IMG/VR virus record: IMGVR_UViG_3300021420_000018
Location: 1-64,000 of that record
Direction: 5' to 3' (one strand)
DNA length: 64,000 nucleotides
Origin: a virus
The position numbers and the translations under genes are program-made. Positions within the stretch are counted from its first letter, which is position 1. Every line of letters begins with the position of its first letter. Positions 1-64,000 of this stretch are shown piece after piece. Under the pieces are notes generated by a model. The model did not search any database. It had not been told where the DNA came from and saw only the letters and a list, made by a program, of their open reading frames with translations.

Positions 1-397
1 ACTTCCCAGTGAGAGTTCCGTTGGTGGCCCCTGTTCTCCAAGGGCCGCCACGAATGATGACGGTATCTCCGCCCGAAATAGCCCAACTGCCAGCGTCGCT
101 CCCATCCGCCCACAAATAACGCACATCACCGAAAGCACAAGGTTGATTCGTCCCGCTCCCAGTATCGGCGGCATCGGTCTTACCATTGCAGCGACCCGAC
201 GTTTGATTCACGGCGTCATAGCGCGTGCCGCCATCGTTACGGACATAATAAGTCGTTGCAAAGCAAGATGTGGCCATGACCAATATCGCCAAGAGAACAG
301 CCAATCTGCGCTTCCCTAAGGCATCATGGACGCTCTTGAGGAACTCTTTCCGAGCGCGTCTTTTCACAAATGGTTTCTTGATTGCAATCATAATCAT
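1..397 (-). CDS. Secreted beta-helix-like protein, 3' end off window
   Basis: The reading frame stays open to the left edge, so the C-terminus is missing. About 30 charged residues precede a hydrophobic export segment (LAVLLAILVMATSCFA), after which the mature part begins TTYYVRNDGG. The text that follows, with GDTVIIRGGPW, resembles secreted right-handed beta-helix proteins. It is probably a surface or tail-associated protein. Start at 397 or 391 (two in-frame ATGs). Confidence 0.6.
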   Translation of the reverse strand, partial: MIMIAIKKPFVKRRARKEFLKSVHDALGKRRLAVLLAILVMATSCFATTYYVRNDGGTRYDAVNQTSGRCNGKTDAADTGSGTNQPCAFGDVRYLWADGSDAGSWAISGGDTVIIRGGPWRTGATNGTLTGK

Positions 398-422
398 TGA
401 AACCACACTCGAAACAAACGGA

Positions 423-1352
423 TTAAGTTTCGGCAACAAGAACAGGCCTGTCCACGAACCCAACGCCAATGAGATCGCAAGCAGCATAAACTGCCGGATG
501 TTCAAATGCATCATCACGCACCTTTTGCGCAAGTTTAACTGCAGCCAGCATGAATCCGTGCGCAAGACCTACAGCAGCAATGAGTAAATACCACACGAAA
601 GAATCCATACTCTGAATTGCGACGCCGGCCGGCGCAGATGGCGTGCTTACGCCGGACTTTATCGGGATAGCCCACTCTCCCCAATTAGCACCAACGGTAT
701 TGTTAAAAGTTGCCTGTACGGAAGCACTTGTAGTTGGTTGAATGGCATATTCCATTCCGCAGTTACATCCAGGAGACGCCGAATCCATAGTATAAGTAAG
801 AGTGGTCGTTCCTGTGGAAAACGAACCTCCAGCTGCGATAGCACCAAACGAAACAACCATATCGTTAGAGTTAGCAGAAAAAGTACCTGTACTTAGGGCC
901 ATTGAGCTATTAGCGCCTGTACTTCCAGATGAATAACAAGGGTTGGTAGTATCTGTGTTTTTGAATGCCACTGCCCAAATGACGGGGAAGGTCACGCTGG
1001 CATTAAAGGATAACTGTAATCCATGAGTCCCACTGGCGGCGTTCTTTATACACCAACCCTCAAATACGTTGAGAGCATTTATGGTGTCGAATGCATTAAT
1101 GATAATTGCTGGAGTTCCATTGGTATCCGATAAGGTTCCTGTAGCTGCTATATTTGTCCATGACGCGCCAATGACAATTGTATCTCCTACTGTAACGCTA
1201 GCCAGATTCATAGCCGATGCTGGTGTGACAGTGACGCCAATGCCAGAGCTATCGAAATTCGCGTTGCTGACATCCCTTACAATCTGCGCCCAGCATGGCC
1301 CCGCGATGAACAGCAATCCGAGAGTAACGAGAGTAAGAAGTAAGCGTTTCAT
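423..1352 (-). CDS. Secreted protein with C-terminal membrane helix
   Basis: I chose the ATG giving a clear signal peptide (MKRLLLTLVTLGLL...GPCWA); the frame is open further upstream. The mature region is rich in Thr, Ser, Gly and Asn, like beta-sandwich phage surface proteins. It ends with a hydrophobic stretch around FVWYLLIAAVGLAHG and a short charged tail. No enzyme motif is visible. Function unknown; a virion or envelope-associated adhesin-like role is inference. Confidence 0.6.
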   Translation of the reverse strand: MKRLLLTLVTLGLLFIAGPCWAQIVRDVSNANFDSSGIGVTVTPASAMNLASVTVGDTIVIGASWTNIAATGTLSDTNGTPAIIINAFDTINALNVFEGWCIKNAASGTHGLQLSFNASVTFPVIWAVAFKNTDTTNPCYSSGSTGANSSMALSTGTFSANSNDMVVSFGAIAAGGSFSTGTTTLTYTMDSASPGCNCGMEYAIQPTTSASVQATFNNTVGANWGEWAIPIKSGVSTPSAPAGVAIQSMDSFVWYLLIAAVGLAHGFMLAAVKLAQKVRDDAFEHPAVYAACDLIGVGFVDRPVLVAET

Positions 1353-1449
1353 TGCACGGCACCACGCTGAGATAGAGTTTCCCGACGCTAGGGCCTCCTG
1401 TGCCACACGGCGAAGATCAGCACACAAATGAGAACCCAGAAAAGTTTTC

Positions 1450-1749
1450 TCAAAGTTCAATCCCATACGATCTAAGCGCGTAATTCCTTTCGAGCATGCG
1501 ATCGATCTGTTGCCGCCAAGTCACGCATGGCGCGCCGAGTGTGCGAGCCCCCCAACAGCCAAGACACAGATAGCCCATGCAACCCTTGCACTGGTTCGGC
1601 ATATTCTCTGGCGTCCAGCCCGGGGGGATGATCACGATCTTATTGCAATGAGAACAGCTGCATGTATCATGTTCTATGGGGATTTTATATGTCTTCCCCG
1701 TTGGATCACCTGGATCGGTTATAATGCCGTACCCTTGAGGTTTAAACAT
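1450..1749 (-). CDS. Zinc-finger microprotein (MFKPxGYGII family)
   Basis: 99 residues with CSCSHC, CKGC and CLGC pairs, consistent with two zinc knuckles. Its N-terminus MFKPQGYGII recurs in a truncated copy at 2235-2357. Its start codon overlaps, on the opposite strand, that of the LAGLIDADG gene. The role is unknown. Confidence 0.65.
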   Translation of the reverse strand: MFKPQGYGIITDPGDPTGKTYKIPIEHDTCSCSHCNKIVIIPPGWTPENMPNQCKGCMGYLCLGCWGARTLGAPCVTWRQQIDRMLERNYALRSYGIEL

Positions 1750-2332
1750 GCTCGATCCCCGCTATATTGCTGGTTTGTTTGATGGAGAGGGATGCGTATC
1801 TGTATGTTATTCCCGATTGCGCTATCGCGTTGATGGCAAAACACCCATCATGGCGCTTAAGATCGTAGTCCTGATTTCCAATACGTACAAACCTATCCTG
1901 GAGAGACTGAAACGTACATACGGTGGGAGCATCTGCCGTACAAGGCGCGATGAGCGAGTCGGGCATAAAACGGGATGGAGCTTGAGATTTACTTCTACCG
2001 CGACTCAAAAGCGGTTCTTGAAGGTTATAGTTCCGCATTTGATTATCAAGCGGCGTCAAGCAAAGCTTGGAATGCTCTATCTCACAACAGCCCTGATTGG
2101 CGGACATAGGCCTACTCCGGAGCAATGGAAGATTAGGACTAAGGTTGCGCTCGAATTGAAGAATCTTAATCGTCGTGGCCTTTCTAAACCGCGCAAGCAT
2201 TTTGTTCCGTCCAGACCAAGTAAAGCCTTCAATCCTAAATTCCGCTATGGCAAGCGCGAACTTCATCGCCGCATGAAACGCATGCGTAACGCCCGATGGC
2301 ATCCTGAACGTAATCGCCGCGTTCAACGATGA
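1748..2332 (+). CDS. Free-standing LAGLIDADG homing endonuclease
   Basis: 194 residues. The N-terminus has the LAGLIDADG helix YIAGLFDGEG, followed by a basic body typical of single-motif homing nucleases that dimerise. It is the only rightward gene in this stretch and sits exactly between an intact zinc-finger gene and a truncated paralogue, which suggests recent insertion. It would cut DNA of related phages lacking it. Confidence 0.85.
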   Translation: MLDPRYIAGLFDGEGCVSVCYSRLRYRVDGKTPIMALKIVVLISNTYKPILERLKRTYGGSICRTRRDERVGHKTGWSLRFTSTATQKRFLKVIVPHLIIKRRQAKLGMLYLTTALIGGHRPTPEQWKIRTKVALELKNLNRRGLSKPRKHFVPSRPSKAFNPKFRYGKRELHRRMKRMRNARWHPERNRRVQR

Positions 2333-2357
2333 TTCCGTAGCCGCCAGGTTTAAGCAT
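2235..2357 (-). pseudogene. Truncated paralogue of the zinc-finger microprotein
   Basis: A 40-codon frame starts MLKPGGYGII and continues to one CVSC knuckle before a stop. It matches the beginning of the gene at 1450-1749 but lacks its C-terminal two thirds, and it lies under the 3' end of the opposite-strand homing endonuclease. It is either a remnant left by the endonuclease insertion or a very short functional gene. Confidence 0.5.
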
Positions 2358-2450
2358 CAGGCTATACTCTTCCTGCCATGCGGCCTAGTCGGGCTACGAC
2401 CCGAGTCGGCGACAGTGAAACGAGGTCTGAGCCGCATGGCTTAAGCATCA
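2351..2450. repeat. Direct-repeat-flanked inverted-repeat element
   Basis: TTAAGCATCAG occurs at 2350-2360 and again at 2441-2451. Between them are a perfect 10-bp inverted repeat (GCCATGCGGC 2375-2384, GCCGCATGGC 2431-2440) and an inner hairpin TCGGG/CCCGA (2389-2404). It could be a structured RNA or a small mobile remnant linked to the neighbouring homing endonuclease. Confidence 0.5.
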
Positions 2451-2627
2451 GCGTGGCACGCGCTCCAGAACATCATCGTTTCTTTGCTTATAGCAAGTGC
2501 ATTGCCAGTAGTGAGCGTTGGAATCCCAAAATGTTTTGTCCGGCGTTTGATAAGTCGCAGTTTCGCCGCACTGGGGACAGATGGCTTTCGTTCCGCAATC
2601 CGGACAGTTTGGATACGTGGCGCTCAC
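2448..2627 (-). CDS. Zinc-ribbon microprotein, GTG start
   Basis: 59 residues beginning at a GTG that overlaps the stop of the methyltransferase gene (GTGA). CPDC and CPQC in the first 20 residues and a CTC near the C-terminus suggest a zinc ribbon. Translationally coupled to the gene upstream. Function unknown. Confidence 0.65.
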   Translation of the reverse strand: MSATYPNCPDCGTKAICPQCGETATYQTPDKTFWDSNAHYWQCTCYKQRNDDVLERVPR

Positions 2628-3250
2628 GTATTCATCCGATCAAACTCTTCGCGCAGCACAGGCGGCAGATACAACCTGACATCTGCAAGAACATCTGCGC
2701 GTGGACGCAGTGGTGCGATCTGCGGTGGAACCGGAAATACGTAGCCGAATACATCACCGCCCGGAAGATCGGTGAATCGTTGATGTTTGAAGCCCATCAA
2801 TGCATCAAGCTGCTCGAATGAAGGCCAGCCAAAATCAGATATCCGGAAAGTGCTCCAATCATCGATCAGGATCACGGGATTCGACGCCCACTTGTGATCC
2901 TTGATGATTTGCAATTCCTCGAGCAGTGGACATAGCCCGTACCCTTTCGGTGCAGTGCCATTCTTCCAGTCGATGTCACCTTTGACGAAATGCGCGTCGA
3001 GCCAGAAGACCGTGGAGATCGTCGGGTTGATTACTTTGCGCAGGATGTCGGGACTATTGCCGTGGTAGATGCGGACATTCAAGCACTCTTTGAAGCGCTC
3101 ACAGGCAGCTTCATAGCGTCCTTCGTGGAGTTCGATGGAAATGCACTCGGCGTAGACCTTCGAAGCCGCAGCTAGTGTCTTACCTTCGCCAACGCCTGTT
3201 TCAATGAAGCGCTGGGCGGGCCAGCGAGTGAAGTCGTCGAGATGCCCCAT
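2624..3250 (-). CDS. Class I SAM-methyltransferase-like protein
   Basis: 208 residues. FIETGVGEGKTL resembles the glycine-rich SAM-binding motif I, with an acidic residue after the next strand (SIELHEG), WLDAHF and VILIDDW. This is the pattern of the small Rossmann methyltransferases seen in sugar-modification clusters. It resembles the gene at 13053-13595. The substrate is unknown; a glycan or polysaccharide is plausible from the glycosyltransferases nearby. Confidence 0.6.
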   Translation of the reverse strand: MGHLDDFTRWPAQRFIETGVGEGKTLAAASKVYAECISIELHEGRYEAACERFKECLNVRIYHGNSPDILRKVINPTISTVFWLDAHFVKGDIDWKNGTAPKGYGLCPLLEELQIIKDHKWASNPVILIDDWSTFRISDFGWPSFEQLDALMGFKHQRFTDLPGGDVFGYVFPVPPQIAPLRPRADVLADVRLYLPPVLREEFDRMNT

Positions 3251-3291
3251 ATTTTGAGACTATCATAATTTGGGAACAGCGAAAACTGGAA

Positions 3292-3867
3292 TCAGCCACT
3301 CGCCGCTTGAGCTCGCTCGATTTGGTGAGGGCAGATGCCGTCACCGCTTTCCTTCGCCAGATGACAATTCGCACAAAGCATCTCGAAGTTGTCTTTCGGA
3401 AAACCTGAGTCTTTCAGCCATTTATAGAATCGGCGGCCTGTGAATTGCCTTGGATTACCGAGAGTTTTACGATGCACAGCGCCATCGCCATTCACGTGAT
3501 GGATCGTCATAAATCTGAAATGCGTATCACCGCAGCAGGCGCACTTGCGGCCGTAGGCTTCAAACATTTCCAACTTGAGTTCCTGATTGCGCTCATTGTT
3601 TTGTTGACGAAGATATTCGTCGCCAACTTTCTCGCGCCATCGTTCAGCACGAACATTGGCGTTCTGCCGATACTCTGGAGATTCAGCACGCCTTTTGGCT
3701 GATCGAAGGCGCTCATATTCGCTGAGATGTTCGCGGTTTTTCTCAGTCCACGCTCTTCGGCCCTGAAGATACTTCTCACGATTATTCTCACGCCACAGCT
3801 TCTGCCGCGCAGCGTGTCTGCGGCGAGCTTCCTCTTCCGTTTCACCCGGTCTGCATCGTGTGGCCAT
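3292..3867 (-). CDS. HNH endonuclease
   Basis: A long basic N-terminal region rich in R, E and K precedes CACCGDTHF, TIHHVNGDG and NFEMLCANCH, giving the zinc-stabilised HNH fold with the paired His of the first strand. I chose ATG (MATRCRPGE) rather than the upstream start. Likely a free-standing homing-type nuclease. Confidence 0.8.
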   Translation of the reverse strand: MATRCRPGETEEEARRRHAARQKLWRENNREKYLQGRRAWTEKNREHLSEYERLRSAKRRAESPEYRQNANVRAERWREKVGDEYLRQQNNERNQELKLEMFEAYGRKCACCGDTHFRFMTIHHVNGDGAVHRKTLGNPRQFTGRRFYKWLKDSGFPKDNFEMLCANCHLAKESGDGICPHQIERAQAASG

Positions 3868-3942
3868 TGCCACCTCCGCGATGCAGTCTATCACAAAGTT
3901 TAGATTATTGGGTATGACAGGACGCTAAGTCCTTTGGTTTCT

Positions 3943-4395
3943 TCATTCCCAGAAGTGTGCGTGACAATCTGAAATTCCAGTATACGCGGCCGATTGCGAT
4001 CTCAGGTTGATCGTGTTCGCCGCAGTCGGAGGTGTATACAGTTCTCCGCCTGGAGCTGCTACCCAGCGATAAGTAGCTCTCATGTTGAGGTCCAGAGGAC
4101 CGAAGAGGATAGTTCCAGGGGTTCCTTGTTCCGCAGTATAGTTGGTGGCCCCGATGCAGGTAGCCGCTCCATCGTTGGCTTCCAGAGGATTCGGCGTTGA
4201 AGCAGTAGACGTTCCTACTGTGCCGGACATCCTGATGGCTTCCCATTGAGTGCTGTTATCAGCAGGAGTTCCTGAGGTGCCAACGCTGAAATCGTATATC
4301 GTAGCTACAGATGTAGCAGTTGCAGCAATGGAGAGAGCTGACTTGTACGAGCTAGCCATCACCGCAATCGTTCCGGTCAGATTATATCTACGCAA
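3943..4395 (-). CDS. Phage structural protein, TTG start
   Basis: A strong AAGGAGAA precedes a TTG directly after the upstream gene's stop; the ATG further upstream would overlap that gene. The product is Ser/Thr/Ala-rich. Near the C-terminus it has YRWVAAPGGEL, also found as YTWVAAPNGEL in the protein at 24749-25237. Probably a small virion or decoration protein. Confidence 0.55.
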   Translation of the reverse strand: MRRYNLTGTIAVMASSYKSALSIAATATSVATIYDFSVGTSGTPADNSTQWEAIRMSGTVGTSTASTPNPLEANDGAATCIGATNYTAEQGTPGTILFGPLDLNMRATYRWVAAPGGELYTPPTAANTINLRSQSAAYTGISDCHAHFWE

Positions 4396-4396
4396 G

Positions 4397-5473
4397 TTAG
4401 TTCTCCTTTTGGTGCAACAGCCAAACACGCAGAGCCGCTGTCACCTGATCCAGGCTGTATTCGTAGCCACTGCCTTCACCGCGGAAAATCTGCATCGATG
4501 GATACCATGGCGTCGACGAACCTGCTTTGCCCCACTTCGCGTCATTAAAGTCGCCGAGGATGGCCCATGCTGGTTTGCCCATTGCACCAGCCAAATGCAG
4601 GACCGCAGTATCGACGCTTAAGACCAGATCGCAGGCGGAAACTAGCGCAATCGTGTCGCGCCAGTCTCGAATCACCTCGTTGCTGAGCGTCAACGCTACG
4701 AGCTCTACGCCGTAGTCGCTGATCTCGTTCAAGAATTGCTCGCCGATTTTACCCGGCACTGATCTGAATTTGTACACGTCACCCTTTTCACCGGCGCCGA
4801 GTTTGATGCCGATGCGCAGCCCACGCGAACGCGGCACGCTAATGGGCTCTATGTATGGTCCATTCCAAACAACTGTTTCGGGCGTCATCTGGAAGAGCTG
4901 CATGAAGTGAAACATGTGGAGCCAGATTTCCCACTTTCGTTTCTGCGTCATGTTCACTGTCTGAAGCGATGGCTGACGTAAGAAAACAGGAACCAAATCT
5001 TCCGTTGGAGCGAATGAGACAGTGCAATGAAAACGCGATCCGAGTTCGGGAATGTAGCGAGCCAGCATGAATACATCACCAAAACCGCCAGCAGGTACAA
5101 CCAGGACTTCTTTCCCCTCAAGCGATTGACCATTCCACTCTTCGCCGCCGCCTTCGAATGGATTTTCAACAAGCGGAGACCAGTGCTTCCATGCCTCCAG
5201 CCATTGTCCATCGCGAAAAAGAGCTTCGCCGTATGCGCCGCGATATTTTTTGTTTTCCGGACGGCCGTGATAGGCCGCACTCAACCATTCGAGCGCTTCA
5301 TCGAATCCGCCGCTGTGGCTGAGCGCAATACCGATATCGAAAGCGCGTTCCGGCGTCGGATCAAGTTCGTAGGCGTCACGGTAAAGCTGCGCCGCGGTAG
5401 CGGCATCGCCAGCGAAATAGGCGTGGTATGCCTCGGTAGCTTTGGCCTGAGCAGGCCTGTCGATAGAAACCAT
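4397..5473 (-). CDS. TPR plus GT9-like glycosyltransferase
   Basis: The N-terminal ~120 residues contain tetratricopeptide-type helices (AAQLYRDAYELDP, FDEALEWLSAAYHG). The C-terminal part has the glycosyltransferase-B signature of the heptosyltransferase family (ACDLVLSVDTAVLHLAGAMG). ATG 5473 is preferred because a promoter-like repeat occupies the region around the alternative TTG at 5518. It probably transfers a sugar to a virion or surface target. Confidence 0.7.
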   Translation of the reverse strand: MVSIDRPAQAKATEAYHAYFAGDAATAAQLYRDAYELDPTPERAFDIGIALSHSGGFDEALEWLSAAYHGRPENKKYRGAYGEALFRDGQWLEAWKHWSPLVENPFEGGGEEWNGQSLEGKEVLVVPAGGFGDVFMLARYIPELGSRFHCTVSFAPTEDLVPVFLRQPSLQTVNMTQKRKWEIWLHMFHFMQLFQMTPETVVWNGPYIEPISVPRSRGLRIGIKLGAGEKGDVYKFRSVPGKIGEQFLNEISDYGVELVALTLSNEVIRDWRDTIALVSACDLVLSVDTAVLHLAGAMGKPAWAILGDFNDAKWGKAGSSTPWYPSMQIFRGEGSGYEYSLDQVTAALRVWLLHQKEN

Positions 5474-5489
5474 TCCAGGAACCAGCGCA

Positions 5490-5518
5490 AGGCTAGCCCA
5501 AAAAACGCGCAGCAACAA
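5490..5518 (-). promoter_or_regulatory. Putative late promoter, shared motif
   Basis: On the minus strand TTGTTG, 17 bp, then TAGCCT. The stretch AGTTGTTGCTGC(G/T)CGTTTT is shared with the putative promoter of the capsid operon at 20221-20249. It lies just upstream of the TPR-glycosyltransferase gene. Confidence 0.4.
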
Positions 5519-5527
5519 CTAAATATT

Positions 5528-6031
5528 TTATTCGTTCAATCCATCTTGGAGGGATTGCTGCAGGCCGGCCTTGATGTCCTCGGTCTTTTCCTCTAAGGAA
5601 GGTGCCATAAACGGCCTTAGCGGCGCTGGCGGATGAACAACTGCGTGAGGCGGCCGCACGAATACTTTCGTACCGTCTCCTGCAATAAAAGCGAGTGCTC
5701 GCGCCTTCACTGCCATGATTGTATAGAAGCGGCTGCCGCCTTCTTCAAACAGGCGCCCATACCAAGCAGGCCCGCCAGCACCTTCGACACTGCCAACGAT
5801 ATTGGTTCCTTCGAGGGCCGCAGGATTAGCGTGGACGCTTCCAGACAATATGCCGGCGCGGCGCTGTAAAACTTGGCCGGAGAGTTTGTTTGCCTTGATG
5901 TAGCTCTCGAGCTGAATCATCAGCGCATTCATCTTGGCGGTCAGAATCGCGATGATGCGTGGACCTTTGGCCCGCAGCTTAGCGATCAACTCCTGGTCGT
6001 TCAGCATTGTGATTTTGATCGTGTCAGCCAT
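5528..6031 (-). CDS. HK97 gp10-like neck protein
   Basis: 167 residues starting MADTIKIT. ATG overlaps the stop of the connector gene (TGATG). The order and content (helical N-terminus, then GPAWYGRLFEEGG and a Pro-rich RPFMAPSL tail) fit the HK97 gp10/tail-completion family that closes the head-tail junction. Confidence 0.7.
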   Translation of the reverse strand: MADTIKITMLNDQELIAKLRAKGPRIIAILTAKMNALMIQLESYIKANKLSGQVLQRRAGILSGSVHANPAALEGTNIVGSVEGAGGPAWYGRLFEEGGSRFYTIMAVKARALAFIAGDGTKVFVRPPHAVVHPPAPLRPFMAPSLEEKTEDIKAGLQQSLQDGLNE

Positions 6032-6723
6032 CACAAGGTACGGGTATATCTCTGAATGACCCAGTCTGCAGAAGGAGGGATATCCCAATCGCGATACCTA
6101 ACGCTTCCACCGCCGCCTGCCACTGCACGCGAGGCTTCGTCAGCAAAATTTCGCCTTTTATAGTTCTGATGGACGACGATCTTGGCAGCCTCCGCCACGT
6201 CTGCCGGAATCGCCGTGTAACCAGCCGAATACTGGACTTCGATATTCTGGATTCCCGTCCAAAAGCGAAGGCCGCCAAGAGCGCGAAAGGGACCTGCTTG
6301 CCACTGGTAGAATAGCGGGCTCGGCGAGCCTGTTCCCGGGATGCCAGTTCTCAGGGCGATACTTTTCGCCGTTCCATCGATCACGTAGCCTTGAACAGCA
6401 ACACCGCTGGAGGCTGGTATGGATATGCCGTTGATGCTCACAAGCGCTACGGTTTTGATGGGTCTATTCTTCACAAATAAGCGAGTACCACCCATGCCGT
6501 CATAGAACTCGTCAAAGTTGGAAATGGAAGTGAATGGCGATGCGGCGATGTCGTTGTTTTGACTGCCCATGCCTGTACGGTTCAGAAACTCAGCGCTCCA
6601 CGCAGTTATGATCGACTGAAGAACGGCATCTTCGTCGGTATTGGACTGCTTGAGGCCAGGGATCCAGTCGTGCATATCCTGGACCGTAATAAGATCGATC
6701 GGCGATGTAACGGTATCCGGCAT
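6031..6723 (-). CDS. Head-tail connector protein (gp6-like)
   Basis: 230 residues; ATG follows the previous stop by one base. ITVQDMHDWIPGL, then a long C-terminal half with VQYSAGYTAIPADV and AAKIVVHQNYKRR, is typical of gp6-type connector proteins that bind below the portal. It sits next to the gp10-like gene. Confidence 0.7.
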   Translation of the reverse strand: MPDTVTSPIDLITVQDMHDWIPGLKQSNTDEDAVLQSIITAWSAEFLNRTGMGSQNNDIAASPFTSISNFDEFYDGMGGTRLFVKNRPIKTVALVSINGISIPASSGVAVQGYVIDGTAKSIALRTGIPGTGSPSPLFYQWQAGPFRALGGLRFWTGIQNIEVQYSAGYTAIPADVAEAAKIVVHQNYKRRNFADEASRAVAGGGGSVRYRDWDIPPSADWVIQRYTRTL

Positions 6724-6724
6724 G

Positions 6725-6964
6725 TCAGAACAATGTTTTGATCGGTGTCCAGTTGCCCAACGGGAACGGAGGGTTGGGTACCGGCGTCGTCGGATAGTTA
6801 GGCTGCGTGTAGATCGCAATCGGCCAGGTCCCGACAAACTCGTCTGCGCCGACTGCAGAGCTCGCCACCGCGGCATTCACAGATGGAACGCGATAATCTG
6901 GCTGCACGTAAGCCGGTGTTGGGTTCGGACCGGTCAGGCCCATTGGATTTAGCTGAAAAGCCAT
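6725..6964 (-). CDS. Small Pro-rich head protein, hypothetical
   Basis: 79 residues, rich in Pro, Val and Tyr, with no recognised domain. Tightly coupled to the connector gene, so a head or neck role is inferred from position only. Confidence 0.5.
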   Translation of the reverse strand: MAFQLNPMGLTGPNPTPAYVQPDYRVPSVNAAVASSAVGADEFVGTWPIAIYTQPNYPTTPVPNPPFPLGNWTPIKTLF

Positions 6965-6976
6965 TGGCGGTATCCT

Positions 6977-7834
6977 CTACAGTTCCCTTGCGTATTCTAA
7001 CGCTGCCGGCATGTCTCCTACAAACGTATAAGTACCCATGTGCGTCGTGCGCACCGAGGGAAGCATCCAGATCTTGTAACCGAGAGCCATTGCATCACGG
7101 CAAAACCAAAAATCTTCCGAATCAAAAAGGCGCGTTTCCGGATTGACGCCCACCTTGAAGAAGTCGTGAATCTTGCCGGGGAACGAGCCTGGATCGCCGC
7201 GCGGCGCCTCATACCAACGGTCCGGATAGGCCCTCGTGAACTTTTGAAAAACTTCGCGCTTAATCATCAGCAAGCCGGTTCCCATCTGTTTCATCAGTTC
7301 CGGTTTCTGGACCTGGATAACCTCAATACCTTCGAAGTACCGCAGAACGAAGTCACCGCCGATGCGAGGAAAGTCAGCCGGATCGATACCCATGCCGCTG
7401 TTCATAAACTCTTTGGCCAACCCATCGGCGTCGACGCCGTCCTTGCAAATGGCGGGATTGTCTTTCACCCACTGAAAAACGCGCCTGAGGATGGCGGTTT
7501 GGATGCGGTCCCAACGAATGGATTTCTTCGAGCAAGGGACGCCGACTATATCGACGTCCATCTCGAGCATAGCCATGATGTCGAGATGGTTGAATCCGAT
7601 ATCGGCATCGATGAAAAGTGCATGAGTGTGCGAGGCATCCTTCAAGAACGTATCTGCCAGCGTATTTCTGGCCCGCGGGATCAACGATTCGTTGTAGACG
7701 TTAGCCCACGAAAAATCGATCCGGTGTTCGCGGCAGAAAAGTGCGAGCTGGAGAAACGAGCTATGGTAATTCATCGACAGTTGGCCTCCATACATCGGAG
7801 TTAACACATGGAGGCTTTTCCCTGTTACGGACAC
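6977..7834 (-). CDS. GT-A glycosyltransferase
   Basis: 285 residues. LFIDADIGF supplies the DxD metal/nucleotide-sugar motif after a GT-A-like N-terminus (VLTPMYGGQ); RARNTLADTFL and MLPSVRTTHMGT fit the same fold. First gene of a glycan-modification island lying between connector and capsid genes. The acceptor is unknown. Confidence 0.7.
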   Translation of the reverse strand: MSVTGKSLHVLTPMYGGQLSMNYHSSFLQLALFCREHRIDFSWANVYNESLIPRARNTLADTFLKDASHTHALFIDADIGFNHLDIMAMLEMDVDIVGVPCSKKSIRWDRIQTAILRRVFQWVKDNPAICKDGVDADGLAKEFMNSGMGIDPADFPRIGGDFVLRYFEGIEVIQVQKPELMKQMGTGLLMIKREVFQKFTRAYPDRWYEAPRGDPGSFPGKIHDFFKVGVNPETRLFDSEDFWFCRDAMALGYKIWMLPSVRTTHMGTYTFVGDMPAALEYAREL

Positions 7835-7920
7835 ACTGCTGTATTAGCATACTAACGCCAAAAAATACACTTATTTGACGAATTGTTTACTCACACCACG
7901 GCATATGGTATCAATATGTT

Positions 7921-8430
7921 GTGACTAAAAATGAAATGCTTGCATACCTGGCCGGAATTGCCGACGGTGAGGGCTACATCGGAATCAAGAAAGAAAAGGC
8001 GCGCTATCACCCTGGCTGCACAAATCCATTATATTCAGAACGTTTTGCGATCCGCATGGCTGATCGGCACGCGATCAAGCTATTCGAAAAGGTTCTAGGT
8101 GGCTGGTCTTATCCGGAAAAGCAATACTCTCCCACGAAGCGCCCTTGTTTCGTCTATGAGGTCTGCACCAAAAGTGCTGCTACGGTTATCCGCGCTCTTC
8201 TTCCATTTTTGCGTATCAAAAAACCGCAGGCTATTGCAGTCCTGAAACTAACCACCAACAAGATTACAGCCAAGAAAGTAAGGACCAATCGCATTTGCAC
8301 CAGCCGATGGGGAACGCCTATGGTATCTAGGGCACGCACCAAACTTTCCCATCGCACGCTGGCCTTACGTGAACGGCTCTATTTGTTATGTAAGAGACTT
8401 AATCGCACGGGACCGAGTCACGGCAAATGA
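7921..8430 (+). CDS. Free-standing LAGLIDADG homing endonuclease
   Basis: 169 residues with YLAGIADGEGYIGI at the N-terminus and a basic C-terminus. It reads against its neighbours and converges on the small gene at 8418. GTG start. Same family type as the nuclease at 1748. Confidence 0.85.
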   Translation: MTKNEMLAYLAGIADGEGYIGIKKEKARYHPGCTNPLYSERFAIRMADRHAIKLFEKVLGGWSYPEKQYSPTKRPCFVYEVCTKSAATVIRALLPFLRIKKPQAIAVLKLTTNKITAKKVRTNRICTSRWGTPMVSRARTKLSHRTLALRERLYLLCKRLNRTGPSHGK

Positions 8431-8597
8431 TTTGAACGCTCACGCAAATCTTTTCCTTGCTGTTCGCACTCGTTTACGTGATCGGTCAGTTCAATGGCGA
8501 CCTCGGGCGTGATCCACTTTTTAACCATGAAGAAGTTGATTGCCAGCCGCATTTCCTGGTATCCAAGGAGCCCAAACTCAGGCAGGTCTTCAGGCAT
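8418..8597 (-). CDS. Small hypothetical protein
   Basis: 59 residues (MPEDLPEFGLLG...). ATG overlaps the end of the sugar dehydrogenase gene and a GGAG precedes it. Mostly helical and acidic; no recognised domain. Confidence 0.5.
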   Translation of the reverse strand: MPEDLPEFGLLGYQEMRLAINFFMVKKWITPEVAIELTDHVNECEQQGKDLRERSNHLP

Positions 8598-9423
8598 AGC
8601 TAACTCCCTTTTCCCGAATACCGTCGGACTCATTGATCTGATCCGCAGCTGCGGACAGGCATGCGTCCACACCGACAGACTGCGCAACGTGCCTGAACAT
8701 GCGATTGTCACGCGGGAGACAGGGCCCGCCGTAGGGAGATCCCGGTTTCAGGTAGGCGTTTCCGATGCGCGGATCGCAGCCCACGGCATCCATGATGACA
8801 GAGGAGTCTGCGCCTAACTTCTCCGCTACCAGGTGTAGTTGATTCGCGAGCGAAATCTTAATGGTCAGCGCGCAGTTCAGCGTGATCTTGGCGAGCTCTG
8901 CCTCGATAAGGGTCATGCGCTTGACCGGAGCAGAAGTGATGCGCCTGTAAATCTCTTCGCACTGATCGCCGGCCTGCTTGGACTTTGAGCCGATTAGGAC
9001 GATTGCGGGATTCAGCAAATCTCTGCGCACTTCCGCAAGACGGATGAACTCAGGCTTATAGCAGATATTATTCCCGACGATCTCGCGGAACTTATCGCAG
9101 CTGCCAGGAGTGGTCGTGCTTCCGATGATGTAGAGATAGTCGTGCTTTCCTGAGTTTTCCGCCGAAGCGGCGAACCGCGTTAAGGCGTCTTCCAAATACT
9201 CGTTGGAAAAAGAGCCGTCCGATCTCGACGGAGTCTGAACAATGAAGATTGCCGCTTGGGACTGCTGAACAGCCCTGGCAGGATCGCTCGTGTCTACATC
9301 GCTCTCCACTGTCTTTGTTAGATCGTTGTCGTAACCGACAGCCTCGAAGCCGACGTAGCGTAGCATGTCGAGTAGCGGCTTTCCCACGCGCCCGAGACCG
9401 CAAACGGCTATGCGTTCGATCAT
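8590..9423 (-). CDS. Short UDP-sugar 6-dehydrogenase-like protein
   Basis: 277 residues. The N-terminal NAD-binding Rossmann motif IAVCGLGRVGKPL, the middle helix TLIEAELAKITLNCALTIK and the catalytic cysteine motif GGPCLPRDN match the UDP-glucose/GDP-mannose dehydrogenase family. At ~280 residues against the usual ~400-450, it lacks the C-terminal UDP-binding domain. It could supply oxidised nucleotide sugars for the glycosyltransferases around it, if active. Confidence 0.75.
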   Translation of the reverse strand: MIERIAVCGLGRVGKPLLDMLRYVGFEAVGYDNDLTKTVESDVDTSDPARAVQQSQAAIFIVQTPSRSDGSFSNEYLEDALTRFAASAENSGKHDYLYIIGSTTTPGSCDKFREIVGNNICYKPEFIRLAEVRRDLLNPAIVLIGSKSKQAGDQCEEIYRRITSAPVKRMTLIEAELAKITLNCALTIKISLANQLHLVAEKLGADSSVIMDAVGCDPRIGNAYLKPGSPYGGPCLPRDNRMFRHVAQSVGVDACLSAAADQINESDGIREKGVSYA

Positions 9424-9614
9424 TCCGCTGCCCTCCGGCCACACATTGGGCAGAACTTCGGAAGATCAATAGAATCGCCATCGTCATCTTCCACGATCCA
9501 TATGAACTCACAATTGCCGGCCGAACACAGGACATTTACGTATTCGCACAGATCGGCCGGCGCAGCTTTTGAAACCGTCAGCGTAGTTTCTTGGGCTAAG
9601 CGATTGCCAGGCAT
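9420..9614 (-). CDS. Zinc-binding microprotein
   Basis: 64 residues, with CSAGNC and CPMCGRR forming a likely zinc site. ATGA overlap with the dehydrogenase start. Function unknown. Confidence 0.55.
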   Translation of the reverse strand: MPGNRLAQETTLTVSKAAPADLCEYVNVLCSAGNCEFIWIVEDDDGDSIDLPKFCPMCGRRAAE

Positions 9615-10282
9615 GAGGGAAGCTCCTCGCAAAAGTTGCAGTTATCCTTGGTTATATGGCGGTTTACATGCCAGCGTATGTGTAAGGCGAATGGCAGATG
9701 TTTCGTGCCAGGCAATAAATTGTAGTTAGATATAGGATTGTGATTCAGTCTCAGCTTGCGGCTTATTCTCTCCCGCATTTCTTCGGAGCGATTCGCAGCG
9801 GCTGCAGCAATCTTTCGCCTCGTTTCATCCGACCTTGGCACTCTTCTGAGGGATAATTTAGGCACTCCTGTCTCAGACTCGCTTATTTTCTTCTTGTGCT
9901 CTTCGGAAAACGTTTTGCCTTTCATTGGCGAAATCCTGCCCTTTAATGAGGAACTCATCCTCGCACAGTGTTCAGGCGAAGATTTAAGCCCTAGCCGTGT
10001 ATGGCCCGCAACTAGAGATATGTTGTAGGCTGGTCGCTGATCTAGGTAATGCTGTTCACGCTCCAGCAAGTTACAGGGCTCAACGATTTCCACAATTTCA
10101 AACACGAATGCCGCCTCGCCATATTTGGCGTAGGCTCTTTGCAAAATGCCGGACGAATGAACGCCTCTGCGAAGAGTAGAAAGATGCTGCTTAACGCGGA
10201 GATGCCAGTCGTTCGTCGAGCCTACGTAAACCTTGCCATTAACTAGATTGCGTATCCGATATACTGCCGATATTCGTATCAT
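9596..10282 (-). CDS. GIY-YIG homing endonuclease with NUMOD-like tail
   Basis: AVYRIRNLVNGKVYVGST is the GIY-YIG motif, with R and E catalytic positions following (EREQHYLDQ). The C-terminal repeats (SPEHCARMSSSLKG, SEEHKKKISES, SDETRRKIAAAA) are NUMOD-type DNA-binding modules. The start overlaps the glycosyltransferase stop (ATGA), and the 3' end overlaps the next gene by 19 bases. Confidence 0.9.
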   Translation of the reverse strand: MIRISAVYRIRNLVNGKVYVGSTNDWHLRVKQHLSTLRRGVHSSGILQRAYAKYGEAAFVFEIVEIVEPCNLLEREQHYLDQRPAYNISLVAGHTRLGLKSSPEHCARMSSSLKGRISPMKGKTFSEEHKKKISESETGVPKLSLRRVPRSDETRRKIAAAAANRSEEMRERISRKLRLNHNPISNYNLLPGTKHLPFALHIRWHVNRHITKDNCNFCEELPSCLAIA

Positions 10283-11070
10283 GGTGCCCATCGATGCCCA
10301 CAACTATTACAATGCCTCATGCCCCCGGCCATAGTCACAGCGGTACTTTTACATTCTGGACATTTCGCCTGCTGGAGAGGCACTCGCTCCGGACCGGGAC
10401 CAGGACTTGAACCAGATGGTCCCTGATAAGCTGCCTTATTACTCCTGAAGAGATATAAATAAAGCACGGAATCCACGTAGTGCTCGGTCTTGACGACTCC
10501 CTTATTGCGGAGCTCGGCCGCCCAACGCGCATCTTCGCCAGGCCCGCCGCGCATCGGCACGAGCAATGCGAGATCCCTGCGGATCGGATTCACGTGCGAG
10601 ATATCTCGATACCAGCCCTTGGAATCTCCGGACCATTCCTTGTAGCGCAAGGAATGAAACGTAGGAACTTGTTTCTCGCCGTCCATGAACATCTGCAGCT
10701 GGAACCCGATGTAATCGATCCCGTCCAGCAGCGGATAAATCGTGGACACGTAGTTGTCGGCCACAAGATCGTCATCGTCTACCTGCGAGACGTAAGTGCC
10801 TTTGGCCTGCTCGATCATCGCTTGACGGTTTGTGCCGAGATCCAATGCCTTCTCGAAGGGGCGCACAATGATTTCCACGTCGTCCATGCCGGCGACTTGC
10901 GGACGCAGTACGTCCATCAAACGCGCGAGCAGCTCCGTGCGGCTAGGGTCGTGCAAAACCAGAATCGACCACTTCATCTCGACCGGTTTTGGCTTCACTT
11001 CTTGCTTCGGCTTAGGTTTCGGCGTTTGCTCAGATTTCGGTTGCTCAGATTTCAGTGTTTGCTCAGCCAT
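10279..11070 (-). CDS. Glycosyltransferase with C-terminal zinc ribbon
   Basis: 263 residues. A Lys/Pro/Glu-rich leader precedes a GT-A-like domain (WSILVLHDPSR, YVSQVDDDDLV with the acidic metal motif). A Pro/Gly linker then leads to CPEC...CNSCGHRW, a zinc ribbon. The fused ribbon is unusual for a glycosyltransferase. Confidence 0.65.
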   Translation of the reverse strand: MAEQTLKSEQPKSEQTPKPKPKQEVKPKPVEMKWSILVLHDPSRTELLARLMDVLRPQVAGMDDVEIIVRPFEKALDLGTNRQAMIEQAKGTYVSQVDDDDLVADNYVSTIYPLLDGIDYIGFQLQMFMDGEKQVPTFHSLRYKEWSGDSKGWYRDISHVNPIRRDLALLVPMRGGPGEDARWAAELRNKGVVKTEHYVDSVLYLYLFRSNKAAYQGPSGSSPGPGPERVPLQQAKCPECKSTAVTMAGGMRHCNSCGHRWAP

Positions 11071-11749
11071 TCATCGCCTCCCTGAGTTTTTTAACATCAT
11101 CCATGCGTTGCGAAAGAGAGTTGCGCCATAACTGGCTGACGTTGTCTCGGTCATGGCGAGCTAATCGGTCTTTGGTCGTCTGATCTTCAGCAGACTTTCC
11201 GAACCAGTAATGCATGTGTTCGATTACGAACGGCACATACTTTCTGCGCCCTAGCTGTTCCGCACAAAAGTTTACCCAGGTATCTCCGTAATCGGAACTG
11301 AAAATCCCCGGCGTCAAATAGCCTAGCGTTTCGATCCAGCGTCTGTGCACGAAAGGGTGGACGCCAAACTCTCCATTGCTGCTCGGAAGGCCTGTGTCGC
11401 TGCCGTCCCTACCGTGCACCATCATGATCTTGTCTCGACAGCCGGCGAATGCATCTTCTACCATCAGGTCCCAACCTGGCGTTCTATAGATCACGTCATC
11501 GTTCGACTGTTGCAGCACGTCTCCTGTGGCATGTTTGGCGAGCTCGTTCCAGGTTTGCGAAAGAATAATCCTCGGGCCGATTTGGATATAAGAAACGCAG
11601 AGATTCGCGGCGCACAACGCAGTCGATGGGTCATCCTCATCCGCATAAACCAACACCTCTACAGGCTTTGCTACGGTGGCAAGAATAGAGATGATGGTGC
11701 GCTCCAGTTGAAAGGCCCTGCCTCGGGTGGGAATGAGAATGGATATCAT
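11063..11749 (-). CDS. GT2-like glycosyltransferase, copy 1
   Basis: MISILIPTRGR begins the GT-A fold; SNDDVIYRTPGWD carries the acidic motif and RRWIETLGYLTPGIF follows. Paralogous to 12375-13052 with the same motif order. ATGA overlap with the FkbM gene upstream. Confidence 0.7.
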   Translation of the reverse strand: MISILIPTRGRAFQLERTIISILATVAKPVEVLVYADEDDPSTALCAANLCVSYIQIGPRIILSQTWNELAKHATGDVLQQSNDDVIYRTPGWDLMVEDAFAGCRDKIMMVHGRDGSDTGLPSSNGEFGVHPFVHRRWIETLGYLTPGIFSSDYGDTWVNFCAEQLGRRKYVPFVIEHMHYWFGKSAEDQTTKDRLARHDRDNVSQLWRNSLSQRMDDVKKLREAMNG

Positions 11750-12378
11750 CAAAACCGATCGTTGCGCAAAAACAGATTGAAATCGAATACGTGAGTGACG
11801 GTCCACCCTGGCAGCATTGCGAGCAGCTCAGGACGGAGAGCTTGACCATCATACAACTCACGTTCCTCCGACTCGATGAACAAATAGCGCGTGCGTTTTA
11901 GTGCTGCCTGGCCGCCCTTAATCATGTCGCGCTCGGCACCTTGAATATCGACCCACAGCACATCGATGTGATCCAAGCCGGCCTTGGCAAAGATGGTGTC
12001 CAAATCGTAACAAGGAATCTTCTCGCCGAGTAAGCGGAAATCGTACCAGGGTTTTTCACGCAGATGGCCGGTTGGTTTACGTATTGATCCTGAGCCGCGG
12101 CCGTCCGACGTGTAGCAGGCCCAGAAGTCACACATGCCGGTATGGTCGCTGATGGCTCCCCAGATCGCCGTGGCCCCGATGTGGCCGGCGACGTTGGCGA
12201 CGGTTGCGAAGTTTTCTTTGTCAGCTTCGACCATGATGATTTCTGATTGGCGATCTCGAACGTAGCTAGCCATCCAGTTAGCGTCCTCGCCTTGATAGGA
12301 GCCAAGATCGACAATCACAGGGTCTTTGCAGTCTCTTAGAACCGCGCCGACTGCCAGCATTTCATTGTCAGAACTCAC
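11749..12378 (-). CDS. FkbM-family methyltransferase, copy 1
   Basis: A GTG start with GGAGG upstream and a GTGA overlap is preferred over the upstream ATG. VDLGSYQGEDA (motif I), IMVEADKENF, and DVLWVDIQGAERDMIKGG are FkbM hallmarks. Paralogous to 13592-14203. Probably O-methylates a sugar made by this island. Confidence 0.75.
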   Translation of the reverse strand: MSSDNEMLAVGAVLRDCKDPVIVDLGSYQGEDANWMASYVRDRQSEIIMVEADKENFATVANVAGHIGATAIWGAISDHTGMCDFWACYTSDGRGSGSIRKPTGHLREKPWYDFRLLGEKIPCYDLDTIFAKAGLDHIDVLWVDIQGAERDMIKGGQAALKRTRYLFIESEERELYDGQALRPELLAMLPGWTVTHVFDFNLFLRNDRF

Positions 12379-13052
12379 GACGGCCTCCAGCTCGAATCCA
12401 TCGCCGCTCGCAATGCTTCGCTTTCGCTCTCGCGCTCGCGGGCTGTCAGCTCGAAGGCCTTCCACGGCTCTTGCGCCTGGCGCCTCTCGTTTCCGCGGCG
12501 GTAGGTCTCATCAAGCGGAGCCTTGTTCCAGATAGGGTGAATGTGCTCGACGGTAAAAGGCACGAACTGAATGCGGTTGATTCTTTTGGCCACATCGTAC
12601 AGCCAGGTATCGATGTAGTCGGCGCAAAAGTACGGCGGGATCCACCGGCCTACAGTCTCGATCCAGCGGCGGTGAACGATTGGTGATGTCGGATATTTCG
12701 TGCCGTCCGGACCTCCGTCATTGCCAAAAACCATGAGGATTTTATCTGGACACTGTGCGAAGGCTCCTTCCACCATGCCGTCCCAACCAGGCGTGCGGCA
12801 GATTACATCGTCTGCAGAAGCCATCAGCAGATCACCGGTGGCAAACCGCAGAAGCGTATCCCAGTACGCGGAAAGCACGAGCTGCGGTCCGCGAATGATC
12901 TGCGCATCAAACAGCCGGCCATCGTAGGAGTGATCGTCGTAGTCCACGTAGCAGAGGATTTCCGGTTGCACGTTGCTGTGCAAACGGAAAGATTCGATCA
13001 GGCGAAGCAGTTCATTGGGCCGATTGCGTGTCGGGAATATGATCGAGATCAT
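12375..13052 (-). CDS. GT2-like glycosyltransferase, copy 2
   Basis: MISIIFPTRNR, ASADDVICRTPGWDGMVEGAF and HRRWIETVGRWIPPYF parallel the copy at 11063. The C-terminus is Glu/Arg-rich. The tandem GT/FkbM pairs suggest duplication. Confidence 0.7.
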   Translation of the reverse strand: MISIIFPTRNRPNELLRLIESFRLHSNVQPEILCYVDYDDHSYDGRLFDAQIIRGPQLVLSAYWDTLLRFATGDLLMASADDVICRTPGWDGMVEGAFAQCPDKILMVFGNDGGPDGTKYPTSPIVHRRWIETVGRWIPPYFCADYIDTWLYDVAKRINRIQFVPFTVEHIHPIWNKAPLDETYRRGNERRQAQEPWKAFELTARERESESEALRAAMDSSWRPS

Positions 13053-13595
13053 TTATTCTGGCCGCGCGAATACGGCCAATCCTACTACGCTCGGCACCAG
13101 TAAGTGCGGCCAATCTCTGGCGCTCGCAAACGATTCGTACATCAAGTCAAAACCAAAGATAGCGTCATGCCAGCACACGATCCCACCCGGGGAGATATTG
13201 TGTCGATCCAGGCTCATGACTTCATTGATGCGGCAGTCTACGCCTCCGGAATCGATGTGGACAAAATCCATCATTCGAAAACTGCTCAACGTCTCTATTC
13301 CTGACTTCTCAATGACGGAGACAGGTAATCCCTCGAGACGCTTCATGGCTGGCTCGATCCTCTCTGGATCGATATCGCAGGTCGTCAAATGCCCAAAGCC
13401 GTTGTCGCGCAGAGCTCGGCCAATCCACTCGGCCGAATCGCCAACCAGCGTCCCTGTTTCTACACAAACATTCGGCTTGAGCACACGGACCAAGCCATAC
13501 AACAGTGCGCCGACTTCCTGTTCGACGCCGCGGCCAATCACCATGTCGTACAGTTCGCGCTTACGGGTCGCCGGCATCCGTGCGTACAGTTTCAT
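13053..13595 (-). CDS. SAM-dependent methyltransferase-like protein
   Basis: 180 residues. VCVETGTLVGDSAEWIG (motif I), LTTCDIDPERI (acidic residue of strand 2) and FVHIDSGG are typical of the methyltransferase-24 type fold. Directly adjoins the GT2-like gene. Confidence 0.65.
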   Translation of the reverse strand: MKLYARMPATRKRELYDMVIGRGVEQEVGALLYGLVRVLKPNVCVETGTLVGDSAEWIGRALRDNGFGHLTTCDIDPERIEPAMKRLEGLPVSVIEKSGIETLSSFRMMDFVHIDSGGVDCRINEVMSLDRHNISPGGIVCWHDAIFGFDLMYESFASARDWPHLLVPSVVGLAVFARPE

Positions 13596-14203
13596 TGATG
13601 GGCGCCATTCTTAAGAAGTAGGTTCCAAGGAAACTCTTGCATTAGGACCCAACCTGGCAGCATGGCCAATAGCTGATCTCTCGTCGCCATGTTCTGATAG
13701 ACCGCGCGGTTGAATACTTCCATGAAAAGATAGCGGGTTCGGCTGATCGCCGCGCGCCCGTGATCGATCATGTCGCGCTCCGCTCCGTGGATATCGACAT
13801 AAAGAAGATCGATCTGGCCGATGTTATGACGGCTGCAAAAATCGTCGAACGTATAGCAGGGTACAGGACCGATTCCTGAAAACTCATCTGGCGGTACGCT
13901 CAGACCATCCAACGGCCTGTAAATAGAGCCGAACCCTCCGCCGCTAGAACGCGATCCCCAAAACTCGCAGATCCCGGTGTGGTCGGCAATCGCTCCATGG
14001 ACGGCCACGATCGGAAGCATTTTGGCTGTCAGGTCCTCGAAGTTGAGCGGATCGGCCTCGATGCAGAAAACCTTGGGGCGTCTCGACGCTTCGATCATCC
14101 ATTCCGTATCGCTGCCATCCTGGGCGCCGAGCTCTACGAGACAAGGGCTGTCGCGTTCGGCCAGGATCTTCGAGATTGCTGTTTGTTCTTCAGGATAGGT
14201 CAC
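13592..14203 (-). CDS. FkbM-family methyltransferase, copy 2
   Basis: VELGAQDGSDTEWM, FCIEADPLNF and LLYVDIHGAERDMIDHG repeat the FkbM pattern, and the C-terminal LLAMLPGWVLMQEF matches copy 1 (LLAMLPGWTVTHVF). ATGA overlaps on both sides imply translational coupling. Confidence 0.75.
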   Translation of the reverse strand: MTYPEEQTAISKILAERDSPCLVELGAQDGSDTEWMIEASRRPKVFCIEADPLNFEDLTAKMLPIVAVHGAIADHTGICEFWGSRSSGGGFGSIYRPLDGLSVPPDEFSGIGPVPCYTFDDFCSRHNIGQIDLLYVDIHGAERDMIDHGRAAISRTRYLFMEVFNRAVYQNMATRDQLLAMLPGWVLMQEFPWNLLLKNGAHQ

Positions 14204-15177
14204 TGGATAAGCGCTGCACTTGCCTTCGAAACCATGGCGAGCATTTGATCGAGCATGCCCTCGAGCGTGTACTTCTTGTGGACCAGCTCACAGCCGGCCT
14301 TGGCAATCTTCTCGCGCTCGTCGTCGTTCTGTAAATAATGGACGATCTGTTTTGCATTGTCGGCAAAGTAGCCGATGTCGTAATAAACGAGATGCTTTCT
14401 GTCTTCAAAGATGGAGAGGTTTTCCGCAGCATCCCCAAACAGCCGTGGTGCCATCAGAAACGTGCCGCAGCCCATTACGTCCCAACACTTCTCTACTAGC
14501 AATCTCGATAGTGGCGGCAAAAGGAAAAAACATTTAAGAGAACGGTAGTTCTCGGCGAGCAGCTCCGTGCTATCGCGCTCGCGGATCCCTGAGAGATCCT
14601 GCACGATCACAGGGCCGTATCGGAACGCCAGGTTGGGCGGCATGTGCTGAATCAGTCTGTCGAGATACTTCTTGCGGTCCCCATACATCGTGCCGATAAA
14701 GCCGAGTTCCCACAACTTTTGAGTCTGGATATGCGGCTTGAAAATAGTTGTGTCCGCTCCGAACGGCAACCATTGCCCGCCGTACTTCTTCGCGTCTTGC
14801 GCAGCAGGAAACGAATAATGGTGGGCCCACTTCAACAGCTCCGGCATTCTGGTTGGCAGCCCAAGATCGACGCGGTCCATCGATTCATCAAAGCGCGCGA
14901 TGATCGGAACTTTGATCTTCGACCAGGCCTCCCATCCATAGATTGCCGCCAACCAAGGAGTTGCGTATTCCGCGTAAGTTACTAGAATGCAGTCGCATTT
15001 GTTTAGGCCCTCTATCGATGGCATATGGAGGCGCACGTACTCAACATTCGCAACAGCATTACCTGGCAAAGAACAATTCAGAACCTCGTGACCCATGCGT
15101 TCCAAAGTCTCTCGATATCCGAAGAGACCGTAATGGCAGGCCTGCACGCTTCTTATCGTAAATAAGCAAACTCTCAT
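14200..15177 (-). CDS. GT-B (CgeB-like) glycosyltransferase
   Basis: 325 residues. MRVCLFTIRSVQACHYGLFGY begins a GT-B N-domain. WLPFGADTTIFKP, LGFIGTMYGDRKKYLD and the C-terminal VEKCWDVMGCGTFLMAPR look like the glycosyltransferase family with CgeB-like C-termini. First sugar-transfer gene transcribed in this island. Confidence 0.7.
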   Translation of the reverse strand: MRVCLFTIRSVQACHYGLFGYRETLERMGHEVLNCSLPGNAVANVEYVRLHMPSIEGLNKCDCILVTYAEYATPWLAAIYGWEAWSKIKVPIIARFDESMDRVDLGLPTRMPELLKWAHHYSFPAAQDAKKYGGQWLPFGADTTIFKPHIQTQKLWELGFIGTMYGDRKKYLDRLIQHMPPNLAFRYGPVIVQDLSGIRERDSTELLAENYRSLKCFFLLPPLSRLLVEKCWDVMGCGTFLMAPRLFGDAAENLSIFEDRKHLVYYDIGYFADNAKQIVHYLQNDDEREKIAKAGCELVHKKYTLEGMLDQMLAMVSKASAALIQ

Positions 15178-15356
15178 GTTTGTCGCTGTCTGCGTATCGG
15201 CTTTCTGTAGGTTCCGTATGCGTTGAGCACGTGCGCGGTAGCATCCCCAACCGACATCGAAAGGCGGTAATGTCTAAACGCTTCCACGTCTCTCTCGTTA
15301 CGCAACTCAGCGGGAGGATTTATTTCCGAATCGTCGAGGACTATCCTGCGAGGCAC
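15174..15356 (-). CDS. Small protein with RRIVLDDSEI N-terminus
   Basis: 60 residues starting MPRRIVLDDSEINPP. The same opening occurs in 25237-25530 (MARRIVFDDAEITTP) and, internally, in 24749-25237 (RRRIYFDDVPPP). The rest is basic. Its 3' end overlaps the glycosyltransferase start. Confidence 0.55.
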   Translation of the reverse strand: MPRRIVLDDSEINPPAELRNERDVEAFRHYRLSMSVGDATAHVLNAYGTYRKPIRRQRQT

Positions 15357-15392
15357 CGGCAGATTCTAGAGGAGAGGAAAGGCGATTGCAAC

Positions 15393-15406
15393 AATAAACG
15401 CTTACT
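15393..15406 (-). promoter_or_regulatory. Operator-like palindrome
   Basis: AGTAAGCGTTTATT on the minus strand resembles the promoter operators further right. It overlaps the stop of the gene upstream and precedes the RRIVLDD gene by ~40 bp. No clear -35 is present. Confidence 0.35.
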
Positions 15407-15893
15407 TCGCTGTCCAGCCGCTAGCTGTACTCCCACCCGATTCTTTCACCCAAGCCGTAACATTAGAACCGCCAGTAATGCTCGTGTAGATGGTGCCCAG
15501 GGGAGCTGAAACTACGCCTTGCGGAGATCCACTGCCACTGATAGGAAACTGCTGCTGCACGGCTGTCAGGCTTAAGCCAGGACCGGCGATCGTCATGCTC
15601 ACGGCAACGCCGACATTGTTGCCACCCGTCCAGTTTGCGGTGATCTGAAAATAATCGTACGTGTCAGAAAGGCTGATCGATCGCGTCGTGCCCGACGTCC
15701 CGTTGTAAGTATCCAGGAGCGCGACGACGCCAATAGAGTTCTTGCAACCCTCGACTTGGATCGTTAACGAACCAGGCGCGCCGGAAATCGTATAGGTGAT
15801 GCTGATCGCACCGCCGGATGCGATGCCGACAGTGTTTTGAACTGAGAAGGGATAACCGGATCGGACAATGCTGAACTGGGAGACTGATTGCAT
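15402..15893 (-). CDS. Structural beta-sandwich-like protein
   Basis: 163 residues, rich in Ser, Gly, Thr and Val with alternating hydrophobics (ISITYTISGAPGSLTIQVEG, YDYFQITANWTGG). Follows the capsid genes, so a decoration or fibre protein is plausible. Confidence 0.5.
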   Translation of the reverse strand: MQSVSQFSIVRSGYPFSVQNTVGIASGGAISITYTISGAPGSLTIQVEGCKNSIGVVALLDTYNGTSGTTRSISLSDTYDYFQITANWTGGNNVGVAVSMTIAGPGLSLTAVQQQFPISGSGSPQGVVSAPLGTIYTSITGGSNVTAWVKESGGSTASGWTAK

Positions 15894-15895
15894 TA

Positions 15896-16114
15896 TTAGG
15901 TCGCGCCAAGACCTTCGTCAATGATCCCCGGCTTCTGGCCGCCGTAAATATACGACTCGTAGTTTTTTAGGTTTTGCTGAGCCAACAATACGGCGTTCTG
16001 GGCGGCTACGTGGTTGGTGACGTTTGTATTAAGCGTGGCCATCGCTGCAGCAAGCGTCGCCTGCAAGGTGGCCAGCTGAGTTAGTTGCGCGGCATTTGGG
16101 ACGCGAGGTGCCAT
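15896..16114 (-). CDS. Small helical head-region protein
   Basis: 72 residues, Ala/Gln/Asn-rich helices (AAMATLNTNVTNHVAAQNAV) followed by NYESYIYGG. Starts at MAPRVPNAAQ. Located between capsid and structural genes. Confidence 0.5.
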   Translation of the reverse strand: MAPRVPNAAQLTQLATLQATLAAAMATLNTNVTNHVAAQNAVLLAQQNLKNYESYIYGGQKPGIIDEGLGAT

Positions 16115-16176
16115 GATTTTCACACCTTACTTGAGGCGGCCGCCCGAGATGAACGACCGCCAACAAGCCTCCTGGT

Positions 16177-18099
16177 TTACGCCTTTACGGCGCCGTACTT
16201 CGCTTCGGCGCGTGCCAATGCACGGTCGAACACTTTACGGAATACGCGCTTGAGCAATGGGCTCTTTTCCACGCGCTTGGCAACACGCTCTCCGTAAGTG
16301 CTGTAGAGAGCCATAACCAGCTTCGCGAATGGACCAGTCTTCTGCCAATCGTTGACCAGCCACTTGCGGACCAAGTTGACGCGCGGACCGGTGAAGAAGC
16401 TCTCGCCGAAGACCACAGCGGCGATGTAGCACGGTACGAACGGTCCGATGCCGGTACGGATGGCGCTGACCCATGGCAGATAGTGTGCGAGAACTTCCTG
16501 GACATAGGTGCCAAACGTCCACTGTCTCGTCACAATCGGCCATTCAATCGCGTAATAATCTCTTTGGGTTAGGAACGCCGCAACAGCCGGGATGCGCGAG
16601 TGCGGGTAGGGATTCGTCTTGATGTTGTAGAACAAAGTGCCCTGCGGGAACATCGGGTGTAGCCGGACCGGAATAGCCGCGCCGCCCTCAGGGTTGATGC
16701 TGTACTTCGACTTGTAAGCGGTCACCATGAACCCGCCCATCAGTCCGCCCTGCTCATCGCGGGTGTACGGGAAGATGTAGCTGTTGGTGCCGGTCGAAGA
16801 ATAAACGATGGCCGATTCAAGTGAGGCGCGCACATCGGCAGAAACCCAGATCTCATCCGGTTGCGCCTGATAGTTGTTCCAGAGATTCTGCAGGTCGGTT
16901 TCGATTTCTTTGACCTGGCCGTTGCCGGCTGCGGTGAACGAGCCGCCGTTCATGTCCGTCCAGAATCCGTTCTGGAAAGCGTAGGTTCCCAGGCCGTCAA
17001 AGTCGGTAGCCTGGAAGCTGTTGTCCACGTTCAAGCCAGCGGCGTTTCCGAGCTGCGTGCCGGTGGCGACCGCGCTGATCGTGTAGCTAGGCCAAGCCGT
17101 GATTGCGCCTAGCTTGATGTTGCCGGTGGCTGCGGCGACGTTGACGCCCCAGAACCAGGCGTATCCAACAGCACCCTTCACGGCAGGCACCGACACGGCG
17201 ACCGTCTGGAAGGTGGAGTTCGTCGTGACGATCGCGGCCACGTTCGAAATCGCGCTCAAGCCGCAGCTTACGTTCGTCGTCGTGCCGTCTGCGTTCTGGC
17301 GCAGATAGTTGGTCGTTAGACCGTTGGCAACCGATGGCGGCGCAGCGTATCCAGCCTGACCACCAGGGTTCATACCGAACGGAGTGATGGCCACAACAGC
17401 CGCGACGACGTTCGCGCCGGTTCCGAGCACGCCAGTTCCAACAGCGAGCGCGGCCGTAACGTTGGGCGCCTGACCAAGTGCGTAACCGAGGTTTCCGGCA
17501 GCGGTTCCGGAGTTACCCCACAACGTCATCATCTCCTCTTGGAGGCGCAACCGAGCCAGGTTACGGAAATGTTCGTCCGCCAGGTTATCGGTGTAGCCTT
17601 CGCCGGCGAACTGTGCCGTGAAGGTCTCACCGGCGTCCATGCCCAACTCTTTATACGTCGCCAGGTAGTCCACTTCGTTCGGCGTGGCGATCGCATTACG
17701 CTGACCTTCGAGCAAGCCGGCGTAAACGAACGTGGAGTTCGGGTTTCTCGTTGCCTTCCAGTGGGCCGCGGTGCCGACGCCGGCATTCACGCGCCCCATG
17801 CGGGGGATCGATTGAATGAACGGCGTAAGCAAAGGGAACAGGAAATAGGCGGGGCCGCGAAGGTCGAAGAAGTTGAAGCCCGTCGCCGTCGTCAGTCCGG
17901 CCTTGATGAGTTGGCGACCGACCGCCTTGATCAAAGGATGGTCCAGCTTCCATTCCTTTGGAGGGATAGTCCCGCCCATGGTTGTGGGCATGGCTTTCTT
18001 CATCAGCTCGTCCAAAGGAGAGCCTGGAGCCATTTGCTTGGCCAAGTTGGCGCGAGCTTCCACCACATTGGCCTTATAAAGCGGTTGATCGATTCGCAT
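16177..18099 (-). CDS. Major capsid protein with CFI-box-like C-terminus
   Basis: 640 residues, much longer than a basic HK97 capsid. The first ~210 and middle ~350-520 residues look like phage capsid (FFDLRGPAYFLFPLLTP, DLQNLWNNYQAQPDEIWVS, DYYAIEWPIVTRQW). A Val/Ala/Thr-rich insertion lies between. The last ~80 residues, from CYIAAVVFG through NLVRKWL to VKA, resemble the CFI-box C-terminal domain of bacterial surface proteins. It follows protease and scaffold-like genes, as expected for a capsid. Confidence 0.85.
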   Translation of the reverse strand: MRIDQPLYKANVVEARANLAKQMAPGSPLDELMKKAMPTTMGGTIPPKEWKLDHPLIKAVGRQLIKAGLTTATGFNFFDLRGPAYFLFPLLTPFIQSIPRMGRVNAGVGTAAHWKATRNPNSTFVYAGLLEGQRNAIATPNEVDYLATYKELGMDAGETFTAQFAGEGYTDNLADEHFRNLARLRLQEEMMTLWGNSGTAAGNLGYALGQAPNVTAALAVGTGVLGTGANVVAAVVAITPFGMNPGGQAGYAAPPSVANGLTTNYLRQNADGTTTNVSCGLSAISNVAAIVTTNSTFQTVAVSVPAVKGAVGYAWFWGVNVAAATGNIKLGAITAWPSYTISAVATGTQLGNAAGLNVDNSFQATDFDGLGTYAFQNGFWTDMNGGSFTAAGNGQVKEIETDLQNLWNNYQAQPDEIWVSADVRASLESAIVYSSTGTNSYIFPYTRDEQGGLMGGFMVTAYKSKYSINPEGGAAIPVRLHPMFPQGTLFYNIKTNPYPHSRIPAVAAFLTQRDYYAIEWPIVTRQWTFGTYVQEVLAHYLPWVSAIRTGIGPFVPCYIAAVVFGESFFTGPRVNLVRKWLVNDWQKTGPFAKLVMALYSTYGERVAKRVEKSPLLKRVFRKVFDRALARAEAKYGAVKA

Positions 18100-18132
18100 T
18101 TTAAGTTCTCCTATTGGACTGCAAAGAAATCG

Positions 18133-18855
18133 TTACCCTTCGTCGTCGACCTTGATCAGGTGCTCGAACTGCAACGACACATTCGGCTTTGTCTGCATCG
18201 GCGGCTGGCCTGGGCGAGTAACAGCGGTCAAGCCAGAACCGTAAGCTGCCGGCGCAGCCGGGATCACACTCTTGACGCTGTCGGGCCTGATGTCATTGCC
18301 AAGAGCGCGCTGCACTTCTTGAACGATCGCGGCCTTGATGAAGTTAAGGGTGTCCGGATCGTTGTTCATCATTTCCCGAGCCTTCTGAACGAGCGCCATC
18401 TTGGTTTCGTCGAGCATCTGTTCGATGTTGGACACTGGAGCGCCAGCAGCGGCGGCGACAGCGTTAGCTCCGGCGGCTGCCTTGTGCGTAATGGCCGCGG
18501 TCGTGCCGCCCCACTCGGCTACGACGCCCTTCAGAGAGTCGAGATCGGCCTTCGCGACTTCCGCGCGGGCGCGCTCAGACTTCGCTCTTGCTTCGAGCGA
18601 AGCCGACAACGCTTTGAAACTTTCGGCGGCTTTGCCGTGCGCAGCCTTCGAGTCGTCATCATTGTCCTTGGCGTCGTGCGCATCCTTGTTGTCCTTGGCA
18701 AGAGCGGCAAACGCTTTGGACATGGCTTCACTTTGTTCGGCTTCACTCGTGAAGTACGCGATGTCCTTTTCCAGCTGTTCTGCCTGCTTCGCGAGGAAGC
18801 TGGCCATCGAGCGGCCGGCCTTTTCAAGGTCGTTAGGATCGGTCAACTTAAACAT
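18133..18855 (-). CDS. Coiled-coil capsid assembly (scaffold-like) protein
   Basis: 240 residues. The first 110 are Ala/Lys/Glu/Asp-rich with heptad-like spacing; the C-terminus is Pro-rich. Position between protease and major capsid gene is the usual place of a scaffold. Assignment is by position and composition. Confidence 0.6.
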   Translation of the reverse strand: MFKLTDPNDLEKAGRSMASFLAKQAEQLEKDIAYFTSEAEQSEAMSKAFAALAKDNKDAHDAKDNDDDSKAAHGKAAESFKALSASLEARAKSERARAEVAKADLDSLKGVVAEWGGTTAAITHKAAAGANAVAAAAGAPVSNIEQMLDETKMALVQKAREMMNNDPDTLNFIKAAIVQEVQRALGNDIRPDSVKSVIPAAPAAYGSGLTAVTRPGQPPMQTKPNVSLQFEHLIKVDDEG

Positions 18856-18890
18856 GATGTTTCCTCCTGCCGCCCAAGGACGGCGAACTT

Positions 18891-20177
18891 TTAGGCCACG
18901 TGCATCCGCACTTCGTCGACCATTTCACTGGTCTCTTCATTGACCATTGCAACGAGCGTGGCTGCCATGTCGATCAAGTTTTCCGACAGCATATCTGGAA
19001 GCTGCGAATCCTCGTCGCCTTCCCATTCCTGCTCGTTACACACGGCGTACAAAAGCCGGCAGAAGCGATCCAGGTTTTCGGCCAAAAAAGAAACTTCGTA
19101 CATGCCCTTCGCGAGCTTGCCGAGATCATTGTCGAGATCCAGCAAATGCTGGCTTCGGATCTTTTCAAAGTTCGCGTTGACGCAAATGCGTATGCCCTTG
19201 CGAAGCGTGTCGCGGATGGCAGCGATCTTGTCATTCTCGCTGGCTACATCGATTCCAAACTTTTTGGCGGCCGAAACAATCTTGGCCTTTACCTTTGCCT
19301 TGGCAGACGACGGAATACCCTTGGTCTGGTTGAAGCGCGCCAGGGCATTGCGCGCATGGGCGGCGTCATGAACCGGCAACTTCCAGGTTTCCGTTTTTTC
19401 TGGATCGCCAACGTAGGCGAATGCGCTTGCGTGAAGATCTTTGCCGGCGACGCGCTTGGTCTTTGTCTCCTTGACCATCGCCGCCTTGCTCTTGTCCTTG
19501 TCCTTCGCCGCGTCGACAGGTCCGTCATTCTGAAGATCGACTACTTGCGCCGTGTCGTACGGCTGCTTGTCGATCATGGCTGCTATGTCCGCTTCGATCG
19601 TCTTGCCGGCCTTCAGCGCCGACACAGCCTTTTCGAGAGCGTCGATACGGGCCGGGTCGGTGGAAGCTTCCGTCTTGAGGAACTTCCGCATTTCCACGAC
19701 GCCATCCGCACGTATGAAGGCAAAATGAGCCTGAGGCAAACAAGGATTGTCTACCAGCGAAACTTCGCTCGGATTGGCAACGTACCGCATGCAGCCCTTG
19801 TGCACGGGATCCGGATATTGATCGCCGACTTTGCGGCCGCCCTGGCTGAAACCGGTGTAAGTGCGGTCCTCGACCTTCTTCCATGCCTGGTCGTCGCTTA
19901 CCTTGAAGGTCATTATGATTTCTTTGTCTGAGTCGTTGAACTGGAGATCGATCGCCTTGCCTACGGCGCTCAGTTGATGCATCTCGCGAAGATTTCCAAT
20001 GGATGCACCATCGGTAGCCTTTCTGAACTCGTCACTCCAGGCCTTGTAGTACGGTTTTGATTTTTCGTAGTCGCACACTTCGCGATCTTTGTCCGGCAGT
20101 TCGGCGGTGACGATGCCAGACACTTCACGCTTCACCACATCCACTTTCGAAAAAGGGACAAATAAAGTTTTATCCAT
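18891..20177 (-). CDS. Prohead protease / XkdF-like protein with DUF6582-like region
   Basis: 428 residues. The N-terminal ~170 residues read like the XkdF/prohead-protease group (REVSGIVTAELPDKDREVCD, LREMHQLSAVGKA, SEVSLVDNPC). A middle region (KDLHASAFAYVGDP, AHARNALARFNQTKGIP) matches what I recall as DUF6582. The C-terminal ~120 residues are helical. First gene of the capsid operon. Confidence 0.7.
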   Translation of the reverse strand: MDKTLFVPFSKVDVVKREVSGIVTAELPDKDREVCDYEKSKPYYKAWSDEFRKATDGASIGNLREMHQLSAVGKAIDLQFNDSDKEIIMTFKVSDDQAWKKVEDRTYTGFSQGGRKVGDQYPDPVHKGCMRYVANPSEVSLVDNPCLPQAHFAFIRADGVVEMRKFLKTEASTDPARIDALEKAVSALKAGKTIEADIAAMIDKQPYDTAQVVDLQNDGPVDAAKDKDKSKAAMVKETKTKRVAGKDLHASAFAYVGDPEKTETWKLPVHDAAHARNALARFNQTKGIPSSAKAKVKAKIVSAAKKFGIDVASENDKIAAIRDTLRKGIRICVNANFEKIRSQHLLDLDNDLGKLAKGMYEVSFLAENLDRFCRLLYAVCNEQEWEGDEDSQLPDMLSENLIDMAATLVAMVNEETSEMVDEVRMHVA

Positions 20178-20220
20178 TGTGGCGGCTTACGAAAATGTGG
20201 GAACCAACCATCGAGGAAGA

Positions 20221-20249
20221 GATATACACAACAAAACGAGCAGCAACAA
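20221..20249 (-). promoter_or_regulatory. Putative capsid-operon promoter
   Basis: TTGTTG, 17 bp, TATATC on the minus strand, ~45 bp upstream of the protease start. It shares AGTTGTTGCTGC(T/G)CGTTTT with 5490-5518. Confidence 0.45.
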
Positions 20250-20348
20250 CTACTTTGTTCAGGCCATGGCGGCCTGGGCGGTTTGGCTGAATATCTCCGG
20301 GCGGTAAAAGTGAAGGAAGTTAGTCAAAAGTGACTGTAAACTCAGCAG

Positions 20349-20567
20349 GTGAATATGTCGCATGCACCCGTGGAGGAATCACCGCAAGAGCAGTCCGTCT
20401 ATCGCTTCTACACCATGCGCGGGATTTGCGGCCGCTGCCACAAACAGCCCATCGCCAGAGGTTCGATTTCCATGTGCGTTCAGTGTCTTGATGCAAAACG
20501 AGCCATATATCGCAGACTGAGACCGAACGTCATCCCCAACATGGGACGCCCCAGAATAGCTGCTTGA
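20349..20567 (+). CDS. Rightward zinc-finger microprotein
   Basis: 72 residues (GTG start, or ATG at 20355) with CGRCHKQP and CVQCLDAKR. It reads rightward between the capsid operon and the tRNA array. A small palindrome AGTCA-N4-TGACT lies just upstream. Confidence 0.5.
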   Translation: MNMSHAPVEESPQEQSVYRFYTMRGICGRCHKQPIARGSISMCVQCLDAKRAIYRRLRPNVIPNMGRPRIAA

Positions 20568-20576
20568 TAGAAGGTG

Positions 20577-20649
20577 TCCGCCCGGATCGATTCGAACGCT
20601 CACTGTCCGCATTAACAGTGCGGCGTCATGCCGGTTAGACCACCCTCCA
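20577..20649 (-). pseudogene. Degenerate tRNA-Asn (GTT)
   Basis: Good anticodon arm (CCGCA CTGTTAA TGCGG) and a T-loop (TTCGAAT), but the acceptor strands do not pair and no CCA follows, unlike the other tRNAs here. Probably a decayed tRNA-Asn. Confidence 0.4.
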
Positions 20650-20654
20650 AAACT

Positions 20655-20731
20655 TGGGGCTGGCGGCAGGCCTCGAACCCGCGACATCTCCATTACAAAT
20701 GGAGCGCTCTGCCAAGCTGAGCTACGCCAGC
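20655..20731 (-). tRNA. tRNA-Thr (TGT)
   Basis: Acceptor GCTGGCG/CGCCAGC, anticodon arm CTCCA TTTGTAA TGGAG, T arm GCGGG TTCGAGG CCTGC, encoded CCA. Confidence 0.9.
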
Positions 20732-20908
20732 CTAAACTTTTTCCACCGGCTTCAGATGCGGACCATCGTAACTGACGCCGTGGATGTGATTCATCAGAAA
20801 TCCGCTTTCAATCGCCTGCCAGATTTTCTCGGCATCGTCGCCGATGGCGCGTTCTTCGGATCCATCTTCGTACTCGATCTCGACGCGAACAACTTTCTTG
20901 CGTTTCAC
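20732..20908 (-). CDS. Acidic/basic microprotein between tRNAs
   Basis: 58 residues with GGAGG four bases before a GTG start; it ends at the first base of the following tRNA. It opens MKRKKVVRVEIEYEDGSEER. No known domain; a clean example of a microgene embedded in the tRNA array. Confidence 0.6.
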   Translation of the reverse strand: MKRKKVVRVEIEYEDGSEERAIGDDAEKIWQAIESGFLMNHIHGVSYDGPHLKPVEKV

Positions 20909-20921
20909 ACTGCCTCCAAAC

Positions 20922-20997
20922 TGGCGGTCCCGGCGCGATTCAAACGCGCATCGTAGTGCTTAGAAGGCACCTGCCCTATTCGTTGGACCACGGGACC
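20922..20997 (-). tRNA. tRNA-Arg (TCT)
   Basis: Acceptor GGTCCCG/CGGGACC, anticodon loop CTTCTAA, T arm GCGCG TTTGAAT CGCGC, encoded CCA. Reads AGA. Confidence 0.85.
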
Positions 20998-21002
20998 GAA
21001 CT

Positions 21003-21077
21003 TGGGGCCGGAAGTGGGATTCGAACCCACGGTCTGCCGATTACGGATCGGCTGCACTGCCGCTGTGCTATCCCGGC
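21003..21077 (-). tRNA. tRNA-Thr (CGT)
   Basis: Acceptor GCCGGGA/TTCCGGC, anticodon arm GCCGA TCCGTAA TCGGC, T arm GTGGG TTCGAAT CCCAC, CCA encoded. Reads ACG. Confidence 0.9.
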
Positions 21078-21082
21078 AAAAC

Positions 21083-21161
21083 TGGTGGGCCGGGTGGGAT
21101 TTGAACCCACGTTGTCGCCGCTTAAAAGGCGGGTGCATTATCCTGCCTCTGCCACCGACCC
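21083..21161 (-). tRNA. tRNA-Lys (TTT)
   Basis: Acceptor GGGTCGG/CCGGCCC with one G-T pair, anticodon loop CTTTTAA, T arm GTGGG TTTGAAT CCCAC, discriminator A and CCA. Confidence 0.9.
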
Positions 21162-21166
21162 GAAAC

Positions 21167-21364
21167 TCATCGCTTCACTGGCAGCATAGCCAGCTTGGCC
21201 ATCTGCGCCATCCACTCCTTGACTTCAGGATCTTTCAGCAACGTATCGAGAGCCAGCTTATCGAAAACGTGCGCGTGCTCTGGCGACGACAACTCTTCCG
21301 CGTGGACGGCAATCGATCCTAACTTGCAAAGCAACCCAGGCGACGGCTTCATCGGATCACTCAT
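21167..21364 (-). CDS. Helical microprotein between tRNAs
   Basis: 65 residues (MSDPMKPSPGLLCKLG...), mostly helical, ending in PVKR. It fills the gap between tRNA-Arg(CCG) and tRNA-Lys. Function unknown. Confidence 0.5.
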   Translation of the reverse strand: MSDPMKPSPGLLCKLGSIAVHAEELSSPEHAHVFDKLALDTLLKDPEVKEWMAQMAKLAMLPVKR

Positions 21365-21368
21365 AATC

Positions 21369-21444
21369 TGGTGGTCCCGCGGCGACTCGAACGCCGATTT
21401 TGCGATTCGGAATCGCATGCTCTCTCCACTTGAACTACGGGACC
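21369..21444 (-). tRNA. tRNA-Arg (CCG)
   Basis: Acceptor GGTCCCG/CGGGACC, anticodon arm TGCGA TTCCGAA TCGCA, T arm CGGCG TTCGAGT CGCCG, CCA encoded. Reads CGG. Confidence 0.9.
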
Positions 21445-21450
21445 TAAGTT

Positions 21451-21544
21451 TGGTACTGGCCGTCGGTGTCGATCCGACCCGTCGCGCCAATCTAGCGCTC
21501 TCCAGAGCTTATAAAACTCCGCCGCACAGCCGGTGCTGGCCAGT
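21451..21544 (-). tRNA. Class II tRNA-like RNA, apparent anticodon TAT
   Basis: Acceptor ACTGGCC/GGCCAGT pairs perfectly, with A and CCA after it; T arm GTCGG ATCGACA CCGAC. The anticodon loop is TTTATAA, i.e. TAT (Ile AUA). A long variable arm contains GCGC-TAGATTG-GCGC, which is normally a Ser/Leu/Tyr/Sec feature. Identity is therefore uncertain. Confidence 0.6.
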
Positions 21545-21551
21545 TCAGAAC

Positions 21552-21629
21552 TGGTGGGCCTGGAGAGGCTCGAACTCTCAAGTCTTCCGGTTCGTAGCCG
21601 GATGTCCTATCCATTTGAACGACAGGCCC
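21552..21629 (-). tRNA. tRNA-Arg (ACG)
   Basis: Acceptor GGGCCTG/CAGGCCC, anticodon arm TCCGG CTACGAA CCGGA, T arm GAGAG TTCGAGC CTCTC, CCA encoded. Reads CGU/CGC/CGA if A34 is converted to inosine. Confidence 0.9.
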
Positions 21630-21635
21630 TAAACT

Positions 21636-21711
21636 TGGTGCCCGATGATGGATTTGAACCACCGAATGCTCGGGTGTAGACCGAGTGCCTTTGCCGCTTG
21701 GCGAATCGGGC
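21636..21711 (-). tRNA. tRNA-Val (TAC), atypical
   Basis: Acceptor GCCCGAT/ATCGGGC, anticodon arm CTCGG TCTACAC CCGAG, T arm GGTGG TTCAAAT CCATC, CCA encoded. Position 33 is C instead of the near-universal T, and the D arm (CGCCAAGCGGCAAAGGC) looks Gln/Glu-like. Confidence 0.65.
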
Positions 21712-21746
21712 GAAACTTAAGATGTTCTTCGTTTATTTATTCGAAA

Positions 21747-21823
21747 TGGTGCCGTCAACCAGAATCGAACTGGCGTCTGTTCCTTGAAAGAGAACCGTGC
21801 TAATCCACTGCACCATGACGGCG
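21747..21823 (-). tRNA. tRNA-Glu (TTC)
   Basis: Acceptor GCCGTCA/TGACGGC, anticodon arm GTTCT CTTTCAA GGAAC, T arm GCCAG TTCGATT CTGGT, CCA encoded. Confidence 0.9.
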
Positions 21824-21938
21824 AATAGAAAATCGGCGCTGGCAGACTGTGCTTGGTTTTCATCCCCTTCATGGACTCAGCAAGCGCCGAAACTTGATGT
21901 GTGAGCAATGAAGTCATTTGTCACATCCTACCACGTAA

Positions 21939-22013
21939 TGGTGGACCCGCAGAGAATCGAACTCTGGTTTTCCATTTAGGAAACGGGCGTCCTATCCGTT
22001 GGACGACGGGTCC
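21939..22013 (-). tRNA. tRNA-Arg (CCT)
   Basis: Acceptor GGACCCG/CGGGTCC, anticodon loop TTCCTAA with a 4/5-paired stem, T arm CAGAG TTCGATT CTCTG, CCA encoded. Reads AGG. Confidence 0.85.
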
Positions 22014-22104
22014 TCAAAACTAGTCCCCAGAGGCCCGCCAAGGTTTCCAATCACCTGTACCGTGCAGCGCTCCTCAGCTATTGGTGACAGCCTCCAGGGA
22101 TTTC

Positions 22105-22365
22105 TTAGACAATATGCGCTGGCGTATGACCGCACTGATTGCAGCGGATCACAACAGAGCGCGGACCGCTATCGCTCATCGCGAGCGACGCACTCCGGCA
22201 TTTTGCGCAGAGCACGCGCGGCAACAGTGGCTCCAAAACGGCCACGGCCACTTCCTTGATCGGCCTGTGTAGCTTAGGCAGAATCTTGTGCAACGCAACC
22301 TTCACCGGTGTCTTCGCAACTTTCACCGGTGCCTTCGATACGCTCGCGCGTTTTTTAGTTTTCAT
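22105..22365 (-). CDS. Lys-rich zinc-ribbon microprotein
   Basis: 86 residues starting MKTKKRASVSKAPVKVA. The basic N-terminus is followed by CAKC...CNQCGHTP, a zinc ribbon. Possible nucleic-acid binder at the head of the tRNA transcript. Confidence 0.6.
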   Translation of the reverse strand: MKTKKRASVSKAPVKVAKTPVKVALHKILPKLHRPIKEVAVAVLEPLLPRVLCAKCRSASLAMSDSGPRSVVIRCNQCGHTPAHIV

Positions 22366-22432
22366 AAATGCCTCCGTCGCGATCATACCAACAGTGGAAC
22401 ATCAGCTATGTCCCATTCAGGCTATGTCCCAT

Positions 22433-22591
22433 TCAGGACGCTGATGCGGATGCTTGTTTGTGCGCTTGCCTGAAACGCTTCTGCGCCAGGTTGTTCTTGC
22501 ACTGGACGCTGAAATAAAGCTGCGTGCGAACTCTGGGAGTAAACTGCCGTTTGCAAGGGCAGGCGCACCTTCGTTGTTTGTATTTCGGCAT
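22433..22591 (-). CDS. Zinc-finger microprotein at tRNA operon head
   Basis: 52 residues, MPKYKQRRCACPCKRQF then QLYFSVQCKNNLAQKRF: the layout of the short C-x-C...C fingers common in phage and host microproteins. ATG lies 6 bp after the -10 of the promoter at 22598, so its mRNA may be leaderless. Another frame is also open but less protein-like. Confidence 0.6.
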   Translation of the reverse strand: MPKYKQRRCACPCKRQFTPRVRTQLYFSVQCKNNLAQKRFRQAHKQASASAS

Positions 22592-22597
22592 TCCCGC

Positions 22598-22626
22598 TTA
22601 ATAAACGCTTATCGTCCAAGTGTCAA
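22598..22626 (-). promoter_or_regulatory. Promoter with embedded operator (tRNA operon)
   Basis: Minus strand TTGACA, 17 bp, TATTAA, with the palindrome ATAAGCGTTTAT (22601-22612) covering the spacer end and -10. It would drive the microgenes and tRNA array. Confidence 0.7.
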
Positions 22627-22634
22627 GAAAAAAT

Positions 22635-22701
22635 CTTGCAGACAAGTTTGTGCGGCAGCGGGTTACATTTGGAAGGTAACGCTGCCACTTCAGCCCGCAA
22701 G
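22635..22701 (-). ncRNA. Y-RNA-like RNA, copy A
   Basis: 67 nt. The closing stem CTTGC/GCAAG, the conserved GGGCTGAAG on the 5' strand and ACTTGTCT on the 3' strand, and the inner stem GGCAGCG/CGCTGCC enclose a hairpin GTTAC/GTAAC. A T-run follows the 3' stem, so this copy likely ends the transcript. The conserved strands resemble the Ro60-binding helix of Y RNAs. Confidence 0.7.
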
Positions 22702-22709
22702 TAAACTTA

Positions 22710-22808
22710 GCCGTAGACAAGTTGTGCCAATCCGCTGTGGGGTGTCAAGCCCACTTTGCAGCCTTGCGGCTGTTTGGAGACGGTAACGAATCGACTTCAG
22801 CCCACGAC
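22710..22808 (-). ncRNA. Y-RNA-like RNA, copy B
   Basis: 99 nt. Closing stem GTCGT/ACGGC, GGGCTGAAG and ACTTGTCT strands, inner stem GATTCG/CGGATT. The distal part has hairpins CAGCC-GCAA-GGCTG and GTGGG/CCCAC. Same architecture as copies A, C and D with compensating stem changes. Confidence 0.7.
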
Positions 22809-22818
22809 AGAAAATAAA

Positions 22819-22962
22819 GCACGGACAAGGGATGCAATCGGATATGCCTTTCGGCATGCGGCTGCTCTACCAACTGAGCTACGCCCTTCACAGTTGGGAA
22901 GGGCGGTGGGACTCGAACCCACGACCTGCTGCTCCAGATAACCGATTAGCTTCAGCCCGTGC
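22819..22962 (-). ncRNA. YrlA-like Y RNA with permuted tRNA domain, copy C
   Basis: 144 nt. Closing stem GCACGG/CCGTGC, GGGCTGAAG and CCTTGTCC strands and inner stem AATCGG/CCGATT form the Y-RNA-like base. The distal domain is a whole tRNA body in permuted order: T arm GTGGG TTCGAGT CCCAC, acceptor 3' strand CGCCCTT with CCCA, a 6-nt linker, acceptor 5' strand AAGGGCG, D arm GCTC AGTTGGTA GAGC, then GCCGC pairing with GCAGC. A hairpin ATGCC-GAAA-GGCAT sits at the junction. This matches the tRNA mimicry described for bacterial YrlA RNAs. Confidence 0.8.
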
Positions 22963-22971
22963 GAAACTTTT

Positions 22972-23052
22972 GGCAGAGACAAGGTGTGCCAATCGGAATG
23001 AGGCTTTCGCCCCACCTTTTCGAGAGGTAACCGACTGACTTCAGCCCCTGCC
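22972..23052 (-). ncRNA. Y-RNA-like RNA, copy D
   Basis: 81 nt, starting 7 bp after the Rsr stop. Closing stem GGCAG/CTGCC, GGGCTGAAG and CCTTGTCT strands, inner stem AGTCGG/CCGATT. Distal hairpins are ACCT-CTCGAAA-AGGT and GGGGC-GAAA-GCCTC. Confidence 0.75.
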
Positions 23053-23058
23053 ATGAAC

Positions 23059-30291: not shown

Positions 30292-31676
30292 GCGTCTTCA
30301 GAAACTTTGCTCACGGCCAAAACGCAAGCGCAGTGGGGATGCTGCGGCGGCTTGGTTGCTCCGGAGAAGAACTTACTGCCGATCTCTACTTCCTGATCCT
30401 GATTCATAAGGCATTCCGGGCAAGGGTCGAGATTGGACGTGAGCCACTTCACTTTCTCTACGACGCCGGACTTTTCCCAGGTTGAGAAGTTGCTGGCCGA
30501 TTGCGCCATCGCGATCTCGCTGCGCGCAATCATCTTGGCGCGCCCCAAACTGAAAATGCCTTCGCCTTCGGTTTCCTCGGCAAGTGCCTCGCGTATGTCA
30601 TTGACGACTTCCGATATCGGAGTTTCTTTCGTGAACGAGTCGGCGACGATCTGGCGGATCTTGTCCCGGGTAGTTTGCGAGATGGCCCAACGCGCATTCG
30701 GATTTTCGACCAGGTTGCCTTCGTTGTCGAACTTCTTGCCGATCATTTCCGCGGCTCGATGGGTCGCATACTCTTGCGCGCTGCGATTGGCCGAAGCGAT
30801 CAGTTTGGAGTTCGAGACATCGATCTGCAACAGGCCGTGGCCGGCGCCGGAGAGTGCTGCCGATTCCAAGGACGAGCGCACTTGCGACGGCAGCGCCAGC
30901 CATTGAGCTTCTAAGACGGTGATGAGCCGATCCGTGAATGCTTGGGCATCGTCCGCATCTGCCTTGGCTAATAGCTTCGCAAACTTCTTGGAACTGTTCG
31001 GGCCGGCGACGCCATTGGCCTGCGCGAATGCAGAACTCTCGGCCTCTTTGTCGGACTTGCCATCTTTCTTCGCACGCTCGTACGCGCTGTTCCAGACGGC
31101 CACCCATTGCTTGCGCTTGGATTGCCGGACATAGTCCGGCGCATCGCTCGCCGATGAATACGGCTTCTGCAAAAACGTTTCGCGATAGCCCTTTTCCAGG
31201 TCCGTAAAAGTTTTCTCCCTGCTTCGAAACTGCAAATCACGCAGCGTGATGGTCTGGCCTTTCAGAGGATTCTCGCCCTGGGCGTGTTTCTGCGCCATTC
31301 CTTTTTTGAAATAGCCGATCGTCAGGTGCGGCTGAAAAGTGGGATGAGGGTCGGTGTGCGGAAGTGCGGCCAGGGCGTCGTGCAGCTTAACTAGCTTTTC
31401 GCTCTCCAGCAAAAATACCAGCGGCTCGCCTTCATCGTTCTCGGGGAAAGCGTGAAGATCTCCGAACGTTACATCGACTGTGCCCGTGCCTTTGGTGATG
31501 GCGCTCACCTGGTCGGGAGTGACTTCAGGATGGAAACCCCATCGCACCGTTACGTGCGGAGTCAGTTCACGGCCCTTCGGCGCGAGCTCGCTTTCCTCGA
31601 TGCCCTTTTGCAAATCGAGCACGCGTTGCGCATCAACCGGAGACAAGGTGAACTGAACTGCGCCGTATTTAGCCAT
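30288..31676 (-). CDS. 2H phosphoesterase fused to head morphogenesis protein
   Basis: 462 residues. The N-terminal ~170 have both 2H motifs (LTPHVTVRWGF and FQPHLTIGYF), the fold of 2'-5' RNA ligase-like, cyclic-phosphodiesterase and some anti-CBASS enzymes. About 180-230 is ChaB-like (YVRQSKRKQWVAVWNSAYE). The rest is an SPP1 gp7/Mu F-type minor head protein ending DPCPECLMNQDQ and PPQHPHCAC. The enzyme domain would therefore be in the virion. It follows the portal by direct overlap. Confidence 0.85.
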   Translation of the reverse strand: MAKYGAVQFTLSPVDAQRVLDLQKGIEESELAPKGRELTPHVTVRWGFHPEVTPDQVSAITKGTGTVDVTFGDLHAFPENDEGEPLVFLLESEKLVKLHDALAALPHTDPHPTFQPHLTIGYFKKGMAQKHAQGENPLKGQTITLRDLQFRSREKTFTDLEKGYRETFLQKPYSSASDAPDYVRQSKRKQWVAVWNSAYERAKKDGKSDKEAESSAFAQANGVAGPNSSKKFAKLLAKADADDAQAFTDRLITVLEAQWLALPSQVRSSLESAALSGAGHGLLQIDVSNSKLIASANRSAQEYATHRAAEMIGKKFDNEGNLVENPNARWAISQTTRDKIRQIVADSFTKETPISEVVNDIREALAEETEGEGIFSLGRAKMIARSEIAMAQSASNFSTWEKSGVVEKVKWLTSNLDPCPECLMNQDQEVEIGSKFFSGATKPPQHPHCACVLAVSKVSEDA

Positions 31677-34600
31677 TACGACAGATTCTGTTCCTCGAGA
31701 CTCTTGTGACCGAACAGCAGCGTCGCCTTCCAGCCGCTCGGCGCGTTTTCGTCGGGGTTCAGCACGAGCATGCCGCCCTCGTCAAGGTCGAGCACGCCAT
31801 CATCGCCATCGAACATTTCCATCGACAGCTCTCGCAGACATGAGCCCGAGAATACCGTGAGAGTCGGCCCGCCGCTCGCCAGCCCTTCTGATTTGATGTC
31901 GGTCATAAAAGCAGTCAGGCGGGCAATGAATACATTCCTCGACTCGCCGCCTTCCGGAGCTTCGTCTGGATTCTTCATCAGCCGCTTTACTTTTTCTTTG
32001 TTCGGAGCCTTCTTCTTGCCGGCGAGCACGCCCAGGTTCCAGGTCTTGGCGCGATCATCTTCGACAACCCGCGGATGGTAGATCGATCCGCTGGATACGA
32101 TGTCGGCCGTCTCTTTGGTGCGCTTGAGCGTGGCGCAATAAATCTTCCGGAGAGGAACTTCGCTCAAGTATTGCTGGGCCGTGATCAGCTTCACGCGGCC
32201 GTCATCGGAAAGCGGGAAGTCAAGCCAGCCGTCTGAGCGATGCACCGGATCGAGAGCGGTGCGGCCGTGGCGCATCAAGAAAAGCGACTTGTACGTGTAA
32301 TCAACCGCAGCTTCGGCTTTCTGCAGCGGGGCCAGGCCTTCGCGGAAAGCTTTCTCCAGCGTTTGGTCCTCGAGCCTCACACTCTTCTCGGAACGTGCCA
32401 GACGCGCACGTATCGACTCCGCCTTGCGCAGCTTGAAGAAGCGGTTGGTTTCCTCGCGCGCCATGGTCAGTTGCTTGGTGAAAATGCTTCCAAGCACATG
32501 CTCGATCTGATGAATCCCCTGCTGGCTTTCAGGCGTGAGCATGGATGGATCGATACGGGATCCATGGCGCTTGGCAATCTGATCGTCGGCGATAACTTCG
32601 TGGATGGTCTTCACCAACTCTTCGTGACTGGTCTTCTGCCCATCGAGCGATTCTTTGCCGTTGTCGACGCCAACGTTTCGGCCAGTCGAGCGGCCTCCGC
32701 CGGCTTCCTGCGCCACAGGCGTTCCCGATCTTCCCGCATTGTGGTCGCCGTCATTGCCGTTATTCATGGGCCCGCCAGCTCCAGGAGCATCGGGATTCGG
32801 CGTAACTGGATGCGGCTTGGGTCTGCCGGAATCGTCAATCTGCACGCCAGCCTGAACAGAGGGAATGCCAATCGGCATGAATCCCGTTCCGGTAACGATG
32901 CCCAGGCGATCCGCTTCCGGTTCCGGCCGCAGCTCTTCGCCGACGCGCTTGCGCGCTTCGTTCGGCGTCATCACACCGCTCTTGACGTACATCGTGATAG
33001 CCGCGGCGTTCTTGAGTGGATCCGGCTCCGCGTAAGGATTCATCGCGATTTCGTACTCGATGAATCCCATCTTTTTCTGGATGATGTAGTCGATGACGCC
33101 TTTGAGCCAGGTCACCCAGGGCAGCGTGCCTTCAATCGTCGACGCATCGCCGGCAGCCCTGCCTTCGGTGCGGATCATGCGGATCAAACGCTGTGGACTT
33201 GTGCCGTACGCAAAACAAATCTGGCGGATATGCTTCTCGTCGTACACGCCGGCAAGCAACGGTTCCTTCGAGAAAATAATCTGATCTTCCTTGCCAGGCT
33301 CGTTGAATCCTTGCACCAGACGCCACTGATTGCGCGCCGCCAGGTTGCCGGCGAGCTGCGAGTTCATCCAGTCCATGGCTTCGGTGATGCGCTCAGGAGA
33401 AGTGCCGCGAGGAACGACTTGCACGACGCCCGGGATCGATCCTTCCTCGTAATAAGCGCGCACGAACTTCAGTCTGGAAATGCCGACCATGATTTCTTCG
33501 GCGACTTGTTCGGTCGGGGAATTTCCTGCAAAACATGCCTTGCCGTTGCGGCGAACATAGACAACGCTGTTCGGTACAGTTAGACAGTAAACTTTTCCGG
33601 AGTATGGCTGCCGACGAGTTTCGAATTTCTTGGTATAGCTACCTCTTTTATGAACGGCAACCACATAGTGCGCACGTGAGTTAATAGCCAGAATTGTGCG
33701 ACGCATTCCATTTCTGCCAATGATAGTGCGGTCGCGAAGAATTATCTTGCGAATGGTGGCGTACACTCCCATCTTCTGCGCTAATTCCTGTAATTGATCA
33801 GCAAGACGCTTACTGGAAGTGAAGGCTCTTGATCTGCTGGCATCTCCATCGCCTAACCAGAAATGATGCCAAAAAATCTGCAACTGGCGCGATGTCGCAT
33901 TCATGATTTCTTGTGGAATGTATTTGTCGCCAGCATGGCCAAGGGGCCGCAGGTGGCGCGCCAGAAACTTGGATCCGATGATAAATGCATCGTTACTATA
34001 GAGAACAGGACCGTTGTTTATCTTGTGCAGCAAGGCGCGCATTTCAGAGATTCGCTTGTTGTTTTTAGATTGTGCGATGTAGACGTAATTGCCTTCACAA
34101 CTTCCTTCGGCAAGATAGAGGCCAATCAACGCACAATAATCATCGCCGCTCATCTCCAACACACGGCCATCGTGGATATGTCGCTGCCGATTTCGGACGA
34201 CCGCTTGATGGGCAGTCGCCAAGGCAACGCCGGCGACTGCGCCGATCTGCGAATAAGACAATCCTTGCGATCGTAGTTCGCGACAGCGAGCGTCGAGTTG
34301 AAGTCGGGAGACATGCCGATCTTCCGCAATGGCAGGGAAGCGCTTCGAATTAACTTCTACGCCATGCCATATAGACGTTACTGGAATCCCAGTTGCAGAA
34401 GTACAGTGTTTCTCTAATTCGGCTGCAGATACTAAGACATCGCCAGAACGGTGTTTGTTACCACCGAGACTAAAAGGCAACTTATCAATGACCATCCTGT
34501 GCTGTGGTGTTACTTCGAGATCCAAAGAACGAGAGGAGAATCTAATTAAATCTCCGACATAGTCATAGCAATGCTTGGCCGTAGCGAGCTGCCACTCGAA

Positions 34601-35446
34601 AGCTTTCGTCTTAAGATTACGCGTAGCTATTCGTTCTGTCTTGATATCGACATCCTGGAACAACTTCCATCCGGATTCAGTCAAGACTTCCGTCCCGTCG
34701 CGATAACACTGCCCATACAATTGGGAAGCCAGTGTGTTACGGGGAGCGATATTCCTGGGTTTGTAAACCAATTGGTCTGTTGTGAGGTTCACAAGGGGTA
34801 TCCCCCACCAGTTTTGCGCATAGGCGGGATTCGGCGGTACCGGCGTCAGTCCGTTCTCGTCGATGTAACGCACGATCATCTCGCCGCGCAGCACCACCAT
34901 TTCGGCAAGTTCGTTACGGAAGTTTTTCCTGAGCAGGATCGACGAAGCATCGATGACCAGCAGATCATCGAGCAACGGACGCAGCCAGTCCTGCCAGTTG
35001 TGCTCGCGGTCGGGATACTCGAAAAACCGATTGAGCAGGAGAAGTGTTGCATCGCCTTTAGAGCGAATGGCCACATCGCTGCGCGTTTCGCCTGGCTTGG
35101 CGCGCATCTGAATTTCCCAGGGCACGCGGCTTATGGTGTCTTTGACGTTCTCGATGCAGACCGCTGCGAGTGGATATTTGGCGAGAGCCTTTAAATCGGC
35201 TGCACTATACTCAGCATCCTGCCGCGGCGTCCACCACAAGTTCTGGCCGGCCCAGTATTGGTAGGCGCGTGGTTCGGTGCCTGGAGGCCCGAGAGGCTTA
35301 ATGGGTTGAAGCGGTGAATACCAGGAATCCTGCTCGATGCCGCGAATCTGATCAGGTGGCCGCTGGTAAAGCGACTGGCCGTATCGCTGAATGGCACCGA
35401 CCATTTGGCCGATCGGCCGGATAACCAGATCGCCGCGCTTTGCCAT
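31676..35446 (-). CDS. Portal protein with intein and C-terminal histidine phosphatase domain
   Basis: 1,256 codons. Portal extein: N-terminal ~246 residues (ENVKDTISRVPWEIQMRA, DLLVIDASSILLRKN) and the part after the intein (SPTEQVAEEI, ICFAYGTSPQRLIRM, GVMTPNEARKRVGEELRPE). After the intein and a Pro/Gly linker, a C-terminal ~190-residue domain has LMRHGRTA and GWLDFPLSDDGR of the phosphoglycerate-mutase/histidine-phosphatase fold. The expected second-half His is replaced (VFSGSCLRE), so catalysis is doubtful. After splicing the portal would be ~860 residues. Confidence 0.9.
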   Translation of the reverse strand: MAKRGDLVIRPIGQMVGAIQRYGQSLYQRPPDQIRGIEQDSWYSPLQPIKPLGPPGTEPRAYQYWAGQNLWWTPRQDAEYSAADLKALAKYPLAAVCIENVKDTISRVPWEIQMRAKPGETRSDVAIRSKGDATLLLLNRFFEYPDREHNWQDWLRPLLDDLLVIDASSILLRKNFRNELAEMVVLRGEMIVRYIDENGLTPVPPNPAYAQNWWGIPLVNLTTDQLVYKPRNIAPRNTLASQLYGQCYRDGTEVLTESGWKLFQDVDIKTERIATRNLKTKAFEWQLATAKHCYDYVGDLIRFSSRSLDLEVTPQHRMVIDKLPFSLGGNKHRSGDVLVSAAELEKHCTSATGIPVTSIWHGVEVNSKRFPAIAEDRHVSRLQLDARCRELRSQGLSYSQIGAVAGVALATAHQAVVRNRQRHIHDGRVLEMSGDDYCALIGLYLAEGSCEGNYVYIAQSKNNKRISEMRALLHKINNGPVLYSNDAFIIGSKFLARHLRPLGHAGDKYIPQEIMNATSRQLQIFWHHFWLGDGDASRSRAFTSSKRLADQLQELAQKMGVYATIRKIILRDRTIIGRNGMRRTILAINSRAHYVVAVHKRGSYTKKFETRRQPYSGKVYCLTVPNSVVYVRRNGKACFAGNSPTEQVAEEIMVGISRLKFVRAYYEEGSIPGVVQVVPRGTSPERITEAMDWMNSQLAGNLAARNQWRLVQGFNEPGKEDQIIFSKEPLLAGVYDEKHIRQICFAYGTSPQRLIRMIRTEGRAAGDASTIEGTLPWVTWLKGVIDYIIQKKMGFIEYEIAMNPYAEPDPLKNAAAITMYVKSGVMTPNEARKRVGEELRPEPEADRLGIVTGTGFMPIGIPSVQAGVQIDDSGRPKPHPVTPNPDAPGAGGPMNNGNDGDHNAGRSGTPVAQEAGGGRSTGRNVGVDNGKESLDGQKTSHEELVKTIHEVIADDQIAKRHGSRIDPSMLTPESQQGIHQIEHVLGSIFTKQLTMAREETNRFFKLRKAESIRARLARSEKSVRLEDQTLEKAFREGLAPLQKAEAAVDYTYKSLFLMRHGRTALDPVHRSDGWLDFPLSDDGRVKLITAQQYLSEVPLRKIYCATLKRTKETADIVSSGSIYHPRVVEDDRAKTWNLGVLAGKKKAPNKEKVKRLMKNPDEAPEGGESRNVFIARLTAFMTDIKSEGLASGGPTLTVFSGSCLRELSMEMFDGDDGVLDLDEGGMLVLNPDENAPSGWKATLLFGHKSLEEQNLS
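33521..34708 (-). other. Portal intein with LAGLIDADG endonuclease domain
   Basis: 396 residues between YGQ and SPTEQ. Begins CYRDGTEVLTESGW (block A) with LEVTPQHRMV (block B), ends ACFAGN before Ser+1. The endonuclease has two LAGLIDADG helices (LIGLYLAEGS, FWLGDGDA). A HTH-like segment (YSQIGAVAGVALATAHQ) precedes them. The penultimate residue is Gly, not His, a known but rarer arrangement. Confidence 0.85.
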
Positions 35447-35466
35447 TGAGTCGCGAGTTTACCACG

Positions 35467-35871
35467 TCACGCCAGCCTCCAGTGAATGACATGGCCTTTG
35501 AAGGGCAAACGGTTCTTAGGCTCCATCCAGAAGGCCAGCATCTCTGCAAAATCACGGAAGCCGTCGCGCCGCGCAAACGCCTGCGTTTCATCCCAGGAAA
35601 GTTTCTCGCCATCGATCCAGATGTACGGGACCTTGCATCCTCGAGCGAGCACGTTTGTTCCGTCGTAGGGCACGTGCCTGATCTCAATCTCTTCGATCTT
35701 CACACACGGCACACGCATGAGCAGCTTGGCCTTCTTGGTTCGCAGGCCGGTGTAAAGGTGAAGCGTATCGCCTGGCTTATCGGGGTGGACGCGGACCGCG
35801 CGGATCGTGTGCGTCTTTTCTCCGCGAAGGATGAGCGGAACAAAGCGAGGCTGGAAGTTATAGAGACCCAT
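35467..35871 (-). CDS. ASCH/PUA-like domain protein
   Basis: 134 residues. LYNFQPRFVPLILRGEKTHT is the ASCH-type opening (RNA-binding beta-barrel), with LHLYTGLRTKKAKL and HVIHWRLA. Probably binds RNA or modified nucleotides. Confidence 0.7.
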   Translation of the reverse strand: MGLYNFQPRFVPLILRGEKTHTIRAVRVHPDKPGDTLHLYTGLRTKKAKLLMRVPCVKIEEIEIRHVPYDGTNVLARGCKVPYIWIDGEKLSWDETQAFARRDGFRDFAEMLAFWMEPKNRLPFKGHVIHWRLA

Positions 35872-36177
35872 TCACAGTTTGGTTAGCGGCGGCGGCGCGA
35901 CTTCTGGCGGTTCGACTTCCTTGCCGATATCCAGCTTTTTTAGGATGGCTTCTACCACAGATCTCAGATGATGGCCGTCACAAGCATGCAGCGTTCCCTG
36001 ATGTGTAGACGAACCTTCGTCTAGCTCCACGATCTCGATTACGTGGCGCACTTCGTTGGTTGGATCCACACTCCTGCGGCGATGGCTGATTTCAAACCAG
36101 CCTTTCAGCTTATCGGTTGGCGATGTCTCTCGACACTGAAAGCCGTGGTCATCGTAGTCACAGCGGATGTTTAGCAT
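35872..36177 (-). CDS. Small hypothetical protein
   Basis: 101 residues; a possible Cys/His metal site (CDYDDHGFQC, HACDGHH) and a Pro-rich C-terminus. Coupled to the ASCH gene. Confidence 0.5.
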   Translation of the reverse strand: MLNIRCDYDDHGFQCRETSPTDKLKGWFEISHRRRSVDPTNEVRHVIEIVELDEGSSTHQGTLHACDGHHLRSVVEAILKKLDIGKEVEPPEVAPPPLTKL

Positions 36178-36399
36178 TTATTTAGCTCCTGTTTCGCGCA
36201 CGATAACGCGCGCGCGACGTATGCAGCCTGGACAGTAAAACGTTTTCTTTTTACCTTTGCCGATTCCTTTCCACCCAAGAGCCTCGACGCATATCTCAAC
36301 GTACTTGTCGTTTGACTTTTCGTGCAAACTCGTCACTTCGACCTTCGAGCCGCAGCCGCCGTCGCATTCGATCCAAGCCGTGAAGAGGGCGTCGCTCAC
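36178..36399 (-). CDS. Zinc-binding small protein
   Basis: 73 residues with CDGGCGSK and CPGCIRRAR flanking a strand-rich middle; typical two-knuckle phage protein. Confidence 0.6.
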   Translation of the reverse strand: MSDALFTAWIECDGGCGSKVEVTSLHEKSNDKYVEICVEALGWKGIGKGKKKTFYCPGCIRRARVIVRETGAK

Positions 36400-36421
36400 C
36401 GTACTCGCTCGGCTTCCTCAG

Positions 36422-36832
36422 TCATTGCGCCAGCTTCACTTCAAACTTCATCTGGGCCCAACGATCTGCGAATCGTTCCTTAGCCATTGCGACCATCTGA
36501 TCGAAATCGAACTCGCCCTCGGCTACGTACGTGCTGCTGCTTGCGCCGCGTGTGTCGACGCTGCGATCCCAAAATGAAAGCGCCGTCCATCCGTTCTTGT
36601 GGTGGACCAAAGCAATACCTTCTGGAGAGTTGCCGCAGTAGCAGTTGGAATGCCCCTTGTAGGAATAGCCTCTGCAGCCAGGAACGTGAGGCTGAAGCTT
36701 TCCATCGATCTCGCGCGTAGTCCACGGAATCGTGATTTGTTCGTCATAAGAAACGTGACCGCCGCGCTCTTTGTAGAAGTGATGGCCAGCAGTGCGGTAG
36801 GGACCGAAGTAATACATTCGCATGGGTTCCAT
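36422..36832 (-). CDS. Hypothetical protein with Cys/His cluster
   Basis: 136 residues (MEPMRMYYFGPYRTAGHHF...). CRGYSYKGHSNCYCGN suggests a metal site; it then resembles small host-takeover proteins (GIALVHHKNGWTALSFWDR). It has its own promoter and a structured leader. Confidence 0.55.
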   Translation of the reverse strand: MEPMRMYYFGPYRTAGHHFYKERGGHVSYDEQITIPWTTREIDGKLQPHVPGCRGYSYKGHSNCYCGNSPEGIALVHHKNGWTALSFWDRSVDTRGASSSTYVAEGEFDFDQMVAMAKERFADRWAQMKFEVKLAQ

Positions 36833-36871
36833 TTTATTTTGTCGCAAGAACGTTGCCGCGAAGGGGGTTTC

Positions 36872-36920
36872 GCTCCAGTGCTCCGCCCGTTGCCGGACCG
36901 CTGGAGCCGCCTAGTCCGGC
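36872..36920 (-). promoter_or_regulatory. Pseudoknot-capable 5' leader
   Basis: Two interleaved 7-bp perfect helices: GCTCCAG (36872-36878) with CTGGAGC (36901-36907), and GCCGGAC (36892-36898) with GTCCGGC (36914-36920). The interleaving allows an H-type pseudoknot or two competing hairpins between promoter and gene. Confidence 0.5.
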
Positions 36921-36945
36921 CTACCCTCTTGCAAGGCATCGCGGC

Positions 36946-36980
36946 AGTAAGCGTTTACTATTGTTCCTAGTGAATGTCAA
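36946..36980 (-). promoter_or_regulatory. Operator and variant promoter
   Basis: The operator AGTAAACGCTTACT (36946-36959) is intact, but the upstream TTGACA is 7 bp further away than in its relatives, so the core promoter is unclear. Confidence 0.5.
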
Positions 36981-37324
36981 GTGGCTTGTTCGAGCTGGCG
37001 CACGCGGTCTTCTGAACTTTCGATTTTGTTTCTGGCAACCGACGGAAGAACATCTGCGGCAGTGACGCGAACTACTGTGCGTTCAAACCACCTCCCGCCG
37101 CAACGTTTGCAACTGTGCTGACACATAACCGTGAGACTGCGTTCGGGAATATCTTTCGACTGAGGTCCAGGTCCTGCCAACACAACGCAACGCAACCTGC
37201 CGCTGCGAGCTCCGCACACAGGACACGGCGCATTCGGATTGATGTTAGCAATATCGCGAGGGCTGGGCGGACGGAACAACCAAAGAAGCTTACGGATGCC
37301 GACAGTGAGCCAGTAGAATAGCAT
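36977..37324 (-). CDS. Zinc-binding protein
   Basis: 115 residues. A hydrophobic N-terminus (MLFYWLTVGIRKLLWLF) precedes CPVCGARSG and CQHSCKRCGGRWF. The Cys layout resembles the treble-clef/zinc-ribbon phage proteins. Confidence 0.6.
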   Translation of the reverse strand: MLFYWLTVGIRKLLWLFRPPSPRDIANINPNAPCPVCGARSGRLRCVVLAGPGPQSKDIPERSLTVMCQHSCKRCGGRWFERTVVRVTAADVLPSVARNKIESSEDRVRQLEQAT

Positions 37325-37359
37325 TCAGGCCTAGCTTTAAACTCTCATAAGTGCTCTGG

Positions 37360-37388
37360 AGAGTAAACGCTTATCAGGCAGATGTCAA
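37360..37388 (-). promoter_or_regulatory. Promoter with embedded operator
   Basis: Minus strand TTGACA, 17 bp, TACTCT with ATAAGCGTTTACT across spacer and -10; 36 bp upstream of the gene at 37324. Confidence 0.75.
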
Positions 37389-37405
37389 TGCCACAGCCAG
37401 AAGAA

Positions 37406-37528
37406 TCATGGCTTGCGTCGTGGTTTATTCCAGTATGGAGTCCTGCACCAACGACATCGCTTCGGTGTTGTCACGCGCGGCAGCCAAGAACGCCCACAGC
37501 GATTGCAAGTTACTAACTTAGAGCTCAC
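37406..37528 (-). CDS. 40-residue zinc-ribbon protein
   Basis: GTG start overlapping the previous stop (GTGA). CNRCGRSWLPR, CRWCRTPYWNKPRR is the classic 'C-x2-C...W-x-PR...SPYWN' phage microprotein. Too short for most gene callers. Confidence 0.65.
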   Translation of the reverse strand: MSSKLVTCNRCGRSWLPRVTTPKRCRWCRTPYWNKPRRKP

Positions 37529-37623
37529 TTGGCCGCCCGCTCCGCCTTCTGCTTTCGGTATCGAGGGGCTGCCATGAAACGCTCGTCCCGACTGGCAACC
37601 TGTAGGGCTTCATCAAAAGACAT
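37525..37623 (-). CDS. 32-residue basic microprotein
   Basis: MSFDEALQVASRDERF then a basic tail; TGAGGTG upstream of ATG and GTGA coupling to the zinc microprotein support it. Confidence 0.5.
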   Translation of the reverse strand: MSFDEALQVASRDERFMAAPRYRKQKAERAAK

Positions 37624-37662
37624 AAATCACCTCAGGGTAAAATAACGTTGGGGTATAGGGGT

Positions 37663-37863
37663 TCAGCCATTCGCTAACTCCTTTTGCCCCGCGAGTGGGA
37701 ACTCCTTTGCGAGTTTGGCAATCTCTTCGCGCGTAACAGCTATGCGTGTTCGGTCCCATCTGTTTTTAGGGCCACCCACCACGTTTAAGTATTTCTCCGA
37801 TTCTTCAAGGACGATCCAGTCCCCATCCGTGAAATATTTGAACCTGCGAGTTAGCTCAGCCAT
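37663..37863 (-). CDS. Small hypothetical protein
   Basis: 66 residues; FKYFTDGDWIVLEESEKY then a helical basic C-terminus. GGAG before ATG. The 154 bp upstream to 38017 hold no gene I can see. Confidence 0.5.
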   Translation of the reverse strand: MAELTRRFKYFTDGDWIVLEESEKYLNVVGGPKNRWDRTRIAVTREEIAKLAKEFPLAGQKELANG

Positions 37864-38017
37864 TCACTAGCTCCTTTCGGTATCCCGCACTCGTTCGCGG
37901 CTCGGTGCTCCCCCGTTACAACTTACCGCCGGGACGGATCGTTCCTCCGGTCAAATTGCATCACCTCTCTTTCGATTCATCCTGCCTTCTCACTTCCCCT
38001 CAGGCTTGGGCGCGGCC

Positions 38018-38290
38018 TTATGGTCGCAGTTCCCTTCTGCGTAGTCCGCAGACAGGACAGAATTTAGGTCGTTTTCCTGCATGATCCAAGGATGTGATTA
38101 TTCGGAACTGGAAGATCGCCCTACACTCAGAGCATTCAAACTCATCTTCTCTCGGAAAAGAAAGAGTGCAATTGGTGAATTCCGTGTGTGGTGCTGGCTT
38201 CCTGCCGCCTCTATGTCGGCTAACGATTCTAGGCGACCGATCCGGCAGTTTGTCTACAATGAATCGCGCTTTCAACGCTTCCAAGGTCAC
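38018..38290 (-). CDS. Zinc-binding small protein, GTG start
   Basis: 90 residues; GGAGGGAGA before GTG. CSECRAIFQF and CPVCGLRRR form a zinc pair typical of this genome. Confidence 0.6.
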   Translation of the reverse strand: MTLEALKARFIVDKLPDRSPRIVSRHRGGRKPAPHTEFTNCTLSFPREDEFECSECRAIFQFRIITSLDHAGKRPKFCPVCGLRRRELRP

Positions 38291-38327
38291 TTTCTCCCTC
38301 CGTCTGCCTTGCCATCGCGCTCTTTCT

Positions 38328-38459
38328 CTAATCTCTCGACATCGTCAGGATGTTCTTCGTGCGGCGCTTCATCGGCACAAGCGCATTCGTGAGCCAGATC
38401 AGGACACCCGCGCAGTTCACAACCACGATGATCTTGATCAGCCAAGCCGATTCGACCAT
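38328..38459 (-). CDS. Small membrane protein (Thivi_2564-like)
   Basis: 43 residues with one helix (WLIKIIVVVNCAGVLIWL) followed by TNALVPMKRR, a pattern I recall from small phage/host membrane proteins. TAATG overlap with the holin-like gene. Confidence 0.55.
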   Translation of the reverse strand: MVESAWLIKIIVVVNCAGVLIWLTNALVPMKRRTKNILTMSRD

Positions 38460-39064
38460 TAGCCACCTTCTGGAGGTCTGGCAGATCTCGCGTCGACGAT
38501 GGCCTGCTGTTCTTGATGGCTCCGCAAATCGGCAGCGGCCTTGTCGGCAGCCTCTTCCGCTGCGAGCGCTTGCAACTTATCTGCTTCGGTAGCCTCGGCC
38601 CGCATCGCTTTCTCTCGCGCGAGAATGGCGTTGCCGGCCAGCGCGACCGACAAAGCTGTGAGCATCACGCCCTTCTGGGAGTTGACGAGCGTGTGAACAT
38701 CGCCCAAAGTTTTGCCCTGCTCGGCGAGGCGCTTGTCGGTTGCATTGCCGGTCGCAAGAAGAGTGTCTTTGACTTCGAGCACGGCGACGCGCTGCGCTTC
38801 GTTTGATTTCTGAACGACCTGCGCAACCTGCACGGTAGCGAGACGCTGCGCTTCGGCGGTGCGATCCGACTTTTCGTTGTGCTTGTCCTGGGACCGCTTC
38901 ATCATCGCGAGGATGATGGGCGAGGCTGCGGAAATGATCAGGCCCACGCCCCACAGGATTCCGCCCCATCCGGAAAACACAAACGGCGCCGGCGGTTCCT
39001 GAATGGGAAGGGCTGCCAAAAGGAAAGTGTTGAATAACGAGTAGATTGTGAGCGCCTGATACAT
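38459..39064 (-). CDS. Holin-like membrane protein with coiled coil
   Basis: 201 residues. Two hydrophobic segments in the first 55 (LFNTFLLAALPI, ILWGVGLIISAASPIILAMM), a coiled coil, DVHTLVNSQKGV, another hydrophobic patch, and an Ala/Glu-rich tail. The VHTLVNS motif recurs in many phage holin-region proteins. No lysin is recognisable beside it. Confidence 0.55.
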   Translation of the reverse strand: MYQALTIYSLFNTFLLAALPIQEPPAPFVFSGWGGILWGVGLIISAASPIILAMMKRSQDKHNEKSDRTAEAQRLATVQVAQVVQKSNEAQRVAVLEVKDTLLATGNATDKRLAEQGKTLGDVHTLVNSQKGVMLTALSVALAGNAILAREKAMRAEATEADKLQALAAEEAADKAAADLRSHQEQQAIVDARSARPPEGG

Positions 39065-39103
39065 CGCGCCTCAAGTTTACTAAAGAACCATAACCACTGT
39101 CTC

Positions 39104-39376
39104 TCAAAAACAGTGCCGGTTCGGCACCCCGGTCTTCCGCAGGATATTGGAGACGTGATATTTCACAGTCCGTTCCTTCATGCCCAGCCGCGCGGCGATG
39201 TTGATATTCATGAACCGCTGCTGCAACAAAGGCATGACTTCCTGCTCGGCTGGAGTTAACTTTGCGGCTTCGATCAAGTGCTTGGCGATCAGCTCTTTCA
39301 TTTTGGCGCGCACCGCGGTTAGTTCTTCAATCAGTTCGCGTTCCCGCTTCTCCAGCTCGTCGATCTCTGCCCACAT
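39104..39376 (-). CDS. LuxR-type HTH protein with coiled coil
   Basis: 90 residues. An Glu/Arg-rich helix (EKRERELIEELTAVRAK) is followed by a GerE/LuxR HTH (LTPAEQEVMPLLQQRF, NIAARLGMKERTVKYHVSNI). Candidate regulator. Confidence 0.75.
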   Translation of the reverse strand: MWAEIDELEKRERELIEELTAVRAKMKELIAKHLIEAAKLTPAEQEVMPLLQQRFMNINIAARLGMKERTVKYHVSNILRKTGVPNRHCF

Positions 39377-39873
39377 TATTCGTCAAGACAGATTCTGCGC
39401 TTGGTAGCGAGCGGCATGAGCGGCCCGTCCGATGGCCGTTCCGGTTTAGATCCCAACCGCGACCGCGATGATCCTCGACCATTCTCCACGAAGGCTTCGT
39501 ACTGTTCGAGCAGCCTTAGGCGCTCTTCTTCCAGCGCGAGATATTGAGAGTTGACGAGCGTGTGGACATCCTCCAGCCTTGCGCGGGCTCTCGCTGCGTC
39601 GCCTTCGGGCAAAGGCGAGAGCCCAAGCATCTCGCGCGCTTCGTTTTGCGTGATGATCCCGCGGTCAAGCATGTGGCGCACCTGCTCGGGAGTCCACGGC
39701 TGCGGATAGATGCGATACGGCTCCCCACCGTTTGGAATAATAACGCCGTTGCTGCTGCTGCCAGCCGTGTCGATTGTCCATTGGCCGCTGTTTATGGCGC
39801 TGCCTCCACTCACTCCAGGATAGATTTCTGTCACGTTTGCGACAGTGAAGGCAGAAGAGGCAAGCGCGTCCAT
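39376..39873 (-). CDS. Hypothetical protein with VHTLVNS coiled coil
   Basis: 165 residues. A Ser/Gly-rich N-half, PQPWTPEQVRHMLDRGIITQ..., then DVHTLVNSQYLALEEERLRLL, sharing the VHTLVNS motif with the holin-like protein. Function unknown. Confidence 0.5.
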   Translation of the reverse strand: MDALASSAFTVANVTEIYPGVSGGSAINSGQWTIDTAGSSSNGVIIPNGGEPYRIYPQPWTPEQVRHMLDRGIITQNEAREMLGLSPLPEGDAARARARLEDVHTLVNSQYLALEEERLRLLEQYEAFVENGRGSSRSRLGSKPERPSDGPLMPLATKRRICLDE

Positions 39874-39932
39874 GGTTATCTCCTCGCCGGCATTGTAACC
39901 GGCTTTTTACAAGATTCTATAAAACATTAAAA

Positions 39933-40139
39933 TCACCGTGCGACAGGTTGTGCCGCAACCGATCCGGGCGGCGGCCACTTCGCGGCGCACTGATGATCTT
40001 CAGAACCGACCATACACAGAAACTCGCCGCACAACAGACACCGCCGATAGGCTGGCCTGTGGCAGTGCGAACAGCGCTTCGGACAATCCGCGGTCGAATG
40101 CGTTTTGCTGCGGCAGGCCACACACTGTTCTTTGCTCAT
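39933..40139 (-). CDS. Cys-rich zinc microprotein
   Basis: 68 residues with CVACRSKTH, CPKRCSHCHR, CLLCGEFLC: three zinc knuckles, like a B-box/RING remnant. ATGA overlap with the next gene. Confidence 0.6.
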   Translation of the reverse strand: MSKEQCVACRSKTHSTADCPKRCSHCHRPAYRRCLLCGEFLCMVGSEDHQCAAKWPPPGSVAAQPVAR

Positions 40140-40762
40140 AGCCACTCCAAAGCTTCTGTGGCCACGAGTTGCGATACTCGGGACACGCGCGGCTCGCCGT
40201 ATTCTTGTTCGAGCCTGCGCACGATCAAGCTCGCCTGATACGCATCCCAGGTGTAACCGATTCGCACGATCACTCGATAGGGATTCACACGAACTAGCTG
40301 CGCACCAGAATCGAGCAGCCTCCAGGTGAGGTCCATCAACTCGACAAACATAGCCGCATCGGATAAACGCTGGCGACGGATCTTGGCCGCCGCCCTTTTC
40401 TTTGCCTTGTCCTGCTGTTGCGCTTTTACCAGTAAAGCTTGCCGCTCATAAGCTCGCTCTTGTTCGGCCAGTTTGGCCTTTTCTTCTGCCAGCCTGTCCT
40501 GGTGGGCCTGGTACTCTTCCATGGCAGTGTTGAGCTGGGCGGTCAGCCGCTTGACGCGCTTAGGATCGAGCTCGAGTTCCACACCCAACCGATATTTTTC
40601 GCGACGCTCGCCATCCTCGCCGTACCCGTTATCCACAGCAAGATCCACCAAGCGGATCGGCTGCGGAAACGTTTCGGGAAACTCGTCATCTTGCGGAAAG
40701 GCGCGGCCGCACTCCTCAGCCTCAACACTGCGCGCGATCCGTTCGATGTCGATACGCTTCAC
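40136..40762 (-). CDS. Coiled-coil protein, GTG start
   Basis: 208 residues. A central Gln/Lys/Glu coiled coil (~85-135) separates two globular parts. GTGA overlap with the gene upstream decides the start. Confidence 0.5.
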   Translation of the reverse strand: MKRIDIERIARSVEAEECGRAFPQDDEFPETFPQPIRLVDLAVDNGYGEDGERREKYRLGVELELDPKRVKRLTAQLNTAMEEYQAHQDRLAEEKAKLAEQERAYERQALLVKAQQQDKAKKRAAAKIRRQRLSDAAMFVELMDLTWRLLDSGAQLVRVNPYRVIVRIGYTWDAYQASLIVRRLEQEYGEPRVSRVSQLVATEALEWL

Positions 40763-41022
40763 TTCCGAACCCACTCCTCAATCGCACGGTCGATCACAAC
40801 TTTGAGATCGGCGACGTCCGCGTGACGCTTGAGCCTATCCCACATATCCTCCTCGAGCGTCTTGCAGGCCCTGGCGATGGCTACGCGCAAGGCTTCGGGA
40901 ATAAATGTGGGCGGCCTCGACAAGTAGCCGGCACTGCCGATACTTTCGGCTGTGCCGCGAAGCGCCGCATTGTGCGCTTCAACCGTTTTTTGCTGCGCTT
41001 CCCTTGCTTTGTGTTCGCTCAT
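40759..41022 (-). CDS. Small helical protein
   Basis: 87 residues starting MSEHKAREAQQKTVEAHN; C-terminal helix ending IDRAIEEWVRK. Function unknown. Confidence 0.5.
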   Translation of the reverse strand: MSEHKAREAQQKTVEAHNAALRGTAESIGSAGYLSRPPTFIPEALRVAIARACKTLEEDMWDRLKRHADVADLKVVIDRAIEEWVRK

Positions 41023-41444
41023 AGTTTCCTTCCTGGCATGCAGTTGCGGATCGCGATCCACAGTTCCATGTCTACCGGCCAGAACTGTAGCGCCCCAAGG
41101 ACTGGACAAGGTTCGGCAAGCGGCCGGATATTTTCAAGCTTGAACGCGTACCGGCCTTCGTGATAGTCGCCCCACTTGCGTTCCGCATCGCTGATCTCCA
41201 GAGTCACCGCTTCAGTTGGCCGGCAGTCGGTAAGATCGCACACGCAGACGATCGCGCCAACCGGCAACTCTTTGGGAACGAGGCCTTCCTCCCGCGCAAA
41301 CTCTTTCGCCCAAACTGGAAAACCTTTCGATGCGTGAATCGCGACAGGCCCGCGGTAAAGCGTCAACCAGCTGCGCGTCTCCCAATGCTTCCAGCCAAGC
41401 GCGATCGCCGTCGCCCAAGGCTGCGTGAGTGATAGTCCTCTCAT
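41019..41444 (-). CDS. ASCH-domain protein
   Basis: 141 residues. LSLTQPWATAIALGWKHWETRSW is the classic ASCH opening, with GPVAIHASKGF and GALQFW at the end. Probably an RNA-binding or nucleotide-processing protein. Second ASCH gene here. Confidence 0.8.
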   Translation of the reverse strand: MRGLSLTQPWATAIALGWKHWETRSWLTLYRGPVAIHASKGFPVWAKEFAREEGLVPKELPVGAIVCVCDLTDCRPTEAVTLEISDAERKWGDYHEGRYAFKLENIRPLAEPCPVLGALQFWPVDMELWIAIRNCMPGRKL

Positions 41445-41995
41445 GCACTTTGCTTTGCGTGAAGCTCAGAGTTGAACCGGTCGCACTGATCGGCATTAAA
41501 GTGCGCCACATAAACCTTCACAGGCGGAACCGGAGGCGGGAACTTCGGAAGCGGTAACGGACCGATGCCAATCGTGCCCGACATCTCCCGGCACCATTTC
41601 GCATACCCGGGCGGCTGCAGATACCGCTTATAGGATTTGCTCGTTGCCTCAACTTCCCACCCTTCGCGCAAAAGCCGGATCGCGTCTTCCGGATGCACAC
41701 CGCCGCAGAAACTGCAGGTCCGCGGGGTCCAGTGCCACGGCCAGCGCGTAAATCCGCTGCCAGGCTTGATCCGGTTTTGGATCGAGCCAACCAGGTGCGC
41801 GACCCAACCCCACGTGGTCGTCTCCCAATGATCGGTATTCAGCGTGTACTCCCAAGGCCCGGGCTGAGTCATGCGTCTTCTGCAAGTTTGCTTGGCCTCG
41901 AAGTGTTTGGTGAACTGATTGGCAAACCACGCCGGCCGCAGCCAGATGTCGTAAGCCACGGCATTCCACCAGCGGCGCGGATAGATCCAGCTCAC
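41441..41995 (-). CDS. Hypothetical protein with Trp-rich core
   Basis: 184 residues. HWTPRTCSFCGGVHPEDAIRLL has the CSFCGG knuckle often seen in small phage proteins with a C-terminal Pro-rich region. ATGA links it to the DnaC-like gene. Confidence 0.5.
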   Translation of the reverse strand: MSWIYPRRWWNAVAYDIWLRPAWFANQFTKHFEAKQTCRRRMTQPGPWEYTLNTDHWETTTWGWVAHLVGSIQNRIKPGSGFTRWPWHWTPRTCSFCGGVHPEDAIRLLREGWEVEATSKSYKRYLQPPGYAKWCREMSGTIGIGPLPLPKFPPPVPPVKVYVAHFNADQCDRFNSELHAKQSA

Positions 41996-42681
41996 AGCCG
42001 CACCCTTCGACTCTTGCCATGCATTTCGATCTGGTGGAACAACGAGAGCCGGTCGGCGATCCGGTCGTCCATCATTTCGGCGATCTTAGCCAGCGACCAG
42101 TTAGTCGTCACGATGGTTGGCTTTTTGGAACGCAGGCGCCGATCCAAAATCAACAGCAACGACCGGCGTTCGAAATCGCTCAAGCCTCCGGCGCCCACAT
42201 CGTCGAACACGGCAAAGTTTGGCACGCTGTAATACTCCAACTGCGTCGCTTCTTGTCCACTTCCCATCGCTGTGCGCAGATCCAGATAAAACTCGGCGCA
42301 AGAGAAAAATTTGACGACCTGGCGCGCCATAATGAAGCTGCGCGCCAAAGCTGCCGCGAGATAGGTTTTTCCAACACCGGTCTCGCCGGTGAGGAGCAGG
42401 CCATGGCCCGGGTGATCGCACCAAGCCAGAATCTCTTTTTGCATCTCAGGAGCAAAGGCTGTGAGCTCTGCTTTGGCGTGAAGGGGTCCCACCTCTTTCG
42501 CGGCGATCCGGCGTAAAGCGCAATCGCACATCTCCATCGCCTGCTGGTGAGCCGGAGCATCCTTCGGACGCCGGTAGCCAAGACCTTGGCAATCGGGACA
42601 ATCTTCAGACTTCGAATCGCTTGGGTTTCGGGTATTCTTTGCCCATTGGTCGAGGGACTGCCGCAGCCGATCGGTTAGTTC
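41992..42681 (-). CDS. DnaC-like helicase loader ATPase
   Basis: 229 residues. An N-terminal zinc pair (CPDCQGLGY, CDC) precedes the AAA+ core: Walker A LLTGETGVGKT, Walker B-like NFAVFDDVGA, sensor TIVTTNWS. It would load DnaB (59400-60755) at the origin with the O-like protein. Confidence 0.85.
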   Translation of the reverse strand, partial: ELTDRLRQSLDQWAKNTRNPSDSKSEDCPDCQGLGYRRPKDAPAHQQAMEMCDCALRRIAAKEVGPLHAKAELTAFAPEMQKEILAWCDHPGHGLLLTGETGVGKTYLAAALARSFIMARQVVKFFSCAEFYLDLRTAMGSGQEATQLEYYSVPNFAVFDDVGAGGLSDFERRSLLLILDRRLRSKKPTIVTTNWSLAKIAEMMDDRIADRLSLFHQIEMHGKSRRVRL

Positions 42682-43396
42682 CATTTCGCCCTCCTTGAGG
42701 GATCTCGTCTTCCCAACGTCGCCCATTCAGGTAGGTGGTCGCATGAGGGATGTGCATCTTATCCTGCCATTGTTCGCAGCCTTCTCGGGCCACTACTCCA
42801 GCTCGAGCCGCCACTTGATCCGCATGGCTCAGCCGGTGCCAGGCAGCTTTTGCCTTCTTGCGATCTTCATGGCGCGGGTACTCCTGCCAGAACTGCTCGA
42901 ACTCCTCTTCGGTTTGGTCGGAAATCACACCCAACGCTTCTTGTGTTCTGTTCTGTTCTGTTCCCTTCTGTTCTGTTCCCTTCTGTACGGGACGCGTGCC
43001 TGACGCGTCGCCCTCGCGTGCCTCACGCGTGCCCCACGCGTCAACATGTTGATTCTCTGGTGGCTTAGGCAGAACACTGAGCGATTCACGATTATTTATG
43101 ACCTGGTGCTTCTTGAAGGTCGGAACATACCCAAAAACCTCGTCAGCGACGCGATATTGGACCACGAAACCACGCGTGCCCCACGCGTCAAGCACGCGTG
43201 AAAAGTCCACGTCATCGTAGGGCAGGATCATGGCTTTAAGGGCCCGGGGGCGCCAGTTGAATCGACCTTCCCGATCGCAACAGGTCAGCAGTCCGACGAA
43301 GGCGAGGCGTAGCGGCAGGTTGGTTTTAAGCTCCAGCTCATACATTTCCTCATGTCTAAAGAACTCAGGCTTGATTGTGCGAATCCGTTGCTGCAC
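42605..43396 (-). CDS. Replication protein O-like initiator
   Basis: 263 residues, GTG start. Winged-helix-type N-terminus (RIRTIKPEFFRHEEMYEL, PLRLAFVGLLTCCDREGRF, WRPRALKAMILPYD), then a repetitive linker. The C-terminus (FEQFWQEYPR...KKAKAAWHRL) is typical of phage/prophage initiators. ACGCGT-containing repeats lie inside the gene. Confidence 0.75.
   Translation of the reverse strand: MQQRIRTIKPEFFRHEEMYELELKTNLPLRLAFVGLLTCCDREGRFNWRPRALKAMILPYDDVDFSRVLDAWGTRGFVVQYRVADEVFGYVPTFKKHQVINNRESLSVLPKPPENQHVDAWGTREAREGDASGTRPVQKGTEQKGTEQNRTQEALGVISDQTEEEFEQFWQEYPRHEDRKKAKAAWHRLSHADQVAARAGVVAREGCEQWQDKMHIPHATTYLNGRRWEDEIPQGGRNGTNRSAAAVPRPMGKEYPKPKRFEV
42988..43200. repeat. ACGCGT iteron-like repeats inside the initiator gene
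   Basis: Seven ACGCGT at 42992, 43003, 43025, 43036, 43172, 43183 and 43194. A 21-bp block containing two of them is duplicated exactly at 43024-43044 and 43171-43191. A CTGTT-type polypyrimidine repeat lies just left (42945-42985). Resembles the in-gene origin of lambda-like phages. Confidence 0.5.
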
Positions 43397-43512
43397 AGGC
43401 CAGTCCTAAATGGTTGGCTGGGAAGCGTCGCGGGCGGGCAATGGGAAGTTGTGGGCGGCGGAAAACCGTGCGCACAAAATCCAAACCCTCAACGCTCCCC
43501 ATCGCCGCGCCT

Positions 43513-43541
43513 AACGTACGCTCCGTGACATTCACAGTCAA
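43513..43541 (-). promoter_or_regulatory. Promoter of replication operon
   Basis: Minus strand TTGACT, 17 bp, TACGTT, about 115 bp upstream of the O-like GTG start. No operator palindrome. The rest of 43397-43741 shows nothing else I can support. Confidence 0.55.
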
Positions 43542-43741
43542 GTAACAATCGGGCCGCGTGCGCAAATAGCCATCTGTGGAAATGTGGAAATCTCTCAGAC
43601 CCGAACCACCTCTTAACACCGTGAGCCGCGAGACCCTTGACAACCAGCTTATACTCCAAGGAGGCGGGCGGGGGTGGCGGGCAGGAGAAGAGACCTTCCT
43701 TCAGTAAAAAAAAAGAGAAACGAATCGGAAATGAAACGGAA

Positions 43742-43972
43742 ATGAATCGAGTTTTCCACAGGCTACTTTCTAAACTCTTCCTCAGAAGATTCACTTGGTA
43801 TCGCAAACTCATCGGCGGTAAATGGGGACACGTCACCGCTATGTTCTTCGGCAAAAAATGGATTCGCCTGCCAAATGAATCTTTGCTCTACGACGAACGC
43901 CATCCAACTGTAACTTCAACTCCAGCCCAGCAAGACAAAGAAGCGCAGTCCGGCGGATTCGACGGCTACTGA
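43742..43972 (+). CDS. Small rightward protein
   Basis: 76 residues, basic N-terminus with Trp/Tyr/Gly motifs (FTWYRKLIGGKWGHV, GKKWIRLPNE). Divergent from the replication operon. The frame is open to 43637, but this ATG is the first sensible start. Confidence 0.45.
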   Translation: MNRVFHRLLSKLFLRRFTWYRKLIGGKWGHVTAMFFGKKWIRLPNESLLYDERHPTVTSTPAQQDKEAQSGGFDGY

Positions 43973-44148
43973 CCAGAAACAACTACCGAAAATCTCTGCA
44001 AAAAGTTTTGAATCCCACACGCCTTTCATATCCCGAAAAATGGCAAAAAATGCGCGAGACCGGAGACCGGGCCGGCAAGGCACCGGGCCCTCAAAGTAAT
44101 GAGTAACCGAACCGCACCATGCGACACCGCACCAATGCAAAGCCAGAC

Positions 44149-44178
44149 AAAAAAATAGGGCCGCTTGCTAAGCGGCCC
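44149..44178 (-). terminator. Rho-independent terminator
   Basis: GGGCCGCTT-AGC-AAGCGGCCC followed by a T-rich run on the minus strand, just after the gene at 44196. Confidence 0.8.
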
Positions 44179-44195
44179 ATTGGTGAGTGTGGGTG

Positions 44196-44438
44196 TTAGT
44201 GCGCTGTCCGGTTCGCGATGCTCGCGGAGTTTACCGCACGCGGCGCACCAATGCGTGTGCTGGCCTGTTCTGTAGCGCGTCGCCCTGCTAGTAGATCGAT
44301 CAGGCGACCGAGCCGCGCATCAATATCGATGGCGGATTGCTTAACAGTTGCGTCCGCGTAGTCTGTTTCGATTCGTACGCGGAGCATCGTTTCACGCATG
44401 GTCAAGAGTAGGTCTAGGACAGTGGTTTTAGCTGGCAC
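44196..44438 (-). CDS. Small helical protein
   Basis: 80 residues; helical N-terminus (TVLDLLLTMRETMLRVRIE), Ala/Arg/Ser-rich end. Followed by a terminator. Confidence 0.5.
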   Translation of the reverse strand: MPAKTTVLDLLLTMRETMLRVRIETDYADATVKQSAIDIDARLGRLIDLLAGRRATEQASTRIGAPRAVNSASIANRTAH

Positions 44439-44439
44439 G

Positions 44440-44895
44440 TTACAGTCCCTCGCGGCGGATGTCTGTTAACACGTTCGATGTACTGCCAGGGTCGTACGCT
44501 TGTAACTCGCGGTCAGTGAGCGGCGACCGGTCAGAGTGTAGGAATGATGCTTCGCGGCCAGGTTCGCCGATCAGGTGCAACCCGATGCGATAGAGAAACC
44601 AAAGAACGGCACACGTTAACACGGTCACACTGGCGAACGGTGCCGAGTGTAGCATCGATGGCATGAAAACTAAGGCTAACAGCATCGATACATCTAGCAG
44701 GATAGACGGCGACGCGGAGCCCGCCTCCGGGTTGCGTTCCGACCGATCATTAAGCGCCGCGCGTACATACTGCGCGACCTCTGCATTGGTCGGCGAATCC
44801 GCAACAAAAAAAGTAACGTCAAGGTGTCCGACTGAAAAGTGTGGCACGGGCAGGGCAGTCTCACTGTCTTGCTGTAGCTGGCGACGTGGTTTCAT
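44440..44895 (-). CDS. Two-helix membrane protein
   Basis: 151 residues; hydrophobic segments LLDVSMLLALVFMPSML and VTVLTCAVLWFLYRIGLHLI between charged ends. Function unknown. Confidence 0.5.
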   Translation of the reverse strand: MKPRRQLQQDSETALPVPHFSVGHLDVTFFVADSPTNAEVAQYVRAALNDRSERNPEAGSASPSILLDVSMLLALVFMPSMLHSAPFASVTVLTCAVLWFLYRIGLHLIGEPGREASFLHSDRSPLTDRELQAYDPGSTSNVLTDIRREGL

Positions 44896-44952
44896 GTTTT
44901 CTCTTTTCTTAACTGTGCTCTGTCTTTGGCACGTGCTAGACAGGGCACGGGT

Positions 44953-44989
44953 AAAAAAAGAGCGAGCGAGTTTTTAGGCTCGCTCGCTC
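44953..44989 (-). terminator. Rho-independent terminator
   Basis: 11-bp stem GAGCGAGCGAG/CTCGCTCGCTC with seven T on the minus strand, directly after the Lys-rich protein gene. Confidence 0.85.
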
Positions 44990-44996
44990 AGGTGGG

Positions 44997-45263
44997 CTAG
45001 GCTACTTTGCGCGCTAGTGGCGTACGGTCAAAAGCACGCTGTGCGGAAGTAAACTTGGCACGCTGCGCTTTTTGTTCTTTGGCGCTACGGTCGGATTGGA
45101 AAGACTTGTGAAGATGCGCTTTGAACGCTGCAAGGCGAGCAATGGCGCTACGCTCTGCATGCGTCAAGGTCTTTTTTGTTTCGGTCTTTGGCGTGGTCTT
45201 TGTGGATTGTTTCGCGGATTGCTTGGCAGTCTTTGGCGTGGTCTTGCTGTTCTTATTCGTCAT
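44997..45263 (-). CDS. Basic histone-like/Lys-Thr-rich protein
   Basis: 88 residues. The first 30 are Lys/Thr/Ser repeats (KTTPKTAKQSAKQSTK), then a basic helix. Its promoter is the strongest in the window, so it is probably abundant, and may bind DNA or RNA early. Confidence 0.6.
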   Translation of the reverse strand: MTNKNSKTTPKTAKQSAKQSTKTTPKTETKKTLTHAERSAIARLAAFKAHLHKSFQSDRSAKEQKAQRAKFTSAQRAFDRTPLARKVA

Positions 45264-45328
45264 TGTAGTGTGCTCTTTTCTGTCTTGCGTTAGTGTCTTT
45301 TGATCGTGCCTAGACTCTAACTGTGCGG

Positions 45329-45357
45329 ATTTTAGGTTAGCTGGTACGATTTGTCAA
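45329..45357 (-). promoter_or_regulatory. Strong promoter without operator
   Basis: Minus strand TTGACA, 17 bp, TAAAAT; TSS ~60 bp upstream of the basic protein start. Confidence 0.8.
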
Positions 45358-45569
45358 TAGGGCAGACCAACAAAAACAAAAATAAATAAAGAAAAGGCGA
45401 AAGTGTACAGTATGCCACTATGCGTGCGAAAGTTTAGCAATAGGTTAACACGTGTAGTTATTACCGCACGGTTTCCAATAATCCCACTTTCTTATCCTTT
45501 GTTGCCCTGTATCCAATCGGAACGCCCGTAACGATTCTACTCAAAAACTGCGCCGGCAAACTTCTCCCT

Positions 45570-45643
45570 ATGACCCCAAAAAATCCATGACCCTCGTTTT
45601 CCAATGACCCGATGAAACCAGAAAGCCTCTCGGCCCATGACCC
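45570..45643. repeat. ATGACCC iterons
   Basis: ATGACCC at 45570, 45587, 45604 and 45637: two 17-bp steps and one of 33. In the divergent region beside the terminase genes, so a packaging or regulatory site is possible. The remainder of 45358-45698 is AT-rich with no gene seen. Confidence 0.5.
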
Positions 45644-45698
45644 TTGATTCCGGAGACCGGTTTTGCGCGAGTAAGGTTACATAATGAATCTTATAGAC

Positions 45699-45712
45699 CG
45701 TAAGCGTTTACT
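45699..45712. promoter_or_regulatory. Operator-like palindrome
   Basis: CGTAAGCGTTTACT, same core as the promoter operators, but no good -35/-10 around it on either strand. Confidence 0.4.
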
Positions 45713-45775
45713 GATTCCAGGTGAGTTAGGGCTGAAGTTTATATTATCGCCAACAGACCAGTACCACGGCTTCGC

Positions 45776-46186
45776 CTATTCGGAGGTGGGTGTTGCCGCG
45801 ACATCCAATGTTTTTGCTGCTCTCGCTGCAATCTCCGGAGGCAACGGCTCTTTGACCAAAACGATTTCGATCCTGCGATCCGCCGGCCCGATCTCAACAC
45901 GCTGCGCTGCTTTGCCATCCGTCGCTTCGCGCATCTCGCGCGCTGGACCAGGATGACCTTTCGTTACTGCTTCACGAATCAGACCAAGCGCAACTGCGTC
46001 GGCCATCAAAGAGTTTTCATTCAGCGGATGAAAAAATGCGCTCGCCTTTTTCAAAACGCGCAACAGTTGTGGGGGGATGGTCTCGTTTAGCTGCCGAACA
46101 TAAGCCTGGCGCAGCGCAGCAGCCGACTGGAGACCGGAGGGTCTTGAGTTGTTTGTATTTGCGACTCCGTTGGTTCTATTGGCCAC
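45776..46186 (-). CDS. DUF5681/small-terminase-like protein
   Basis: 136 residues with GTG start chosen to avoid the terminase start. The C-terminal half (ADAVALGLIREAVTKGHPGPAREMREATDGKAAQRVEI) resembles DUF5681 proteins, often placed as small terminase subunits. Divergent from the large subunit. Confidence 0.5.
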   Translation of the reverse strand: MANRTNGVANTNNSRPSGLQSAAALRQAYVRQLNETIPPQLLRVLKKASAFFHPLNENSLMADAVALGLIREAVTKGHPGPAREMREATDGKAAQRVEIGPADRRIEIVLVKEPLPPEIAARAAKTLDVAATPTSE

Positions 46187-46292
46187 GTTTAGTTTCGCCG
46201 TCTCGTATAAGTGTAGTAATACCAGAGTCTTGGGTTTTCGCGCAAGTGGGGGATTCGCCAGTGTTCCGGGTTTGTGGTGTAATGATCGCGGA

Positions 46293-49052
46293 ATGAGTGA
46301 AGGGCAAGAACCGACCAAGCCGTTTGTGGTAGCAGCTCCGAAAGTAAAAGGGGGAGCGCCGCGAATATACTACCAGTGCACCAAGCATGTTTCTCATGCG
46401 TGGTCGTCGGACGACATGGAGACCGCGTATTGCTATCGGTGCAAGAAGACCCGGATGGAGTTATTGATTCCGGCGCCCACGATTGAAGAGGCCAGTAACG
46501 TAATCGATGATCTGGTAAAGGAAGCGCAGGGCGATCCGTGTCCGATCCATGTAAGGAATGTAGATGGATTTCCAGAACAGAAAGAGTTGGTGGAATCCGC
46601 GAGAAAACGAAAGATGGTGCGAGCGGGAAGACGTGGAGGGAAGACCACGAGTGCGGCGACTTTGACCGTGAATCACTTTGCCAAAGGGGGAAGGGTTTTG
46701 TATGCGGTGCCGGTGGTTGACCAACTGGAGAAGTGGTGGAAAGAAGTTTTATGGAGTCTGCGGGAACTGATCAATGCCGGGAGGGTATACAAGAACGAGA
46801 CCGAGCACGTGATTGAGTTCCGGGGGACCGACAACCGGATCAAGGGGAAGACGGCGTGGAATGCCGATACGCTCAGAGGTGACTGGTGCACGCTACTGGT
46901 TTTGGACGAATACCAGCTGATGGATGAGACGGCGTGGACCGAAGTGGGTCAGCCGATGATGATTGACAAAGACGGAGATGCGGTCTTGATTTACACGCCG
47001 CCGAGTTTAAGTTCGCGGTCGATCAGCAAAGCCGTGGACAAGCAGCATGCGTCCAAGATGTTCAAGCGGTGCTCGGCCGATCCGGAATGGCTGTGTTTGC
47101 ATTTTTCATCGAGGGCCAATCCGTTTCTGTCCAAAGAGGGAATCGATCGGGCCGAACGCAATATGAGCAAGCTCGCGTTCATCCAGGAGATTGAAGCCGT
47201 GGATACCGACGAAGTGCCGAATGCGTTGTGGACCAGAAAAGTGTTGGACGATTCCCGGGTGCTCGCGCCAACGGAATGGGACCGCAAAGAACGGAAGTTT
47301 GTGATACCGCCAGCGCTGAGGGCGAAATATCCGGAGGCGCCGGATGCGCCGGTATTTCCTGGCGGTTATCGCAGGATCGTGGTGGCCATTGACCCTTCGG
47401 GATCGACAACCACGGAAGTGGGGATTGTGGCGGCAGGAGAAGCGTTTGACGGTGAGTATTACATCCTGTTTGACGAATCGATGTTTGCGTCACGGCCAAA
47501 AGCGTGGGCGGGCCAATCGATCAGGCTTTATGAAAAATGCGGCGCTGACCGGATCGTGGCCGAACGGAACTTTGGCGGCGACATGGTGGAAGAGACCTTG
47601 AAGACCGTGGATGAGAATATTCCGTATAAAGACATTGTCTCGAGCCGCGGTAAGCTCGTTAGGGCCGAACCGGTGAGCTCGCTGTTTGAGCATAACCGCG
47701 CGCACATGGTTGGCGAGTTTCCGGAACTTGAAGATGAACTCGTGAGCTACACGGGAATGCCAGGTGAGCGCAGTCCTAATCGCCTGGACGCTTGCTTTGT
47801 AAAAGGCACGAAGGTGTTGACCAGGCGCGGGAACATCCCCATCGAAGCCGTTCGAGTTGGTGACTTTGCTTGGACGCGCCAAGGCTGGAAGCGAATCCTC
47901 AAAGCTGGAATCACATCAGCGCGAGCGCCGGTGACAACGCTCCAGTTAAGTGATCGTTCGATTACCGGAACAAGCTCTCACCCTATTTGGGCTATAGGCA
48001 AGGGATTCACAGCTATGGACGCATTGGTTTGTGGTGATACAATGCTGACGTGCCAAAGCGACAGCCGCAGCAAACTAAAGAGCGGCCCGAAACCATCTAT
48101 TTTCAAGGCATTCCGTACCACAGATATCCGGACAGCAAGCGCCGCAATCAACGCGTTTATTATACAGGCAGTAAGAATGGCCGAACTGTTATGTTGCACC
48201 AAGCCATCTGGGAATATCATCGTGGGCCGATTCCGAAAGGCTATCACGTACATCACGTCGACGATGACCCACTCCACAATGAGATTTCAAATTATGAATG
48301 CTTATCCCCGGCCGCGCACAACTCAAAGCTTCGGGGCAAATCCAGCGATCGGAGGCGACGCCATTTGGCAGACGTTCGACCGCTTGCATCGGAATGGCAC
48401 TCCAGTCCGGAAGGAATCGCTTGGCACCGCAACCACGGTAAACGCACTTGGCGTGGCCGCAAGCCGCAGCCAAAAGGGAAATGTTTGTCGTGCAATGAGC
48501 CCATCAAAGGATTCAAAGATAAACGCTTCTGCAGCCGAGCCTGCATGCAGACAGCCTATAGAAAAAACCACACATATCAGTGTTTGGTCTTGTGCCCCAT
48601 TTGCGGCAATCCGTTCTGGCAAAGCAAATATCGGCCACGACCGAAGTTTTGCTCCCGTCTATGTGCTTGGGAAGCACGACGCAGGGAGCGCACCGGTTTA
48701 CAATTTGGAAGTTGAGGACGCACACGAATATTTCGCCAACGGGATCCTTGTTCACAACTGCGTGTTCGCGATCATGGAGCTGTTAGGGCCCGGTGCGCTC
48801 AGCCTGGTCGAACTGTACAAGCAGGGTGGAATGGAGAAATACATGCTGCCCAAAACAACTGCCGCGACGTCCTTGGCCAGTGTGGCCACAAACAGCAAAA
48901 CTCCAAAATGTCCGCAGTGCCATCAGATTACGCTGCAAAATAACGTGGCCGGCCAAATCCGCTGCGGACATTGCGGATTCCAGCGGCCGATACCAGGGCA
49001 GCCCAACGTGCAGCCGATTGGCGGCCGGCGCGCGATCGATCTCCGCAAGTAA
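46293..49052 (+). CDS. terL: Terminase large subunit interrupted by an intein
   Basis: 920 codons, ATG chosen (MSEGQEPTK). N-terminal Cys region (CTKHVSHAW, CYRCKKT), ATPase with MVRAGRRGGKT (Walker A) and LLVLDEYQL (Walker B), and nuclease motif IVVAIDPSGS. The intein interrupts SPNRLDA/CVFAIMEL near the nuclease active site. The C-terminus adds a zinc ribbon (CPQCHQ...CGHCG). Packages DNA into proheads after splicing. Confidence 0.9.
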   Translation: MSEGQEPTKPFVVAAPKVKGGAPRIYYQCTKHVSHAWSSDDMETAYCYRCKKTRMELLIPAPTIEEASNVIDDLVKEAQGDPCPIHVRNVDGFPEQKELVESARKRKMVRAGRRGGKTTSAATLTVNHFAKGGRVLYAVPVVDQLEKWWKEVLWSLRELINAGRVYKNETEHVIEFRGTDNRIKGKTAWNADTLRGDWCTLLVLDEYQLMDETAWTEVGQPMMIDKDGDAVLIYTPPSLSSRSISKAVDKQHASKMFKRCSADPEWLCLHFSSRANPFLSKEGIDRAERNMSKLAFIQEIEAVDTDEVPNALWTRKVLDDSRVLAPTEWDRKERKFVIPPALRAKYPEAPDAPVFPGGYRRIVVAIDPSGSTTTEVGIVAAGEAFDGEYYILFDESMFASRPKAWAGQSIRLYEKCGADRIVAERNFGGDMVEETLKTVDENIPYKDIVSSRGKLVRAEPVSSLFEHNRAHMVGEFPELEDELVSYTGMPGERSPNRLDACFVKGTKVLTRRGNIPIEAVRVGDFAWTRQGWKRILKAGITSARAPVTTLQLSDRSITGTSSHPIWAIGKGFTAMDALVCGDTMLTCQSDSRSKLKSGPKPSIFKAFRTTDIRTASAAINAFIIQAVRMAELLCCTKPSGNIIVGRFRKAITYITSTMTHSTMRFQIMNAYPRPRTTQSFGANPAIGGDAIWQTFDRLHRNGTPVRKESLGTATTVNALGVAASRSQKGNVCRAMSPSKDSKINASAAEPACRQPIEKTTHISVWSCAPFAAIRSGKANIGHDRSFAPVYVLGKHDAGSAPVYNLEVEDAHEYFANGILVHNCVFAIMELLGPGALSLVELYKQGGMEKYMLPKTTAATSLASVATNSKTPKCPQCHQITLQNNVAGQIRCGHCGFQRPIPGQPNVQPIGGRRAIDLRK
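47793..48758 (+). other. TerL intein
   Basis: 322 codons in frame with TerL. Block A CFVKGTKVLTRRG; block B TGTSSHPIW; C-terminal VYNLEVEDAHEYFANGILVHN then Cys+1, so all splicing residues are present. Its middle does not read like an endonuclease in this frame; an HNH gene occupies it in another frame. Confidence 0.9.
48050..48715 (+). CDS. HNH endonuclease nested out of frame in the TerL intein
   Basis: 221 residues in the +2 frame relative to the intein. VMLHQAIWEYHRGPIPKGYH then VHHVDDDPLHNEISNYECLS is an intact HNH domain; two C-terminal zinc fingers follow (CLSCNEPIKGF...FCSRAC, CPICGNPFW...FCSRLC). The intein frame stays open through all 666 bases. The start may lie in another position, but the domain is unmistakable. 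Confidence 0.9.
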   Translation: MPKRQPQQTKERPETIYFQGIPYHRYPDSKRRNQRVYYTGSKNGRTVMLHQAIWEYHRGPIPKGYHVHHVDDDPLHNEISNYECLSPAAHNSKLRGKSSDRRRRHLADVRPLASEWHSSPEGIAWHRNHGKRTWRGRKPQPKGKCLSCNEPIKGFKDKRFCSRACMQTAYRKNHTYQCLVLCPICGNPFWQSKYRPRPKFCSRLCAWEARRRERTGLQFGS

Positions 49053-49084
49053 GCGTTTACCCACACTTCAGTTTGTGCTATGGT
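49048..49084 (+). promoter_or_regulatory. Operator plus promoter
   Basis: AGTAAGCGTTTACC overlaps the terL stop and contains a -35-like TTTACC; 17 bp later TATGGT. The next ATG is 8 bp further on. Confidence 0.5.
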
Positions 49085-49092
49085 CTGCGGCC

Positions 49093-49344
49093 ATGAGGAA
49101 AGCATTGCCTGGCAAAACCAGGAAAGAGGCCAAGCGTAACACTTATGCGCTAGTAGATGATCCCGACGCGCTATATTTTTCGTTGTGCGTTACAGAAGGC
49201 ATGGAGACGCGAATCATCATCACCAGACCGGCGAAAGCAAAGCAGTTCGGCGGGGTCAACATGACCATCTCGGAGTTCTGGCGCATGCTGGAAAAGCATT
49301 TACAGAACCAAAGGAGAAAACATGAAAGAAAAGTCCTCCAGTGA
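49093..49344 (+). CDS. Small basic protein
   Basis: 83 residues; strand-rich middle (DALYFSLCVTEGMETRIIITR) and basic C-terminus. Possibly leaderless mRNA. Confidence 0.55.
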   Translation: MRKALPGKTRKEAKRNTYALVDDPDALYFSLCVTEGMETRIIITRPAKAKQFGGVNMTISEFWRMLEKHLQNQRRKHERKVLQ

Positions 49345-49456
49345 AAAAGTGCGCCAGGACGTGTGCGAACAGAGCGGCCATAGCCTCACGTCGTTCGAGG
49401 GCAAAATCGTTTGCGAGATCCGCGGCGACGGCATCAAGCTCAGCCAAGTCGCATGA
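49322..49456 (+). CDS. 44-residue microprotein
   Basis: Overlaps the previous gene; preceded by AAGGAGAAA. MKEKSSSEKVRQDVCEQ...SQVA, no domain. ATGA coupling to the next gene. Confidence 0.5.
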   Translation: MKEKSSSEKVRQDVCEQSGHSLTSFEGKIVCEIRGDGIKLSQVA

Positions 49457-49617
49457 ACTGGTTTCACCGGCACGGGCCTTGGGAAGTGGTCGGCGCGTCG
49501 TGCGACGAGATGACGCACTACATCTGCGGCGAACACTACAAGGTTTTCGCCGTCGCCGTTGACTTCGCACTGATCTGGGGCTTTGTACGGGCCTATATGT
49601 TTCTGAGGAGCCTGTGA
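49453..49617 (+). CDS. Small membrane-type protein
   Basis: 54 residues; hydrophilic CDEMTHYICGEHYK then a C-terminal helix (VFAVAVDFALIWGFV). ATGA start. Confidence 0.55.
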   Translation: MNWFHRHGPWEVVGASCDEMTHYICGEHYKVFAVAVDFALIWGFVRAYMFLRSL

Positions 49618-49618
49618 G

Positions 49619-49984
49619 ATGTGTCTCGATGAAGTGTTCAGCAGTAGGCCAAAGGCTGCGGGATATGGTTGGAAGGTATACGAATTATCGGGCCGAGCAC
49701 TCACGGGCATTTACATGGAGTATTCGGCAGCCGAAGGGGAGTGGCTAAAAGCCCCTGATACAAACGATCCAGACGTTGGGTTTCACATATACAAATCCAA
49801 ACGGTGTGCTGAAAAGTTCTTGAAGTATTCGCGCATACATGCTCGCGGTGATCGCTTCGCCATAGTTCGTGTGCGGTACAGAAAAGCTCACGCTCACGGC
49901 AGGGGTGACGGAGGATTCAGTAATGCCGTCGTTGTGGTAGCGAAAGAAATGTTCATCTACCCACGGAAGAAGGCTGGTCAATGA
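49619..49984 (+). CDS. Hypothetical protein, basic
   Basis: 121 residues. AGYGWKVYELSGRAL, HIYKSKRCAEKFL and VRVRYRKAHAHG resemble small phage proteins of unknown function that carry a beta-barrel-like fold. Confidence 0.55.
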   Translation: MCLDEVFSSRPKAAGYGWKVYELSGRALTGIYMEYSAAEGEWLKAPDTNDPDVGFHIYKSKRCAEKFLKYSRIHARGDRFAIVRVRYRKAHAHGRGDGGFSNAVVVVAKEMFIYPRKKAGQ

Positions 49985-50175
49985 CCCTCTGTGTCCCATG
50001 CCTGGAACGCGCCAACCGCGAGCGGGAGGCTTATCGCATCGTGGACGGCACTCCCATGTGCCGGCCGTGCTTCACGGGCAGCGGAGAATTCGACAAAGAG
50101 GCTAACTCGGAGTCACGGCGCATGGGCTGGTCGCACAGAGACTATACCCACAGGTCGGCGAGGGAACTCAAGTGA
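49981..50175 (+). CDS. Zinc-binding small protein
   Basis: 64 residues with CVPCLERANRE and CRPCFTG. ATGA coupling to the preceding gene. Confidence 0.6.
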   Translation: MTLCVPCLERANREREAYRIVDGTPMCRPCFTGSGEFDKEANSESRRMGWSHRDYTHRSARELK

Positions 50176-50342
50176 CCGACTGGTTCTGCTTGGATTGCCG
50201 CTTCCCGACGCAGCTAAACAAGCACGGCTATTGCGCCCGCTGCGGCAGTGACGGAGTAGCTCCGCCAACCGTGCGTACCAAGACCGAGGCAGAGTACGAA
50301 GTGGAGTTGCTGGAGCGGCTGTATGAGAGGAGCGAGGGATGA
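50172..50342 (+). CDS. Zinc-ribbon microprotein, GTG start
   Basis: 56 residues; CLDCRFPTQ and CARCGSD, GTGA overlap. Its TGA is in frame with the next coding stretch. Confidence 0.6.
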   Translation: MTDWFCLDCRFPTQLNKHGYCARCGSDGVAPPTVRTKTEAEYEVELLERLYERSEG

Positions 50343-50735
50343 GTTTCGATTCTTTGCTTTTACACCACCAAGTTCCAGGGGCGCGAGGCTTTCACGGATG
50401 GCCACATTATCTGCGTAGGGATGGCTCCGAAGGACACTTACGGCGAGAAGAAGGTAACCCAAGCCATCCTAGACTTAATCCCAAAGAAGCTGCACCCAGC
50501 ACTTCGCGGCAAGCGGGGTAGGTCAAGTTCAGGACTCGACTGCATTGACTTTGAACCTAGCTGCCGAGTCCAAAAGTGGTACGTCGAGTTCATCGAGACG
50601 AAATATACAAAGCCGCGATTCTTTGTCGGCAACCCCCTTGGGAAGGACTGGAAAGAGCGCGTCTTAATTGCCAAAGAGGGGCGCCATATTGTGGCACTCG
50701 TAGCGCCGGTTCATATGTGGGGAGAGCTTACATAG
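50343..50735 (+). CDS. Hypothetical protein, start uncertain
   Basis: First ATG in frame is 50421, giving 104 residues (MAPKDTYGEKK...). However, the codons from 50343 (ILCFYTTKFQGREAF, DGHIICVG) look coding, without an ATG/GTG/TTG. Either a rare start (ATT 50349) is used or TGA 50340 is read through. Contains EFIETKYTKPRFFVGN; function unknown. Confidence 0.5.
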   Translation, partial: VSILCFYTTKFQGREAFTDGHIICVGMAPKDTYGEKKVTQAILDLIPKKLHPALRGKRGRSSSGLDCIDFEPSCRVQKWYVEFIETKYTKPRFFVGNPLGKDWKERVLIAKEGRHIVALVAPVHMWGELT

Positions 50736-50972
50736 ATGGGTCGCGTCTGTTCGCGTGCGGGGTGTGGAACCATATTACTAACGCCTAACGGCTCGACGGA
50801 CTGGAAGAAGCGCTTCTGCTCGAAGGAATGCAAAACTTTGGATCTGCGCGAGAAGATGCGGGATAAGAGACGGCTGGCCAAGGATGCTTTGCAGGATGCA
50901 CTTGTTTCGCGTAACAAAGCACGCGCAGCCACGGACGAGACAGAGGTAGGGGAGATGGCCAAGGGTGACTAG
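50736..50972 (+). CDS. Zinc-finger small protein
   Basis: 78 residues. CSRAGCGTIL...KRFCSKECKTLD is the finger also seen in the nested HNH and GIY-YIG genes; the C-terminus is helical and charged. Confidence 0.65.
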   Translation: MGRVCSRAGCGTILLTPNGSTDWKKRFCSKECKTLDLREKMRDKRRLAKDALQDALVSRNKARAATDETEVGEMAKGD

Positions 50973-50977
50973 GTCCG

Positions 50978-51154
50978 ATGAAGCGTCTACCAACGTATGT
51001 GTGGGTCTGTGAAGGCTGCGGAATGTGGCGGGATTGGGGAAGCGATACCGTATTCAATACGCAAGAACCCTATCTGGTGTGCCCAGAGTGCAAAAAGGTT
51101 ACTAAGCACTCTCAGTTCGATGGCGATGGCAATAAAAGCCGAGATCAAGGGTGA
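50978..51154 (+). CDS. Zinc-ribbon microprotein
   Basis: 58 residues; CEGCGMWRDWG and CPECKKVTK. GTGA-type coupling to the next gene. Confidence 0.6.
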   Translation: MKRLPTYVWVCEGCGMWRDWGSDTVFNTQEPYLVCPECKKVTKHSQFDGDGNKSRDQG

Positions 51155-51417
51155 CTAGGCCCGACTTCGTAGCTGTTTACCCCGGTCAGTGCGGCAAGTT
51201 GGCAATGTGTCGAATGGAAGCTCAAGGACAATGGTTTCGGATGCAGATGCTTATGTGTGAATCAGGAAGGTACGGCTACCTCTGTTCCCAAGACGGCTCT
51301 CCGCTACGGAGCGAGCTTGCCGCACGAGCGTGCGGACTCGACCTCTCTACTTATGAGCTAGGACTGGCAGAGCTAACCGAGGCTCGAGCGGGAAGCTCGC
51401 CGGGAAGCATTGCGTGA
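51151..51417 (+). CDS. Small protein resembling DUF1376-like N-terminus
   Basis: 88 residues, GTG start. MEAQGQWFRMQMLMCESG...ELAARACGLDLSTYELGLAEL resembles the N-terminal wing of small phage replication proteins. The end (ARAGSSPGSIA) looks frameshifted. Confidence 0.5.
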   Translation: MTRPDFVAVYPGQCGKLAMCRMEAQGQWFRMQMLMCESGRYGYLCSQDGSPLRSELAARACGLDLSTYELGLAELTEARAGSSPGSIA

Positions 51418-51523
51418 TCTGGCCTCAGCTTTGAAGAAAGTGTGTCCTGAAGTAATCCCGGCGATTATTTCCGCAACGCATCCGGAAGAGGAGTTTCTGG
51501 CGTTCTTGCGGAGCGAGTCATGA
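51410..51523 (+). CDS. 37-residue coding stretch, TTG start or frameshift
   Basis: LRDLASALKKVCPEVIP...FLAFLRSES reads as protein and overlaps the previous end. It is either a TTG-started microgene or the true C-terminus of the gene before, shifted by a frame error. Confidence 0.4.
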   Translation: MRDLASALKKVCPEVIPAIISATHPEEEFLAFLRSES

Positions 51524-51897
51524 GCGCCTGCATTTTTTTGTTTCTTCTGACCTGTCCGCGGTTTCACGCAGAGAGTACGCTTTTGATTGTGCAGGCCAGT
51601 GTGATGGCGGCCGATGGCGCCACGACCAGATCGATTGATGCTCAGTTAAGACGGAATGGCGTGCCACCGCCTTACGAACATAATCCAGTGGCTCGAGCCG
51701 TGTTGGGTGACTATCCAACGTGGCCGCGGATGATCGGTGCCGGCTATGCGGAGCTGACACTTGAAAGTCTGGCAATATCGGAACTAGCCAGATCCAGGCA
51801 TAAGGTCGTGCGCGGATTAAGATGGTTTGTTCCAACAGTGGGAATCGCGGGCCATGCCTTCGCCCTTGGCGTCACGATTGGAGGAGCTGGCCAATGA
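51520..51897 (+). CDS. Membrane protein
   Basis: 125 residues; N-terminal signal/helix, MAADGATTRSIDAQL, EHNPVARAVLGDYP, WFVPTVGIAGHAFALG. Similar in layout to small phage membrane proteins with ADAxTTR...NPxAR motifs. ATGA start. Confidence 0.6.
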   Translation: MSACIFLFLLTCPRFHAESTLLIVQASVMAADGATTRSIDAQLRRNGVPPPYEHNPVARAVLGDYPTWPRMIGAGYAELTLESLAISELARSRHKVVRGLRWFVPTVGIAGHAFALGVTIGGAGQ

Positions 51898-51995
51898 ACT
51901 CCTGGCTCCTAGTCGGTTTTAGCCTTATCGGTTTGGTGATCCTGTTTGGCCTGGGCTGGTGGGGAGATGGACCGCCATGGAAACGGTGGAAATAA
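51894..51995 (+). CDS. 33-residue membrane peptide
   Basis: MNSWLLVGFSLIGLVILFG then WWGDGPPWKRWK. Single helix; ATGA coupling. Too short for most gene callers. Confidence 0.55.
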   Translation: MNSWLLVGFSLIGLVILFGLGWWGDGPPWKRWK

Positions 51996-52011
51996 ACTCA
52001 AGGAGGCAGCC

Positions 52012-52209
52012 ATGTCTGATCCGAAGCTAAGCATCTTCGACGCAACAACCGACAGTGCCGGGAATATAACGCTGACGCTTCGCATTGAAGCACAGCCAGA
52101 CACCACACTGACGCTCCAGTCTGAAGAAGAGTTCGTATCCGTAAAAAAGACAGATCTCCTCGCTTGGTCGAGCGCCTTGAAAGCTCTGCTCGATGAGATG
52201 GCCGGGTAA
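52012..52209 (+). CDS. Small acidic protein
   Basis: 65 residues with AGGAGG before ATG; beta-rich (ITLTLRIEAQPDTTLTL) then helical. Confidence 0.55.
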   Translation: MSDPKLSIFDATTDSAGNITLTLRIEAQPDTTLTLQSEEEFVSVKKTDLLAWSSALKALLDEMAG

Positions 52210-52419
52210 ATGAAAGTCGGTAAACGCGATTGGACCGATGGCTTCTGGAACGTTTTCCGATATCGCGAACTGAGCGAGCTGGCCATGCTTGAAAACAGAG
52301 CCGTGAAGATCGCCGCGAGAAACAATATCGAGCTGAATGAACTATGCCTGATTTCCTTCAGAGGCAGACGCTTCGTGCAGTGGTTTGGCGTCAACCGCTA
52401 TTTGCCGTGGCCGAAATGA
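52210..52419 (+). CDS. Small basic protein
   Basis: 69 residues, MKVGKRDWTDGFWNVF...RFVQWFGVNRYLPWPK. No recognised domain; starts one base after the stop of its neighbour. Confidence 0.5.
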   Translation: MKVGKRDWTDGFWNVFRYRELSELAMLENRAVKIAARNNIELNELCLISFRGRRFVQWFGVNRYLPWPK

Positions 52420-52580
52420 ACCACGAAATGCGCAGACTCCAAAGAGCGAGCCGGCCGAGCGTTAAACGGTATCCCGGCAAGCGCAGAATCATCCGGATGC
52501 ACTGGAGCTGCGGCGTTCCGTTTTGTTCGCACCGGTTCAAGATCATGGCCTGGTTGCACCACTGGTGGGCGAGCCGATGA
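52416..52580 (+). CDS. Arg-rich microprotein
   Basis: 54 residues, strongly basic with a Trp/His C-terminus (MAWLHHWWASR). ATGA coupling. Confidence 0.5.
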   Translation: MNHEMRRLQRASRPSVKRYPGKRRIIRMHWSCGVPFCSHRFKIMAWLHHWWASR

Positions 52581-52858
52581 ATCAGTATGGCGCAATCTGG
52601 ATTAAGCAACGGTCCGTCTTTTGCACGGACTCAATGTGGGCGAGCCGTGATGAACATCATCGCTGCGCCGGCAGATTTCGGGCGAAAGGCCAAGAACCTT
52701 CAGGGCAGAATCCAACGACGATGGCGGTATGCGATTGTCCGTGTCACGATGCACAGCGCAAAAACGAACTCCAAGATAATCTGGATCGTTGGGAGTGGCT
52801 AGTGGCACACAGGGCACCGCTCAATCGGTCGCCAGATCGGTGGATGGGCCTGAAGTGA
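52577..52858 (+). CDS. Small protein with CDCPCHDA motif
   Basis: 93 residues from the ATG overlapping the previous stop. The last 45 residues (MAVCDCPCHDAQRKNELQDN...) look most protein-like. A second frame (52648-52802, MNIIAAPADFGRKAKN...) also looks coding, so the boundary is uncertain. No gene seen between 52859 and 52966. Confidence 0.45.
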   Translation: MNQYGAIWIKQRSVFCTDSMWASRDEHHRCAGRFRAKGQEPSGQNPTTMAVCDCPCHDAQRKNELQDNLDRWEWLVAHRAPLNRSPDRWMGLK

Positions 52859-52966
52859 ACTTTGAAGGGCTAATAGTAACAAATCGCATTATCAGGCCAA
52901 TAACAGGGAATCTGATCGCATTTTGGGCCCCAAATGAGCCTTTTGACGCGTTTTTAGGGGTAACGA

Positions 52967-53338
52967 ATGTACGGAAGGGTAAACGAATCGGTGCATTTCA
53001 CCGCGCGCCAATGCGAACTCCTCACGCTTGTTGCCCGCGGCTGCGAGAATGACGAGATCGCGAGCCGCTTGCATCTGAGCTACGGCACTGTCCAGTACCA
53101 TCTGCACGTGCTGCGCGCAAAACTAGGGCTGCCAAACTACTGCGAGAGGATTTTATTTATCGAGCTCACCCGAGAGCTTGGCTTTGCCGAGGAGCATTGG
53201 GACAGTGCGGAAAAGTTTACCGATGACAAACAGCTCGATTTTCGTCATCCTACAGAGAATGGAGGGCACAAAAATGAATCCGATGAATCCGCTCACGTTG
53301 CTGTCGCAAGTGGTGGGGTCAGTGAGATTGGGCCATGA
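52967..53338 (+). CDS. LuxR-type HTH protein
   Basis: FTARQCELLTLVARGCENDEIASRLHLSYGTVQYHLHVLRAK is a GerE/LuxR HTH. The last ~50 residues overlap the following membrane gene and look less constrained. Second protein of this type here. Confidence 0.7.
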   Translation: MYGRVNESVHFTARQCELLTLVARGCENDEIASRLHLSYGTVQYHLHVLRAKLGLPNYCERILFIELTRELGFAEEHWDSAEKFTDDKQLDFRHPTENGGHKNESDESAHVAVASGGVSEIGP

Positions 53339-53543
53339 TCACTATGGATTCTTTGGGATCAATGGCCTGTTCGGCATCCTCATAGGGATAATCATATTCA
53401 TCGTGGTTGCCGTGATCCTGTGGAAGATTATGGAGATCGTCCTTCCCAAACTGGGCGTGGACGGTGGATGGATGCAGGTGATCAAACTGCTCATCATCCT
53501 GTTCCTGTTCCTGGCGTTCATGCACTTTGTCGGATTCTTCTGA
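53274..53543 (+). CDS. Two-helix membrane protein
   Basis: 89 residues; GGAGGG before ATG. LFGILIGIIIFIVVAVILW and VIKLLIILFLFLAFMHFV are two helices. Could be a holin candidate on the rightward strand. Confidence 0.6.
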   Translation: MNPMNPLTLLSQVVGSVRLGHDHYGFFGINGLFGILIGIIIFIVVAVILWKIMEIVLPKLGVDGGWMQVIKLLIILFLFLAFMHFVGFF

Positions 53544-53722
53544 GCAAACCTAAGCCAGTTTTGGTCGTGGCCGGAAACTGTGCGCAGTTTGAAACCTGGA
53601 AGCGTACCAGGCCAGGCGTGCAGGCGGTCTTTTTCAACGGCAAATCGTCGGTCTCCGGTGTCGAGTTTTCAGAGATTGCCAGAACCGGAGATTGGTGGTG
53701 TAGACCAGGTCGCCGCGCTTGA
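53540..53722 (+). CDS. Small phage protein, CTG start likely
   Basis: 60 residues. KPKPVLVVAGNCAQFETWK, then FSEIARTGDWW; resembles a small conserved phage family. No ATG in frame, so CTG overlapping the previous stop is the likely start. Confidence 0.5.
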   Translation: MSKPKPVLVVAGNCAQFETWKRTRPGVQAVFFNGKSSVSGVEFSEIARTGDWWCRPGRRA

Positions 53723-54009
53723 GCGACCCGCCATCGTGCATATCGATGAAGAAGCTCAAGGAAAAACTCTGGCCTCTTCGACCCACTCCAGGTCCGGCCG
53801 TGTCCAATGTTGGCAATCGCCGCGAGCGTACCTGGCTCGTCTTGCGCACGCATCGATCCAAACACGAACCCAAAGGCGTTCCGCGCTATCACGTCTGGAT
53901 GGCCAGGTGGTGGGAACTGGAAGCCGAGCTGCGCATGAAACTATTCCGCAGCGCCGAGCGCAATGGCGGCCAACAAGCGATTCACGTTGTTCGCTACCGC
54001 GCGAACTAA
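53719..54009 (+). CDS. Basic hypothetical protein
   Basis: 96 residues from TTG (TTGA overlap); ATG 53746 is an alternative. KHEPKGVPRYHVWMARWWELEAELRMKLF; no known domain. Confidence 0.5.
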   Translation: MSDPPSCISMKKLKEKLWPLRPTPGPAVSNVGNRRERTWLVLRTHRSKHEPKGVPRYHVWMARWWELEAELRMKLFRSAERNGGQQAIHVVRYRAN

Positions 54010-54016
54010 CGGGCTA

Positions 54017-54044
54017 TTGACACCTACCAGTTTGATGGTATCTT
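54017..54044 (+). promoter_or_regulatory. Promoter
   Basis: TTGACA, 16 bp, TATCTT. An ATG follows 5 bp later (54050) but its frame is not convincing. The 240 bp to the next gene hold only low-quality frames (54050-54292, 54090-54431). Confidence 0.5.
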
Positions 54045-54288
54045 CGCCGATGAATCCAGTACAAAAGGACCTAGATAACAGAGGAACACTTGAGAGACGT
54101 ACGAATCTCCGGATGCCCAAAGTCTGTCGAAGCAGCCTTGCTGCACGATCTAGCCATCCCTTTCTCGCTCAAAAACAGCCTGCGCCAAGTTCTTGCCCTA
54201 TGCGCTCCGCATGCGCTTATAGTTGTGGTCATCGAACGGCAGCCGGCTTACCGGCTCGCATCCTTAGCCATCAGCACAGCGAGGAAAC

Positions 54289-55377
54289 ATGAAAGAACTA
54301 CTGGCAGTGATTCTCTTGCTGGCCGCAACGGCCGGCGCACAAACAACCGTGCAAGTGCCCTACACCGGAAGTTCCACGGTAACCACGACACTGGCGCCGG
54401 GCACCGTCGCGATTACAGTGGTCTGTCCTAATGCGGCGACGGCCACTATTTCCGGGACGACGGTGACCTGCCCTTCGTCGACGCCAGGACCGGCGCGAAC
54501 CAAGCTCACACCTAGCGGCGGCAACGATCAGGCAATCATCTACGGGGCCGCAGCGAAGGGGCCGATCGAGCTTGCCTGCGGCGCAACTGGATGCGTGTTC
54601 AGGCTATCGAGTTCGACACTGCCATCCGGCGCCGACATCTGGATTGATGACGGTGTGACCGTACAAGATTTGACCGCATATACCGGCTTCGCTCATCTGT
54701 TCGCGCTCTCGGGATTAAGCGGCGTGACCATCGCAGGTTCCGGCTCTGCTACCGCGGGCAAACTCAGCATGCCTCTGACCTACGCCAAGAACTTCGGTGC
54801 CGCAGGATTTCCGGTGAACATGTGCATCTGGATGGAGACTTCATCGAACATCTCGATCTCCGGACTCAGGTTTGACCAGTGCGGCGGCGATTCCATCTAC
54901 ATCGGCAAAGGTTCAACCAACGTCCACGTGACAAAAGTTGTCTCCACAAATCCGGTGAGAAACGGGTGCAGCGTCACCGACCAGCTCACGAATGTTCTCA
55001 TCGACTACAGCGACTTTTCCGGAGCTCATAATAAAGCGGCCGGCATCATGGATGGCTGCGACGCGGAACCGAATGGCACAGGCCAGGCCACACCGAACCC
55101 GGGGCAGTTCACAAAGCAGGTTGTGTTCGATCACGACAAGTTCCACGACAACGGCCAGGACGGGATTTGTTTCTGCCTGTACTTCATGAGCTCGACCGTG
55201 CCGCTCGACTACACCGTGACCAACAGCGATTCAACGAACAACAGTGGCACCAACTTCGAGAAATCCAACTGGCCGTCTGCGATGACAGGGCCAGTGCAGT
55301 TTGTGAAGGGCAGCGGAAACACCACGAACGGATTTGCGGTTCCATTTCCTGGGGCAGGTGCAAAGCTTCGTCCATGA
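54289..55377 (+). CDS. Secreted right-handed beta-helix protein
   Basis: 362 residues with a signal peptide (MKELLAVILLLAATAGA). Repeating turns (SSNISISGLRFDQCGGDSIYI, STNVHVTKVVSTNPVRN, LTNVLIDYSDFSGAHNKA) form a pectate-lyase-type solenoid. Candidate depolymerase or surface adhesin. Confidence 0.75.
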   Translation: MKELLAVILLLAATAGAQTTVQVPYTGSSTVTTTLAPGTVAITVVCPNAATATISGTTVTCPSSTPGPARTKLTPSGGNDQAIIYGAAAKGPIELACGATGCVFRLSSSTLPSGADIWIDDGVTVQDLTAYTGFAHLFALSGLSGVTIAGSGSATAGKLSMPLTYAKNFGAAGFPVNMCIWMETSSNISISGLRFDQCGGDSIYIGKGSTNVHVTKVVSTNPVRNGCSVTDQLTNVLIDYSDFSGAHNKAAGIMDGCDAEPNGTGQATPNPGQFTKQVVFDHDKFHDNGQDGICFCLYFMSSTVPLDYTVTNSDSTNNSGTNFEKSNWPSAMTGPVQFVKGSGNTTNGFAVPFPGAGAKLRP

Positions 55378-55577
55378 AGCGGAAGATGATTCAAACCAGT
55401 GAGACGTGGGGATGTTCGGACTGCGCGTGGTTATTCATTCCCAGTCCGGGACCGCCGGTCGGCAGGACCTTCGAAGAGATGAAAGACAACTTCCGCCGCG
55501 AGCGCGATAGCGCATTCGCACGCCACAACTGCAGAAAATATCCGCGGCTGGAAAAGTGCGCACCGCTGGCTTCATGA
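55374..55577 (+). CDS. Small Cys-containing protein
   Basis: 67 residues. SETWGCSDCAWLFIP, GPPVGRTFEEMKDNF, FARHNCRKY match a small conserved phage/host layout I recognise but cannot name. ATGA coupling. Confidence 0.6.
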   Translation: MKRKMIQTSETWGCSDCAWLFIPSPGPPVGRTFEEMKDNFRRERDSAFARHNCRKYPRLEKCAPLAS

Positions 55578-55786
55578 AACTCGCCATCGAATCCTGGTTT
55601 GCCTTCGCGGGATTACTGCTCATCTGGACATTCCTGATCCTCATCATGAGCATGGCTGGTTATGCCCCGAGGCGTGACTCCTTGGTGATGAACGCCACAG
55701 GCATCGCCGTGGTGCTCTGGGCCATAGTTGCAGCACTCGGCGGAATCGTTTATGTTCTGAACCATTTTACGGAGGTGTTCCGATAA
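55574..55786 (+). CDS. Two-helix membrane protein
   Basis: 70 residues; WFAFAGLLLIWTFLILIMS and GIAVVLWAIVAALGGIVYVL. TAATG joins it to the next gene. Confidence 0.6.
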   Translation: MKLAIESWFAFAGLLLIWTFLILIMSMAGYAPRRDSLVMNATGIAVVLWAIVAALGGIVYVLNHFTEVFR

Positions 55787-55971
55787 TGAGCCGCCTGGTT
55801 CCATACTGCGCCGAGTGCGATAGTCCGCTGAACGCGAATGGCACGTGTCCGAAGTGCCGAGACTCGGAGGACGAACAGTTCGTGGTCGATATGGAGTCGC
55901 GCTATCTTGCGCCGGCCGCTCCTGTCCGTATTGCAGATGTTTTGCGCCGCACACCGGAGGATGAAGAATGA
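55786..55971 (+). CDS. Zinc-ribbon microprotein
   Basis: 61 residues; CAECDSPLNANGTCPKC then an acidic helix. ATGA coupling downstream. Confidence 0.6.
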   Translation: MSRLVPYCAECDSPLNANGTCPKCRDSEDEQFVVDMESRYLAPAAPVRIADVLRRTPEDEE

Positions 55972-56432
55972 GCCTGGTTGAGAAAGAAAAAAGCATGCCA
56001 TTCGATAACGGGCCCAAGCGGCCGGACGGGCAGTACAGTCGCTATGCTGTGCTTCCTGAATCAGAACGCGCCAAAGGTTTTGTCCGGCCAGTTCGTCACA
56101 GCTACGTACACGTAGGGCTGGCTGTTCCAGCCAATCCGCTGCGGGATCTCACCGAAGAAGAGAAGGAACGGTACGGGCAATACGGCTACGTCCAATACGA
56201 AGCGTATCCGCCAAGCGAAACGTCATCCATCACCGGACGTTTCTGGACGCAAGCTGATCTCGATAAGATCGCCCGCGGCTGCGGCGTGCAGACAACCATG
56301 GGCGATGCGCTTGCCCAAACTTATGCGCGAGATCCTTCCTACTACGGCGCGACGTTTTGCTGCGGCTGCCACAAGCATCTTCCAGTGGCCGAGTTTGTTT
56401 GGGACGGAACCGACGAACGGGTGGGATCGTGA
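55968..56432 (+). CDS. Conserved phage protein, CCGCHKHL motif
   Basis: 154 residues. FWTQADLDKIARGCGVQTTMGDALAQTYARDP, FCCGCHKHLPVAEFVWDGTDERVGS: a C-terminal block I recognise as recurrent in phage genomes but of unknown role. Confidence 0.6.
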   Translation: MSLVEKEKSMPFDNGPKRPDGQYSRYAVLPESERAKGFVRPVRHSYVHVGLAVPANPLRDLTEEEKERYGQYGYVQYEAYPPSETSSITGRFWTQADLDKIARGCGVQTTMGDALAQTYARDPSYYGATFCCGCHKHLPVAEFVWDGTDERVGS

Positions 56433-56509
56433 GGCGGATAATCGTGGTGACCAACAACTTGTGTGCACCGTATCCTGGAGATTCGCAGCCTGACTACCGG
56501 GCCAACTGA
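56429..56509 (+). CDS. 26-residue microprotein
   Basis: GTG start overlapping the previous stop; MRRIIVVTNNLCAPYPGD... Short but coupled to its neighbour. Confidence 0.35.
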   Translation: MRRIIVVTNNLCAPYPGDSQPDYRAN

Positions 56510-56676
56510 TTTTCCTGGGGCTCTGGAGATGGCGCTGGTGGACGCAGTGGCAGAACTGGAGCTAGTCCTCGACCAGGTGCGTCGAGTCGTTCCTGACGCT
56601 CCGTGAGTCTGATGTAAGCCAGGCAGAACAACAACACGATCACAGTGAACGCGGCCGATAGAATCAGCGTGAACAT
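56494..56676 (-). CDS. Small membrane protein
   Basis: 60 residues; helix FTLILSAAFTVIVLLFCLAYI then a basic, Pro-rich tail. Converges on the rightward gene block. Confidence 0.55.
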   Translation of the reverse strand: MFTLILSAAFTVIVLLFCLAYIRLTERQERLDAPGRGLAPVLPLRPPAPSPEPQENQLAR

Positions 56677-56703
56677 CTCTGATCTCCTTTTGTTTGTTAG
56701 GAT

Positions 56704-57060
56704 TTATTTGCCGACAGATTTCTTCGCGGCTTTAGCAGCCAGAGGACCGTCGTTATTGCTCGGGCTGCCATCGTATTCGCGGGCATGTGCGCTGGCCTTA
56801 ACGGCCGATGTCTTAATCATTGGGAGAAGCCAAAACTCAGCCACGTTCGCGGCATGCTCGGAACATCCGAACACACAACCTATGTCGGTTTGGATCCAGG
56901 CAACGACATCTTCGGATTCGCACGCGTAGCAGTAAGGTTTGACGAACTCGTTCTTCCACTGGAAGGTTTTGCCGCATTTTTCACAACTGACTTTCCAGTT
57001 CGGATCAACCGGCAACTGGACCCGAAGAGATACGCCGCACAGGGGGCAATAAAACTTCAT
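56704..57060 (-). CDS. Zinc-binding protein
   Basis: 118 residues: CPLCGVSLRV, CEKCGKTFQW, CYACESEDV, CSEH as metal ligands; Ala/Lys-rich tail. Confidence 0.65.
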   Translation of the reverse strand: MKFYCPLCGVSLRVQLPVDPNWKVSCEKCGKTFQWKNEFVKPYCYACESEDVVAWIQTDIGCVFGCSEHAANVAEFWLLPMIKTSAVKASAHAREYDGSPSNNDGPLAAKAAKKSVGK

Positions 57061-57098
57061 GGTTGCAGTTAGGGTAGCATTCTGGCATTCTCCAGGTC

Positions 57099-57557
57099 AT
57101 GAAGAAATTATTGACGACCATCTCACTGCTCGCCTTGCTGTTTTGCCTGGGCACTCCTGCTCACGCGCAAGAAACGCTTCAGCTTCAACTGAAGATTACA
57201 ACCGCTGGCGCCCATAACGTTGTTTTGAACTGGGTGGCTTCGGCAGACGCTGCACTCAACCCAACCTTGGGCTATCAAGTCTACCGAACCGCGGGTCTAT
57301 CCACCGTCTGTCCAGCTGTGCCGCCTTCGACGGTGGCCGCCGCACTGGCATCTGGTTTCGTGGTGATTAGCGGAGCGACGCCGATTACGGCTGTAACCTA
57401 TACCGATCTCGGCTTTCCCAACGCACCACTGCCTCCAGGCAACTATTGTTACTTTGTAGCGAGTGTACTCTCCGGAGCGAGTTCACTACCATCGAACCTT
57501 GCGCCAGCTCCGGTACTTCCAGCACCACCGACGGGGTTGGTGCCTACCCCCAGTTAG
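57099..57557 (+). CDS. Secreted fibronectin-III-like protein
   Basis: 152 residues with signal peptide (KKLLTTISLLALLFCLGTPAHA). VVLNWVASADAALNPTLGYQ VYRTAG and TYTDLGFPNAPLPPGNYCYF fit a single FN3-type beta-sandwich. A Pro-rich end follows. Likely surface-exposed. Confidence 0.65.
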   Translation: MKKLLTTISLLALLFCLGTPAHAQETLQLQLKITTAGAHNVVLNWVASADAALNPTLGYQVYRTAGLSTVCPAVPPSTVAAALASGFVVISGATPITAVTYTDLGFPNAPLPPGNYCYFVASVLSGASSLPSNLAPAPVLPAPPTGLVPTPS

Positions 57558-57642
57558 CTTTTTCTTTAAGATCTGTAACTCTTAAAAGTTTGTGTGCGCA
57601 AAATCACCAAACAGTTCTCTGGCTTTGGCATCGTATACCTCT

Positions 57643-57709
57643 GGGGCGCAGCCGGCAGTGAGCCGCTAACGCGACAGGTCGGCCACAAGCCGCTTCTCTG
57701 CTGCGCCCC
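57643..57709. other. Structured inverted-repeat element
   Basis: Perfect 10-bp stem GGGGCGCAGC/GCTGCGCCCC around 47 nt that hold two hairpins, CGGC-AGTGA-GCCG and CGGC-CACAA-GCCG. It lies in the 175-bp gap between convergent genes, next to an endonuclease gene. Confidence 0.5.
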
Positions 57710-57732
57710 TCCAGTTAATTCTCCAGAAGTGG

Positions 57733-58098
57733 TTAAGCCTTAGCTCTTTGGAACTTGCGGACGTAATCTAAAATTAACCCAACGAGTTCCGGATTCCGCT
57801 CAATCCATCCAACAAATGTATTGCAGCGAACGCAGAGCAAGGCACGGGCGCATTTTGCGCACGACTTTTCGCCTGGGCAGCAACTATGGTCGTGATCCAG
57901 AAACAGGACAGGCTTATTGGGATTGGCTTCTTCAGGCGTGCGCCGACATAGATAACAACGACCATCTTGCTCGGCAAGCTTTTGTTTGTAATATCCTAGT
58001 GGAACTCCATGGGCTCTGCAAAACGCTGCCTCAGTTGCGCATTTTCGACAAGATCCAGATCGCCAATTCGATGATATTTTACGAGTATTGCTTATCAT
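57733..58098 (-). CDS. Endonuclease VII-family nuclease
   Basis: 121 residues. LAEQDGRCYLCRRTPEEANPNKPVLFLDHDH then ALLCVRCNTFVGWIERNP is the HNH/zinc layout of the phage recombination endonuclease VII family. Probably a Holliday-junction or homing-type nuclease. Confidence 0.85.
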   Translation of the reverse strand: MISNTRKISSNWRSGSCRKCATEAAFCRAHGVPLGYYKQKLAEQDGRCYLCRRTPEEANPNKPVLFLDHDHSCCPGEKSCAKCARALLCVRCNTFVGWIERNPELVGLILDYVRKFQRAKA

Positions 58099-58111
58099 CG
58101 TTAGCCTTTCC

Positions 58112-58396
58112 TTAATCAGTCTGGTGTTCTCTCTTTTTCTCTAACGGTCGTCCGACGTGCCAGAAGCCGCACCATTTGCAGTGATACGCCTCTACGGGTG
58201 AGTGATGATTGCGGCGGATTCGTTCGACGACAAGTTTGGCCATAGGGTATGTGTAAGACTCTTTGCTGTCGCAAGTGGACCGCTTGATCTGCTCGTTCCG
58301 CACACGTTTGGAAATGGGCGAAGGGTTGCTGTGAGCGGCCATCTTTCTGGCCTTGTGCGCAGCAGCCAGTTCCATGATCTCGTCCCGCAGGGTCAT
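58112..58396 (-). CDS. Small zinc-type protein
   Basis: 94 residues. YTYPMAKLVVERIRRNHHSP, then YHCKWCGFWHVGRP, a layout recurrent in small phage proteins. Confidence 0.6.
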   Translation of the reverse strand: MTLRDEIMELAAAHKARKMAAHSNPSPISKRVRNEQIKRSTCDSKESYTYPMAKLVVERIRRNHHSPVEAYHCKWCGFWHVGRPLEKKREHQTD

Positions 58397-58596
58397 GGCG
58401 AGCCCTTAGGTTTCTCCAGTTCGCAATAGAAAATATCGCGAGTCCACGACGTGAGTTCCGGGTGGGCCTTGTGTTCATTGGCGTCTAGTTCGCCCACGAG
58501 TCTCCTCGCTGATTCCAAATCGAGTCCGGAGCGCACGACTCTTGTACCGCGATAGTCTTTTTGGTTGATCGAACGAATGACGCTATAGGTTCTCAT
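58393..58596 (-). CDS. Small hypothetical protein
   Basis: 67 residues starting MRTYSVIRSINQKDY; compact alpha/beta pattern. ATGA coupling both sides. Confidence 0.5.
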   Translation of the reverse strand: MRTYSVIRSINQKDYRGTRVVRSGLDLESARRLVGELDANEHKAHPELTSWTRDIFYCELEKPKGSP

Positions 58597-58787
58597 CTGA
58601 ATCTCCACATGAGGATAGGAATCAGCAGGAACAGGAAGATGATCGTTTCGATCCGCTGCATTTGGATTACCGAGTTGTAGCCGCTTCCCCATTCGTCGAC
58701 CCAGAAAGACGAGCCTAGTTTGCAGAGCAGCCAGGCGACAGACAGAAGCAATATAAAAATGGCGTTACGTAGCACCTTTTGAGTCAT
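58593..58787 (-). CDS. Two-helix membrane protein
   Basis: 64 residues; NAIFILLLSVAWLLCKLG and IIFLFLLIPILMW. Coupled with its neighbours. Confidence 0.55.
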   Translation of the reverse strand: MTQKVLRNAIFILLLSVAWLLCKLGSSFWVDEWGSGYNSVIQMQRIETIIFLFLLIPILMWRFR

Positions 58788-58984
58788 ACCTGTTCCTCGA
58801 TAAACTCGGCCAGCTTGATGGCCATAGCTCTGGCCTCGTCCATGGAAGTCGCCGTTCTAGTTTGCCGGCAGCATCCCATGAGGACCCCGCACCAAAAGGC
58901 GAGCTGCGGATTAGGTTCCAGTTCAGAAGTGCCAGGCACTCGGCCGGTAAGCTGGTATTCGCGAAGCCATTGGCTGACTTTCAT
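58784..58984 (-). CDS. Small hypothetical protein
   Basis: 66 residues (MKVSQWLREYQLTGRV...), C-terminal helix. Function unknown. Confidence 0.5.
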   Translation of the reverse strand: MKVSQWLREYQLTGRVPGTSELEPNPQLAFWCGVLMGCCRQTRTATSMDEARAMAIKLAEFIEEQV

Positions 58985-59112
58985 AGGACGGCCCATCGTT
59001 CCTGGTTAAATATATAAAGAGCGAGCGCCAGCGCCGGTATAGCAATCAGAGCCAGCCAGAAGGCGGACCAGAACAACCAGTCGAATAAGCTAAGTCTCGG
59101 TGGCTGTTTCAT
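58981..59112 (-). CDS. Single-helix membrane protein
   Basis: 43 residues; LFDWLFWSAFWLALIAIPALALALYIF in two stretches. ATGA coupling. Confidence 0.5.
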   Translation of the reverse strand: MKQPPRLSLFDWLFWSAFWLALIAIPALALALYIFNQERWAVL

Positions 59113-59378
59113 GGCAGTAATGCCTTGCCGTTTGCAGGGCTTCGCAACAAGCTGACCCGCCACCTAAGCAGGTACACGACTTCGTTCTGCCGCATTTCTG
59201 GCCGTTGCGCGACGTACTCCAAAACTGTGTCCAGCTCTTCCAGCCGGGCCTTTTGGTCGGTATCGCTGACCGTGTTGATAAAACTCACAAACTCTCGGTG
59301 AAGTTCCACGCAGGCCCTAGCCAAACGAGTCCTGGTGTCTTCCTTTGCCACTACCAGTTCATTTACGGTTTCGCTCAT
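59109..59378 (-). CDS. Helical protein
   Basis: 89 residues; all-helical and charged. AAAGGGAGAATCAAA precedes ATG, a ribosome-binding sequence repeated before several leftward genes. Confidence 0.55.
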   Translation of the reverse strand: MSETVNELVVAKEDTRTRLARACVELHREFVSFINTVSDTDQKARLEELDTVLEYVAQRPEMRQNEVVYLLRWRVSLLRSPANGKALLP

Positions 59379-59399
59379 TTTGATTCTCCCTTTGAGATT

Positions 59400-60755
59400 T
59401 TATTCTTCCCAACTAAAACTGGATGCTGCCGCCTCCTCGAATCTCGTTCTGTGATCGAGAAATACAAAGGGCACCAGATCGACGGGCCCACTGCGCTGCT
59501 TGGCGATAATCATTTCGGTTTGCGCCTTCTGTTCCGCGGAGATCTCGCCTTTGCTCTTGAACAGGTAGGGCCGGTGAATAAACAGCACGGTGTCGGCCGC
59601 TTCCTCGAGCCCGCCGCTTTCTTTGAGATCGGAGAGCTGCGGCCGGCGATCTTCACGCTCCGGAGCGCGGCCAATCTGGCTCAGTGCGAGCACAGGCACG
59701 GCGAGATCCTTGGCCAGCGCTTTGAGGCTGCGCGCGACTTCCGCGACTTCTTCGTGCCGGCGTCCGGGGCGCTTAGTGCCCGGAGAGACCAGCTGCAGGT
59801 AATCGATGATGGCCAGGGCCAAGCCTCGTTCGCGTTTCATGCGGCTTGCGCGGATGGCGATATCGATCACCGAGGATGATGAAGAGTCGTCTATCTCGAT
59901 CTTCCAGGCCATCATTTCGCCGATCACTTGCGCGATCGCGGACCAATCCTCGCGGCGAATGTGGCCGGTCCTCAGCAGGTGCGAGTTAATGCGTGCGCGG
60001 GAAGTCAGGAGCCTCGTGATCAGCGAGTCCGCCGACATTTCCAGGCTGAAGATGGCGATGGGCCCGCCGCCAGCGACCGAGACGTTCTCAGCGATATTGA
60101 GAGCGAGGGCGCTCTTTCCAACCGAGGGTCTGGCTGCCAGGATGATTAGCTCAGAAGGCTGGAGTCCGGACGTAAGGGCGTCCAGCTGGTTGTAACCTGT
60201 GGATAGGCCGGTCAAACGGCGCCCTTCGTGTATTATTTTCTCGATTTTGTCGCTGTAGTCGGGTATCAGCTTCCGGATCCCCACGAGGCCTTTGCTGGCT
60301 TGGGTGTCAGACAGCGCTGTAAATGCTGCGTGCGCTTGTTCAAGCAGGGCCGATGCGCTATCGCCTTCGAGCGCATTGGTCAATATCGACTGTGCAACAA
60401 AAGCCGCGGCACGCCTGATCGAGACATCTTTAACGATGGCAGCGTAGTGAGCAACATTGCTGATCCGCGGAACTCCATCGATCAGCGCCGATAAATAGGC
60501 TGGACCTCCCGCAGCCTCAAGATCCCCGGTGAGCTGAAGATGCTCAGTTAGTGTTATGAGATCGATCGGCTCCCGGGCGGCCGCGAGCTGAATCATGTGG
60601 GTTAAGGTTCTACGGTGGCGATCATCGAAAAAATCTTCAGCATTTACCTTCTCGATGACCGTACTCAGGGTATCGTTGTCGAGTAAAATCGCGCCGAGGA
60701 TCGCGCGCTCCGCATCAGGATTCTGTGGCAGATGGGGAGTCTCTTCTGGTTTCAC
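59400..60755 (-). CDS. dnaB: Replicative DNA helicase DnaB
   Basis: 451 residues, full length. N-terminal domain (PHLPQNPDAERAILGAILLD), then the RecA fold: Walker A ILAARPSVGKSALALN, IFSLEMS, Walker B LAIIDYLQL, VLALSQIGR. Unwinds the phage fork; partner of the DnaC-like protein at 41992. Confidence 0.95.
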   Translation of the reverse strand: MKPEETPHLPQNPDAERAILGAILLDNDTLSTVIEKVNAEDFFDDRHRRTLTHMIQLAAAREPIDLITLTEHLQLTGDLEAAGGPAYLSALIDGVPRISNVAHYAAIVKDVSIRRAAAFVAQSILTNALEGDSASALLEQAHAAFTALSDTQASKGLVGIRKLIPDYSDKIEKIIHEGRRLTGLSTGYNQLDALTSGLQPSELIILAARPSVGKSALALNIAENVSVAGGGPIAIFSLEMSADSLITRLLTSRARINSHLLRTGHIRREDWSAIAQVIGEMMAWKIEIDDSSSSSVIDIAIRASRMKRERGLALAIIDYLQLVSPGTKRPGRRHEEVAEVARSLKALAKDLAVPVLALSQIGRAPEREDRRPQLSDLKESGGLEEAADTVLFIHRPYLFKSKGEISAEQKAQTEMIIAKQRSGPVDLVPFVFLDHRTRFEEAAASSFSWEE

Positions 60756-61198
60756 GCGGTCTTTCTCTGAAAGTTCTTCTCAAACCACGCGAGTCTCCGA
60801 CAGGTGTCGCTACAGTATTTTTGCCAAGGTTTTTTGGGCGCAAACTCTTTGCGACATCCTTCACAACGTTCCGAGGCAAAGGTCATTTTGGTCCGCCTTA
60901 TCTCTCTGCGTTTGCCATTAAAGCTAGGATTCAAAGACTTGATTAGTTTCGCTTCGTGTTTGAACGCCGCGTGTGCATTGTCAAAGAACTCTGCCGCCAC
61001 CCTAGTGCAATCAGGCAAGTGGACATTTAACGGATGGGACCGCGACAATGGCCTACAGAGGCCGTTTGCGCTCGCACCAACGTAGAAGGCTTCATCGCCC
61101 TTCCAGATCGTGTAAACGCACGGTTTTGATAGGGTTATAAAATCCCTGCTAGTCCAAGTGAATGTTGCCATGTCGTGCTTTGTCTTTGGTTGTGGCAT
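60752..61198 (-). CDS. GIY-YIG-like nuclease with zinc finger
   Basis: 148 residues. CVYTIWKGDEAFYVGASANG is a GIY-YIG variant; AAFKHEAKLIKSLNP holds the Glu; a C-terminal finger (CEGCRKEFAPKKPWQKYCSDTC) follows. ATGA overlap with dnaB. ATG 61171 is an alternative start. Confidence 0.7.
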   Translation of the reverse strand: MPQPKTKHDMATFTWTSRDFITLSKPCVYTIWKGDEAFYVGASANGLCRPLSRSHPLNVHLPDCTRVAAEFFDNAHAAFKHEAKLIKSLNPSFNGKRREIRRTKMTFASERCEGCRKEFAPKKPWQKYCSDTCRRLAWFEKNFQRKTA

Positions 61199-61243
61199 GA
61201 TGCGTCTATACGCCATCGGAACGCATGCGTCAAGGCCTTAGCG

Positions 61244-61693
61244 TCACAGCCGGATCGCCCTCCGCGACTTGAGCTGTGCCAGTTCGGCTTGCAGTTCATT
61301 GACTCTTGCCCTTGCGCCAGGCTCCGGTGGCATTCCTGGTCCTGCTATGACCGGCAGTCTGCCGATAAGTTCGACCCTCAGCTGGTCGATCCTGTTCTGC
61401 ATAAGCTGAAGGTCTTGGCGGGTTCGTAGATCGGCAAGCCTGCGCAGTGCCGGCTTGTCGATGTAGACCGCAAAGTATTCGGCATACTGCGCCGGCAGCC
61501 GGTCGCTGAAACGTCTCCTGTGAACATTGGCGGCAGCCGCGGCCTTTACTCGCGATCCGCGGCCGCGAGCCAGGATGCGCGTACCTTTGACGGCGTAAGC
61601 GCGAAGCTGCTTGAGGAAGGCGTTGCCTTCAGGTGTGTTGGGGACCCGAAGCAATGTGGCGATGGTTGGATCGTTCAGACCTGGTTTAGCCAC
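61244..61693 (-). CDS. Basic helical protein
   Basis: 149 residues, Arg/Ala-rich helices with a coiled-coil-like C-terminus (RVNELQAELAQLKSRR). Function unknown. Confidence 0.5.
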   Translation of the reverse strand: MAKPGLNDPTIATLLRVPNTPEGNAFLKQLRAYAVKGTRILARGRGSRVKAAAAANVHRRRFSDRLPAQYAEYFAVYIDKPALRRLADLRTRQDLQLMQNRIDQLRVELIGRLPVIAGPGMPPEPGARARVNELQAELAQLKSRRAIRL

Positions 61694-61937
61694 GGCGCTT
61701 CTCTTTGGCTAGCTGCTGTATTTTGTAGGCAGTTAGTACCGTGGCCGCGTACAGACCGGCCAGCATCTCGAATGGATCGGAACTGGCTGCAGAAGCCGCC
61801 CTCGCTGCGGAGTGGCTCACCCTTGCGACCACGCGCTTGCGCTTCCAAGGGCCAAGTGAGACGTCCAGGTGTTCGAGCGCGAAACTGTGTAACTGGCTCA
61901 GCCAAAGATCAATCTCGTCAGGTTTTGTTTTCGGCAT
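61686..61937 (-). CDS. Small helical protein
   Basis: 83 residues; overlaps its neighbour. LGPWKRKRVVARV then an Ala-rich helix. Confidence 0.5.
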   Translation of the reverse strand: MPKTKPDEIDLWLSQLHSFALEHLDVSLGPWKRKRVVARVSHSAARAASAASSDPFEMLAGLYAATVLTAYKIQQLAKEKRRG

Positions 61938-61952
61938 TTCGCTCCTTTATTT

Positions 61953-62204
61953 TCATTTGGTCCTCTTGAGAAACGTGTTGAGAAATGTGCTGCCCACGAT
62001 GATCTTGGTGCCGGCCGGGACCGTCATGATGACTTCCACTGGTTGAGGTGGCCCCGCCTGCACTATTTGTGCGTCGGTATCGGCTTCCAGGCAGACACCG
62101 ACTTGGCAGTTGACCGAAGGTTGGTCCGGCGAGACCACGAGCTGCACGTGGCCTCGCGAACACACGTATGGCGTTACCCTGAACCGCATGCGCTCTCGTT
62201 TCAT
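61953..62204 (-). CDS. Small beta-rich protein
   Basis: 83 residues; alternating strands (RMRFRVTPYVC, HVQLVVSPDQP, EVIMTVPAGTKIIVG). Between parB and the preceding helical genes. Confidence 0.5.
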   Translation of the reverse strand: MKRERMRFRVTPYVCSRGHVQLVVSPDQPSVNCQVGVCLEADTDAQIVQAGPPQPVEVIMTVPAGTKIIVGSTFLNTFLKRTK

Positions 62205-62209
62205 GGGAC

Positions 62210-64000: not shown

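What the first reader, a model, noticed from the sequence alone, without database searches (positions are those of the whole stretch)
47793..48758. HNH homing endonuclease nested out of frame inside the TerL intein
The terminase intein has complete splicing blocks at both ends. Its centre encodes a convincing 221-residue HNH protein with zinc fingers in the +2 frame, while the intein frame also stays open for all 666 bases. This looks like endonuclease capture by a mini-intein through out-of-frame insertion, producing two overlapping products. Inteins with endonuclease domains are normally in frame.
Basis: partly seen in the sequence, partly recalled or inferred. Interest (0 to 1): 0.85.

Follow-up and report, generated by a model that had tools for sequence, protein, structure and literature searches.

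The report
Hidden nuclease gene inside an intein
A prophage packaging gene carries a self-splicing protein insert (an intein) whose middle also encodes, in a different reading frame, a DNA-cutting enzyme that probably spreads the insert; about 140 viral relatives have the same double-coded layout, which suggests a widespread and largely unrecognised kind of mobile element.

Summary
Window 47793-48758 is a TerL intein with intact splicing residues. Its centre (48050-48715) encodes an intact HNH endonuclease in the +2 frame while the intein frame stays open. Searches from both sides (by HNH, by intein) gave about 140 distinct inteins, nearly all from phages, with the same layout: HNH always in +2. 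One further case lies on an archaeal plasmid. The single exception to an open intein frame, L134, is a split derivative.

Nested copies have 0 stops in 15,324 intein-frame codons. Synonymous recoding predicts 153-346, and all 7 free-standing HNH relatives have stops there. Substitution phase switches to the HNH frame inside the overlap: HNH is the constrained protein, and the intein-frame centre is mainly a stop-free, disordered linker between two Hint halves. Acinetobacter phage Highwayman carries such an intein exactly where a 99.5%-identical relative has an empty site.

Best reading: a mini-intein carrying an overlapping, independently translated homing endonuclease. A second case (DUF559 nuclease, +1 frame, helicase intein) suggests independent origin. 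Out-of-frame HNH is published for a non-intein insertion; a 2025 preprint on intein architecture could not be read. Splicing, cleavage and expression are untested.

The parts
46293..49052 (+). terL precursor: TerL N-extein, intein, TerL C-extein in one frame (919 aa)
   Evidence: phrog_2 terminase large subunit E=5e-25; Terminase_6C PF17289 E=6e-9; translation
47793..48758 (+). intein, 322 aa, inserted after SPNRLDA in the TerL nuclease-domain motif; +1 residue Cys
   Evidence: AlphaFold Hint ends pLDDT about 97; Foldseek hits are inteins/Hint domains
47793..48044 (+). N-terminal splicing half (C1, TSSH block B)
   Evidence: HMM of relatives 116 bits; C1, T60 and H63 invariant or nearly so
48690..48758 (+). 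C-terminal splicing half VYNLEVEDAHEYFANGILVHN
   Evidence: HMM of relatives 60 bits
48050..48715 (+). HNH endonuclease gene, +2 frame relative to the intein, GTG start, stop inside the C-terminal splicing half
   Evidence: AlphaFold mean pLDDT 93.3
48191..48319 (+). HNH_3 core (LHQAIWEYHRGPIPKGYHVHHVDDDPLHNEISN..H)
   Evidence: PF13392 residues 48-90; H68, H69, N77, N81, H90 invariant in 56 sequences
48482..48544 (+). first Cys4 zinc-finger motif of the HNH protein (C145, C148, C161, C165)
   Evidence: invariant in 56 relatives
48593..48664 (+). second Cys4 zinc-finger motif (C182, C185, C201, C205)
   Evidence: nearly invariant
48060..48644 (+). intein-frame linker (residues 90-284), predicted mostly disordered; antiparallel in meaning to no known domain, overlaps HNH
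   Evidence: 10-residue block pLDDT about 40-52
48035..48037 (+). TGA stop in the HNH frame, closing it just upstream of the HNH start
48016..48043 (+). promoter-like site TGGACG-16-TACAAT with TG before the -10; the -10 ends 6 nt before the HNH GTG (candidate leaderless promoter; hypothesis)

Best explanation
This is a class-1-type mini-intein in the prophage terminase gene that carries its homing endonuclease as an overlapping gene instead of as an in-frame domain. The ribosome that reads terL makes one precursor; the two Hint halves fold together around a disordered linker of about 195 residues and splice out, giving active TerL (inferred from intact residues and fold). The HNH protein is made separately from the same DNA in the +2 frame by initiation inside the intein, from an internal ribosome-binding site in many relatives and perhaps from an internal promoter giving a leaderless message in others, this copy included (inferred from sequence statistics). 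The HNH cuts intein-less terL at the conserved nuclease-domain motif, and repair copies the intein plus the nested HNH into the cut (inferred; an exact empty site and flanking differences are shown in one relative). Selection keeps the HNH protein and, in the intein frame, the absence of stops.
For: Shown by computation: both ORFs and their domains; 81 of 81 loci in the HNH-based classification with both Hint halves have one continuous ORF and HNH in +2; 75 of 75 in the intein-based set have HNH in +2, intein frame open in 74; union about 140 distinct inteins. Intein frame 0 stops in 15,324 codons, third frame 1,214; recoding expects 153-346; free-standing HNH relatives 31 stops in 1,443 codons, 7 of 7 affected. 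Codon phase switches from intein position 3 in the N-half (288/214/507) to HNH position 3 in the overlap (494/943/670) in alignments that used no frame. Splicing residues conserved: C1 in 75 of 76, terminal Asn with +1 Cys/Ser in 74 of 76. AlphaFold: HNH pLDDT 93; Hint ends about 97, centre under 50. HNH start: Shine-Dalgarno match of 5+ in 27 of 76 against 4.0 expected. Mobility: Highwayman terL differs from 99.5%-identical Acba_21 by exactly the 981-bp intein, with 8 of 15 mismatches within 12 bp of the site.
Against: No protein, RNA or cleavage data. The window copy has only a weak ribosome-binding site and a GTG start. Pfam intein models are below gathering cut-off for this copy. The empty-site evidence is from a relative; no close intein-less relative of the window terL was found. 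Collection scans were capped and ranked by similarity, so frequencies are not unbiased. The HNH-position-3 rate at fourfold sites is somewhat lower in the overlap than in the N-half (0.46 against 0.56), so the intein-frame linker may carry some extra constraint.
Confidence: 0.87

Rival explanations
1. The HNH is a fossil: an in-frame endonuclease domain knocked out of frame by an indel and now decaying inside a mini-intein.
For: Inteins are known to lose endonuclease function by decay (general knowledge).
Against: HNH frame intact and under purifying selection across 76 inteins; catalytic and zinc residues invariant in 56; no relative found with an in-frame HNH.
Confidence: 0.03
2. The HNH is made as a fusion with TerL-IntN by programmed ribosomal frameshifting near 48035-48050 rather than by internal initiation.
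For: Two frames overlap with a short gap between the upstream HNH-frame stop and the HNH start; frameshifting is common in phages (general knowledge). Not tested by a slippery-site search.
Against: Start codons are conserved in place (66 ATG, 7 GTG, 3 TTG) with excess Shine-Dalgarno matches (27 of 76 at 5+ nt against 4.0 expected) or a -10-like hexamer at a fixed gap; a fusion would carry IntN on the nuclease.
Confidence: 0.06
3. This is a natural split intein (fractured gene): the two halves are separate products and HNH is a free gene between them.
For: Relative L134 has that layout: TerL-IntN ORF 1675-3369, HNH 3276-3896, IntC-TerL-C apart, 12 stops in the intein frame.
Against: In the window and all other loci with both halves one ORF spans both halves.
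Confidence: 0.02
4. HNH and intein are not functional partners: HNH is a free selfish gene that happened to overprint the intein linker, and the intein no longer moves.
For: Same HNH family also occurs free-standing beside terL or terS; free-standing copies are scattered among nested ones on the HNH tree.
Against: HNH and N-intein distances are correlated (r=0.47); exact empty site of intein plus HNH as one unit in Highwayman; HNH stop lies in the last 75 nt of the intein in 74 of 76.
Confidence: 0.08

Closest known systems
ShiLan domain and Pacc40 hidden HNH insertions in actinobacteriophage methylases (PMC11855218, Genes 2025)
   Same: Insertion with no stops in the host frame, HNH with zinc fingers in another frame, GTG start, disjunct distribution read as homing, leaderless initiation proposed
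   Different: That paper finds no splicing domain and predicts the insert stays in the methylase; here two intact Hint halves flank the HNH
Gosselin, Arsenault, Gogarten 2025 bioRxiv 10.1101/2025.01.02.630785, Actinobacteriophage inteins ... non-canonical architecture
   Same: Title, and its citation in PMC11855218 for overlapping frames in actinobacteriophages, suggest it may describe related cases
   Different: Not held, so not read; whether it reports out-of-frame endonucleases in inteins is unknown
Canonical endonuclease-bearing inteins, e.g. mycobacteriophage TerL inteins (PMC5050341)
   Same: Intein in terL; splicing and endonuclease activity shown there for several
   Different: There the endonuclease belongs to the intein polypeptide and sites lie in the ATPase domain; here it is a separate frame and the site is in the nuclease-domain motif
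Fractured genes with split inteins and a free-standing endonuclease (Dassa et al. 2009, from general knowledge, not read here)
   Same: Endonuclease gene between two intein halves
   Different: Window intein is one continuous ORF; relative L134 shows the split form with the same HNH family
Free-standing HNH genes next to terminase genes, e.g. Acinetobacter phage BP10
   Same: Same HNH family (51% to Highwayman HNH)
   Different: Not inside an intein; equivalent frame full of stops

Membership tests
Intein (protein-splicing Hint element) | N-terminal Cys/Ser and block B T..H | tested here: met
   C1 and TSSH present; C1 in 75 of 76 relatives; H63 invariant, T60 nearly
Intein (protein-splicing Hint element) | C-terminal block F/G with HN and +1 Cys/Ser/Thr | tested here: met
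   HEYFANGILVHN|C
Intein (protein-splicing Hint element) | Pfam intein model above gathering score | tested here: inconclusive
   Hint_2 26.9 against 28.4, Intein_splicing 22.6 against 35.8: below cut-off, split by the linker
Intein (protein-splicing Hint element) | Hint fold | tested here: met
   Confident ends; Foldseek top hits gp41-1 and DnaX inteins
Intein (protein-splicing Hint element) | Self-excision with extein ligation | not testable with these tools
   needs expression
Canonical endonuclease-containing intein | Endonuclease domain in the intein reading frame | tested here: not met
   HNH in +2 frame here and in all loci classified
HNH endonuclease (HNH_3) | Family profile and catalytic residues | tested here: met
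   PF13392 47.9 bits against 24.8; His/Asn invariant in 56
Homing endonuclease | Cuts the empty allele and moves its own coding sequence | tested here: inconclusive
   Exact empty site in close relative of Highwayman, not for the window; cleavage not testable
ShiLan-type hidden HNH insertion | Out-of-frame HNH with open host frame | tested here: met
ShiLan-type hidden HNH insertion | No self-splicing domain | tested here: not met
   Hint halves present
Fractured gene / split intein | Intein halves on separate ORFs | tested here: not met
   one ORF; met only in L134
Group I or II intron with endonuclease ORF | Intron RNA structure | tested here: not met
   No Rfam match at E<=1 in 46000-49500

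The most novel reading that the evidence does not exclude
A widespread class of inteins in bacterial and archaeal viruses encodes its homing endonuclease as an out-of-frame overlapping gene, independently expressed (internal ribosome-binding site or leaderless internal promoter), with selection keeping the linker frame stop-free; it arose at least twice with different nuclease folds and frames, and split (fractured) inteins can arise from it when the linker frame acquires stops.
Probability: 0.5. Interest if true: 0.9.

Novelty: new variant of a known kind. Interest (0 to 1): 0.8.

Why it matters
Inteins are described as carrying their endonuclease in frame or not at all. If about 140 sampled viral inteins, in phages of very different hosts and on one archaeal plasmid, hide it in another frame, many inteins filed as long-linker or degenerate may be fully mobile, and existing annotations miss the nuclease: TJE1 and Highwayman terL are each annotated as one gene. 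The layout separates the splicing protein from the nuclease, so each can evolve without misfolding the other, and gives a natural, replicated experiment on overlapping genes with a clean control in free-standing relatives. It also offers a concrete route from a continuous intein to a split one.

Tried and rejected
Closest-copy HNH search of viral contigs with the single sequence found nothing; only the profile from seven loci opened the family. Relatives in the host's own clade: none in 200 genomes of the family beyond one weak N-half match and none in 396 of the phylum; genome contigs gave only two C-terminal matches, so no close pair for the window itself could be studied. BP10 was tried as an empty-site partner of Highwayman and rejected: its TerL is only distantly related (27% over 201 aa); Acba_21 replaced it. 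A group I intron was rejected. Foldseek of the HNH model gave no match at E<=0.001, so its class rests on sequence. Search for more of the DUF559-in-intein type returned only the two seed contigs. The tree cannot say whether nested or free-standing HNH came first. The Gosselin preprint and Gorbalenya 1998 (Non-canonical inteins) are not held.

Full report
What is there. The terL gene of a prophage (46293-49052, +) reads as one frame of 919 codons and matches terminase large subunit profiles (PHROG E=5e-25; Pfam Terminase_6C). Residues 501-822 are an intein: C1 at 47793, block B TSSH, block F/G HEYFANGILVHN ending at 48758, +1 Cys. It interrupts TerL just after SPNRLDA, in the conserved C-terminal motif. 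Within it, 48050-48715 in the +2 frame encodes a 221-aa HNH_3 protein (E=1.1e-12) with two Cys4 zinc-finger motifs. Both frames are open through the overlap.

It is a family. The intein query found six viral contigs and several phage records; in three of the contigs (identical to one another), in one further contig and in the four phage records examined (TJE1, Highwayman, a Rhodobacteraceae phage, a faecal phage), the same +2 HNH is present. HMMs of the two Hint halves show that every locus with both halves, 81 in all, has them in one ORF with HNH in +2. The reverse search, by the intein profile, gave 75 newly fetched loci; all 75 have HNH in +2, 74 with an open intein frame. The union is 140 distinct inteins. 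A Halobacterium plasmid with phage genes has it too. The two searches select on opposite frames, so each checks the other; both rank by similarity and were capped, so they do not measure frequency.

Which frame is under selection. In 76 distinct inteins the intein frame has 0 stops in 15,324 codons of overlap; the third frame has 1,214. Keeping each HNH protein but shuffling its own synonymous codons would give 153 stops; drawing synonyms at the locus's GC3 would give 346. Seven free-standing HNH relatives, which have no intein frame to protect, carry 31 stops in 1,443 codons of the equivalent frame, every one affected. In DNA alignments of 16 close pairs made without regard to frame, differences in the N-terminal splicing half fall at intein codon positions 1/2/3 as 288/214/507, and in the overlap as 494/943/670: the most variable position becomes intein position 2, which is HNH position 3 (the codon-based count agrees). 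So the HNH protein is conserved and the intein frame is mostly just kept open. Fourfold sites in the overlap vary somewhat less than in the N-half (0.46 against 0.56), so some further constraint is possible. Pairs share ancestry, so these counts are not independent events.

Structure. From an alignment of 56 HNH proteins AlphaFold gives mean pLDDT 93. From 51 inteins the Hint ends are about 97 and residues 90-284 mostly under 50. Foldseek matches the intein model to mini-inteins and Hint domains; the HNH model has no significant match.

Expression (inferred). Start codons, chosen without looking at upstream signals, are 66 ATG, 7 GTG and 3 TTG. Shine-Dalgarno matches of 5 or more nt occur in 27 of 76 against 4.0 expected. 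A TANNNT hexamer ends exactly 6 nt before the start in 17 of 76 against 0.9 expected from background, and 6.1 expected given the amino acids and local codon usage, z about 6. The window copy is one of these: TACAAT at 48038-48043, preceded by TG, with TGGACG 16 nt upstream. That spacing would start a message at the HNH start codon. A leaderless internal promoter is therefore a testable idea, not a result; the hexamer overlaps intein codons for a conserved Gly-Asp motif, and the loci are related.

Mobility. Acinetobacter phage Acba_21 terL is 99.5% identical to the exteins of Highwayman and lacks exactly the 981-bp intein; 8 of the 15 mismatches lie within 12 bp of the insertion point, as expected if flanking sequence was copied along with the intein. 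HNH and N-intein distances are correlated (r=0.47). On the HNH tree the window copy sits in a supported clade with L002, L015, L016, L018 and L024, and free-standing copies are scattered among nested ones, so HNH has moved between the two states several times; the direction is unresolved.

Variants. L134 has 12 stops in the intein frame: TerL-IntN, HNH and IntC-TerL-C are separate ORFs, a fractured derivative. L006 and L007 carry an intein in a helicase-like gene, at a VVADE|C..N|CTRLKG site, with a DUF559 nuclease in the +1 frame: another fold, frame and host gene. This rests on two related contigs.

Comparison with the literature. PMC11855218 describes an out-of-frame HNH in a phage methylase without splicing domains and proposes leaderless initiation. 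Mycobacteriophage TerL inteins are in the ATPase domain and several splice and cut. Full-text searches found no description of an out-of-frame endonuclease in an intein, but the library lacks bioRxiv and most subscription journals, and the preprint cited as reference 7 there was not readable. Novelty is therefore stated as a new variant, with a real risk that part is already reported.

Verdict. Observation confirmed; interpretation supported and extended. Shown: two conserved overlapping ORFs, selection on the HNH frame, stop avoidance in the intein frame, an exact empty site in a relative. Inferred: splicing, independent translation, cleavage and homing.

Noticed in passing
window 31676-35446 (-): Portal gene of the same prophage (1256 aa) appears to contain an in-frame LAGLIDADG-type intein (about residues 247-643; PF14528 E=5e-7), so one prophage carries both kinds of intein; its C-terminus is fused to a histidine phosphatase domain (PF00300 E=6e-21, residues 1055-1207).
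   Followed up: partly
L006:5001-5873 and L007:5001-5873: Intein in a helicase-like gene with a DUF559 nuclease ORF in the +1 frame; possible independent origin of the nested layout.
   Followed up: partly
L134:1675-3966: Split derivative of the same intein/HNH pair with 12 stops in the linker frame.
   Followed up: partly
L022:1-800 and L025:322-1281: Free-standing HNH directly after the terL stop, preceded by a second LDAxRYA-like stretch (LDATRYA, LDTMRYT) that resembles the terL target motif.
   Followed up: no
window 48016-48043: Promoter-like site whose -10 ends 6 nt before the HNH GTG start.
   Followed up: yes
L008 (TJE1), L009 (Highwayman): Deposited annotations show a single terL gene and miss the nested HNH.
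   Followed up: yes
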